A stretch of DNA of 37,193 nt from Turneriella sp. (GTDB lineage Bacteria > Spirochaetota > Leptospiria > Turneriellales > Turneriellaceae). The stretch spans positions 1 through 37,193 of the forward strand of contig JABARV010000020.1 in assembly GCA_019186965.1 (NCBI GenBank), written 5' to 3'. A program made the position numbers and the translations under genes. The notes under the pieces were generated by a model. It saw nothing but the letters and a program-made list of their open reading frames with translations, had not been told where the DNA came from and searched no databases. Numbering within the stretch: position 1 is the stretch's first letter; the number at the start of each line of letters is the position of its first letter. Positions 1-37,193 of the stretch are shown piece by piece.

Positions 1-70
1 GAAATAAATCGGCAAAGTTAAGCGTTACCATTTGATATTGCTCTGTTACGGGTTCTTTATAGCGTGCCAT
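1..70 (-). CDS. Transposase N-terminus (IS1182-like), partial
   Basis: An ATG at 68-70 on the minus strand opens a frame of 23 codons that runs off the window. It starts MARYKEPVTEQYQMVTLN. The pattern MARYK followed by a Q and M about ten residues on is typical of the start of IS1182-family transposases. Only the start is visible, so family and integrity cannot be confirmed. It sits about 50 bases inside an IS-like terminal repeat, which supports the call. Confidence 0.5.
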   Translation of the reverse strand, partial: MARYKEPVTEQYQMVTLNFADLF

Positions 71-124
71 AATATTACCAATACATAGATTCAAAAAAAA
101 GTCAAGTCGGGTTTTTCAACAGGC
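1..124 (-). mobile_element. End of an insertion sequence (IS1182-like), cut by the window edge
   Basis: Read on the minus strand, the stretch begins near 124 with GCCTGTTGAAAAACCCGA. This resembles the CTGTTGAAAAA-type terminal inverted repeats common in IS1182-like and related elements. About 50 bases further in, an open frame starts that looks like a transposase N-terminus. The rest of the element lies outside the window, so neither the second end nor a target duplication can be checked. The exact outer boundary is a guess. Confidence 0.5.
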
Positions 125-188
125 TCGCCCCTTGACCCCGCCGAATAACAAGAACATAAGGTAAAAAGGTAAAAAAGAAGAATGTAAA

Positions 189-217
189 CCCTTAGTAGGG
201 CTTCGCCCTACTAAGGG
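189..217 (-). terminator. Hairpin terminator after the SUMF1 lipoprotein gene
   Basis: Perfect 13-bp arms (189-201 and 205-217) around a 3-base loop. In the minus direction the hairpin is followed by a T-rich run. It lies about 25 bases past the stop codon of the gene ending at 240 and fits a Rho-independent terminator. Confidence 0.75.
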
Positions 218-239
218 CGCCTCTGAAGACAGAGACTCC

Positions 240-1259
240 CTACGGTCGTCGCACGGGGCGGAAGCCGATGACGCTGTTCGCGATCCACGGCGTGTAGCCC
301 AAGCGGTCCGCCCCCCGCAGGTAGGTGGCGGTATTGTAAAAGCTGCCACCGCGATTGACCCGATTCGTACCGCTTGCGGGGCCTGCATAATCGGTCGCCT
401 GTGTGCCACCCGGATAAGTTGCATACCAATCCCAAGTCCATTCCCAAACATTCCCGCTCATGTCGTAAATACCCAACGCATTCGCGGTTTTTTGACCAAC
501 AGGTTGTGTGGTCGTTGTGTTGCCCGTCGGCGGTGTCACAGAATTACCAAACCACGCGACCGCAGACGTCGCCGCGAAATCTGAAGTATTTGCGGTCGCA
601 CCGCTCGCGAAATCACCCGCCAAGAACGTGGACCCATCTATGTAACGCGCCGCGTATTCCCACTCCGCTTCGGTCGGTAGCCGATAGCCATTCGCCGACC
701 AGTTGACGTACGGGTTGTCAATTTCACCGTTACCTGTATGGGCAACGCTGTCGCTGGGCGTAGATTTCAATACAGTTGTAAAGCCTAAGTCGGTGTAATA
801 CACCGGCGTCAAGCCTTGCTTTTCCGACGCCGCGTTGCACCACACAATCGCATCGCGCCAAGAAATTGTCGTCACCGGGTGCTGGTCGGTGAGTGAACCC
901 GTGCTGCCCTGTACGCCCGCGTTGGCAAAAGTATAGCCATTGCTGGTTGCCCACGTCTTGACCGCCACCCAGTCGCCGTATTGCACTTCATACTTTGCCA
1001 TCGAAAAAGCCGTTATCGAAGGGATTGTCTGGGTTGTTGTCGTTATGGCGGCATCACCCATCACAAAATTACTCGCTGTCGGCACGCAGACCATCGCGAG
1101 TGTGTCGCTAGCAACCTGCGTTGCACAATCCGCCGTTGTGGTCGTGCTGCCAGAATTATCTGATTTTTTCTTTGCTTCTTCCCAGAAGTTTCCCCAACTA
1201 TGGCAGGCTGCCGTCAAGCACAGGCATGAGCAGAGAACCGCAAGAACAAGTCCACGCAT
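240..1259 (-). CDS. SUMF1/FGE-sulfatase-domain lipoprotein
   Basis: Predicted 339-residue lipoprotein. A hydrophobic signal peptide ends in the lipobox LTAAC (Cys19), followed by a Ser/Thr-rich linker. A formylglycine-generating-enzyme-type (SUMF1) domain fills roughly residues 50-339; visible hallmarks are GYRLPTEAEWEYAAR, MSGNVWEWTWDW and RGGSFYN near the end. The active-site cysteines of true formylglycine-generating enzymes are not seen after RGGSF, so a binding or structural role at the cell surface is more likely than sulfatase maturation. The frame is open upstream to a GTG at 1358, but the ATG at 1257-1259 is chosen because it gives a clean lipoprotein signal; the extension would only encode tandem-repeat sequence. 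A broken paralogue lies at 34413-34748. Confidence 0.85.
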   Translation of the reverse strand: MRGLVLAVLCSCLCLTAACHSWGNFWEEAKKKSDNSGSTTTTADCATQVASDTLAMVCVPTASNFVMGDAAITTTTQTIPSITAFSMAKYEVQYGDWVAVKTWATSNGYTFANAGVQGSTGSLTDQHPVTTISWRDAIVWCNAASEKQGLTPVYYTDLGFTTVLKSTPSDSVAHTGNGEIDNPYVNWSANGYRLPTEAEWEYAARYIDGSTFLAGDFASGATANTSDFAATSAVAWFGNSVTPPTGNTTTTQPVGQKTANALGIYDMSGNVWEWTWDWYATYPGGTQATDYAGPASGTNRVNRGGSFYNTATYLRGADRLGYTPWIANSVIGFRPVRRP

Positions 1260-1261
1260 AC

Positions 1262-1334
1262 GCGGGTATGCGGGTATGCGGGTATGCGGGTAGCGGGTAG
1301 CGGGTAGCGGGTAGCGGGTAGCGGGTAGCGGGTA
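1262..1334. repeat. Tandem repeat: three 8-mers (GCGGGTAT) then seven 7-mers (GCGGGTA)
   Basis: Three octamers at 1262-1285 and seven exact heptamers at 1286-1334, ending two bases upstream of the start codon of the SUMF1 lipoprotein (1257-1259). The array therefore occupies the expected ribosome-binding and promoter region of that gene. Neither unit is a multiple of three. Confidence 0.95.
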
Positions 1335-1416
1335 GCCATAGTTACATGTAACTCGCACAGTTATTTTGTCAAGGATTTTCGTGGTTTCCTAGGGGTTGTC
1401 CAATTGGCTCGCGTTC

Positions 1417-1500
1417 GGTCACTTCGACTCCGCTCAGTGACCGTAAGCACTAATGTTTTTGCAAAATCCGGTCGTTGAGCGGAGTCGAAACGCCCGGATT
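1417..1500. repeat. Inverted repeat of the TTCGACTCCGCTCA family
   Basis: 1417-1442 is a hairpin with arms GGTCACT/AGTGACC. 1470-1491 carries the same core in inverted orientation (GAGCGGAGTCGAA). A further pair AATCCGG/CCGGATT brackets the second copy (1465-1471, 1494-1500). This core is a REP-like sequence seen in many bacterial genomes. No coding function is seen. Confidence 0.75.
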
Positions 1501-1531
1501 TTTCGCCAATTAGACGGCCCCAGGGTTTTGC

Positions 1532-1559
1532 GCTGTTTCGCCCTCCATGGCGAAACAGC
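1532..1559. repeat. Perfect 11-bp inverted repeat
   Basis: Arms GCTGTTTCGCC (1532-1542) and GGCGAAACAGC (1549-1559) around a 6-base loop. There is no T-run on either side, so a terminator role is not supported. It lies in the gene-free stretch that follows the REP-like repeat. Confidence 0.7.
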
Positions 1560-1560
1560 A

Positions 1561-1864
1561 AATATATAGCCTACCCGTTCCAATCACGGACGACAACAAG
1601 ATTTGACGCGCCTGTCAGGCCGGTGGCTGCCAGGCCAATGGCCGAAGACGGAGACCGTAAGAGCGGTCACGGGTCTGCGCGGCAAGAAATCGCGGATGTC
1701 CGGGGCGAGAATGATGTGCATTTTGCCCGCCCGCAGCGAGTCACTCCGACCACATTTTGGCACCGCGAATTATCTAGTCGAAGAGAAATAGGCTTTACTG
1801 TATGCGGCGTCAAAACGTCGCGTAAATCTGAACGTTGTCGGCAATAGCAAGAAACATAAAACTC
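1561..1864. other. Non-coding stretch with a dispersed repeat fragment
   Basis: No open frame here has a recognisable product or a start with a ribosome-binding site. At 1633-1672 the sequence CAGGCCAATGGCCGAAGAC, followed by GGAGACC and GGTCACGG, matches a segment at about 35836-35882. This suggests a dispersed repeat or the remains of a shared gene end. Confidence 0.5.
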
Positions 1865-2608
1865 ATGATTCGGCATTCGAAATATATCATTCTTGCTCTG
1901 ATACTGAGCACACTACAAGCGACGTGTGGGCCGAAGCCCAAGCCGCTATTTTCTGAAGGTATGGAGAATTGTAAAAAAACCGGTAAAGGTGTCGTTACAA
2001 ATGAATGCTGGGAAAAGTATTTGATTTCAGAATCCAAGAATAACCCTGAGATTCTAGATAGGTGCGAAGCTAACCTTTCTTTGGCAGAATTCTATGCCGC
2101 ATTGAAGCGAAATCAAGAAGCTGAGAGTATTTATCAGGCACTTATTGCAGATACGAATTCCCCAAAATGCGTTGGTCGAGCGCAGACTGCCTACAAGGGT
2201 TTTAATGAGGTCAGAATTGGACTCAAAGCACCTGGATTCTTAGCGAGAGATACTCAGGGCAACTCAGTAAGCCTATCATTACTCCGGGGTCGAACTGTAG
2301 TGCTATTATTCTGGTCTTCCGGCTGCGGTGCCTGTAAGTATGCTTACCAAGACCTCAAGGCTCTGCAAAAGGCTCGGCCTGGCGAAATTAGTATCGTTGG
2401 CATATCAGGTGATTCGAGTCGGTCTGATTTTGACAGAACCATCGCAGAATATGGTTTTAATTGGCAGAATATACTTGATGGAAATGACTTTCTTGGGCCG
2501 ATTTCTAAATTGTATTCAATAGATAGGTACCCTGCCATCTTTGTTATTAACGAAAAGGGCATTATTTCCAGCCATTCTTATCAGGGGCTTTTCCCGAAAA
2601 AGACATAG
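1865..2608 (+). CDS. Thioredoxin-like (TlpA/redoxin) lipoprotein, C-terminus probably frameshifted
   Basis: 247 residues. The ATG at 1865 gives a short signal peptide ending in LQATC (Cys21), so this start is preferred to an ATG ten codons upstream. Residues about 25-110 form an alpha-helical, cysteine-containing leader. A redoxin domain follows, with the CXXC motif CGAC after LLFWSSG and the cis-proline stretch RYPAIFVIN. It probably acts as a periplasm-facing thiol-disulfide protein. The frame stops early after YQGLFP. Reading one base back near 2593 gives PEKDIVLSHLSNLLLPTTNL and a stop at 2655, which looks like the normal C-terminal helix. A one-base deletion in CCC, a sequencing error, or -1 slippage would each explain this. 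Confidence 0.8.
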   Translation: MIRHSKYIILALILSTLQATCGPKPKPLFSEGMENCKKTGKGVVTNECWEKYLISESKNNPEILDRCEANLSLAEFYAALKRNQEAESIYQALIADTNSPKCVGRAQTAYKGFNEVRIGLKAPGFLARDTQGNSVSLSLLRGRTVVLLFWSSGCGACKYAYQDLKALQKARPGEISIVGISGDSSRSDFDRTIAEYGFNWQNILDGNDFLGPISKLYSIDRYPAIFVINEKGIISSHSYQGLFPKKT

Positions 2609-2770
2609 TGCTGAGCCATTTATCCAACTTGCTACTGCCGACAACGAATCTGTAGAAAAACCCCCGTCCCCTCGCGGCATCCTTAGTGTATAAGCGACTT
2701 TCCTCCACCGCAAACCCACTTATTCAACAACTGCCGCAGCCTCAATGCGGAGCTTGCCGAAGCAGGCACA

Positions 2771-2830
2771 TCCCTCACCATTTCATAAGTTTGTTGTAAT
2801 TGTAAGGTTCTGTCGAGAAATGGTGAGGGA
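2771..2830. repeat. 14-bp perfect inverted repeat upstream of mpl
   Basis: Arms TCCCTCACCATTTC (2771-2784) and GAAATGGTGAGGGA (2817-2830) around a 32-base spacer, about 60 bases before the mpl start. It could form a long-looped hairpin in the 5' leader or be a repeat unit. There is no T-run, so a simple terminator is unlikely. Nothing else was recognised in 2609-2889. Confidence 0.75.
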
Positions 2831-2889
2831 CGTCGCGTAAATCCAGCGATTGACGCGCAAGTGCGTAAGGTAAACTCTTCAGTAGAATA

Positions 2890-4296
2890 ATGGCAACCAA
2901 ACCTATTCGTACTCATTTCATTGGCATCGGTGGCACCGCCATGGCTGGCGCGGCACTACTCGCGCACGAACTCGGCCACAGCGTACGCGGCTCCGACCAA
3001 AACGTCTATTCGCCGACAAAAGAGGCGCTTAAAGAAAATCATATCCACTATAACACAGAATACTCCGCCAAAAATTTATCCTACAAGCCGGATCTCATTG
3101 TGTTGGGGAACGCCATCTCGCGCGGAAACGTTGAACTTGAAGAGGCATTGAACCAGCGTTTTAGAATTTTTTCGCTGCCGGAGTTTATCGCCGAGTTTGT
3201 TATTGGTGCACGCCAAAGTTTAGTTATCGCGGGGACGCATGGCAAGACGACAACCACTGCCTTGGTGACTCACCTCTTGCGGCATAACGGTGTCGATGTG
3301 GGGTACATGATCGGCGGCGTCGCTGAAAATTTTTCGCAGAGTGCTGCGTTGGGGAGCGCAGATGTTTTTGTTATTGAAGGAGATGAATACGATACCTCGA
3401 TCTTTGATCCGCGCTCTAAATTCTTATCGTACCGCCCCACGCGTGCGATTATCAACAATATCGAATTTGACCACGCAGATATTTTTGCATCGATTGAGGA
3501 AATTGAACGCACGTTTGCGTACCTTGTAAAAATTATTCCACAAAACGGTGCGCTTGTCACAAACATGGACAATGAAATTTGTTGCCGTTTGGCGACGCGC
3601 TCGCTTGCACCAGTATTGACGTTTGGCAAAAGTGAAAAGGCAACGTACCGCCTTTTACAAACGCAATACATACAAAATAAAATGCGGGTAACGCTGGGAT
3701 ACTCTCAAAAGGAAGAAAATTTTACTCTCCCCATTTTGGGCGAGCACAATGCTATGAATTTTTTGGCGGCGTTGGCTCTTTTAGAACCGTACAATTTATC
3801 TGCGGTACAAATTCAAAGTGCATTAGACACATTCCGCAGTGTCAAACGCCGTCTTGAGGTACGCCTCGATAATAAAGCGGTGACCATCATCGAAGATTTT
3901 GCACACCACCCCACCGCGATTGAAGCCAACTTAAAAATTTTACGCACACTTTATCCCAAACGCCGTCTTGTTCTTCTCATTGAACCGCGCAGCAATACGA
4001 TGGTACGCCGCTTTTTTCAAGAAAGGCTTGTGGATGCACTCAGTGCTGCAGATGTTATTTTTAGCGACGACATTTACCGCAAAGAGAAGTACTCCGTTGG
4101 AGAGCGGCTCGATTTAGCGCGGTTAGAAAATGATTTGAAAACGCGTGGCAAGAAATTTTATCTTTTGCCCAAAGAGAGCCGTACACCGTTTGTAACAGAA
4201 AAACTCCAAGAAGGCGACGTCGTATGTTTTATGACGAATGGGAGTTTTTCAGGACTCATTGGCGATGTCGTGGAAAAGATGGGGGAAGAACAATAA
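2890..4296 (+). CDS. mpl: UDP-N-acetylmuramate:tripeptide (L-Ala-gamma-D-Glu-meso-DAP) ligase
   Basis: 468 residues, the usual Mpl length. This cytoplasmic ATP-dependent ligase joins recycled murein tripeptide to UDP-MurNAc and so feeds wall peptides back into peptidoglycan synthesis. The N-terminal nucleotide-binding motif is HFIGIGGTAMAG; the Mur-ligase P-loop is AGTHGKTTTT at about 114-123; the Mpl-type segment EGDEYDTSIFDPRSKF follows, then a conserved EDFAHHPTAIEA in the C-terminal part. The ATG at 2890 has no strong ribosome-binding site. The gene stands alone, with no other mur genes nearby. Its presence implies a meso-DAP peptidoglycan, as in Leptospira and not as in Treponema or Borrelia. 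Confidence 0.94.
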   Translation: MATKPIRTHFIGIGGTAMAGAALLAHELGHSVRGSDQNVYSPTKEALKENHIHYNTEYSAKNLSYKPDLIVLGNAISRGNVELEEALNQRFRIFSLPEFIAEFVIGARQSLVIAGTHGKTTTTALVTHLLRHNGVDVGYMIGGVAENFSQSAALGSADVFVIEGDEYDTSIFDPRSKFLSYRPTRAIINNIEFDHADIFASIEEIERTFAYLVKIIPQNGALVTNMDNEICCRLATRSLAPVLTFGKSEKATYRLLQTQYIQNKMRVTLGYSQKEENFTLPILGEHNAMNFLAALALLEPYNLSAVQIQSALDTFRSVKRRLEVRLDNKAVTIIEDFAHHPTAIEANLKILRTLYPKRRLVLLIEPRSNTMVRRFFQERLVDALSAADVIFSDDIYRKEKYSVGERLDLARLENDLKTRGKKFYLLPKESRTPFVTEKLQEGDVVCFMTNGSFSGLIGDVVEKMGEEQ

Positions 4297-4315
4297 AAAT
4301 CCATTCGTAATAACC

Positions 4316-4477
4316 ATGAAAGTCCCCGAAATTATCGAACAAAAAGTCGAAGACTTTGCCAAGAACGAAAAGGCACTTCTTGACCCTAAATTTGGCGAGA
4401 GCGAGGCGCGTAATCGGTTTATCGACCCGTTTTTTACGGCGTTGCCAAACGGCTCCCGTATCTTACCTACCTCATAA
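4316..4477 (+). pseudogene. Stump of a type IIG/Eco57I-like restriction-modification gene
   Basis: An ATG at 4316, 20 bases after mpl, opens 53 codons. The peptide contains LLDPKFGESEARNRFIDPFF, which matches the conserved start of type IIG/Eco57I-like and related restriction-methyltransferase proteins (pattern EA..R..FIDPFF.ALGW). The match ends at about 4442, where GW is expected; unrelated residues and a stop at 4477 follow, overlapping the 3' end of the convergent oxidoreductase. The remaining roughly 1000 residues are missing, so a deletion has joined its 5' end to the next gene. Confidence 0.65.
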
Positions 4478-5123
4478 TCTCCGCGTTGCTATGGATATGA
4501 TTTCCCGGTGCGGCGTCTTGAGCGACGCGCAAGATATAGGCCGCCAGATGCGCGGCGGGCGTGGGTTGCACGTTGGCGAGCCCGGGCAGCTTGAAAATCG
4601 GTGCTAAGAATTTTACCGCCGACGCGGCGATGCTCTCGCCGGTGCGCCTTTCGTTACGCTCGCCCAGTAAAATCGAAGGCCGATAGATGTGCAGCGAAGG
4701 CAACTGCAACGATTGCAATTTTTCTTCGATTGCGCCTTTGACGCGGTTGTAGAATATACTCGAATGCGCCGACGCACCGTGCGCGGTGACGACGTGCAAT
4801 GCAGTTGCACCGGCGCGAGCAGTCTCTTCGGCAAAGTTGAGCACAAAATCGAAATCAACCTTGTGGAATGCCTCTTGGCTGCCAGCTTTTTTTATCGTCG
4901 TGCCGAGCACACACAGCGCGACGGCATTTTGGGGTTTGTTTTTCTGCCAATCGATAGCGCCGCTAAAATCGTGCGCGATAAAAATTACAGATTTATTTTC
5001 AACGGGGGGAGCGCTGCGGCCGATACAAAACACTTTAGCGTTAGTGTCACCCGCTGTTATTTGCCGCAGCAATTCGCTACCGACCAAACCTGTAGCACCG
5101 GCGAGAATGTAATTGAGACTCAT
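4467..5123 (-). CDS. NAD(P)-binding atypical SDR (HTATIP2/YbjT-like)
   Basis: 218 residues. It begins with the Rossmann motif ILAGATGLVGSELL and carries YNRVKGAIEEKL (a YxxxK-like pair) and RPSILLGERNERRTGE, a signature of the HTATIP2-like oxidoreductase family. It is probably a cytoplasmic NAD(P)H-dependent reductase or epimerase; the substrate is unknown. The start is the ATG at 5121-5123. It is transcribed in the same direction as the SDR at 5261-6028 with a 137-base gap, and its 3' end abuts a deleted restriction gene. Confidence 0.8.
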   Translation of the reverse strand: MSLNYILAGATGLVGSELLRQITAGDTNAKVFCIGRSAPPVENKSVIFIAHDFSGAIDWQKNKPQNAVALCVLGTTIKKAGSQEAFHKVDFDFVLNFAEETARAGATALHVVTAHGASAHSSIFYNRVKGAIEEKLQSLQLPSLHIYRPSILLGERNERRTGESIAASAVKFLAPIFKLPGLANVQPTPAAHLAAYILRVAQDAAPGNHIHSNAEIMR

Positions 5124-5260
5124 ACACGACCATTACGGCAACGTTCTCGTTTCGACAAGAGTTCTTTACGTACCCGCAGCCGCTAGCGGGAGGATATAGT
5201 GAAGTTACTATAAAGTTACTCTAAAAGAATATATACGAGAAATTTCGCTATTCCACAAAT

Positions 5261-6028
5261 TTACGTACGTTTAGGCTCAGGAGCCATTTGTGCCGTTACC
5301 CAAACTGATAATTCGCGAAACAATTCCGCTGTACGGTAAATCGCAGGATAGATAACTTTTGTTTTCTTCTTTTCAATTGCCACACAAATTTCCTTAGCAA
5401 GACTTTCTGCAGTACCAAAAGGAACATAGTTCATCGCATCTTTTTCATAGCGTTCATCTGCATACTCTGCCATCGCCGTTTTAACCGGTCCGGGATAAAC
5501 TGTTAAAAAATGGATTTTACTATTTTTGTATTCCCCAGCAAGAGCAACCGTCACTGCCGCAAGCGCAGCTTTTGATGCACAATACTCAGACATAAAAGGC
5601 GTTGGTGTTATACCGCCTATACTTGCAATATTTACAACCGTGCCCGAATTTCGTTTAAGCATTTGGGGTAAAACTTTACGCATAAGCCGTACCGGAGTTA
5701 TGTAGTTAAGCTTAAACATTTTTTCAGCATCGTCGTTTTGGATAGCTATAAAATGGTTGATGTTTTGTACTCCCGCATTATTAATGAGTAAATCGACGGG
5801 ACCATGTTCTGCAACTGCTTTATCGAGAGTCATTTCGGCAACAGTAGGTTCTGCAAGGTCGGCAGCGTATACAGCTGATTTACTATTTAACGAATTCGCA
5901 AGGTTTTCCAGAAGTTCTTTTTTACGCGATGAAAGAGAGAAGAAAGCTTCTCCTTTAAAATAGCGATCGAACTCATGTGCAATCGCGTTACCAATACCTG
6001 TAGAGGCGCCTGTAAGAAAAATGTGCAT
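5261..6028 (-). CDS. Short-chain dehydrogenase/reductase (classical SDR)
   Basis: 255 residues. All classical SDR landmarks are present: FLTGASTGIGNAIA for cofactor binding, the structural motif INNAGVQ, a Ser in VNIASIGG, and YCASKAA as the catalytic Tyr-Lys pair, followed by VYPGPVKTAM. It should be a cytoplasmic NAD(P)(H)-dependent oxidoreductase; the substrate cannot be told. The start is ATG 6026-6028. The upstream gap (6029-6366) contains only repeats and the terminator of the next gene. Confidence 0.88.
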   Translation of the reverse strand: MHIFLTGASTGIGNAIAHEFDRYFKGEAFFSLSSRKKELLENLANSLNSKSAVYAADLAEPTVAEMTLDKAVAEHGPVDLLINNAGVQNINHFIAIQNDDAEKMFKLNYITPVRLMRKVLPQMLKRNSGTVVNIASIGGITPTPFMSEYCASKAALAAVTVALAGEYKNSKIHFLTVYPGPVKTAMAEYADERYEKDAMNYVPFGTAESLAKEICVAIEKKKTKVIYPAIYRTAELFRELSVWVTAQMAPEPKRT

Positions 6029-6113
6029 ACGCGTTATTATTCCTTGTATTTACACTGTCGAATTAATTTTATCTGTATGGTTTTAATAAGCTAGCGATTT
6101 TTTAGTGTATAGG

Positions 6114-6214
6114 CTGCTGGGGGCAACTATCCCCAGCAGTGGTGAGTTGGGATTATGTCACATTAGGGGATAACTACCTCTTATTATGTCACATTAGGGG
6201 ATAACTATCCCAAC
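6114..6214. repeat. Iteron-like repeat cluster
   Basis: 6114-6139 is a hairpin with arms CTGCTGGGG/CCCCAGCAG. A 25-bp exact direct repeat beginning ATTATGTCACATTAGGGG occurs at 6152-6176 and 6183-6207, 31 bases apart. Its end GGGGATAACTA is echoed in the hairpin loop region (GGGGCAACTAT). GTTGGGA near 6147 and TCCCAAC near 6208 form an outer inverted pair. The repeated TGTCAC...GGGGATAA units could be transposase-binding sites at the end of a lost element. That is an inference. Confidence 0.8.
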
Positions 6215-6235
6215 GAGTGATTTAAGCGAAAAAAC

Positions 6236-6315
6236 CAGGATTTTTTAAAAAAACTCTATTTTTTTCCAAAAAATGAGAAAATTTACGTATTTTCTGGTAT
6301 TTAATCTATTGAGGC
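6236..6315. repeat. Dispersed AT-rich element, copy 1
   Basis: A T-rich/A-rich foldback is followed by GAGAAAATTTACGTATTTTC and then TGGTATTTAAT. The core 6271-6305 matches 37139-37173 at about 30 of 35 positions, and the flanks are similar (T-run before, GAGGC/AGGGC after). AGAAAAT and ATTTTCT form an inverted pair inside it. It contains no reading frame and lies between a terminator and the upstream region of the SDR gene. Confidence 0.7.
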
Positions 6316-6336
6316 ACTAAAAATGTTCAATCACTT

Positions 6337-6364
6337 TCAAAGAAATTACCGTCAATTTCTTTGA
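6337..6364 (-). terminator. Hairpin after the TraB-family gene
   Basis: Perfect 11-bp arms TCAAAGAAATT (6337-6347) and AATTTCTTTGA (6354-6364), directly after the minus-strand stop codon at 6367-6369. The stem is AT-rich and no long T-run follows, so it may work as a weak or Rho-assisted terminator. Confidence 0.5.
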
Positions 6365-6366
6365 TT

Positions 6367-7557
6367 TCATACATACCAAATAAAAACCCAATAACCAACC
6401 GCGCTCGAAAACTGCCCCAAGAAAAAAATCATAAAAATACGAAAAATACGGTTGCGGTAAAAGCTCTTAAATTTGGTCGTCGCCTCCGCCATCGATTCAA
6501 AATCTTCTACCTCGGGCTTACGAAAAATTGCCTCGACAAGTGCGGCAATCCAACCCGATTTAATTATAGGGAGAAAAGTGCTCACAGGGGAAACCACAAC
6601 TGCACCCAACCACGCCAAAAAGTGTGGCGCCCACACGAGAGTTATTATTGCGGTTACAGAGCACTTTATAATTACCCACGCTTTAAGAGTTGTAGCAAGA
6701 TCTAAGTGTTTGTTGCCCGAAAAAGTAATGTAAGTAAGTAGCGCTACGATAATAAAAATAGGCGCTAAAAAAGCAATTAGCGAACGAATAATTTTAGGTT
6801 TTTTTACGTACGAAAGATTTTCTAAATTGTGTTCACGCCCAAGTGATTCTTCTAAACCGCGCAAGTGTCCTGCCCCCATGACAACTAAAACGCGTTTCGG
6901 TTTTTTCTCCGCGTTAACGGTTGCATCGCGTACCTTTTGCGCCATGTACTGGTCGCGTTCGTCGATAATAATTTCACGTATGCGGCGGAAGGAAGGGGGT
7001 AGAGATTCGAGAACACTATGTAGTGCGTCTTTCTCCTTAAGCTTTTCGATTTCGTCGTGCTCCATCTCTTGGCTTACAAAAAGCGATGCAACAAGTTCAG
7101 CAATGAGTCGCAATTTTCCAAAAAAACCAACGCTTTGCCATACTCGCTTAAGCGTTACGCGTATTTCGCGATCGATAAACTCGTGTTTGATGTCGCATTT
7201 TTCTGAAAGTTCAATCGCTTTTTTAAATTCCGCGCCGGGAGCAGAGGTTAACCTATCGCCCATTTTTTTTTGGAAAAGCGATAATAAAATTGATGAAAGA
7301 AGAAGGTAAATTTTACCTGTCTTAATTACCTCGACAATATCCATTTTTTTCCAGTGGTTGGGGTCCTGGATATTTTTTGCACGGCCTTCATCGAGCTCGA
7401 TGAGTACTTTATCGGGTTTCTCCACTAAAATGGCGCGCTCAACGTCGTTGACGCTCTCGCGGCTTACGTGCGCAGTACCTAAAAGCAGCACTTCGCTACG
7501 CCCCATTTTTAGCCGGCGTAATTGTATCGAATACTGTCCTTGTTTTTTTGCAGCCAA
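6367..7557 (-). CDS. TraB/PrgY-family membrane protein
   Basis: 396 residues. The N-terminal TraB domain carries LLLGTAHVSRESVNDVERA, LIELDEGRAK and, near residue 230, VVMGAGHLRGLEE, the GTAH, ELD and GxxH motifs of this family. These residues are thought to form a metal-protease-like site. The C-terminal part has three or four hydrophobic segments. The start is TTG (7555-7557), supported by AAGGA about eight bases upstream and only 15 bases after the stop of the VWA/FHA gene, so the two are probably co-transcribed. In enterococci PrgY/TraB limits pheromone activity; the role in other bacteria is unknown. Confidence 0.85.
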   Translation of the reverse strand: MAAKKQGQYSIQLRRLKMGRSEVLLLGTAHVSRESVNDVERAILVEKPDKVLIELDEGRAKNIQDPNHWKKMDIVEVIKTGKIYLLLSSILLSLFQKKMGDRLTSAPGAEFKKAIELSEKCDIKHEFIDREIRVTLKRVWQSVGFFGKLRLIAELVASLFVSQEMEHDEIEKLKEKDALHSVLESLPPSFRRIREIIIDERDQYMAQKVRDATVNAEKKPKRVLVVMGAGHLRGLEESLGREHNLENLSYVKKPKIIRSLIAFLAPIFIIVALLTYITFSGNKHLDLATTLKAWVIIKCSVTAIITLVWAPHFLAWLGAVVVSPVSTFLPIIKSGWIAALVEAIFRKPEVEDFESMAEATTKFKSFYRNRIFRIFMIFFLGQFSSAVGYWVFIWYV

Positions 7558-7572
7558 AAAAAATCCTTATTT

Positions 7573-9084
7573 TTAACTTTGTTCAGACGCCATACGTACA
7601 GGGGCGGCGCTTTTTCTAAAGATGAGCTTTGTACGTCCCAATTGGATTTCGTCGAAATCGCTAAGTTCTTTTGGTCTTAATACTTTTTTACCGTTAAGGT
7701 ATGTACCTGTTTCGGATAAAAGATCGTATAAAATAAACTTTCCATCGGTTCTTTCAATTTTTGCGTGCTTGGGTGAAATTGTATTGTCGTCGATGACAAT
7801 TGAATTATCATCCGAAAAACCAAGCGTTACAACATACCAAGTAAGTTTATATTTACGTCCTGTGTGCGGTCCTTCTTTTTCAAGAAGCCAACCGTGGTAA
7901 TAGTCTATAGGTAGTTTTGCTTTTTCTAAAACGCTTTTTTTGTCGGAAAGAGGCGTAAAATCGTTTGGAGAAACATACGCCTGCGGCATCTGGTTTTCCA
8001 CTTTGACAGTAATCTCTTGCCGGCGGAAAACCAGCATCATTACAACGGCAACGAGTAAAACAACTATAAGAGCGAGCAGTACCTCAGGCATCCTTCGCCG
8101 TATCGTTTCGGAGAGATTGGCTGAAAACAGTTTTTGGCTTAGTGGGGTAGCGCTTTGCGTTTTACCTAAACTCGTGGGTATTGTGTACGAATACAACAGG
8201 GGCGATGCACCATCACCAGAACTTACTTCAATATCAACTGTTGCTCCACCTTTTTGGTTTGTCTCGTATTTCAAAAGATATTCTTTAAGACGCATTCGTG
8301 TAAGATAATGAAACACTTTGGATAAATCACGCACATCTTCAACCCGAAACGCATCGCCTCCAGAAAGGCGGGCAAGCCGGATTAATTTTTTTAAAGCCAT
8401 CGACCGACTTTTTCCCGCAATAAAAAGCGGCACAGGATTTGAGCCGTAAAGTTCGCGTAAATCGTCAAAACTGAGCCGCGAAGCGTTTTCTTTTCCATCG
8501 GTATAAAGCACAACCGCTTTGCGTGCGGGGGCGTCTGCGAGCATTTTGTGCGCTTCCAAAAGGGCTTCGTAGAGCATTGTACGCGCTCCATGCCTTTTTA
8601 AAGCACGTATCCGCTTTTTCAAAAGTTCTCTATCAGAAGTAAAATTAAGTTCACGGCGCACTTTGGAATGGAATGAGATGAGCGCGACGGTATCGTTAGG
8701 CTTTAACTTATTGATGAACGCAAGCGACGCCTTTTTAAACGTATCAAATTGTTTCTTTGAAAGAGATTTACTTAAATCGGCGAGTAAAACAGTACGCGAA
8801 GAAAATTCTTTTTCCGGTAGTGTAGTTACTTTAAGCGAACTTTGTTCAACACCATTTTCTCGAACACGAAACGAAGGCGTAGCAAGGTCGCCATCGTAAT
8901 CTGCCGCTTTTGTAGACGCGATATAAATTTCAATTTGTCCAGAGGCGTCCGCTTTTATCCCTGTAATACGGTGGGGAGTAACTTCTTGCCGCAAATCGGC
9001 ACGCGCAACCGTTCCACACGAAAGCACCGCACCCAGTGCAACGAGACATAATATTATATTCCTCTTGCGGGAGACTATCCGCAT
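7573..9084 (-). CDS. VWA domain - transmembrane - FHA domain protein
   Basis: 503 residues. An N-terminal signal sequence (possibly a lipobox at VLSC) is followed by a von Willebrand A domain at about 90-270 with an incomplete MIDAS-like motif, DLSKSLS (DxSxS), and LYTDGKENAS. A transmembrane helix (VLLALIVVLLVAVVMMLVF) lies near residue 345. A C-terminal FHA domain carries LGFSDDNSIVIDDNTISPKH and ETGTYLNGK, the phosphothreonine-binding loop pattern. The topology suggests an outside sensor or adhesion module joined to a cytoplasmic phosphopeptide reader. It sits between lepB and the TraB-family gene with gaps of 15-18 bases. Confidence 0.87.
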   Translation of the reverse strand: MRIVSRKRNIILCLVALGAVLSCGTVARADLRQEVTPHRITGIKADASGQIEIYIASTKAADYDGDLATPSFRVRENGVEQSSLKVTTLPEKEFSSRTVLLADLSKSLSKKQFDTFKKASLAFINKLKPNDTVALISFHSKVRRELNFTSDRELLKKRIRALKRHGARTMLYEALLEAHKMLADAPARKAVVLYTDGKENASRLSFDDLRELYGSNPVPLFIAGKSRSMALKKLIRLARLSGGDAFRVEDVRDLSKVFHYLTRMRLKEYLLKYETNQKGGATVDIEVSSGDGASPLLYSYTIPTSLGKTQSATPLSQKLFSANLSETIRRRMPEVLLALIVVLLVAVVMMLVFRRQEITVKVENQMPQAYVSPNDFTPLSDKKSVLEKAKLPIDYYHGWLLEKEGPHTGRKYKLTWYVVTLGFSDDNSIVIDDNTISPKHAKIERTDGKFILYDLLSETGTYLNGKKVLRPKELSDFDEIQLGRTKLIFRKSAAPVRMASEQS

Positions 9085-9102
9085 ATCTTTTATTATCGGT
9101 AG

Positions 9103-10065
9103 TTAGTATATTCTTCTAAAAGTTCTCTCCCACCGAACGTAGACACCGGTAAACTCTCCCGAAATCGTTTTGAATAAGTTTACAATCGGGTTAAGTTCGC
9201 TGTTGGTACCGGTGCCCCAGTTTACCGATAAATACGACATATAGACCTTGCCGTGGATTTTATCCGCGTCGATGAGCCCCCACGTGGGGCCTTCTGCCTG
9301 TGCATAAATTAAAATACACTGCTGCTCGGTTTTGTAGTTCGTTATTACATCCGCCTGGCAATTATTGAATTCACCGCATGCGCGTCTGTGTTTTGCTTCT
9401 ACCATTTCGCAGGCGCGCCCATCCGAGCTATGGTCACGGTTGTCGCCCATCATAAGGTATTTATGCGGCGGAATTATCCATTTGCGCCCAGGAGAAGACA
9501 TTACCGTTTCGCTTCCCCGCTTTGATTTCATAATATAATGGCGTACAAAAAGTTTTTTCGTTTTTGGGTCGATTACGTCTTCGGTATAAAGTTGTTCTAC
9601 CTCGGATGTATTCCCGTTCTGTAGCGTTTTTAGGAGCGTCTCGTTTTCCGCACGCGTCGTAGGATACTTTACCCCTGAAATAGTGATTTCATGGTTGTTG
9701 ACCTCGACCGTATCCCCCGGAACACCCACAACCCTTTTTACCAAAGTTTTATTTACATAAGACGCCGAGTCCTGTGGCGGGGTAAATGTTACAATATCTC
9801 CTCGCTCGGGGTATGCAATACGAAAGAGGTGGATATTCGTGTACGGTAAATCGATTGTATAGCGCATTTTATTCACAAAAAGAAAATCGCCAATCATGAG
9901 CGTAGGTTCCATCGATGGCGATGGGATGTTGTTTGCATCTAAAACACTAGTTTTAATTGCAAAGACGAATGCAACAAGCCACGCAAGAGAAAAAAAGCTA
10001 CGAAGCGCACGCCTATGTTTTACAGCGTCATAGATTTTAAAATATATTTGGTAAAATTTTTTCAT
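9103..10065 (-). CDS. lepB: Signal peptidase I
   Basis: 320 residues. This membrane serine protease removes signal peptides from exported proteins. One N-terminal membrane helix (about 24-42) is followed by the nucleophile in PSPSMEPTL (Ser51), KRVVGVPGDTVEV with the general-base lysine region, and GDNRDHSSDGR. The family usually reads SDSR in the last motif; Gly replaces Ser here. A long insertion after it contains several cysteines (AC, AC, NNC, QQC). The ATG at 10063-10065 is preferred to an upstream in-frame start because AAGGA precedes it and it lies four bases after the stop of the cytochrome-like gene. Confidence 0.93.
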   Translation of the reverse strand: MKKFYQIYFKIYDAVKHRRALRSFFSLAWLVAFVFAIKTSVLDANNIPSPSMEPTLMIGDFLFVNKMRYTIDLPYTNIHLFRIAYPERGDIVTFTPPQDSASYVNKTLVKRVVGVPGDTVEVNNHEITISGVKYPTTRAENETLLKTLQNGNTSEVEQLYTEDVIDPKTKKLFVRHYIMKSKRGSETVMSSPGRKWIIPPHKYLMMGDNRDHSSDGRACEMVEAKHRRACGEFNNCQADVITNYKTEQQCILIYAQAEGPTWGLIDADKIHGKVYMSYLSVNWGTGTNSELNPIVNLFKTISGEFTGVYVRWERTFRRIY

Positions 10066-10069
10066 TTTG

Positions 10070-10501
10070 TCATTCCTTATTTGTTTCGTTGTGGCAGCCT
10101 TGGCAAGCGGCAAGAATTTTTATAAAACCTTCTTTGGTGCGCATCCAATCGTTCGCGTTAAACTTACCACGCTTCAATGCATACACACGTAATTCTTCCG
10201 CTTGTTTTTGTAGCGCATACGCATAACGGATTAGCCCTTGCTTTTCCCACTTACCTACTACGCTACGGAAAGGTTTTCCATGTTCTGGATGGTCTTTAAT
10301 TTGCCAACGGACAAGACGCTGGAGCGTGTCGTCGAGCATTTTTTTATCCGAAGTCGCGATGATACTTGTAAGGTTGCGCACGGCGACATCCATCTCGATC
10401 ATCTCGCGCAACACCGCTTTACGCTCGCTGGTGCTCAGCGCGGCGGCTAAAAGGCACGAGGCGAGAAGTAAGAAAAAACTGGCATACCGAAAAAGACGCA
10501 T
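10070..10501 (-). CDS. Class II cytochrome c-like exported protein
   Basis: 143 residues with an N-terminal signal peptide and a single CXXCH haem-attachment motif (CQGCH) only seven residues from the C-terminus. This is the layout of class II cytochromes c (cytochrome c' / c-556 type four-helix bundles), and the region between is predicted mostly helical. It would be a periplasmic c-type haem protein. A good ribosome-binding site (AAGGAAGGA) precedes the ATG at 10499-10501. It lies between glyA and lepB in one transcription direction. The axial ligand and redox role cannot be judged. Confidence 0.7.
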   Translation of the reverse strand: MRLFRYASFFLLLASCLLAAALSTSERKAVLREMIEMDVAVRNLTSIIATSDKKMLDDTLQRLVRWQIKDHPEHGKPFRSVVGKWEKQGLIRYAYALQKQAEELRVYALKRGKFNANDWMRTKEGFIKILAACQGCHNETNKE

Positions 10502-10525
10502 GAAATCCTTCCTTAGTACAATTTC

Positions 10526-11788
10526 TTACGTCCCTAAGCGGAAACGCGCCATCGGGTATTTTTGGCATAATTTTTGTACCCGCTCTTTTGCAGCGTGAAG
10601 GGCAGAATCTGAACCCTTCTCATCCAAAATATCGGCGATGGTATCGGCGGTTTCTATAAAATCCGTTTTAGTAAATCCACGCGTGGTGAGCGCGGGAGAT
10701 CCCAAGCGAATGCCACTTGTAACCGCCGGCTTATTTTTATCGTACGGCAACATATTTTTGTTGGTGGTAATTTGCGCCGCCTCGAGCATCGCTTGAGCAT
10801 CCTTGCCGGTGATGCCTTTGGTGTCAAAGGTGTTGACAATCATGAGGTGGTTATCGGTGCCGCCTGAAATGAGCGTGAACTTGCGCTCCAAAAGACGCGT
10901 AGCCAACGCCGCTGCATTTTCAATCACCGCTTTCTGGTATTCCTTGAACAAAGGGGTGAGCGCCTCGCCCAACGCCACTGCTTTGGCGGCAATAACGTGC
11001 ATAAGAGGCCCCCCTTGCACTCCAGGAAAAACACGCGAGTTAATCTTCTTTATTATCTCTTCATTGTTGGTTAAAATTATTCCACCACGCGGCCCGCGCA
11101 GCGTCTTATGCGTGGTTGTCGTGACAATGTCGGCGTATTCTAAAGGCGACGGATGGAGTCCCGCCGCCACAAGGCCAGCGATGTGCGCCATATCGACCAT
11201 CACCTTTGCGCCCACGCTGTCGGCAATTTTACGAAAGCGCGGAAAATCAATCGTGCGCGGGTACGCCGATGCCCCCACAATGATGAGCTTGGGTTTGTAC
11301 TCTTTCGCTAAACGCTCTACCTGTTCAAAATCGATACGGTGGTCGGTGGGATTTACCCCGTACGCGACTGGCTTATAGTAAAGGCCAGAAAAATTTACTG
11401 CGCTTCCGTGCGTTAAATGGCCGCCGTGCGATAAATCCATCCCCATGTATGTGTCGCCGGGTTCGAGAGTTGCGTAGAACGCGGCCAAGTTGGCCGATGC
11501 GCCGCTGTGCGGCTGCACGTTTGCAAACTGCGCGTTAAAGAGTTTTTTTGCCCGCTCGATAGCCAATGTTTCGACAATGTCCGATGGGCCACAACCGCCA
11601 TAATAGCGCTTTCCCGGATAGCCTTCGGCGTACTTATTGGTGAGCGTCGAGGTGTATGCTTCGAGTACGCTGGGGGAAACAAAATTTTCAGAGGCGATGA
11701 GCTCCAAGTGTGAATCTTGCCGTTTATCTTCGGCAACAAGTGCTTCAAAAACTTCGGGGTCTTTCTTTTCAAGAATGGGGTACGACAT
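10526..11788 (-). CDS. glyA: Serine hydroxymethyltransferase
   Basis: 420 residues, the normal length. This PLP enzyme converts serine and tetrahydrofolate to glycine and 5,10-methylene-tetrahydrofolate in the cytoplasm. Landmarks are [37 protein letters not shown] and the PLP-lysine motif [15 protein letters not shown]. The ATG at 11786-11788 matches the family start ([15 protein letters not shown]); an in-frame start eleven codons upstream is rejected. It heads a minus-strand series with the cytochrome-like gene, lepB and others, and is divergent from sucB. Confidence 0.97.
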
Positions 11789-11874
11789 ACCGCTTAAAAA
11801 TGCATCCGCGACACACCGCAAAGAACTTTAAGGGAATGCCTTGACGTGCTACGTAAAAGATTCGTGTCACTTTT

Positions 11875-13104
11875 ATGGCAGATATAGAGGTTAAAATTCC
11901 CACAATGGGAGAATCAATCAGCGAAGGTACAATTTCGCGCTGGTTCAAAAAAGAAGGCGAAGCGGTTAAAGCCGATGAAGCGATTTTTGAAATCGAAACA
12001 GATAAAGTAACACAGGAAATTTACGCACCTTCTTCTGGTGTACTTAAAAAACTGGTTAAGGCTCAAGGAGAAAATGCACGTGTAGGTGAAGTGGTGGCGC
12101 TTATAGATACCGCAGGCGCTCCTAGCGCAAAAACGGCTACCCAAACCGAAACTCCAAAAAGCGAAAAATCCGCCCCAGCCACTACACCCCAAAAAGTTTC
12201 TCCAATGGCAGAAACCCTTCCCCCCGCTGCTAAAAAAATTGCAACAGAAAATAGCGTCGACACTACCCTAATCCAAGGTTCTGGAAAACATGGACAGGTT
12301 ACAAAAGGGGATGTCCTTAATGCAATGCAAAATAAACCGACCGCTGCGCCAAGTACAAGCGCCGCTCCACCTAAAACCATAGAACGCAAAGCGGGTGAAC
12401 GTGAAACAGTACAACCCATGTCGCGCCTTCGCCGTGCAATTGCAGAGCGCTTAGTCTCGGTACAGCAAAACGCTGCGATACTTACCACTTTTAACGAAGT
12501 CGACATGAAACCTTCGATGGATTTACGTACAAAACACAACGAAGAGTTCCAGAAAAAATACGGCGCCAAAATTGGCTTTATGAGCCTTTTTACTAAAGCA
12601 GTCGTCCATGCTCTTAAAGAAACTCCGGCGATTAACGCTGAAATTCGCGGCAACGATATTGTGTATAAAAACTACTACGATATTGGCGTTGCAGTAGGCG
12701 GTCCGCGTGGGCTTGTTGTGCCTATTGTGCGTAACGCAGACCAACTCAATTTTGCAGAAATTGAAATTGAAATTGCACGCTTGGCAACACGTGTGCGCGA
12801 AGGTACAATTACGCTCCCAGAAATGGAAGGGGGTACCTTTACAATTTCTAACGGGGGGATCTACGGTTCGATGATGTCAACCCCAATCCTTAATCCCCCG
12901 CAAAGTGGTATTTTGGGAATGCACAACATTGTAAAACGCGCTGTGGTTATCTCCGAAGGTGGCGTCGATAAAATCGAAGTACGCCCAATGATGTACATCG
13001 CGCTTTCTTACGACCACCGGATTGTCGACGGCAAAGAGGCTGTCACATTTTTAGTTAAAGTTAAAGAAGCAATTGAAGACCCCGTTAGGTTACTTCTCTT
13101 TTAG
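11875..13104 (+). CDS. sucB: Dihydrolipoamide succinyltransferase (E2 of 2-oxoglutarate dehydrogenase)
   Basis: 409 residues. It transfers the succinyl group to CoA in the 2-oxoglutarate dehydrogenase complex of the TCA cycle. The N-terminal lipoyl domain has the modified lysine in ETDKVTQEI. An Ala/Pro/Thr-rich linker leads to a peripheral-subunit-binding domain near 105-145, then the catalytic acyltransferase domain with [13 protein letters not shown]. Succinyl specificity is inferred from [19 protein letters not shown] at the start. The genes for E1 and E3 are not nearby. The 3' end overlaps the convergent alkaline-phosphatase-like gene by 15 bases. Confidence 0.94.
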
Positions 13105-13929
13105 GATACTTGCTATTGTGTCGTGTAAGGCAATATGGTTACACGGCGCTCCCATTACCGGCTGGCTATAGGGACTAATTTCCATAATCCACATCGTATG
13201 GCTTTCGGGAATGTATGCCCCATGGTGTTGCCAAAGTTTTTCTCCCCTTCCATGGTCTGTTAAAACGTAATACAAAGTTTCTTTCATTTTTGCAATTTCA
13301 GAAGTTTGTATAATCTCGTGTACATAATCTGCTTCGCTCTCTACCGCGGCTAAATAAGCATTCCACTGGTTTATATGCGCAAATTCATCTGCATCGCCCA
13401 AATGCACAAACACAAACCTGTTTGATGGATTGTAAAGGAGTCTAAAACTCGCCATTACAAAAGGATCTTCGTGCGGTTTGTTTCCAATCCCTGCGATAAA
13501 AATTCGTGCACGCACTTCGATATCGTTATTAAAAATACGCTCTAAAGGTGGCCATGCCGAAAAAAGCTGTGAGTCGGGATAGTCAGAAAAAAGTGTTTTA
13601 TACAAAAATTTTCCACGGAAGTGGTTATCCTTTAAATTTTCTTGTACTTTTCCCGTGAAAATACTTGCGTATGCAGGAAGCGATAAATTTGAAGCTTGCG
13701 ACGGAACACACCCGTCGCTTTTGCCGTACCAAAACGTATTAAGGCCTAACTCGGCCATTTTTTTACGTAGTACGCTAAAAACAGGTTTACCCTCTACTTC
13801 TCGAATGCCATCGACAGCAATGGCAACAACACGCTTTATCTGTGTTGAACGCCCTATACGAAAAAGCTCCATTTCAAAAAGCGGAGAAGTTAACGCAATA
13901 AATACAAGTGAAATTTTAACAAAACCCAT
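13090..13929 (-). CDS. Alkaline-phosphatase-superfamily protein
   Basis: 279 residues with an N-terminal hydrophobic segment that may be a signal anchor. The core fits the alkaline phosphatase/phosphodiesterase fold: AIAVDGIRE (first metal Asp), [11 protein letters not shown] (nucleophile region), [11 protein letters not shown] (metal ligands), and LTDHGRG (metal Asp-His). It probably hydrolyses or transfers a phosphate- or sulfate-containing group at the cell envelope; the substrate is unknown. It lies 18 bases after the LtaS-like gene and so looks like the third gene of that operon. Its 3' end overlaps sucB. Confidence 0.75.
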
Positions 13930-13947
13930 GCGTATTATTTTCGGCAG

Positions 13948-15900
13948 CTAACAGGTAGAACGGTTACATAAATCATTATACCCTTTGAGGATATCGGGCT
14001 GTAAACGAAAAAACGCCTCTATTGCTTTGTATTGGTTCGAGGTAGTATCGCATCCCAAATTTTTTGCCTCTTTCCAATCTACTTTAAGGTCAAAACTTCT
14101 GCACGAACCTTCATCTTTACGTAAAATTTGCATTTTTAATAAATCTGTCGAAACGGCGGTAAGGGTGTTTTCGTTTCCGTACGTAAAAACATAGCGGCGT
14201 ACAGCCTTGGTGTTGAGCGATTCCCCTTGAAATTGCTCTTTTTTATAAGGAATACCTGAAATTTCAAGCAGCGTAGGTACAATATCTGCGTGCACAGTTG
14301 GGTATTTGACTTTGTAAGAAATCATATACCGAGGCGAATAGATAACTAACGGAGATACTATATTCTCGTTATAGCTTTCTCCCGAGTGTACACGGTTTCC
14401 CGGATGTTGGTAAAACGCTTCCCCATGGTCGCCAACAATTACAAAAATGGTATTATTAAATTTGTCCATCTCTTTTAAGCCGGTGATAATTTTTTCAATT
14501 ACTTTGTCCTGCATAAAAAGATTATTGATGTAACGGTTAAGCGACGAATCGGGTTTTACAATTTGGTGTTCAGAAGAAAAGTTTGGGTACGGCCAATGGC
14601 CAGCAAAAGTATAGTAAACGCCCAAAAATGGCTTTTCCGTTTGTTCTACAATATCAAGGAAAAAATCTACCGACTTCAATTCATCCCGCACTGCTGTTGG
14701 CCCCGCTTTATATTCAGGAACAGATTTTAGTTTATTGTAATCATAAATTTTTGTAAACCCGCGGTTCTTAAACCATGCCTTGGGGAAATACCAATTCGTA
14801 TCGGCAGGAGTAACTAAAAAAGCATCATATTTTGGCCCTAAAAAATTTACCAAGTGCGGCACTTTCAAATTTTCTTTCATAGAAAAAAATTGGATTTGTG
14901 GACTTTCGTAAAGACCGGAAAATATGGAAAAAATTGAGCGCGGTGAACTGTTATTTGAAGCGAAATGCTTAGACATATATAGCGATTTGGATAAAATCGA
15001 ATGGAGGTATGGCATAGGCATCTTGCCTGCCGCATATTTTTCAGTATCGAAAATATATTCTGAAGCGGTACTTTCTAAAAGAATAAACACGATATTGGGG
15101 TATTCGCGGCTTTTCAAGAGCAAATCTTCATTATCGACTTTTTGTTTTATAAAAAGTTTACCACCCAAATATACGTTTGCACCTGTAAGCAATGTACGCC
15201 TATGCGCTTCGCTTTTGCGCATTACTGTACGCAAAACATCGCGAAAAAAATATCCATTTGGATTAAGGCGTAATTCATCGGGGAGGATTTTAACAGCAAA
15301 AAAAATATTAACTACAAGCAACAAAGCAGATACGAGAAGAGTCTTTAATATTTGTTTTCGGGTAGGTTTCCACGGTATACTCAAGGCCAAGCCTAAATAA
15401 ACGACTATCGGGGTTAGCAATAGAAAAAAATCGCCTACAGGCAACATCGTAACGAAATTTCGTATTCCCAAAATGGAAAATAGTTCTGAAAAAAGAGCAT
15501 ACGTAAAACCAGAATTCATCGTAAAAAGAGCGTTAAAATGTGAAACTGAAATTATTGTATTCCAGAACACGAAAAAAATAAAGAGTATTAGAAAAAAAGT
15601 TTTTTTTCTTCGGTTTAATAATGAAGACTCCTTCCGTTTAAAACTCCAAAGAAAATAAATAAAAATCCAGATAAGATTAAACAAGATAAGGACAAACAAG
15701 TCATTTGCTAAGGTTAAAAAAAGAATTACTATACTACGAAAAGTTTTTTCAACGGCAAAAGGGGCTGCTTCAGATGCACGCACGCCAAAGGCAATCGCGC
15801 CGCGGTACAAAATTGCCGTAAAAATAAAAATTAAATTGAACGTTTGTAAAAAACGATTAGAACGGTATGCTTCAAAAGCAAAGTGAATTTTTTTAGTCAC
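13948..15900 (-). CDS. LtaS-like membrane-bound sulfatase-family enzyme
   Basis: 650 residues. Five hydrophobic segments in the first about 220 residues are followed by an extracytoplasmic sulfatase-fold domain. It contains NIVFILLESTASEYIF, a Ser-rich nucleophile region around SSPRSIFSIFSG, FAGHWPYP, and VGDHGEAF with GNRVHSGES. This is the layout of LtaS/OpgB/MdoB-type phosphoglycerol transferases, which move polar headgroups from lipids to envelope polymers. A spirochaete has no classical lipoteichoic acid, so a glycan or lipid modification is more likely. The GTG start overlaps the stop of the SpoIIE gene (GTGA), indicating translational coupling. Confidence 0.85.
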   Translation of the reverse strand: MTKKIHFAFEAYRSNRFLQTFNLIFIFTAILYRGAIAFGVRASEAAPFAVEKTFRSIVILFLTLANDLFVLILFNLIWIFIYFLWSFKRKESSLLNRRKKTFFLILFIFFVFWNTIISVSHFNALFTMNSGFTYALFSELFSILGIRNFVTMLPVGDFFLLLTPIVVYLGLALSIPWKPTRKQILKTLLVSALLLVVNIFFAVKILPDELRLNPNGYFFRDVLRTVMRKSEAHRRTLLTGANVYLGGKLFIKQKVDNEDLLLKSREYPNIVFILLESTASEYIFDTEKYAAGKMPMPYLHSILSKSLYMSKHFASNNSSPRSIFSIFSGLYESPQIQFFSMKENLKVPHLVNFLGPKYDAFLVTPADTNWYFPKAWFKNRGFTKIYDYNKLKSVPEYKAGPTAVRDELKSVDFFLDIVEQTEKPFLGVYYTFAGHWPYPNFSSEHQIVKPDSSLNRYINNLFMQDKVIEKIITGLKEMDKFNNTIFVIVGDHGEAFYQHPGNRVHSGESYNENIVSPLVIYSPRYMISYKVKYPTVHADIVPTLLEISGIPYKKEQFQGESLNTKAVRRYVFTYGNENTLTAVSTDLLKMQILRKDEGSCRSFDLKVDWKEAKNLGCDTTSNQYKAIEAFFRLQPDILKGYNDLCNRSTC

Positions 15901-17462
15901 GGTAAATCGGCAATGAGTATTGTTACATCATCTGAAAATTTTTCTGTTTGCGCAAAAGCAACCACTTCACGATAAATTTCATCGATAACATCTTTCCCTG
16001 TCTTTAATCTATGTGTGGATAATACTTTTTCAAACCGCTGTGAGCCATACTCTTCTCTCTCGGCATTTTTTTGTTCTGTAATGCCATCTGTAAATAAAAT
16101 TAACCGCGTATCGGCAGGGTATTGTATTTTTTTAAAATCGTACGGGGCGACAATCGACGAACCAATTACGGTTCCGGTAGCTTCGATTGGCCAAAAGACG
16201 GATGTACTACTTTGCAAAAGGCACGGCACGTGGCCGCCGTTTGCAAATTCAATTGTTCTTTGTTTTGGGTCTATAAGTAGAATAATCCCTGTAAGGTAGT
16301 GGCTTGTTGTCACCTTTTTCATATTATTTGAAATGCCTTTCAAAATTTCTCCCGCGTTAGCACGGGAAAAATCTTGGCTTCCTAAAGACATTTTACACAT
16401 TGCTCCCACAAGAGCGCTTGGCACCCCATGCCCCGAGATATCAGCGATAAAAATAAAAATACGCCCGTCGGAAAGTTCGGCAAAATCGTATAAATCCCCT
16501 GAAACTTCGTGGCAGGGTTTATAGAAAGAATAAATTTGGAGCGTTTTTAATGAATTTTCCGCGGGAAGCATCGCTTGCTGTACTTCTGTAGCTAGTTCTA
16601 ACTCGCGCCGCGTGATTTCTGCTTTTGCGCGTATTTCTTTAGTACGTTCTTCAACCATTTTTTCCAAATTTTGCGCATACTCTTGCAGCTCTTTATGCGC
16701 CTTTTCTAAATCTTTTTCGAGATTCTCCAGTTTTTTAAAAATATCGAGAGTGCCGCGGTTTAAGTTTACATCTTTGCGAAAACGGCGTATAAAAAATGCA
16801 AGCGGAAAAACAGCCAAGAGTATAAGCGCTGTTTTAAAAATAATATGTCCGGTAACAAATTGTTTAAAGCGTTCTGGTCTTGTAAGGCCAATATAGATTA
16901 CCGAATCAAGCATCATCGTTATCCAAAGGGCGATAAAAATTGTTATTCCTAAAGGAACTTTGGGAAAACGGTTTACTAAAAATTGGAAAAGTACAACCGC
17001 CAAAAAGAGGTCTAAAATTGTATTAAAAATTGAGACCCCAATATTAAAAACCCGTGGCGTAAGCACTTGTTCTACAATACCAACATCTTTTGGGGCTAAA
17101 AAAGCAAATTTTGACTCATAGAGAAAAACTTGGAATAAAACCAAGAATATCTGGCAACCAATAGAAATGATAATGACTTTACGCGCCTCGTTGATTCCCT
17201 CTGCGATATAAACAAGAATGAGCGCCGCAAAAATGAGTGTGTAAATTCCAGAAGAAAAACGAAAATTATAAACTGTTCCATCCAAATTGATTTCACTAGC
17301 AAAATTAAGGCCGCCTGTAAAAAAGGAGAGAAACCACAAAAGGCAAATATATACAAGAAACGGTTCTCGAAACCCGCGGCCACGCAAGATTTGCAATGGC
17401 CACAGGGGTAAAATCAAGAGCGCCATGCTTACAAAAAACAAGATCAGCTTCGAGACATCCAC
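15897..17462 (-). CDS. Membrane sensor with SpoIIE/RsbU-type PP2C phosphatase domain
   Basis: 521 residues. About seven hydrophobic segments occupy residues 1-230, a charged coiled coil covers about 240-290, and a SpoIIE-type PP2C domain fills the rest. Metal-binding and core motifs are seen: VSGDLYDF, IADISGHGVPSALVG, ANGGHVPCLL and LFTDGITEQKNAE. Such proteins dephosphorylate serine phosphate on anti-sigma-factor antagonists. No antagonist or anti-sigma gene is adjacent. The start is a GTG at 17460-17462. It is coupled to the LtaS-like gene, which suggests control of an envelope process. Confidence 0.88.
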   Translation of the reverse strand: MDVSKLILFFVSMALLILPLWPLQILRGRGFREPFLVYICLLWFLSFFTGGLNFASEINLDGTVYNFRFSSGIYTLIFAALILVYIAEGINEARKVIIISIGCQIFLVLFQVFLYESKFAFLAPKDVGIVEQVLTPRVFNIGVSIFNTILDLFLAVVLFQFLVNRFPKVPLGITIFIALWITMMLDSVIYIGLTRPERFKQFVTGHIIFKTALILLAVFPLAFFIRRFRKDVNLNRGTLDIFKKLENLEKDLEKAHKELQEYAQNLEKMVEERTKEIRAKAEITRRELELATEVQQAMLPAENSLKTLQIYSFYKPCHEVSGDLYDFAELSDGRIFIFIADISGHGVPSALVGAMCKMSLGSQDFSRANAGEILKGISNNMKKVTTSHYLTGIILLIDPKQRTIEFANGGHVPCLLQSSTSVFWPIEATGTVIGSSIVAPYDFKKIQYPADTRLILFTDGITEQKNAEREEYGSQRFEKVLSTHRLKTGKDVIDEIYREVVAFAQTEKFSDDVTILIADLP

Positions 17463-17583
17463 TCGCCACTAATTAAATATAGAGAGACGATGCAAACCAT
17501 AAAGTGTTCGAAATGTAGGAGGGCAGATTCCAAACTCTTAAAGCATAATCCCCTTTCCATACCAGCTCAAGTTTAGAGCATTG

Positions 17584-17602
17584 TATAATACAGCTAAAGG
17601 AG
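17584..17602 (+). promoter_or_regulatory. Possible -10 box and ribosome-binding site of the SDR gene
   Basis: TATAAT at 17584-17589, with AAAGGAG at 17596-17602 ten bases before the ATG. No good -35 hexamer is seen at normal spacing. If the -10 is real, the leader is very short. Confidence 0.35.
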
Positions 17603-17611
17603 AAAAGTATT

Positions 17612-18319
17612 ATGCCCCATGAAAAAAAAGTTTGCACCGTCATCGGCATCGGGCCCGGCAACGGTTCTGCCATCGCCCGGCGCTTTGCTGCCGACGGCTA
17701 CACCGTTGCGCTGCTTTCGCGCTCTCTGGAGTCAAGCGCTCAGTTAACTAAGGAAATCCCCGGCGCTAAAGGCTTTGCCTGCGATGTCGGCAACGCGGCA
17801 TCCGTCGCGCAGGCATTCGCGGAAATCCGCAAAGAACTCGGCGCGGTGCATACGGTCGTCTTCAATGCAGGCTCAGGTGTGTTTGCGGCTTTAGACGATG
17901 TCACCGCGGCGGACTTTGAAACCTCGTGGCGGGTAAATGCCTTGGGCCTCTTTCTGGTCGCCAAAGAGGTGGTGCCTGCCATGAAGCAAGCCGCATCGGG
18001 AAACATTGTTGTCATTGGCGCAACGGCATCGCGCCGAGGCGCAAAGATGACTACAGCGTTTGCACCGGCCAAAGCGGCGCAGCGGAGTTTTTGTGAATCT
18101 CTGGCGAAGCAGTTGGGGCCCATGGGCATCCACGTCGCGCTCATCATCATCGACGGGGTTGTCGATTTACCGAAAACCCGCGAGCGCATGAAAGATAAAC
18201 CTGCTGACTATTTCGTGAAGCCCACGGCAGTCGCCGACCTCGCATCGTACTTGGCGCACCAAGATAAATCTGCATGGACGTTTGAAGCCGAGGCGCGGCC
18301 GTTTGCGGAGAACTGGTAG
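17612..18319 (+). CDS. SDR-family oxidoreductase with Phe in place of catalytic Tyr
   Basis: 235 residues. The cofactor motif is VIGIGPGNGSAIARRFA and NAG is present in FNAGSG. At the catalytic site the sequence reads AFAPAKAAQRSF, so Phe occupies the usual Tyr of YxxxK while the Lys is kept. A subgroup of bacterial SDRs with GxGPGxG and FxxxK, followed by LGPMGIHVA and IDG, is known, so this is probably a family trait and not damage. The function is unknown and the usual hydride-transfer chemistry may be altered. The gene appears more GC-rich than its neighbours and has a strong ribosome-binding site, which may mark transfer. Confidence 0.83.
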   Translation: MPHEKKVCTVIGIGPGNGSAIARRFAADGYTVALLSRSLESSAQLTKEIPGAKGFACDVGNAASVAQAFAEIRKELGAVHTVVFNAGSGVFAALDDVTAADFETSWRVNALGLFLVAKEVVPAMKQAASGNIVVIGATASRRGAKMTTAFAPAKAAQRSFCESLAKQLGPMGIHVALIIIDGVVDLPKTRERMKDKPADYFVKPTAVADLASYLAHQDKSAWTFEAEARPFAENW

Positions 18320-18325
18320 GGGGCG

Positions 18326-18376
18326 TCATCGCGGGCTGATCATTTGGAACTCGAACGCAATGTGTTTTTGATGGTG
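18326..18376 (-). pseudogene. Remnant of a VapC C-terminus
   Basis: Sixteen codons on the minus strand read HHQKHIAFEFQMISPR and a stop. They match the last residues of the PIN toxin at 35886 (HYRKHISFELQMIAP). The nucleotide similarity covers about 40 bases and then fades. It shows that a second vapC-like gene once lay here. The rest of the gap (18377-18565) holds nothing recognisable. Confidence 0.6.
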
Positions 18377-18565
18377 CCCGGTAGGACGATAAGATAACGC
18401 ATTGCAGAAAGTGCCATAAGCTTGCATGTTTGTGTGCGTAAGTGGCATGTTCTTGTCTATGCCCATATAACTTTTTAGGCCTTTGGGTGATTGTGGTTAA
18501 AAATAAAATGATGAACTTTGTGGTGTAGTTATGTCTGTCTTATTGACGGAGTTTTATCTCCAAAT

Positions 18566-19390
18566 TTACAACTTACTACCACAATCTTTACAAAACTTAG
18601 CATCCGTATCGTGCCCCTCGGCGGCACACGATGGGCAAACTTGGGTTGAAATTTTTTTCAACTTTAATTGTGTCAGTTCGGCAGTGACAATCCCCGTGGG
18701 CACTGCGATGATTGCATACCCCATTACCATAACGATGCTAGCCAAAGCTTGACCTAAACCCGTTTTAGGTGCAATGTCGCCGTACCCTACTGTTGTGAGA
18801 GTGACAATCGACCAATAGATGCCACGCGGTATGCTGGTAAAACCGTTTTCTTCGCCTTCAATAATATAAATCAGTGAACCCACAATAACAGCAATGGTAA
18901 TAACGGTAATCAGAAAAACGGTAATCTTACGACGGCTTTCGATAAGCGCTTGCTTTAAAACCTCCGCCTGCGTCAAATAGTTGGCCAGCTTGAAGATGCG
19001 AAAGATGCGCAACATACGGAGCACCCGTACTGAAAGGAGATAATGCGCCTGTGGAAAAAACAGCCCTGCCCACGTAGGCAAAACCGAGATTAAATCAACA
19101 AGCCCATAAAAACTGAATACGTATTTAATGGGACGGTTGACGCACCACAGCCGCAGCGCGTATTCGAGAGTAAAAAGTATCGTGAAAACCCATTCCAGAA
19201 TAACAAACCCCAGATGGAACATCTCTTGCAATGCACGCACACTATCGAGCATTATGACCAGAACGCTCGCCAAAATGGCAATGAGTAACGCAACATCGAA
19301 AGCTTTACCCGCACGGGTGTCGGCTTCGTAGATAATCTCGTGGATACGCGCTCGGTTTTTCTTGAGTGCGGTAAAAAGTGTGGGTAGCAT
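18566..19390 (-). CDS. Voltage-gated K+ channel with C-terminal zinc ribbon
   Basis: 274 residues with six membrane segments. S4 is Arg-rich (RVLRMLRIFRIFK); the pore loop carries the potassium filter TTVGYGD. After S6 the short cytoplasmic tail ends in a CPSC...CKDC pair (Cys252, 255, 267, 270), a zinc-ribbon-like knuckle. It would form a homotetrameric inner-membrane K+ channel of the Kv/KvAP-like ion-transport family. The ATG overlaps the stop of the upstream lipoprotein gene (TAATG), so it is the last gene of the sigma/FecR operon. Zinc-ribbon tails occur in some prokaryotic membrane proteins; their role in channels is unclear. Confidence 0.92.
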   Translation of the reverse strand: MLPTLFTALKKNRARIHEIIYEADTRAGKAFDVALLIAILASVLVIMLDSVRALQEMFHLGFVILEWVFTILFTLEYALRLWCVNRPIKYVFSFYGLVDLISVLPTWAGLFFPQAHYLLSVRVLRMLRIFRIFKLANYLTQAEVLKQALIESRRKITVFLITVITIAVIVGSLIYIIEGEENGFTSIPRGIYWSIVTLTTVGYGDIAPKTGLGQALASIVMVMGYAIIAVPTGIVTAELTQLKLKKISTQVCPSCAAEGHDTDAKFCKDCGSKL

Positions 19391-20508
19391 TAGAATCTCT
19401 TCAGTTCAAACTTCGTCACACGATGGTGTAAGTCTAAACTTGTAGGACCAACGCCGATAGCAGCGTAAGAGTTGTTGGCATCGTACACCAACGAATCGTC
19501 TAAAACGTCGATGAAGGGGATATATGCGCTGCCGTCTTTATAATAGCCGGTAAGGCTCGTGCCCAAGCAATCGAACCGCCAGTGCAACGGGTTTACTGCG
19601 CTGTTGCCTTTATTTTCGAGAAACGGAACTTTCGCCGTTGCAAGCACAACCTGGGTACCAGCACTTGTGTGCCTCACGATACGTGCGTTGTCGCTAATCG
19701 AGGCGGCGGCATAGGGGAAAACCCAAAGAGCGTAGTGGTTGTTGTTGCCGTCAATTTTTTCGCGGCAAGCGACGCCCATGCCGTCGTCTGAAGCTAAAGT
19801 TGTGCTGAAATAACTCGAAAGGGTAATCGATACATCGGGTGCGTTTTGGCCGCCAAAATTTGCCGTATTTGCCGCGTGCGTCTCTGGGCCGCCCGATTTA
19901 TTGGTGCCTAAGTAGTCCATGTTGTTGCACACCCAAACATTACCACCGCCGCCCGTGACAAACGGGCACACACCACTCCAACCGGGTGTAGGCCATGGAT
20001 CGCCGCAACGCCCTTGCCCGTTTAATGTAAATAATACAGTATTATCTCCGCAGCCGTTCATCGTCGAATAATCGTGGTTCAAGAGCGTGGTGGCAGTAGC
20101 ACTATCTTCGATGTTAAAATTTACGGGTGTGCTATACGCACCCGTCACCCCTTGGTATATTAGCCGCGCTTTTACCGATACGGCACCCAATGTGCCTGCT
20201 GGCAACGCGACAACATTTTGACCCGCATCGATGGATATTTGGTGTATGGCGGCACCGCTTTGTGAAAAAACCACTTCGCGTGTGTCGGCCAGATTGTCGT
20301 TACCCAATTGTATGCGTATGCTTGGCGACGTGGTTCTGTACCCTTCGCGTGGTAAAACAATTTGGGGAGTTTCAACGGTTACCGGCGGCAAACAGCCTGC
20401 AAGCGCGCAGCCCGCATTTAATTGTTTATTCGGCCAAGCATCGCCGATATTCGGGCCGGCGCAACCACAAAAGCCGACAACACAGAGAAGAAAAAACTTA
20501 ATACGCAT
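19390..20508 (-). CDS. Lipoprotein with Ig-like and LamG-like domains
   Basis: 372 residues. The ATG at 20506-20508 gives a signal peptide ending in FCGC, a spirochaete-type lipobox; an in-frame start 25 codons upstream is not used because it hides that signal. Residues about 40-135 look like an Ig/FN3-type beta domain. The C-terminal half (DDGMGVACREKIDGNN, LHWRFDCLGTSLTGYYKDG) resembles a concanavalin/LamG fold that often binds glycans. The protein is probably surface-anchored. The start overlaps the end of the upstream beta-barrel gene by 11 bases and the stop overlaps the K+ channel start. Confidence 0.75.
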   Translation of the reverse strand: MRIKFFLLCVVGFCGCAGPNIGDAWPNKQLNAGCALAGCLPPVTVETPQIVLPREGYRTTSPSIRIQLGNDNLADTREVVFSQSGAAIHQISIDAGQNVVALPAGTLGAVSVKARLIYQGVTGAYSTPVNFNIEDSATATTLLNHDYSTMNGCGDNTVLFTLNGQGRCGDPWPTPGWSGVCPFVTGGGGNVWVCNNMDYLGTNKSGGPETHAANTANFGGQNAPDVSITLSSYFSTTLASDDGMGVACREKIDGNNNHYALWVFPYAAASISDNARIVRHTSAGTQVVLATAKVPFLENKGNSAVNPLHWRFDCLGTSLTGYYKDGSAYIPFIDVLDDSLVYDANNSYAAIGVGPTSLDLHHRVTKFELKRF

Positions 20509-21484
20509 ATTGCACCCCTGCCCGTAACTCGACAAGGTATGGATTGTCTTTCCAACTTGTAGCGTTGCGGTTAAATATGGCACTTGCCAAAGGTTCGATA
20601 AAAAAAGAGAACTTGTGGTAATCTCTATTGTTCGTGAATGGTTTCAGCGAAAGAAGAAATCCCACCGAAGCCATGCCGCGCAACCCCACCGACTCAACCC
20701 GAGAGTCGTCGAGAAAATACGCAATCGTACCGCCGCCCACAAGAGCGGAAAATGAAAACACGCGCCACTGCCAAAGAGCATAGATAAGGCCGGTAGTGAG
20801 CGTGCCGAATTGGTGCGGACTGATTGCGTTGCCGTTGCCGTTTGCATAGCGGTTAAAAAATGCAAAGTCTAAAAATAGACTTAACGCGGGCAACGAGTGG
20901 TGCAGATTGAAATCTAATTCGAGAGCAATGGGCACGCCGCTATCTAAAACGCGCGAGAGAAAGTAACCGCCGGTCGATAAACGCACTTCAGGCCAAAAAA
21001 CGCCGGGCACCGCTTTCGGCGGCCTCGTGTACCGTCGCCACAGAGTCGGCGTTGCCGCCGTTTCTATAAACGGGCTTGCGTGGCTACCGACTGGCCTATG
21101 CCACTGAATGTTTTTCCACGCACCGTCTTCGTATGCGTAGAACTCGGCTGTGGGCATCATGATTTCAATAAACCGAATTTTACTTTTTTCAATCGACGCC
21201 TTGCCGATATTGCGGTGCGGGCAATCGGGCAAGCGTTCTCTTTCGGCGGCGGTCTCCATTTCCAGAAGGCTATCATTCCTTGTAATTTGAAGGATACGTC
21301 CGCAGCTTAAAATGGCTCCTTGTTCGTTGCGAATTTCGACGATGGTATTTTTTTCAAAGCGTTCTAAAGTATATTCAATCGCTGCACTATGGGCATTCGC
21401 TATGGAATAAGTCACTTTCGCGAAAACGATTTGGCTCGGGGCCACCGTCGCCGTGAATAATATAACCTTCGTTGCTATACGCAT
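20498..21484 (-). CDS. Outer-membrane beta-barrel-like protein
   Basis: 328 residues with a signal peptide (MRIATKVILFTATV...QIVFA). The N-terminal part, about 25-120, is beta-rich with two cysteines. The second half has alternating hydrophobic strands and ends in VQYAY, consistent with the aromatic C-terminus of a barrel. No named family is recognised. Its first 98 bases overlap the 3' end of the FecR gene in another frame. The signal peptide is encoded inside this overlap, so a later start is unlikely. Confidence 0.65.
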   Translation of the reverse strand: MRIATKVILFTATVAPSQIVFAKVTYSIANAHSAAIEYTLERFEKNTIVEIRNEQGAILSCGRILQITRNDSLLEMETAAERERLPDCPHRNIGKASIEKSKIRFIEIMMPTAEFYAYEDGAWKNIQWHRPVGSHASPFIETAATPTLWRRYTRPPKAVPGVFWPEVRLSTGGYFLSRVLDSGVPIALELDFNLHHSLPALSLFLDFAFFNRYANGNGNAISPHQFGTLTTGLIYALWQWRVFSFSALVGGGTIAYFLDDSRVESVGLRGMASVGFLLSLKPFTNNRDYHKFSFFIEPLASAIFNRNATSWKDNPYLVELRAGVQYAY

Positions 21485-22199
21485 TGATTTTTCCCCGCCG
21501 CTTTTCGTTGTTACGGTAGTATACCACGCAATCGCCTATCTTGTATGTATGAGAATTGTTTGCAACACGGTTCGCTTGTTTGGGTTCTTTGTGAAAATCC
21601 GGCGGCAATAGCTTAAGTTCTTGAGTTAAGTTGCGGCCTATCCATGCGTTATTTTTATCGATGGTGATAGTTTCGGTATCGGTTTGCCAATCAAGCGTAC
21701 CTTCAATGAGTTTCACCGAAGTGACACCCGCAACCTCAATGAGAAAAGTCGTGCCGCGTGCCGTAAACTTGCCTTGCGGAGTTGTGACCTCAAGAGCTGT
21801 GTCGACACTCTCTCGGCGTATGGCGAGCAATCCCCGCTCCAGGCGCAACTGTAACCGGTTCGCCGCAAACGTATGCGTGAAATCGGCGGTGGTGAGGGTG
21901 TACAGATGCACAGAGCCGAATTGCAACCGAGTATTCACCGCGACGCGTGTAGATACATTTTTTTGGGGCATGAATAAAATAATGGCTACGAGAGCTATTG
22001 CAGCAAGAGCCGATAGAACATACCATTGCGCCTTAGACGCCGTGTGTTTTATTTGTGGGATTGCCACTGTCTTCGAAGTCAATTTTTGTCGAATGCGTTC
22101 AACACCGGCTTCTATGCCTGTGTCCACAGAATGTTCGGCATTCAACTGCGGCGTATCGCCTAAACGAATTTTTCTATAAATTTCTTCTACGGTTGCCAT
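21387..22199 (-). CDS. FecR-domain membrane protein (putative anti-sigma/sensor)
   Basis: 270 residues. A cytoplasmic N-terminus (about 1-75) is followed by one membrane helix (YVLSALAAIALVAIILF) and an external FecR domain with VTTPQGKFTARGTTFLIEV and SVKLIEGTLDW. After about 200 a tail with DCVVYYRNNEKRRGKINAY looks like a small SH3-like beta module. FecR proteins sense outer-membrane signals and control a partner ECF sigma factor. The sigma gene lies one base upstream, so the pairing is strongly suggested. The ATG at 22197-22199 follows the sigma stop directly. Confidence 0.82.
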   Translation of the reverse strand: MATVEEIYRKIRLGDTPQLNAEHSVDTGIEAGVERIRQKLTSKTVAIPQIKHTASKAQWYVLSALAAIALVAIILFMPQKNVSTRVAVNTRLQFGSVHLYTLTTADFTHTFAANRLQLRLERGLLAIRRESVDTALEVTTPQGKFTARGTTFLIEVAGVTSVKLIEGTLDWQTDTETITIDKNNAWIGRNLTQELKLLPPDFHKEPKQANRVANNSHTYKIGDCVVYYRNNEKRRGKINAYSNEGYIIHGDGGPEPNRFRESDLFHSECP

Positions 22200-22200
22200 G

Positions 22201-22764
22201 TTAGTTACGATTGAGTATATCCCCCCACCCATTTTTGCGCATCAATGCGTTCATCATTTTTTGCGCTTTTTCGTACTTGCGTCGATACGACCACACGCTC
22301 GTTTGCATGAGGGCGGCCGCATGCGCCTCGTCAATAAAAATTTCGCGTGTCGCGCTCTGGCGGTAGAGTACACGAATTTCATTAGACTGCTTACCGGCGA
22401 GTACGGCAATCCACTCGGCGCGCTCGGGGTCGAATTTCAAGAGCCACGCCAGTTTAAGTTCGTCGTCAAGCGCCAACAGACAGGCAACGACATGCTCTTC
22501 AAATTCTTTCCAAATCAGCGGATGTTCGGGCGGTAATGCATAAGTTCTCTCTTCAAGAATCATCAAAGCGGTTTTATTTTGCTTCTTTCGTTTGTAGTGG
22601 TCAACCAAGAGATTACGTAAAATGCCGCAGAGGAGGCTTTCAGGGTCTTTTCGAATAGCGTTCGGCTTGTTACAATACCCTTCATAAAACCGCAGCCACG
22701 CTTCGGAGCAAATATCTTCGGCGTCGTGGAAATCATAAATGTGGCGGCGCGAATACCGCAACAA
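22201..22764 (-). CDS. ECF-like sigma-70 factor (true start probably upstream, near 22821)
   Basis: 187 residues from the TTG at 22764. Region 2 is visible in DFHDAEDICSEAWLRFYEG and ILRNLLVDHYKRKKQ; a helix-turn-helix like region 4 may lie in EIFIDEAHAAALMQTSVWSY. Sigma-like sequence continues upstream of the TTG in the same frame (FTDTQFETLFDAFAARLLRY) back to a stop at 22831-22833, with no ATG, GTG or TTG between. A CTG at 22819-22821 is the only plausible start, or a frameshift has removed the original one. It is the first gene of the operon with FecR and the K+ channel. Confidence 0.75.
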   Translation of the reverse strand: MLRYSRRHIYDFHDAEDICSEAWLRFYEGYCNKPNAIRKDPESLLCGILRNLLVDHYKRKKQNKTALMILEERTYALPPEHPLIWKEFEEHVVACLLALDDELKLAWLLKFDPERAEWIAVLAGKQSNEIRVLYRQSATREIFIDEAHAAALMQTSVWSYRRKYEKAQKMMNALMRKNGWGDILNRN

Positions 22765-22886
22765 ACGTGCAGCAAAGGCATCGAACAGAGTTTCAAACTG
22801 CGTGTCGGTAAACGGATTCAGAAGAGCATTCTATGCACATTAAATTTTGCGTAAACAAAATTTTACACGACGGCTATCTAAAAAAC

Positions 22887-22900
22887 TATACTTAAGGGTA
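22887..22900 (+). promoter_or_regulatory. Dyad TATACTTAAGGGTA (copy 1, weakest)
   Basis: It resembles the TACMCTTGAGGGTA dyad found before three downstream genes; the left arm is degenerate. It is preceded by an A-run like the other copies. It may act on either divergent gene. Confidence 0.4.
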
Positions 22901-23100
22901 TTGTGTTCTTATGCTGCTCTCGGCGATAGGCTTATCGAGCATGATCGCCCAAGAGATTCGCAAAAGACCACAGAGTGTGATGTCGGCCATGGAATATACG
23001 TCGTGACAATTACTAAAAACTCGCCTCGGCGTATTTCGATACCTTCGGTTTGTTTTTCGTGCTTTAGGTGGCAGGCTACCCAGAATTTGGATCATAAGTA

Positions 23101-23118
23101 AAAAACGCGCAAGTTTTT
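23101..23118. repeat. AAAAACGCGCAAGTTTTT element, copy 1
   Basis: An 18-bp sequence with 6-bp inverted arms (AAAAAC/GTTTTT), 23 bases upstream of the LuxR-HTH start. An identical copy lies at 28622-28639 and a shorter one at 30275-30290. Confidence 0.7.
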
Positions 23119-23140
23119 CCGCAAGCGCACACTTATTTGC

Positions 23141-23455
23141 ATGGAAGTCATCGAGACACCGCGGCGGATTGCCGTCATGAAAACCACTTTTGGGCTTACT
23201 ACTACCGAAACACGCATTTGCGAGCTGCTCATGCACGGTAACACACGCGACGATTTGAAGCGTCTCTTGGGTGTGAATGAAAATTGCCTCAAGTGGCATT
23301 TGAAAAATCTCTACGCAAAAACGGTCGGCGATGAAGCACTATGCCGCGATAAGCTGCACCGGCTGACGCAGTTTTTGTATCGGCAGCAAGGCGGTGAAAC
23401 TACCCTTGAGGGTATGGAAAATACTCCAGAATGGGATATAAAGCGACATGCTTAA
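23141..23455 (+). CDS. LuxR/GerE-type helix-turn-helix protein
   Basis: 104 residues, essentially a lone LuxR-type DNA-binding domain. FGLTTTETRICELLMHGNTRDDLKRLLGVNENCLKWHLKNLYAKT has the usual T..E..I..L...G....I...L..S..TVK.H..N...K pattern, here shown only as spaced landmarks: LTTTETRICELL, then NENCLKWHLKNLYAKT. There is no receiver or ligand domain. It probably binds DNA as a dimer and could recognise the nearby dyad. The start at 23141 lacks a ribosome-binding site; an ATG twelve codons later is possible. It overlaps the next gene by 8 bases, and a dyad copy lies inside its own 3' coding end. Confidence 0.75.
   Translation: MEVIETPRRIAVMKTTFGLTTTETRICELLMHGNTRDDLKRLLGVNENCLKWHLKNLYAKTVGDEALCRDKLHRLTQFLYRQQGGETTLEGMENTPEWDIKRHA
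23401..23414 (+). promoter_or_regulatory. Dyad TACCCTTGAGGGTA (copy 2, perfect)
   Basis: A perfect inverted repeat (TACCCT/AGGGTA around TG), located inside the end of the LuxR-HTH gene and 34 bases before the next ATG. The following bases (TATGGA, then GAATGGG and TATAAA) resemble copy 3, so a roughly 50-bp promoter-like unit is conserved. Confidence 0.6.
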
Positions 23456-24518
23456 GAGAGTCGCGAAATTGCTATGCCTACCCTTGCTCGCTGCGCTGGA
23501 AACTCTGGCTGCCGCGAACATCAAAGAGATCTCGCACGCAGAAATTAGCCCCGACGGTTTCAAAGAAAGCGTTATTACTTGGGAAAGCCAAATCTCGCTA
23601 AATTATCTTTTGCGCATTAACGAAAATTGCCCGCGTGCGGCCGGCGGCGTCGCCGTCGATGCGGGTAAACACGAAATCGTTATTCAAGCCCGAGATCTAA
23701 AACCCGGTAAAAACGAAATCCGCATTTGCTTAGACGAACGCGGTGCTTTCAACGAAATCATGACGGCGATTTACCGCGAAGACTCACCGCCGCCTGCTGT
23801 ATCAGCGATGCCCGAGCCGCAAGACTGGAACGGTAGCGACGCAATCTTGCTGAACTGCACGGGTTGCTCGGGCATCTATTACAAAACCGAAAGCGAAAAG
23901 AAATATTCTGGGCCGATCGCATTGCCCGCCGATGGGGCGAAGTTGAGCTTTTATGGTTTGAGCGCCGCCGGAGTTCGCAGCGTAGTGCAAATGTTCACGT
24001 ATGAACCGAGCGAGGCGTCGAAACCGTGGAAGAACGCACGCACAAATCTGTCGCCGCTCGTCACGTCGACACTCGGCGGCATGCGCGACGTTCTGCCTTC
24101 GGGCTATGGCGCAATGCTCTCGTACGAGCAAGGGCCCGACGCGATGCTCTCTTTAACTCGCGCGTGGTATATTCCGGGGCTCAAGGCAGAGACCGGGTTC
24201 GTCTATCTCTCGAAAAGCGGTTCGCACGAACTACTGGTGCCGCTAAATGCCGGCCCCTTATGGGAGGTGGCTCCATTTCGTCGCCACGCCGGTCGCTTCT
24301 TCGTTGCGGGCATGCTCGGCGTCGCGTATATTTCTGCAACGGCGGGCAATTTCTCGAAGAGCGTCGTAACGACCGACGCGCAACTCTTGGGCGGTTATCG
24401 CTTACCGTGGGATGTCTTCGCGCTGCGAATCGCCGCTCGCTATTCTGCATATTTCGACAAGTCGATCACGCTCAGCGGCTTAGGCGGCGAAATCGGTTTC
24501 GAATATATTTTATTTTAA
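23448..24518 (+). CDS. Exported outer-membrane beta-barrel-like protein
   Basis: 356 residues with a signal peptide (LLCLPLLAALETLAAA). Residues about 25-200 are predicted beta-sandwich and include two Cys pairs (LLNCTGCSG). The C-terminal about 150 residues alternate in barrel fashion and end in GFEYILF with a terminal Phe. No named family is recognised. The ATG overlaps the LuxR-HTH gene by 8 bases. It is followed after 9 bases by the lipoprotein gene, so the three form one unit closed by the terminator at 25218. Confidence 0.65.
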   Translation: MLKRVAKLLCLPLLAALETLAAANIKEISHAEISPDGFKESVITWESQISLNYLLRINENCPRAAGGVAVDAGKHEIVIQARDLKPGKNEIRICLDERGAFNEIMTAIYREDSPPPAVSAMPEPQDWNGSDAILLNCTGCSGIYYKTESEKKYSGPIALPADGAKLSFYGLSAAGVRSVVQMFTYEPSEASKPWKNARTNLSPLVTSTLGGMRDVLPSGYGAMLSYEQGPDAMLSLTRAWYIPGLKAETGFVYLSKSGSHELLVPLNAGPLWEVAPFRRHAGRFFVAGMLGVAYISATAGNFSKSVVTTDAQLLGGYRLPWDVFALRIAARYSAYFDKSITLSGLGGEIGFEYILF

Positions 24519-24527
24519 GGAGGAACT

Positions 24528-25196
24528 ATGAAATTTCTACTAATCTTGCCCTGTTTGCTACTTTTTTCGAAATGTGCGCAAATCCAATCCGATTTTCGCG
24601 ATGCGGCAATTACCGCAAACGGCGGCGGCAACTGCCGCACGTATCCGACGGGATATACAACGGGCGGCAATGCCTATACCTGCAGTTGGAATGGAACGGC
24701 GCTTCAACTGACCTGTACCGGCCCTACGACGACCGGTACGATACAGTATCCATCGCTCCAAAAATTCATAGACGAACCTAAAGTCGTCGGTCGATTTTTT
24801 CTGAACAAAATCACAATCACTGGTTCAGGGCCGTCGACATCGACGTATTCTTACGATGCTTCCGATCGTCTCACGGGTATTTCGGTCTCCGCCCCCTCAT
24901 TAACCTCGATGACCTACTCGTACAGTGCATTCGACGCGCAAGGGCGTCCGACTTCGGGGCAATACAATATCTCGGCCTCGGGGTTCAACTGCGTGAACGC
25001 CAACATTGTACGCAGCTATAACGACTCTGCGCGCACGATGACAGAGGCCATAACGGGCGGCACGGGGTTACTGTGTTTTGCAATAACGACAACGTCTACC
25101 TTCGACGCCGAGACGGGCATCGACACGCTCGTCGTCGCATCGCCCGGCGGTACAACAACGAAGACCGTTACGGGAAAAGCACAGGTGTGCCTCTAA
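24528..25196 (+). CDS. Lipoprotein with RHS/YD-like repeats
   Basis: 222 residues. The signal peptide MKFLLILPCLLLFSKC ends in a lipobox Cys16. The central part contains YSYDASDRLTGIS and a similar YSAFDAQGRPTSG, like degenerate YD repeats; later YNDSARTMTEAI and FDAETGIDTLVV continue this. YD repeats bind carbohydrate or form beta-shells. A strong ribosome-binding site (AAGGAGG) precedes the ATG. The last 50 or so codons, with the terminator, are duplicated at 26547-26772. Confidence 0.7.
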   Translation: MKFLLILPCLLLFSKCAQIQSDFRDAAITANGGGNCRTYPTGYTTGGNAYTCSWNGTALQLTCTGPTTTGTIQYPSLQKFIDEPKVVGRFFLNKITITGSGPSTSTYSYDASDRLTGISVSAPSLTSMTYSYSAFDAQGRPTSGQYNISASGFNCVNANIVRSYNDSARTMTEAITGGTGLLCFAITTTSTFDAETGIDTLVVASPGGTTTKTVTGKAQVCL

Positions 25197-25217
25197 CGTC
25201 TCAATACCTCAACACTT

Positions 25218-25247
25218 GGGGCGAGCCAGTCTCGCCCCTTTTTTTTT
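25218..25247 (+). terminator. Rho-independent terminator
   Basis: GGGGCGAG (25218-25225), a 5-base loop, CTCGCCCC (25231-25238), then nine Ts. It ends the LuxR-HTH/barrel/lipoprotein unit. Confidence 0.95.
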
Positions 25248-25255
25248 CGAAAAAC

Positions 25256-25269
25256 TACACTTGAGGGTA
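25256..25269 (+). promoter_or_regulatory. Dyad TACACTTGAGGGTA (copy 3)
   Basis: It lies 9 bases after the terminator and 36 bases before the next start codon. One mismatch in the left arm. As it stands directly after a terminator, a promoter or operator for the following three-gene unit must be here. Confidence 0.6.
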
Positions 25270-25304
25270 TGGAGTTTTACTCGGAAATGGGCTACTAAAT
25301 CCCC

Positions 25305-25775
25305 ATGAAAAGAAAACCGCTCTACCTGATGCTTTCGGCTTCACTCGGTCTTTTGGGGCACTGCGCCTCAGCTGCCTCAATGACCGCTGAGAATTCCATT
25401 CGACCTGTCATGACCGGTGCAGGCGGCTACAAAGCCGCGTCGCAATTCGATGTCGCAGCTTTCGAAAGGGACAACCCGTTTCCCACGATGTTCAATATGG
25501 CGACGACAACGCCGGGCCAAAGACTGAACAATCAGGCAATCCGACATTTGAAAGACTGCACACTGAGTTCATGGCGTATGTATACTATTTATGGCACTGG
25601 CGGAGGTTACGATCTTAACGGGTCTGCGCTCGATGGAGAGGCCGCGGTAACGAACGCCTATCCCGTAATTGATAAAATTTCTTTCGGTTCGTACATCGGC
25701 TTTCCGATCTTCGTCTTTTTCTCCAAGAATTACGCTGAATTTGAACCGGCGGGTATAGAGGATGGGAACAAATGA
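25305..25775 (+). CDS. Small lipoprotein of unknown function
   Basis: 156 residues. A signal peptide (LMLSASLGLLGHC) ends in a lipobox Cys. The mature part has no recognised domain; it contains one further Cys (LKDCTLSSW) and a Gly-rich stretch (YGTGGGYDLNG). It is the first of three lipoprotein genes that overlap by 4 bases each, so their products are probably made together and may form a complex. The start follows the dyad by 36 bases. Confidence 0.6.
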   Translation: MKRKPLYLMLSASLGLLGHCASAASMTAENSIRPVMTGAGGYKAASQFDVAAFERDNPFPTMFNMATTTPGQRLNNQAIRHLKDCTLSSWRMYTIYGTGGGYDLNGSALDGEAAVTNAYPVIDKISFGSYIGFPIFVFFSKNYAEFEPAGIEDGNK

Positions 25776-26200
25776 AACCTCGTTTTCTGAGCCTCATCGT
25801 CGTTTGCGTGAGCATAAATTGCGCCGGTGCCCGCAGCAGCATAAAAATGACCGACATAAAAGCGCCCGTTTCACTGTCGCCCGTAATTCGGCTCAAGGGT
25901 AAAATCTATATCAAGAACGATAATTTACAGGTCAAAAAAACCTTCGATCAGGAATTTTCTTATTGGGGTATTCTCTATAGCTTCGTACCTCTCTCCGATT
26001 CGCAAGCGGCCATCGCAGCGATTAACACGAGCTTGGCAGATTCTAAGGCCGACGGCATGATCAACTTCAAAGTAACCGTCAAACATTGCGGACTCAACGG
26101 CTTGACCGGCGCGGTGCTGGGGATTATCCCGTTTATGCCCGGCTGCCTGACCGCGCGTTATCAGGGCGAAATGGTCGCAATTTCGGGAGAAGGCAAATGA
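25772..26200 (+). CDS. Small lipoprotein, Bor/TRL-like in outline
   Basis: 142 residues. The signal peptide ends at SINC. The mature part has FSYWGILYSFVPLSDSQAAI and, later, KVTVKHCGLNGLTGAVLG, an arrangement loosely like Bor or TRL-like surface lipoproteins (a WG..P segment then a glycine-rich hydrophobic stretch). This likeness is weak. ATGA overlaps join it to both neighbours. Confidence 0.55.
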   Translation: MKPRFLSLIVVCVSINCAGARSSIKMTDIKAPVSLSPVIRLKGKIYIKNDNLQVKKTFDQEFSYWGILYSFVPLSDSQAAIAAINTSLADSKADGMINFKVTVKHCGLNGLTGAVLGIIPFMPGCLTARYQGEMVAISGEGK

Positions 26201-26547
26201 ATCTTTATAGACGCATTCTAGTCGTTCTCGCTGTTCTTTTCGCTGCGCTCGCCGCCTGCAAAACACCGCCGAAGATCGAACATACAAGCCAAGACAAAAC
26301 ACTCGATTACTTGAAGCGCTGTAAGGTTTTGAAGAGTAAGGCGTATTCGACAGTGGGAGAAACCCCCGACGCCGCCGAACTGGCGGCGATGAAAAAAGAC
26401 GGCGGCTCTGAAACATATCAAGTCCTCTTCCATTTCAAGAATTCCAGTGGTTACGTTTCAGAAAACTACCTCTTCATGCGCTTCTGGGATTGCACCGCAC
26501 CAAATGTGCAACCGGCGCCTACAGCAGAGGCACCAAGGGCGAAGTAA
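26197..26547 (+). CDS. Small lipoprotein of unknown function
   Basis: 116 residues. The start is the ATG at 26197 (ATGA overlap with the preceding gene), giving a signal peptide that ends in LAAC. The mature part is short, with a KRCKVLKSKAY segment and an FMRFWDC segment that could form a disulfide. It is the third gene of the lipoprotein set. The duplicated segment begins directly at its stop codon. Confidence 0.6.
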   Translation: MNLYRRILVVLAVLFAALAACKTPPKIEHTSQDKTLDYLKRCKVLKSKAYSTVGETPDAAELAAMKKDGGSETYQVLFHFKNSSGYVSENYLFMRFWDCTAPNVQPAPTAEAPRAK

Positions 26548-26550
26548 GAG

Positions 26551-26697
26551 CCAATGGGCGGCACGGGGGTGCTTTGTTCTACAATAACGACAACGTCTAC
26601 CTTCGACGCCGAGACGGGCATCGACACGCTCGTCGTCGCATCGCCCGGCGGTACAACAACGAAGACCGTTACGGGAAAAGCACAGGTGTGCCTCTAA
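26551..26697 (+). pseudogene. 3' fragment of the RHS/YD-like lipoprotein gene
   Basis: Encodes the last roughly 40 codons of the lipoprotein at 24528 (STFDAETGIDTLVVASPGG and onward) up to the same TAA. It has no start or signal peptide. It exists because of the segment duplication. Confidence 0.85.
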
Positions 26698-26718
26698 CGT
26701 CTCAATACCTCAACACTT

Positions 26719-26746
26719 GGGGCGAGCCAGTCTCGCCCCTTTTTTT
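26719..26746 (+). terminator. Rho-independent terminator (duplicate)
   Basis: The same GGGGCGAG/CTCGCCCC stem as at 25218, followed by seven Ts. It ends the three-lipoprotein unit. Confidence 0.93.
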
Positions 26747-26754
26747 CGAAAAAC

Positions 26755-26768
26755 TACACTTGAGGGCA
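26755..26768 (+). promoter_or_regulatory. Dyad TACACTTGAGGGCA (copy 4)
   Basis: Part of the duplicated segment, 38 bases before the ATG at 26806, with TATATTAT between. The last arm has one change compared with copy 3. Confidence 0.5.
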
Positions 26769-26805
26769 TGGAAATTTTCTCTGGTCTATATTATAGAATC
26801 GAATC

Positions 26806-27486
26806 ATGAGAAAGAATATCTTCTTGCTGCAAGCACTCGTGTCGTTCTGTCTTGTCCTATGTGCCGGCACCTCAAAAATGCATGCGGCCAACCTTGCCTA
26901 CGACAGATCGTTGCTTGGCGTAGATGTGGACTTCGGCGTCACGAAACTCTACAAGTCCGGCTTTGACAGCACGGGTGGCAAAATCGGCGAGCGTATGGTC
27001 GGCATGGCCTTTTCATATACTTCAATCAACGACTTTAAACGCAACTGGCTTTTTGCTTTGGGTTTTTCCTTCGGCAAATCGCATGATTCTGACGCCTTTC
27101 GAAAAGCGTACTATGATCTCAAAGCCAAAGAAAGCTCAATGCCCGTCGGTTATCAGTTGAGCACGCTGACCGAATTGCACCACCTGAATTTCGTTTTTGG
27201 CAAGCATATTTCTCTCTGGCATAGCGTGTCTCGCAGAACCTATACCGAATCCGATGCGGCGGTCGATCTCATGACGGGGAAGAATTGCACAACGTACGGC
27301 AGCGTGCGCGAATGTAAGAGCGAGGCAATCGGCAGCCCCGTGACGACGGCGAGCGAATTGTCGTTGGTCATCTCGACCGGATATGGCAGCGGCAATTCCT
27401 ATATCGATGGCGACTTGCGCCAGGTTGCTTTTTTCAATGCTTATCGGGCTGCGCTCAAAGAACTGATCAGTAAGGCGAACGCGTAG
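26806..27486 (+). CDS. Exported protein of unknown function
   Basis: 226 residues with a signal peptide (FLLQALVSFCLVLCAGTS...MHA) that could also be read as a lipobox at VLCAG. The mature part has VDVDFGVTKLY, GMAFSYTSI and WLFALGFSFG, alternating segments like beta-strands, and two Cys around a Gly/Ser loop. A TRL-like ending is suggested by ISTGYGSGN...FNAYRAALKELI. No named family is assigned. It is followed after about 40 bases by the kelch-like gene. Confidence 0.55.
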   Translation: MRKNIFLLQALVSFCLVLCAGTSKMHAANLAYDRSLLGVDVDFGVTKLYKSGFDSTGGKIGERMVGMAFSYTSINDFKRNWLFALGFSFGKSHDSDAFRKAYYDLKAKESSMPVGYQLSTLTELHHLNFVFGKHISLWHSVSRRTYTESDAAVDLMTGKNCTTYGSVRECKSEAIGSPVTTASELSLVISTGYGSGNSYIDGDLRQVAFFNAYRAALKELISKANA

Positions 27487-27526
27487 ATTGCGGATGATGG
27501 GATATGTACAAGGAAGGGTGCGGTAC

Positions 27527-28585
27527 ATGCTTCTGTACAGCCTACTCGTCAATGCTTGCGTCGGCTATCGTCAGCAATTCGAGATCGCGCAAGAAGACAT
27601 CTTCTATAAAGAACTTGTTTTTTACGAACGCACACAGATTCCATTGGGGGTGACGTGGACGGCCGGTTCGCCGCCAACGACAATACCTACGGGTTCGGTC
27701 GGCGTCCTCGGCGATGCAATCTATGTTTTTGGCGGCTTTTTTTTTAATGCGCCCCCCAACACTGTGGGTGTGTCAAATGAAATACTCCGTTACGAGACAT
27801 CTACGAGCAGTTGGACTAGCGTCGGCCAAATTCCATGGAATACGTACGCTGGGCAAACCCCTCCGGCAGGGGTTTACGATCAATGGAACGGACACGTCGA
27901 ATATATCGCCGCATTCGATTCGTTTTTTCTCGTCGGTGGTAGAAAATTTTTCGACGGCTGGACGAACTGGGTGGCAAAATACCATGTCGGCACAAACTCT
28001 TGGACACAACTCAATTCGCATCCCGACGGCGGCTCGGGCTTGGGCATTGCGGATCCCGCTATATTCCGCAGCGGTAATAACTTGAAGATGATAACGGGCT
28101 CCATGTGCTGCTACTCGGTACTCGCAAAACAATACGACTATAATCCGACTCTCGACTCATGGACGCAATATGGCTCGCAGACGTTTTCTTGGCAATCGCA
28201 ACCCACAATACCTCCGTTTATCGTGACTTCAGGCGCAAATGTTTATCTTGTCGGCGATCGCATAGAATTATACAATTCCGGTTCAAATTCGGCAACCCTG
28301 CTTGGGTCGCTACCTGATACGCGGACGAACTTTTTCTATGCGGGATTCGGCAATCGAATATTTATCATGGGCGGAATTCTTTCCGGTTCACTAACGGCGA
28401 CAACGTGGATCTTCGAGACGGCAACAGGTTTATGGACGCAAGGCCCTGCCCTGCCGGTACCGCTCGCCCAGTATGGCGGTAGGCAAGCGGTCACGGTAGG
28501 AAATACTATCTATATACTAGGGGGTTCCACGTCGGTGGCGATGAACTCCTTCACGAAGGCCGTCTATGCCGTGGACTTGCAGTGA
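27527..28585 (+). CDS. Kelch-like repeat lipoprotein
   Basis: 352 residues. The ATG at 27527, with AGGAAGG upstream, gives a short signal ending in LVNAC. Kelch-type blades follow, with GDAIYVFGG, FFLVGGRKF, NRIFIMGG and NTIYILGG, each with a later W and aromatic residue. Five or six blades could form a beta-propeller that binds a ligand at the cell surface. An in-frame TTG 13 codons upstream is not favoured. Confidence 0.8.
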   Translation: MLLYSLLVNACVGYRQQFEIAQEDIFYKELVFYERTQIPLGVTWTAGSPPTTIPTGSVGVLGDAIYVFGGFFFNAPPNTVGVSNEILRYETSTSSWTSVGQIPWNTYAGQTPPAGVYDQWNGHVEYIAAFDSFFLVGGRKFFDGWTNWVAKYHVGTNSWTQLNSHPDGGSGLGIADPAIFRSGNNLKMITGSMCCYSVLAKQYDYNPTLDSWTQYGSQTFSWQSQPTIPPFIVTSGANVYLVGDRIELYNSGSNSATLLGSLPDTRTNFFYAGFGNRIFIMGGILSGSLTATTWIFETATGLWTQGPALPVPLAQYGGRQAVTVGNTIYILGGSTSVAMNSFTKAVYAVDLQ

Positions 28586-28621
28586 AGAAAATGCGCCTGC
28601 ACGACCATAGTAAAGAATTAA

Positions 28622-28639
28622 AAAAAACGCGCAAGTTTT
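28622..28639. repeat. AAAAACGCGCAAGTTTTT element, copy 2
   Basis: Identical to 23101-23118. It lies between the kelch-like gene and the small open frame at 28678. Confidence 0.7.
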
Positions 28640-28677
28640 TGCGAATTCGCTGCACTCTTCTCAAAACAGGAGGACGT

Positions 28678-28743
28678 ATGCGTTTAATAATCTTATCAAA
28701 CTTGATGGTAATTGGCACGGTTTGCGAAAAGCGTTGGCGCTGA
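28678..28743 (+). CDS. Very short lipoprotein-like open frame
   Basis: 21 codons starting at an ATG with a strong ribosome-binding site (AGGAGG, 4 bases before). The peptide begins MRLIILSNLMVIGTVC, like a lipoprotein signal, and ends five residues later. It may be a truncated lipoprotein, a leader peptide or an unused start. It lies 40 bases before the FlgO-like gene. Confidence 0.3.
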   Translation: MRLIILSNLMVIGTVCEKRWR

Positions 28744-28783
28744 GGCTCTACGAAGGCGTGCATATCAACTGCAATAAAACACG

Positions 28784-30037
28784 ATGATTTCCCGCACGAT
28801 ACATTTACGCATTTCGCGGTTGACGTGCGCCGTCTGTCTATTCGGCGCAGTCAGTATGTTCGGACTGTCGTATGCTACAGAACCCGCCGACGCGACTGAC
28901 GCACTCGATGCAGCGGCAGATGTAGTCGTCGACAAAAAGTTCGATTCCACGAAGAACGACGAAGCCGACACGGTGGATACGCACCCGATCTACAACCGAC
29001 GCGTCTTATTACCGCTCTTTCTCAACGAGCAGAAAAATCCCGATGCGGAGTATCTAAGTCTCAGCATCCCTGAAACATTTTCAAAGCAACTTTATCGAAC
29101 GGGTAAATTTGTCATTCTTAACCGAGACTCGGTCCATCGCCATCTAGCGACCATGAATATCAACCAAGGTGATCTTTGGCAAGACGAGAACTGCGTTCGC
29201 CTGGGGCGCGCGATCGGCGCGGATGTCGTCGTCGTCGGACGCTTTCAAACCGAAGGCGAGCGAGCCACCATCGAAGCCAAAGCGATCGACGTGCGCGCGG
29301 GCCGCATGAGCGTCGAAGACCGCGAAGTTATTCCAACAAACACTTCGATGTTCGACCATATCGACCGATTAGTCGTGCGTATGAGCGGCCCAATGGCAGA
29401 AAAAATGCAGCCGCTCGAAACACCGCCGCCACCGGCAGAAATCGTGCTGACCGAAGAGCAGGTTGTCGCCGAGGTGAAGAAGATCGAAGAGAAAAAGGCG
29501 GCAGAGAAAGGCGAGGCGTTGCCGCCGCCCGCAAAAAAATTCGAATTCACCGTTCGCGCGGGCGGCACTTTTGTCGTATCGCTGGGTTACACGAAAACCG
29601 TCTACCCGATTGGCTTCGGCGCGATGGTCGGCGGAGAAATTTTGGGTTTAACGAGTTTGTTTTTCAAACAGGATTGGCTGCGCAGTTTTGAAGTGGGATT
29701 ATTTTCCGGCTACCTGATCTATCCCCCAAAACACAACTCTTACGGAGTTTTATCGCAGATCCCTTTGCATGGCAGCGTCGGCTACCGGTTTGACTTTGCC
29801 TGGTTCGGCGGAGTTGCAGTAACTCCTCTATTTTCAATGGGAATGGACTTCGGAAAGTTTTCGAATATCAACGGTGCGACGGCCTATCGTATCTTCGCGT
29901 GGAGCGCGGGCGGCAGGGCTGAGTATGCGATTAGCGAGCGTTGGTCGACCGCGTTGACGACGTGCGTGCTTTTCGAGTACGATCAGGGGTTAAACTACCA
30001 GTGGGTGAATTTCTTGAGCGCGGGGGTGAGGTGGTGA
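28784..30037 (+). CDS. FlgO/CsgG-like N-domain with C-terminal beta-barrel
   Basis: 417 residues. After a signal peptide and an acidic linker, residues about 70-210 resemble the FlgO/CsgG/TolB N-terminal assembly fold: VLLPLFLNEQKNPDAEYLS, LYRTGKFVILNRDSV, and GRAIGADVVVVGRF. A Pro/Glu/Lys linker (about 215-255) joins a C-terminal part with barrel-like alternation ending in SAGVRW. It probably sits in the outer membrane. A related protein is encoded at 30413-31861 on the other strand. Confidence 0.72.
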   Translation: MISRTIHLRISRLTCAVCLFGAVSMFGLSYATEPADATDALDAAADVVVDKKFDSTKNDEADTVDTHPIYNRRVLLPLFLNEQKNPDAEYLSLSIPETFSKQLYRTGKFVILNRDSVHRHLATMNINQGDLWQDENCVRLGRAIGADVVVVGRFQTEGERATIEAKAIDVRAGRMSVEDREVIPTNTSMFDHIDRLVVRMSGPMAEKMQPLETPPPPAEIVLTEEQVVAEVKKIEEKKAAEKGEALPPPAKKFEFTVRAGGTFVVSLGYTKTVYPIGFGAMVGGEILGLTSLFFKQDWLRSFEVGLFSGYLIYPPKHNSYGVLSQIPLHGSVGYRFDFAWFGGVAVTPLFSMGMDFGKFSNINGATAYRIFAWSAGGRAEYAISERWSTALTTCVLFEYDQGLNYQWVNFLSAGVRW

Positions 30038-30114
30038 GGCAAATATACCTGCGTTTGTTTGTTCTGCAAATCTTGACCGGCGCCTGCACCGACATGTGGG
30101 AGGTGCCTTTTTAG
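30034..30114 (+). CDS. Very short lipoprotein-like open frame
   Basis: 26 codons from a GTG that overlaps the previous stop (GTGA). The peptide MRQIYLRLFVLQILTGAC ends in a good lipobox and is followed by only eight residues. It may be a small lipopeptide or a truncated gene. The next gene is convergent. Confidence 0.35.
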   Translation: MRQIYLRLFVLQILTGACTDMWEVPF

Positions 30115-30412
30115 AATTGTTGGCTGTTCCAAAGATTCATGAATATCGTCATTTGCTCATGAGTATTTGATGGGGTAAACTCAGCATGCTCTATACTTGG
30201 CCGGATTTTTGGAACCCTCGTAGCCACGGGTTCGGTTCGACTTCGCTCACCGTAGGAAAACCCGTGGCTACGAAAAAAAGCGCAAGTTTTCATGCCGGAT
30301 TGCCGCTTGTCTATATGGCAACTATCCATATTTCCAAAATTGTCCCCGTCGCGGCGAAAATCCGCTTCAAGGGCGTGCTCGTGCAGTTCGGGCCGATGGT
30401 CGCTACCCGCAA
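30115..30412. other. Intergenic stretch with inverted repeat
   Basis: No gene is recognised. It contains the 14-bp inverted repeat (30219-30272) and the third copy of the AAAAACGCGCAAGTTTTT-type element (30275-30290). It separates two convergent genes, and no T-run terminator is seen. Confidence 0.5.
30219..30272. repeat. REP-like inverted repeat
   Basis: Perfect 14-bp arms CGTAGCCACGGGTT and AACCCGTGGCTACG. The loop contains CGGTTCGACTTCGCTCACCG, itself a small hairpin (CGGT/ACCG) and similar to the core at 1417-1442. Confidence 0.85.
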
Positions 30413-31861
30413 TTACTTAAACGAATACTCGATGCCGAAACCGGCACGCGCATACGTCAGGTTTTGTCCGCTATAAACAAAGCTGCCTGCCGCGAGCGTT
30501 AGCACCCAGCGGTAGCGCCGCTTATAGCCAAAACGAAAATACTGGTTGATGCCCAATTCGGGTACGATGGCGGCTGCATTCAAAGCCGGACCCGACACCT
30601 CGCGAAAAAATCTTTGGTAGTGTACGTAAAATCCTACAAAGGGCGAAAACGCATAGCGCGAGCCGAGAAAAATCGGCCGGTCGAGGCGTAATCCGCCGCC
30701 CGCAGAGAACATGCGCAGCTTGAGGTTGTAACCGCTGTCGGTGGAAAACTCCGGCATATTGCCCTCGCCGTAAAAAAGCTGCGTCACCCATGCCCACTTA
30801 AACCCATTGCCGAATTGCAAGCGTTCGGTGCCTAAGCCGAACTCGAGATGGCCAAACCCCCGCATCGCACCAAAAGGGATGCCGCCACCCCGCGACAGAG
30901 CTTCGGGCGACGACTGGCCGAACGCTGCGATGTTCGTTGTATAAGGATAACCTGCGGTAACCCACCACCGCGCAATGACGGGCCCGCCGGGGTGCGGCAG
31001 GTGCAGGCGGATTGTGTACGGCTGCGTTTTATTGCCGCTTGTTTTGAATATAGTCAATGTGGATTTACGGCCGTTAAATTTACATTCACCGAGCTTGCAA
31101 CTTGCGTCCGTAGCCGTAATCTCGGGCATTAGCCGCTTACCCCAATATTGGTAATCCACCTTATATTTCTCGACGCCGTCGGCTTGGTCGTAGTTGATAT
31201 ACGCGTCGTATTTGAACGTGTCGATATCGAATGCGGGCGTAAATTCCGCTGAACCCGAGTCGGGCGAGCCGACAATTGCGACGGAATCTAAAAAACCTTT
31301 CGGCGGATTTTGCAAGCGGCGGATGAGCTTTTCTAAGCGATTATCGCGGCGATACTCGTCTGCATCGAGAGGTTCGAGTTTGTTATTTAACTCGTCAGAG
31401 ATACTGCGAGCGAGTGTTGCCACGCTATCAAAAATCTCGGCGTTAATAACCGCATCTTCGTTTTTGGTGACAACAAGTTTCTTTTCGAGCGCGTCGACGC
31501 CATCGGCGGCAAACGTCACGATGGCTGCTCTGCCCTCTTTTCGCACCTTAAAGCGCCCTACGACCGCGACCTCGCAGTTGAGCCGCGCCGCGAAAGCAGA
31601 CGCATTTTTTGCGTCCAGGTTCGCAAATTGCATGTTAGGGTCGATCTTACGCAGAAGCGTGACATCCAAAACTTCAAATTTGCCCGATTTTAAAATTTCT
31701 GTTTTGAGATTGTCGGCAGTCGATTCTGACATCCAAGCATAGTTTTTATTTTTGAGCGTGTTGTCGAATGGCAGCACGAGCACGCGCCGCTTGAGTTCGG
31801 CCGCGAATGTCGGGGTGAGCATTACCGCCACCACTAATATGCGCGAAATTATTTTTCTCAA
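30413..31861 (-). CDS. FlgO/CsgG-like domain, cadherin-like sandwich and beta-barrel protein
   Basis: 482 residues with a signal peptide (ILVVAVMLTPTFA). Residues about 20-150 hold a FlgO/CsgG-like domain (RRVLVLPFDNTLKNKNYAWM, SGKFEVLD, CEVAVVGRF). Residues about 200-290 resemble a cadherin-like beta-sandwich (FTPAFDIDTFKYDAYI ... YTIRLHLP). The rest alternates like a beta-barrel and ends in FGIEYSFK. It is probably an outer-membrane protein. It lies 36 bases after the DUF1566 lipoprotein gene in the same direction, so both may be co-transcribed. Confidence 0.75.
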   Translation of the reverse strand: MRKIISRILVVAVMLTPTFAAELKRRVLVLPFDNTLKNKNYAWMSESTADNLKTEILKSGKFEVLDVTLLRKIDPNMQFANLDAKNASAFAARLNCEVAVVGRFKVRKEGRAAIVTFAADGVDALEKKLVVTKNEDAVINAEIFDSVATLARSISDELNNKLEPLDADEYRRDNRLEKLIRRLQNPPKGFLDSVAIVGSPDSGSAEFTPAFDIDTFKYDAYINYDQADGVEKYKVDYQYWGKRLMPEITATDASCKLGECKFNGRKSTLTIFKTSGNKTQPYTIRLHLPHPGGPVIARWWVTAGYPYTTNIAAFGQSSPEALSRGGGIPFGAMRGFGHLEFGLGTERLQFGNGFKWAWVTQLFYGEGNMPEFSTDSGYNLKLRMFSAGGGLRLDRPIFLGSRYAFSPFVGFYVHYQRFFREVSGPALNAAAIVPELGINQYFRFGYKRRYRWVLTLAAGSFVYSGQNLTYARAGFGIEYSFK

Positions 31862-31897
31862 CTGACGACCTCAAGACCTTGGATTTTTGCGGCGATC

Positions 31898-33286
31898 TTA
31901 CGGCCCCGACACGCAGCGAACATACGATGCGGCTGTTTTATTCTGATAATAAGGCCTTCCATTTGAAAACTCAATGTCGCGTGCAGAGGCAGGCGACGAT
32001 GAATACGTGGACGAAGACCAGTAGACACCGCTGCCGGTCGCCGGAAAGTATGTTGCATTGATCGAAGGTCCGCTTGCTGTGTAATCGACAATCGTTTGGA
32101 GTTCTCGAACGTTGGGTAGCCGCCAAGTCTTACCTGCCAAAGACAATCCTGCACAATACGTAAGCGCTTGAGTCCATGTCGCCTGTGTGATACTACCAGA
32201 ACACGTGGCGTCGTTATTTTGACCTCGCGAGCATTTTTGCCAGTACAAGCGCGTACCTGTGTCATGCACGGTGCCGTCGCCCAGGTCGGAGAACACCGGT
32301 GTAAACGTCCCACGACCGACGACGCAGCGTACCGGCATAGCGGTAGAATTGGGAATGTAGCCGGACGTAGCAGTACCCGTATAGACCGACCAGTACTGAC
32401 TGGTATCCGGCGCGTATGCGGTCGAGGTAAAGTAATCGGCGGTTGCGGTATTCGGAAAATATAGCGAACTCACGGCCGGACTTGTACCGTCAAAGAGTGA
32501 GAGTGTGGAAAGCTCCTGCACATTCGGCAAGCGCCAAGCAGTGTAACCCGCATAGCCTTTACCGCCATTGGCAGAATTCAGCGCGCTACAGGCCGTAGTG
32601 GCGGCGGTGAAGTTTAAATTACTGACCGTACCTGTGCACGACGAGCCTGAGAGGCCCTCGCTACACGTCTTCCAAACCAAGCCCGTCACGTTATCGGTCG
32701 TTGTGTAATCACTCGTGTAGACAGCATGCGCTGTCGGCCCGGTGAAAGATCGCGCCGCCGGTATGTCGGCAAAATCGGCGTCTTGGTTAGGATAACTGCC
32801 CCCGCTACCCGTACAAGCGGTCGCCGCCGAAGTATCGTAACACAAGGTCTGCCCCGTATCGGCAAAGGGATACCCCGCTTGCACCGAAACCGTGTACTCT
32901 TTATCCTCGCCGTCATAATTTGCCAAAGTATAGACGACATTCTGTGTGAAATTTTGCGCTGTCACGCCGCTTATTTGTTTGACGCCGTTCACGCGCAGCT
33001 CGGTTGACGCCGAAAAAACTGGCTTCAAATTGGTTTTACTGCCTGCTACCCAGCGCAAATCGACTTGTATCGTGTTTGTACCAATGACCCCGGCAACACC
33101 GGATATGCTAAAAGAAGATAATTGTGGCGCGGGTACTTTGTCGAGCAAGTCGCCGGGAACTTGCAGTTGGCACGAAGATGATACTGCCGCAAGGCACAAG
33201 CTCAAAATCACGGGCGATCGTTTCACGAACGCCCAAGCGAGAGGTTGCCTTGCGCTACGGGTATAGCGAATCGTCCAAAATCGCAT
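31898..33286 (-). CDS. DUF1566 (Lcl C-terminal domain) lipoprotein, two repeats
   Basis: 462 residues. The signal ends in AVSSSC. A GTG at 33224-33226 would give a shorter and more usual signal peptide; the ATG at 33286 is kept because no ribosome-binding site favours either. Residues about 45-140 form an Ig/DUF5018-like beta region. Two DUF1566 copies follow, each with a W-R-L-P-N motif (AWRLPNVQELSTL, TWRLPNVRELQTIVDY), a SSS/TST segment and the ending RCV(V/S)G. Such C-terminal domains occur in collagen-like and adhesive surface proteins. Confidence 0.85.
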   Translation of the reverse strand: MRFWTIRYTRSARQPLAWAFVKRSPVILSLCLAAVSSSCQLQVPGDLLDKVPAPQLSSFSISGVAGVIGTNTIQVDLRWVAGSKTNLKPVFSASTELRVNGVKQISGVTAQNFTQNVVYTLANYDGEDKEYTVSVQAGYPFADTGQTLCYDTSAATACTGSGGSYPNQDADFADIPAARSFTGPTAHAVYTSDYTTTDNVTGLVWKTCSEGLSGSSCTGTVSNLNFTAATTACSALNSANGGKGYAGYTAWRLPNVQELSTLSLFDGTSPAVSSLYFPNTATADYFTSTAYAPDTSQYWSVYTGTATSGYIPNSTAMPVRCVVGRGTFTPVFSDLGDGTVHDTGTRLYWQKCSRGQNNDATCSGSITQATWTQALTYCAGLSLAGKTWRLPNVRELQTIVDYTASGPSINATYFPATGSGVYWSSSTYSSSPASARDIEFSNGRPYYQNKTAASYVRCVSGP

Positions 33287-33416
33287 AACGGACTTTAGGA
33301 CACCCTAAGCAAATCGTAAAGAAATTTTTTTGCAGCCGGTTTTTTGTACTCATACGTATTACGTAAAGGGATATTTCATCGAGGGAAAATTCCAAATAAC
33401 TTTAAACGGAGAAAAC

Positions 33417-33647
33417 ATGAAAACAATTTCACTCGCCCTTTTAGTGGCAATCACTAGCGTCTTTATGGTCGCATCGATTTCCGCCGAAGGCAAAGCCGAC
33501 GTCAAAAAATGCATGGCCGCTGCACGCGGAAAGAAATACACTGACTCCAAAGCATGCTATAAGCTGAAAGGAGCCGAAAGAAAAGAATGTCGCAAAAAAG
33601 CCGATCAAACTTTTGAAGCGGCAAAAGCCGCCTGCGAGGCAAAGTAA
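33417..33647 (+). CDS. Small secreted four-cysteine helical protein
   Basis: 76 residues. The ATG at 33417 has GGAG six bases upstream and is preferred to the in-frame start at 33330. A signal peptide is probably cleaved after ISA (residue 23). The mature 53 residues are rich in Lys and Ala and contain Cys32, 47, 58 and 73, that is C-X14-C-X10-C-X14-C. This spacing is symmetric and would suit a helical hairpin locked by two disulfides. No family is recognised. Confidence 0.65.
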   Translation: MKTISLALLVAITSVFMVASISAEGKADVKKCMAAARGKKYTDSKACYKLKGAERKECRKKADQTFEAAKAACEAK

Positions 33648-33657
33648 TTGCAGTAAG

Positions 33658-33683
33658 GCGCGGGCAGCCAACATTGCCCGCGC
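33658..33683. repeat. GC-rich hairpin after the small secreted protein gene
   Basis: Arms GCGCGGGCA (33658-33666) and TGCCCGCGC (33675-33683). It lies 10 bases after the stop codon but lacks a following T-run, so it may be an unusual or Rho-assisted terminator. Confidence 0.45.
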
Positions 33684-33773
33684 TCGATAGCGGTGGCTGT
33701 CTGCGGCAGCTCCCCCGGCCGAAGATAGGCAATTATAATTGACGCCCGCCCACCACAAGCATATAATCCAGTA

Positions 33774-34322
33774 ATGACAGATTCTGAAATCAAACAACTT
33801 TTTGCGCAAACCGACCAACGGTTGGCCGAATTGATTAAGTCGCAGGCGGAAACCGACATCAAGTTCAAAGAAACCGATCGGTTTCTGAAAGAAATCGGCA
33901 AACAAGTCGGTGGTATTGGCAACGTGAATGGGCGTATTCTGGAAGACCAAATTTTTTACGCGCTGGAGCGCCGCCCTAACCTCAATGGCATCGCGTTCGA
34001 CGCGGTCAGCCGCGACTGGAAACGGCGCAAAGACGATAAAGAAGCGCAATTTGATATTGTACTCGAAACCGAGACCGCAGTCGGCGTCGTCGAGGTGAAG
34101 CAACGCCTTGAGCACGAAGACGTGGTGCGCTTCGCCGAGAAGACGCTACCCGCATTCCGTGATTTTTACCCCGATCTGTCAGCAAAAAAACTCATTGCGG
34201 CCGTCGCAGGGGCAACCATCGACGACGCAGCGTTCCAGGCCGCAGTGGGTTATGGCTTTTATGTGCTCACACCTGAAGGCGACACGCTCAAGGTCTTGTC
34301 GGACAAGGTGAAAGTGTACTGA
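33774..34322 (+). CDS. DUF3782-like protein with a PD-(D/E)XK-type nuclease core
   Basis: 182 residues. An N-terminal coiled coil (about 1-45) leads to a domain with EDQIFYALE, then FDIVLETETAVGVVEVKQRL. The D...EVK spacing matches the PD-(D/E)XK nuclease fold and DUF3782-type proteins. The activity is unproven; such proteins are often linked to mobile or accessory DNA. It starts at ATG 33774 and is followed by a SUMF1 pseudogene on the other strand. Confidence 0.65.
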   Translation: MTDSEIKQLFAQTDQRLAELIKSQAETDIKFKETDRFLKEIGKQVGGIGNVNGRILEDQIFYALERRPNLNGIAFDAVSRDWKRRKDDKEAQFDIVLETETAVGVVEVKQRLEHEDVVRFAEKTLPAFRDFYPDLSAKKLIAAVAGATIDDAAFQAAVGYGFYVLTPEGDTLKVLSDKVKVY

Positions 34323-34412
34323 ATGCCAAGCGAAGCGATGGCTTACTGCCCGCCACGGGCGAATTTTTTCTCGTGGCGCATACCTAAGGAACCTCATACA
34401 CCAACTCGCAGC

Positions 34413-34748
34413 CCCAGACGTGTCGGGTATGCCAACGCCATCGTTGCCCTGAACGCCTGCGTTGATAATCGTGTAGCCGTTGCTCGCTGCCCACGTCTTG
34501 ACCGTCATCCAGTCGCCGTACTGCACCTCATACTTCGCCATCGCAAAGGCGGTGATTGAATCGATTGTTGTCAGGGGTGTGGCGACACCTGTGTAGCCGA
34601 GCTCGAAATTACTCGCTGTCGGCACACAGACCATCGCAAGCATATCGCCTGCTGTGGCTACATCGATTTGAGAACAAACCGAAGCATTCGCTTTTGATTT
34701 TTTATCCGCTTCTTCCCAGAAGTTCCCCCAACCCTGGCAGGTGGCTGT
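34413..34748 (-). pseudogene. Broken SUMF1-domain lipoprotein gene
   Basis: Reads in one frame from just after the stop of the DUF6498-like gene: GWGNFWEEADKKSK, then MLAMVCVPTASNFELG, SITAFAMAKYEVQYGDW and NGYTIINAGVQG. These match residues about 20-135 of the SUMF1 lipoprotein at 240-1259. The match starts at the lipobox, where the signal peptide is lost, and ends near 34413, where about 200 C-terminal residues are missing. Both ends are therefore cut. Confidence 0.85.
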
Positions 34749-35525
34749 CTAAGTGAGCAGTGGAAAAATTTTCTTTAGAATACGATTCAATCTCTCTTTA
34801 CCAAATGTGATTAACATTTCGAAGGCCAGCATTACCGAGACACAATACCACAGCATCGCCGTTGCAAATACGCCTGGATCAGTATCTCCCCTGAACCGGC
34901 CGGCAAAAGTAATAATTAGAATAAGGCTACCCCAGGAAAAAATGACGGAATGAATGAATTCCATAGAGCCTGATGTTGCTGCACGCCTATTTTCCCTCCG
35001 CCAAATTATTTGGTCCCAAATCACAGAAATCATGAGAACAAGAAATTCTATCGGGTTGGCAACGATGGGCTGGTAGAATTCAGAAACATCGAGAGAATTG
35101 CTGCCGTTGCTACCAGGTATAAGACCTAGAGCAATCGCAAACAGAAAAAGGCAAGGCAAAAAATAGGAAGCGATAGTTATTCCTCCAAGTAAAACAGCAT
35201 TCGAGATTCTATCTGATAGGGGCATGCCGTCAGAAAGCCAGAATTGCCGAATGGGTGCAGCCAAGGCAATCACCACCATCTCGGCGACGATGTAATATAA
35301 ATAAACGCCTATAGACCAATCGAAAAAGTAGACGCCGATGACTGGGATCGCGTTACGCAAAGCAATCGAGATTAACTGCCCAATGTTATCAAAGGTAATT
35401 CTTGAATTTTTCAATTCTATCAACAAGCGGCAATGTGCGACACACGAACCGTCAAGCGGAAATTTCTGATCAGTCTTGATGCGTACAACTTTAAAGCTGC
35501 TTCTCAGCAGCCTGTGCCGCATCAC
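34749..35525 (-). CDS. DUF6498-like membrane protein
   Basis: 258 residues as an open frame; six hydrophobic segments. LRNAIPVIGVYFFDWSIGVY is typical of DUF6498 proteins near their start. The first about 33 residues (charged, with Cys) look unlike the family, so the true start may be a TTG near 35426; the ATG at 35525 overlaps the upstream gene by 35 bases. The stop is followed in the same frame by the SUMF1 pseudogene, so its end may have been made by that junction. The function is unknown. Confidence 0.6.
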   Translation of the reverse strand: MMRHRLLRSSFKVVRIKTDQKFPLDGSCVAHCRLLIELKNSRITFDNIGQLISIALRNAIPVIGVYFFDWSIGVYLYYIVAEMVVIALAAPIRQFWLSDGMPLSDRISNAVLLGGITIASYFLPCLFLFAIALGLIPGSNGSNSLDVSEFYQPIVANPIEFLVLMISVIWDQIIWRRENRRAATSGSMEFIHSVIFSWGSLILIITFAGRFRGDTDPGVFATAMLWYCVSVMLAFEMLITFGKERLNRILKKIFPLLT

Positions 35526-35748
35526 CGGTTATCAGTTCAAAAGACATGGCCTTGCCGTTGTTCACTTCAACCCACATGAGTGCTCGATTGTAATGCTGCA
35601 TGAGCCATCTGCTCGTCGTGCGTTTGAGTATTTTCCAAGCACCGAAATCATCGTGACTTTCAAGCCGATCGACAGGCATCCCGGGCTCGAAATAATTTGA
35701 GACTCGCTGGCGCTCGTCGGGGTGAAGATTGTAAAGACGCGGATCCAA
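35491..35748 (-). CDS. Small protein of unknown function
   Basis: 85 residues, soluble, with no signal peptide or membrane segment. It contains HPDERQRVSNYFEPG and TSRWLMQHYNRALMWVEV. No family is recognised. It overlaps the membrane protein gene by 35 bases and may be part of the same unit or a leftover of a larger gene. Confidence 0.4.
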   Translation of the reverse strand: MDPRLYNLHPDERQRVSNYFEPGMPVDRLESHDDFGAWKILKRTTSRWLMQHYNRALMWVEVNNGKAMSFELITGDAAQAAEKQL

Positions 35749-35835
35749 GCGGTTAATCCCCAGTTTATTGTATCCTCAAATGTCCAATCTCAAATTTGTT
35801 TTAAGCTGCAATTCGTAAATTGATTTTTGTCCGCA

Positions 35836-35882
35836 GGCCAATGCCCGAAGACAGAGACCTCGCGATTTCTGTGAAATCGCTT
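35836..35882. repeat. Dispersed repeat fragment with inner hairpin
   Basis: CAGGCCAATGCCCGAAGAC followed by AGAGACC and, later, GGTCACGG matches 1633-1672. Between them is a hairpin GCGATTTC/GAAATCGC. It lies just downstream of the vapC pseudogene stop. Confidence 0.5.
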
Positions 35883-35885
35883 TGG

Positions 35886-36289
35886 TCACGGAGCAATCAT
35901 TTGAAGCTCGAAAGAAATATGTTTTCGATAATGCTGAAAGTCTTTGTCAGAAGTAAGAATCGATGCTGAATTATTCACCGCGATAGCTATAATCAGAAAA
36001 TCCACGTGGCTACCCTGAATTCCTGATCGTTGGCATTTGTTGAAGAATCTTGCCGCCAATACGTGGTCTGCATGCGTCGCAAGGAGCTCAGGGAAATGAG
36101 CTAATTGACTCGATAAGGCATCAAATTGCGTATCGCTACAGATGCCCGACAAAAGCTCCTGCTTGATAATACCGGGTAGAATAATACGGCCCTCGTCGAT
36201 TATTCGTGCGAATAGGTTTTGCACTTCTCGGTTTGTTTTTCACGGCGCAGTACCAACGACCAAATTGGCGTATCAGGTATTACATTCAC
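35886..36289 (-). pseudogene. VapC-type PIN toxin gene with a one-base frameshift
   Basis: The GTG at 36289 overlaps the antitoxin stop (GTGA). The first frame reads NVIPDTPIWSLVLRREK and then goes wrong; the second frame, one base back, carries LFARIIDEGRIILPGIIKQE, SHVDFLIIAIAVNN and ILTSDKDFQ to the stop at 35886. Together they make a normal PIN domain of about 134 residues with the expected acidic residues. A missing A in the run near 36240 would restore the frame. It may be a true inactivation or a sequencing error. Confidence 0.8.
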
Positions 36290-36486
36290 GGACGATTGCG
36301 AGCCTTTTTGTAATCATACTTTGCGTCAAAATCTATAGTTCCAAAAAGAGATAGAATATCCTTTTGGCGCCTTTTCTGAATGAATTCGCGTAATGCAGTA
36401 TTAACTGTATCCTTTTTTGATTTGAAGTGACCTACTTTGAGCGCTTCATTTAGCAGCTTGTCGTCAATAGCCAAATTTGTTGCCAT
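36286..36486 (-). CDS. VapB-type antitoxin (ribbon-helix-helix)
   Basis: 66 residues from the ATG at 36484-36486, which has GAGG seven bases upstream; the in-frame start twelve codons earlier is rejected. The sequence MATNLAIDDKLLNEALKVG followed by SKKDTVNTALREFIQKR is typical of the VapB family that pairs with PIN toxins. The C-terminal part (FDAKYDYKKARN) would wrap the toxin. As the toxin is frameshifted, the antitoxin may be an orphan that still represses its own promoter. Confidence 0.85.
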   Translation of the reverse strand: MATNLAIDDKLLNEALKVGHFKSKKDTVNTALREFIQKRRQKDILSLFGTIDFDAKYDYKKARNRP

Positions 36487-36637
36487 AGCATCCTCTTTTA
36501 CACAGCAGTCCACACAATACATTGTGTCAATTATTTTCCCCGCCGTTTTGTATGCATGCTCTGGAGAGCCTCATGCGCCGCGGATTTCGACTTAACCCCG
36601 TTGAAATCCAAAAGCCACAGGCCGAAAACCTCGCCGC

Positions 36638-36935
36638 AGCAAAGGCGTCGTTGAGTTGCTGTCGCAAAAAACCCGTCTGGGTGCCTTTGAGCAAGAACTG
36701 CAACGGTTAAAAATTCGGCACCATCTGATCAAGCATGGCACGGCTGAGCTTAACGGAAGAGTCGAGCGATTCAACCAGACGATCAAACGCGACTAAGCAG
36801 GCATCTGCGCTAGGGTACGACCTTGGCCCAGATCATCACCAAGGTTGCGAGGTATGAGAGTTATTATAACAACAAACGCCCGCATACCGGCTAAACAGGT
36901 TGACGCTGCATGAAAAATTCTATGGAAAAAGATCA
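36638..36935 (+). pseudogene. Shattered DDE transposase (IS481/IS3-like) C-terminus
   Basis: Pieces in different frames: GVVELLSQKTRLGAFEQELQ, then HLIKHGTAELNGRVERFNQT followed by IKRD and a stop, then ARYESYYNNKRPHTG, then LNRLTLHEKFY. NGRVERFNQT and YYNNKRPHTGLN are rve integrase-core landmarks around the catalytic Glu. At least three stops or shifts break it. The remaining 5' part is absent. 36936-37040 has no recognised content. Confidence 0.85.
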
Positions 36936-37044
36936 GCAAAACAAACTGCGAACGGTCACCGATCTCCTGGATTCTACATTTCATAACTGCTCAAAAATTG
37001 GTTGTAGGTGTTCAGGTTACAATTCGCCTCTCACAGCTCTGTTT

Positions 37045-37090
37045 TTCCATAGCTATATAATTGCGACAATAGCTATGGAATTTCATAGCT
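37045..37090. repeat. 12-bp inverted repeat plus third half-site
   Basis: TTCCATAGCTAT (37045-37056) and ATAGCTATGGAA (37069-37080) form perfect arms; TTTCATAGCT follows at 37081-37090. Three CATAGCT-type half-sites in 46 bases look like an operator for a dimeric regulator. Confidence 0.7.
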
Positions 37091-37111
37091 AAAAACTAAA
37101 TTTAACTTTTT

Positions 37112-37193
37112 CTCAAAAAATTTCACTTTTTTTCGTAAAAGTGAGAAAATTTGTGCGTTTTCTGGTATTTAATATATAAGGGCGGATTGAAAT
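37112..37193. repeat. Dispersed AT-rich element, copy 2 (cut by the window end)
   Basis: TTTCACTTTTTTTCGTAAAAGTGAG forms a foldback (CACTTTT/AAAAGTG; shown here as landmarks only). GAGAAAATTTGTGCGTTTTC and TGGTATTTAAT follow, matching copy 1 at 6236-6315. AGAAAA/TTTTCT is again an inverted pair. The sequence continues past the window. Confidence 0.7.

What the first reader, a model, noticed from the sequence alone, without database searches (positions are those of the whole stretch)
1262..1334. Hypervariable-type tandem array directly before a surface lipoprotein start
Seven 7-mers and three 8-mers end two bases before the ATG of the SUMF1 lipoprotein and replace its ribosome-binding region. 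An upstream GTG (1358) is in frame through the array, while an ATG at 1337-1339 is out of frame and would come into frame with one more 7-mer. Slipped-strand change could switch or tune expression.
Basis: partly seen in the sequence, partly recalled or inferred. Interest (0 to 1): 0.6.

Follow-up and report, generated by a model that had tools for sequence, protein, structure and literature searches.

The report
Phase-variable switch on DGR surface lipoprotein
A run of 7- and 8-base repeats sits just after the likely true start codon of a surface lipoprotein whose other end is rewritten by a diversity-generating retroelement, so repeat slippage would switch on or off a protein whose binding face is also hypermutable.

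Summary
The array is real and not chance: on the minus strand ATG (1339), GCTACCC x7, GCATACCC x3, GCGT, ATG (1259). The array is then in the signal-peptide coding region and one unit shifts the frame. As assembled the gene reads OFF (41 codons, stop). A paralogue has an unrelated heptamer array at the same place and reads ON; two sister-species homologues carry further unrelated arrays and read OFF; four array-free homologues are in frame. The lipoprotein is a diversity-generating-retroelement (DGR) target: adenine-biased TR/VR differences, Avd, HRDC and RT genes, best PDB match T. denticola variable protein 1. The assembled RT lacks its motif A region, so DGR activity here is doubtful. Switching is inferred; no copy-number variation could be observed. 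No paper found combines the two mechanisms.

The parts
1288..1336 (-). Array block 1: GCTACCC x7 (7-mers; each unit shifts the frame by +1)
1264..1287 (-). Array block 2: GCATACCC x3 (8-mers; each unit shifts the frame by +2); homogeneous block that looks like an inserted A later copied by slippage (inference)
1337..1339 (-). Proposed true (leaderless) start codon ATG, 27 nt after the -35 box; 80 nt from ATG 1259, so out of frame in this assembly (OFF)
1367..1372 (-). -35-like box TTGACA; the 27-28 nt spacing to the start codon is shared by 8 genus homologues and peaks genome-wide
1356..1358 (-).
1257..1259 (-). Internal ATG (MRGLVLAVLCSCLCLTAAC), possible fallback start
1214..1339 (-). OFF-state ORF: 41 codons plus TGA when read from ATG 1339 with 7+3 units
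240..1339 (-). FGE-sulfatase/SUMF1 (C-type-lectin-like) lipoprotein gene, ON frame after a one-unit change; as assembled open from ATG 1259 (240-1259)
252..375 (-). DGR variable region (VR) matching the template repeat at G000:C14:1827-1950; 12 of 15 mismatches are at template A
221..234 (-). Stem-loop CTCTG-TCTT-CAGAG just downstream of the VR stop codon, as in DGR targets; also at the C2 paralogue as CTCTG-CTTA-CAGAG
34434..34781 (-). Decayed third copy of the same gene (5' end and signal peptide lost, in-frame stop)

Best explanation
The array is a translational phase-variation (contingency) switch in the 5' coding region of a DGR-diversified surface lipoprotein. Transcription starts at or next to the ATG at 1339 (leaderless mRNA). 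Codons after it run through the 7-mer/8-mer array into the signal peptide. Gain or loss of a unit by slippage changes the reading frame: 5+3, 8+3, 7+2 or 7+5 units are ON, and the assembled 7+3 is OFF. Independently, the 3' end of the gene (ligand face of the C-type-lectin-like domain) is a DGR variable region. Expression and binding specificity would thus be varied by two separate mechanisms, the second possibly frozen in this genome because its RT is deleted. Shown: array, frames, promoter/start spacing, unrelated arrays at the same site in a paralogue and two homologues, DGR TR/VR/Avd/RT. Inferred: leaderless initiation at 1339, slippage in living cells, OFF meaning no lipoprotein, surface location.
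For: (1) The C2 paralogue (69% aa identity, 80-85% nt) has a different heptamer array (CCGTCTT x4.9 + CCTCTGT x3.1) at the same place; G006:C200 has GTACACC x4.3 and G004:C240 CACCACGC x4.2 at the same place. Position is kept and sequence is not. (2) Eight genus homologues have TTGAC(A/G)-like boxes 27-28 nt before an ATG/GTG; in the four without an array that codon is in frame with the lipoprotein, and in G006:C108 and C45 it is the only plausible ATG. G001:C66 also has TATAAT at the -10 place. (3) In the genome sample first ATGs lie 27/28 nt after TTGACA-like boxes 14 and 22 times against a mean of 3.0 per position; a Shine-Dalgarno-like motif precedes only 101 of 528 first ATGs. Leaderless mRNAs are common in Leptospira (PMC5243855). 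(4) G006:C200 has no in-frame ATG downstream of its array, so it needs the upstream one. (5) Array-bearing genes are ON 1 of 4, array-free 4 of 4. (6) Units of 7 and 8 shift the frame and their repeats hold no stop codon in any sense frame (read from the sequence). (7) DGR: VR/TR mismatches at A 12/34 against 3/90 elsewhere (p=8.6e-6); for C2 17/34 against 4/90 (p=2e-8); Avd above cut-off, HRDC, RT; best PDB matches are T. denticola variable protein 1 and, for the RT, 8ub7.
Against: No copy-number variation was observed: one assembly, no reads, no second strain. The internal ATG 1259 gives a compact signal peptide without the array, so the array could be 5' UTR. The -10 element of the window promoter is poor and the genome-wide -10 is not sharp. 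Array-bearing ON 1/4 also fits the null that the upstream ATG is irrelevant. Arrays are absent from other homologues (G006:C49, C108, C45), so the switch is not a fixed feature of the family.
Confidence: 0.62

Rival explanations
1. The array is untranslated 5' leader before ATG 1259. Unit number tunes expression in steps (transcription or ribosome access), as the heptamers at H. influenzae hmw1A/hmw2A do, without on/off frame switching.
For: ATG 1259 and C2's ATG open compact signal peptides right after the arrays; heptamer tuning is established for hmw1A (PMC8262952).
Against: 27-28 nt box-to-ATG spacing and the genome-wide peak put the transcript start at 1339; no Shine-Dalgarno motif before 1259; G006:C200 has no ATG after its array.
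Confidence: 0.22
2. Neutral minisatellite: slippage-prone arrays arise and persist in the loosely constrained n-region of the signal peptide, without selected switching.
For: Unit sequences are unrelated, some homologues lack arrays, and the n-region tolerates any stop-free sequence.
Against: Arrays of this class occur at no other gene in 833 kb of this genome or in 221 kb of G006, yet recur at this site in three genomes with frame-shifting, never 3n, periods.
Confidence: 0.13
3. Heptamers are binding sites for a regulator or ribosome factor, as proposed for TAACTGA repeats before start codons in Beggiatoaceae.
For: Heptamer arrays next to start codons are known there (PMC4679880).
Against: Those share one sequence at 169 sites; here each array has its own unit and only this gene family carries one.
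Confidence: 0.03

Closest known systems
Neisseria opa genes (CTCTT repeats in the leader-peptide coding region)
   Same: Frame-shifting repeat in the signal-peptide coding part of a family of variable surface proteins, changed by slipped-strand mispairing (PMC3960869).
   Different: Units of 7/8 with a different sequence in every gene; probable leaderless start; lipoprotein; variation of the binding face by a DGR instead of recombination.
Haemophilus influenzae hmw1A/hmw2A heptamer repeats
   Same: 7-bp tandem array at the 5' end of a surface-protein gene (PMC8262952).
   Different: hmw arrays lie in the promoter region and tune transcript level; here the array lies after the likely start codon.
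Treponema denticola TvpA and related DGR lipoproteins
   Same: FGE/C-type-lectin-like lipoprotein with a 3' DGR variable region; best PDB match 2y3c, E=1.3e-31; lipoprotein targets described in PMC4891356.
   Different: No repeat switch is reported: the terms 'tandem' and 'phase vari' do not occur in PMC4891356.
TAACTGA heptamers of Beggiatoaceae
   Same: Heptamer direct repeats directly before start codons (PMC4679880).
   Different: One shared unit genome-wide, proposed RNA-binding role.

Membership tests
DGR variable protein | Template repeat with adenine-biased differences to the variable region | tested here: met
   12/34 A against 3/90 other positions, p=8.6e-6; C2 copy 17/34 against 4/90
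DGR variable protein | DGR RT with GxxxSQ motif and an Avd-type accessory gene in the genome | tested here: met
   RT with GNQTSQ, best PDB match 8ub7; Avd NF033474 above cut-off, HRDC
DGR variable protein | VR at the 3' end of a C-type-lectin/FGE-fold gene, stem-loop downstream | tested here: met
   stem-loop read from sequence
active DGR system | RT complete, hence able to diversify the target today | tested here: not met
   About 69 aligned residues including the motif A region (SDIQSYFQS in G006) are missing in the assembled G000 RT
opa-type translational contingency locus | Repeat unit not a multiple of 3 inside the 5' coding region | tested here: inconclusive
   Units of 7 and 8; coding only if ATG 1339 is the start, supported
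opa-type translational contingency locus | ON and OFF frames alternate with unit number | tested here: met
   in silico only
opa-type translational contingency locus | Unit number varies between clones | not testable with these tools
   no reads or second strain; four homologous genes differ in their arrays
hmw1A-type promoter heptamer array | Array upstream of the start codon, graded effect on transcript | tested here: inconclusive
   start-codon evidence argues against; transcript level not testable
TAACTGA heptamer system | One shared heptamer at many genes | tested here: not met
   exact unit pair found at this locus only; paralogue has another unit

The most novel reading that the evidence does not exclude
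A two-layer variation system in Leptospira-related spirochaetes: a retroelement rewrites the ligand face of a lipoprotein, and independently arisen, sequence-unrelated frame-shifting arrays at its leaderless start switch each copy on or off, so a clone can store or display diversified variants.
Probability: 0.4. Interest if true: 0.75.

Novelty: new variant of a known kind. Interest (0 to 1): 0.58.

Why it matters
It would join two separate ways of generating bacterial surface diversity in one gene and would make the use of DGR lipoproteins testable: silent copies could be diversified and later displayed. It also shows that array position can be conserved while array sequence is not, which repeat-sequence searches miss, and that leaderless starts need to be considered when calling phase-variable genes.

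Tried and rejected
GTG 1358 as the start (inside the promoter spacer). A genome-wide shared heptamer (unit found only here). General abundance of such arrays in the genome (none elsewhere in 833 kb). Arrays as a general feature of FGE-domain genes: in 80 loci from other genomes only the two already known genus loci have one directly at the gene start; G048 has an AGATACA x7.4 array, but it ends about 145 nt before a Shine-Dalgarno-led ATG. A viral-contig scan gave only distant relatives and was not analysed further. Papers joining DGR with slippage: none found on the topic.

Full report
Observation. The array exists as described. In gene orientation it reads ATG(1339)-GCTACCC x7-GCATACCC x3-GCGT-ATG(1259). 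The longest exact period-7 run in 300 order-1 Markov sequences of window length was 21 nt; the real one is 51 nt. All ten units are perfect, in two homogeneous blocks, which suggests recent copying by slippage (inference).

Host. The window is a whole 37-kb contig of a 3.08-Mb, 27-contig genome. Its closest database relatives are Leptospiraceae/Spirochaetota metagenome genomes. One congener has a 4,384,015-base main contig, which from memory fits Turneriella parva; this was not tested.

The gene. The protein is an FGE-sulfatase (SUMF1) domain protein (PF03781, E=1.5e-40) with a lipoprotein-type signal peptide (LTAAC, read by eye). Its best PDB match is T. denticola variable protein 1, 2y3c, E=1.3e-31, a DGR target. 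The last 124 bases up to CCCCGTG (VR 252-375) match a second sequence at C14:1827-1950, directly after a reverse transcriptase gene. Differences fall on template adenines: 12/34 against 3/90 (p=8.6e-6), and for the C2 copy 17/34 against 4/90 (p=2e-8). Upstream of the RT lie Avd (NF033474, above cut-off) and HRDC genes. The window gene and the C2 gene are therefore DGR targets. Compared with the RT of G006, the assembled RT lacks about 69 aligned residues including the motif A region, so new diversification in this genome is doubtful unless the deletion is an assembly fault or the enzyme comes from elsewhere; only one RVT_1 match was found.

The same site elsewhere. The C2 paralogue has CCGTCTT x4.9 and CCTCTGT x3.1 at the same place; G006:C200 has GTACACC x4.3; G004:C240 has CACCACGC x4.2. 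The units are unrelated, and all periods are 7 or 8. In 833 kb of this genome (531 ORFs of at least 200 codons) no other exact array of period 7-15 with at least 3 copies exists, and none of period 4-15 in 221 kb of G006. Since the window was chosen for its array, the independent facts are the paralogue and the two sister-species genes. More distant FGE paralogues in this genome have no array of such units.

Start codon. Upstream of the array is TTGACA, then 27 nt, then ATG 1339. The same spacing (27 or 28) is found in C2, G004:C240, G006:C200, C49, C108, C45 and G001:C66. In the last four, which have no array, that codon opens the lipoprotein frame; in C108 and C45 no other ATG serves. In the genome sample, the distance from TTGACA-like boxes to first ATGs peaks at 27 (14) and 28 (22) over a mean of 3.0, and the half of the sample fetched later shows it independently (10 and 11 over 1.6). 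Most first ATGs lack a Shine-Dalgarno-like motif. This is what leaderless transcription gives, and leaderless mRNAs are common in Leptospira interrogans (PMC5243855). The -10 element is weak in the window and not sharp genome-wide. GTG 1358 lies 8 nt after the -35 box. Three other homologues (G002:C84, G003:C193, G006:C9) do not show the box-to-start spacing.

Mechanism. Read from ATG 1339 the assembled 7+3 array gives 41 codons and a stop. 8+3, 5+3, 7+2 and 7+5 give a 361-371-residue protein with an N-terminal extension such as MATRYPLP... before the signal-peptide core. Array-free homologues also have N-terminal stretches there before the hydrophobic core. C2 is ON; G006:C200 and G004:C240 are OFF. 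In G006:C200 no in-frame ATG follows the array, which is hard to reconcile with a purely 5'-UTR array. The internal ATG 1259 may allow low fallback expression in the window gene.

Comparison. It works like Neisseria opa (repeats in the leader-peptide coding region, PMC3960869), with heptamers as in hmw1A (PMC8262952), on a TvpA-like DGR target (PMC4891356). Membership among DGR targets is shown. Membership among translational contingency loci is probable but lacks the defining observation of variable unit number. Full-text searches found no paper joining DGR and slippage switching.

Limits. One assembly per genome, no reads, no transcript data; homologue numbers are small.

Noticed in passing
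L089:17848-17877 (G000:C2:217848-217877): AGCC x7.5 tetranucleotide array inside the coding frame of a membrane acyltransferase-like protein (by eye); a second candidate phase-variable gene, in frame in this assembly.
   Followed up: partly
L019:1001-1828 (G000:C14): The DGR reverse transcriptase has an in-frame deletion of the motif A region; Avd, HRDC and the template repeat look intact.
   Followed up: partly
window 1390-1530 and L018 about 5400-5530: Inverted-repeat elements bounded by TTGTCCAAT/GTCTAATTGG-like ends lie just upstream of the promoters of both DGR lipoprotein genes, and a similar one lies downstream of the G004:C240 gene; possible miniature mobile elements.
   Followed up: no
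window 34434-34781: Truncated copy of the same lipoprotein gene near the other end of the contig.
   Followed up: partly
L028:31-82 (G048, another family of the phylum): AGATACA x7.4 array upstream of another FGE-domain gene with an asparagine-rich, DGR-like C-terminus.
   Followed up: partly
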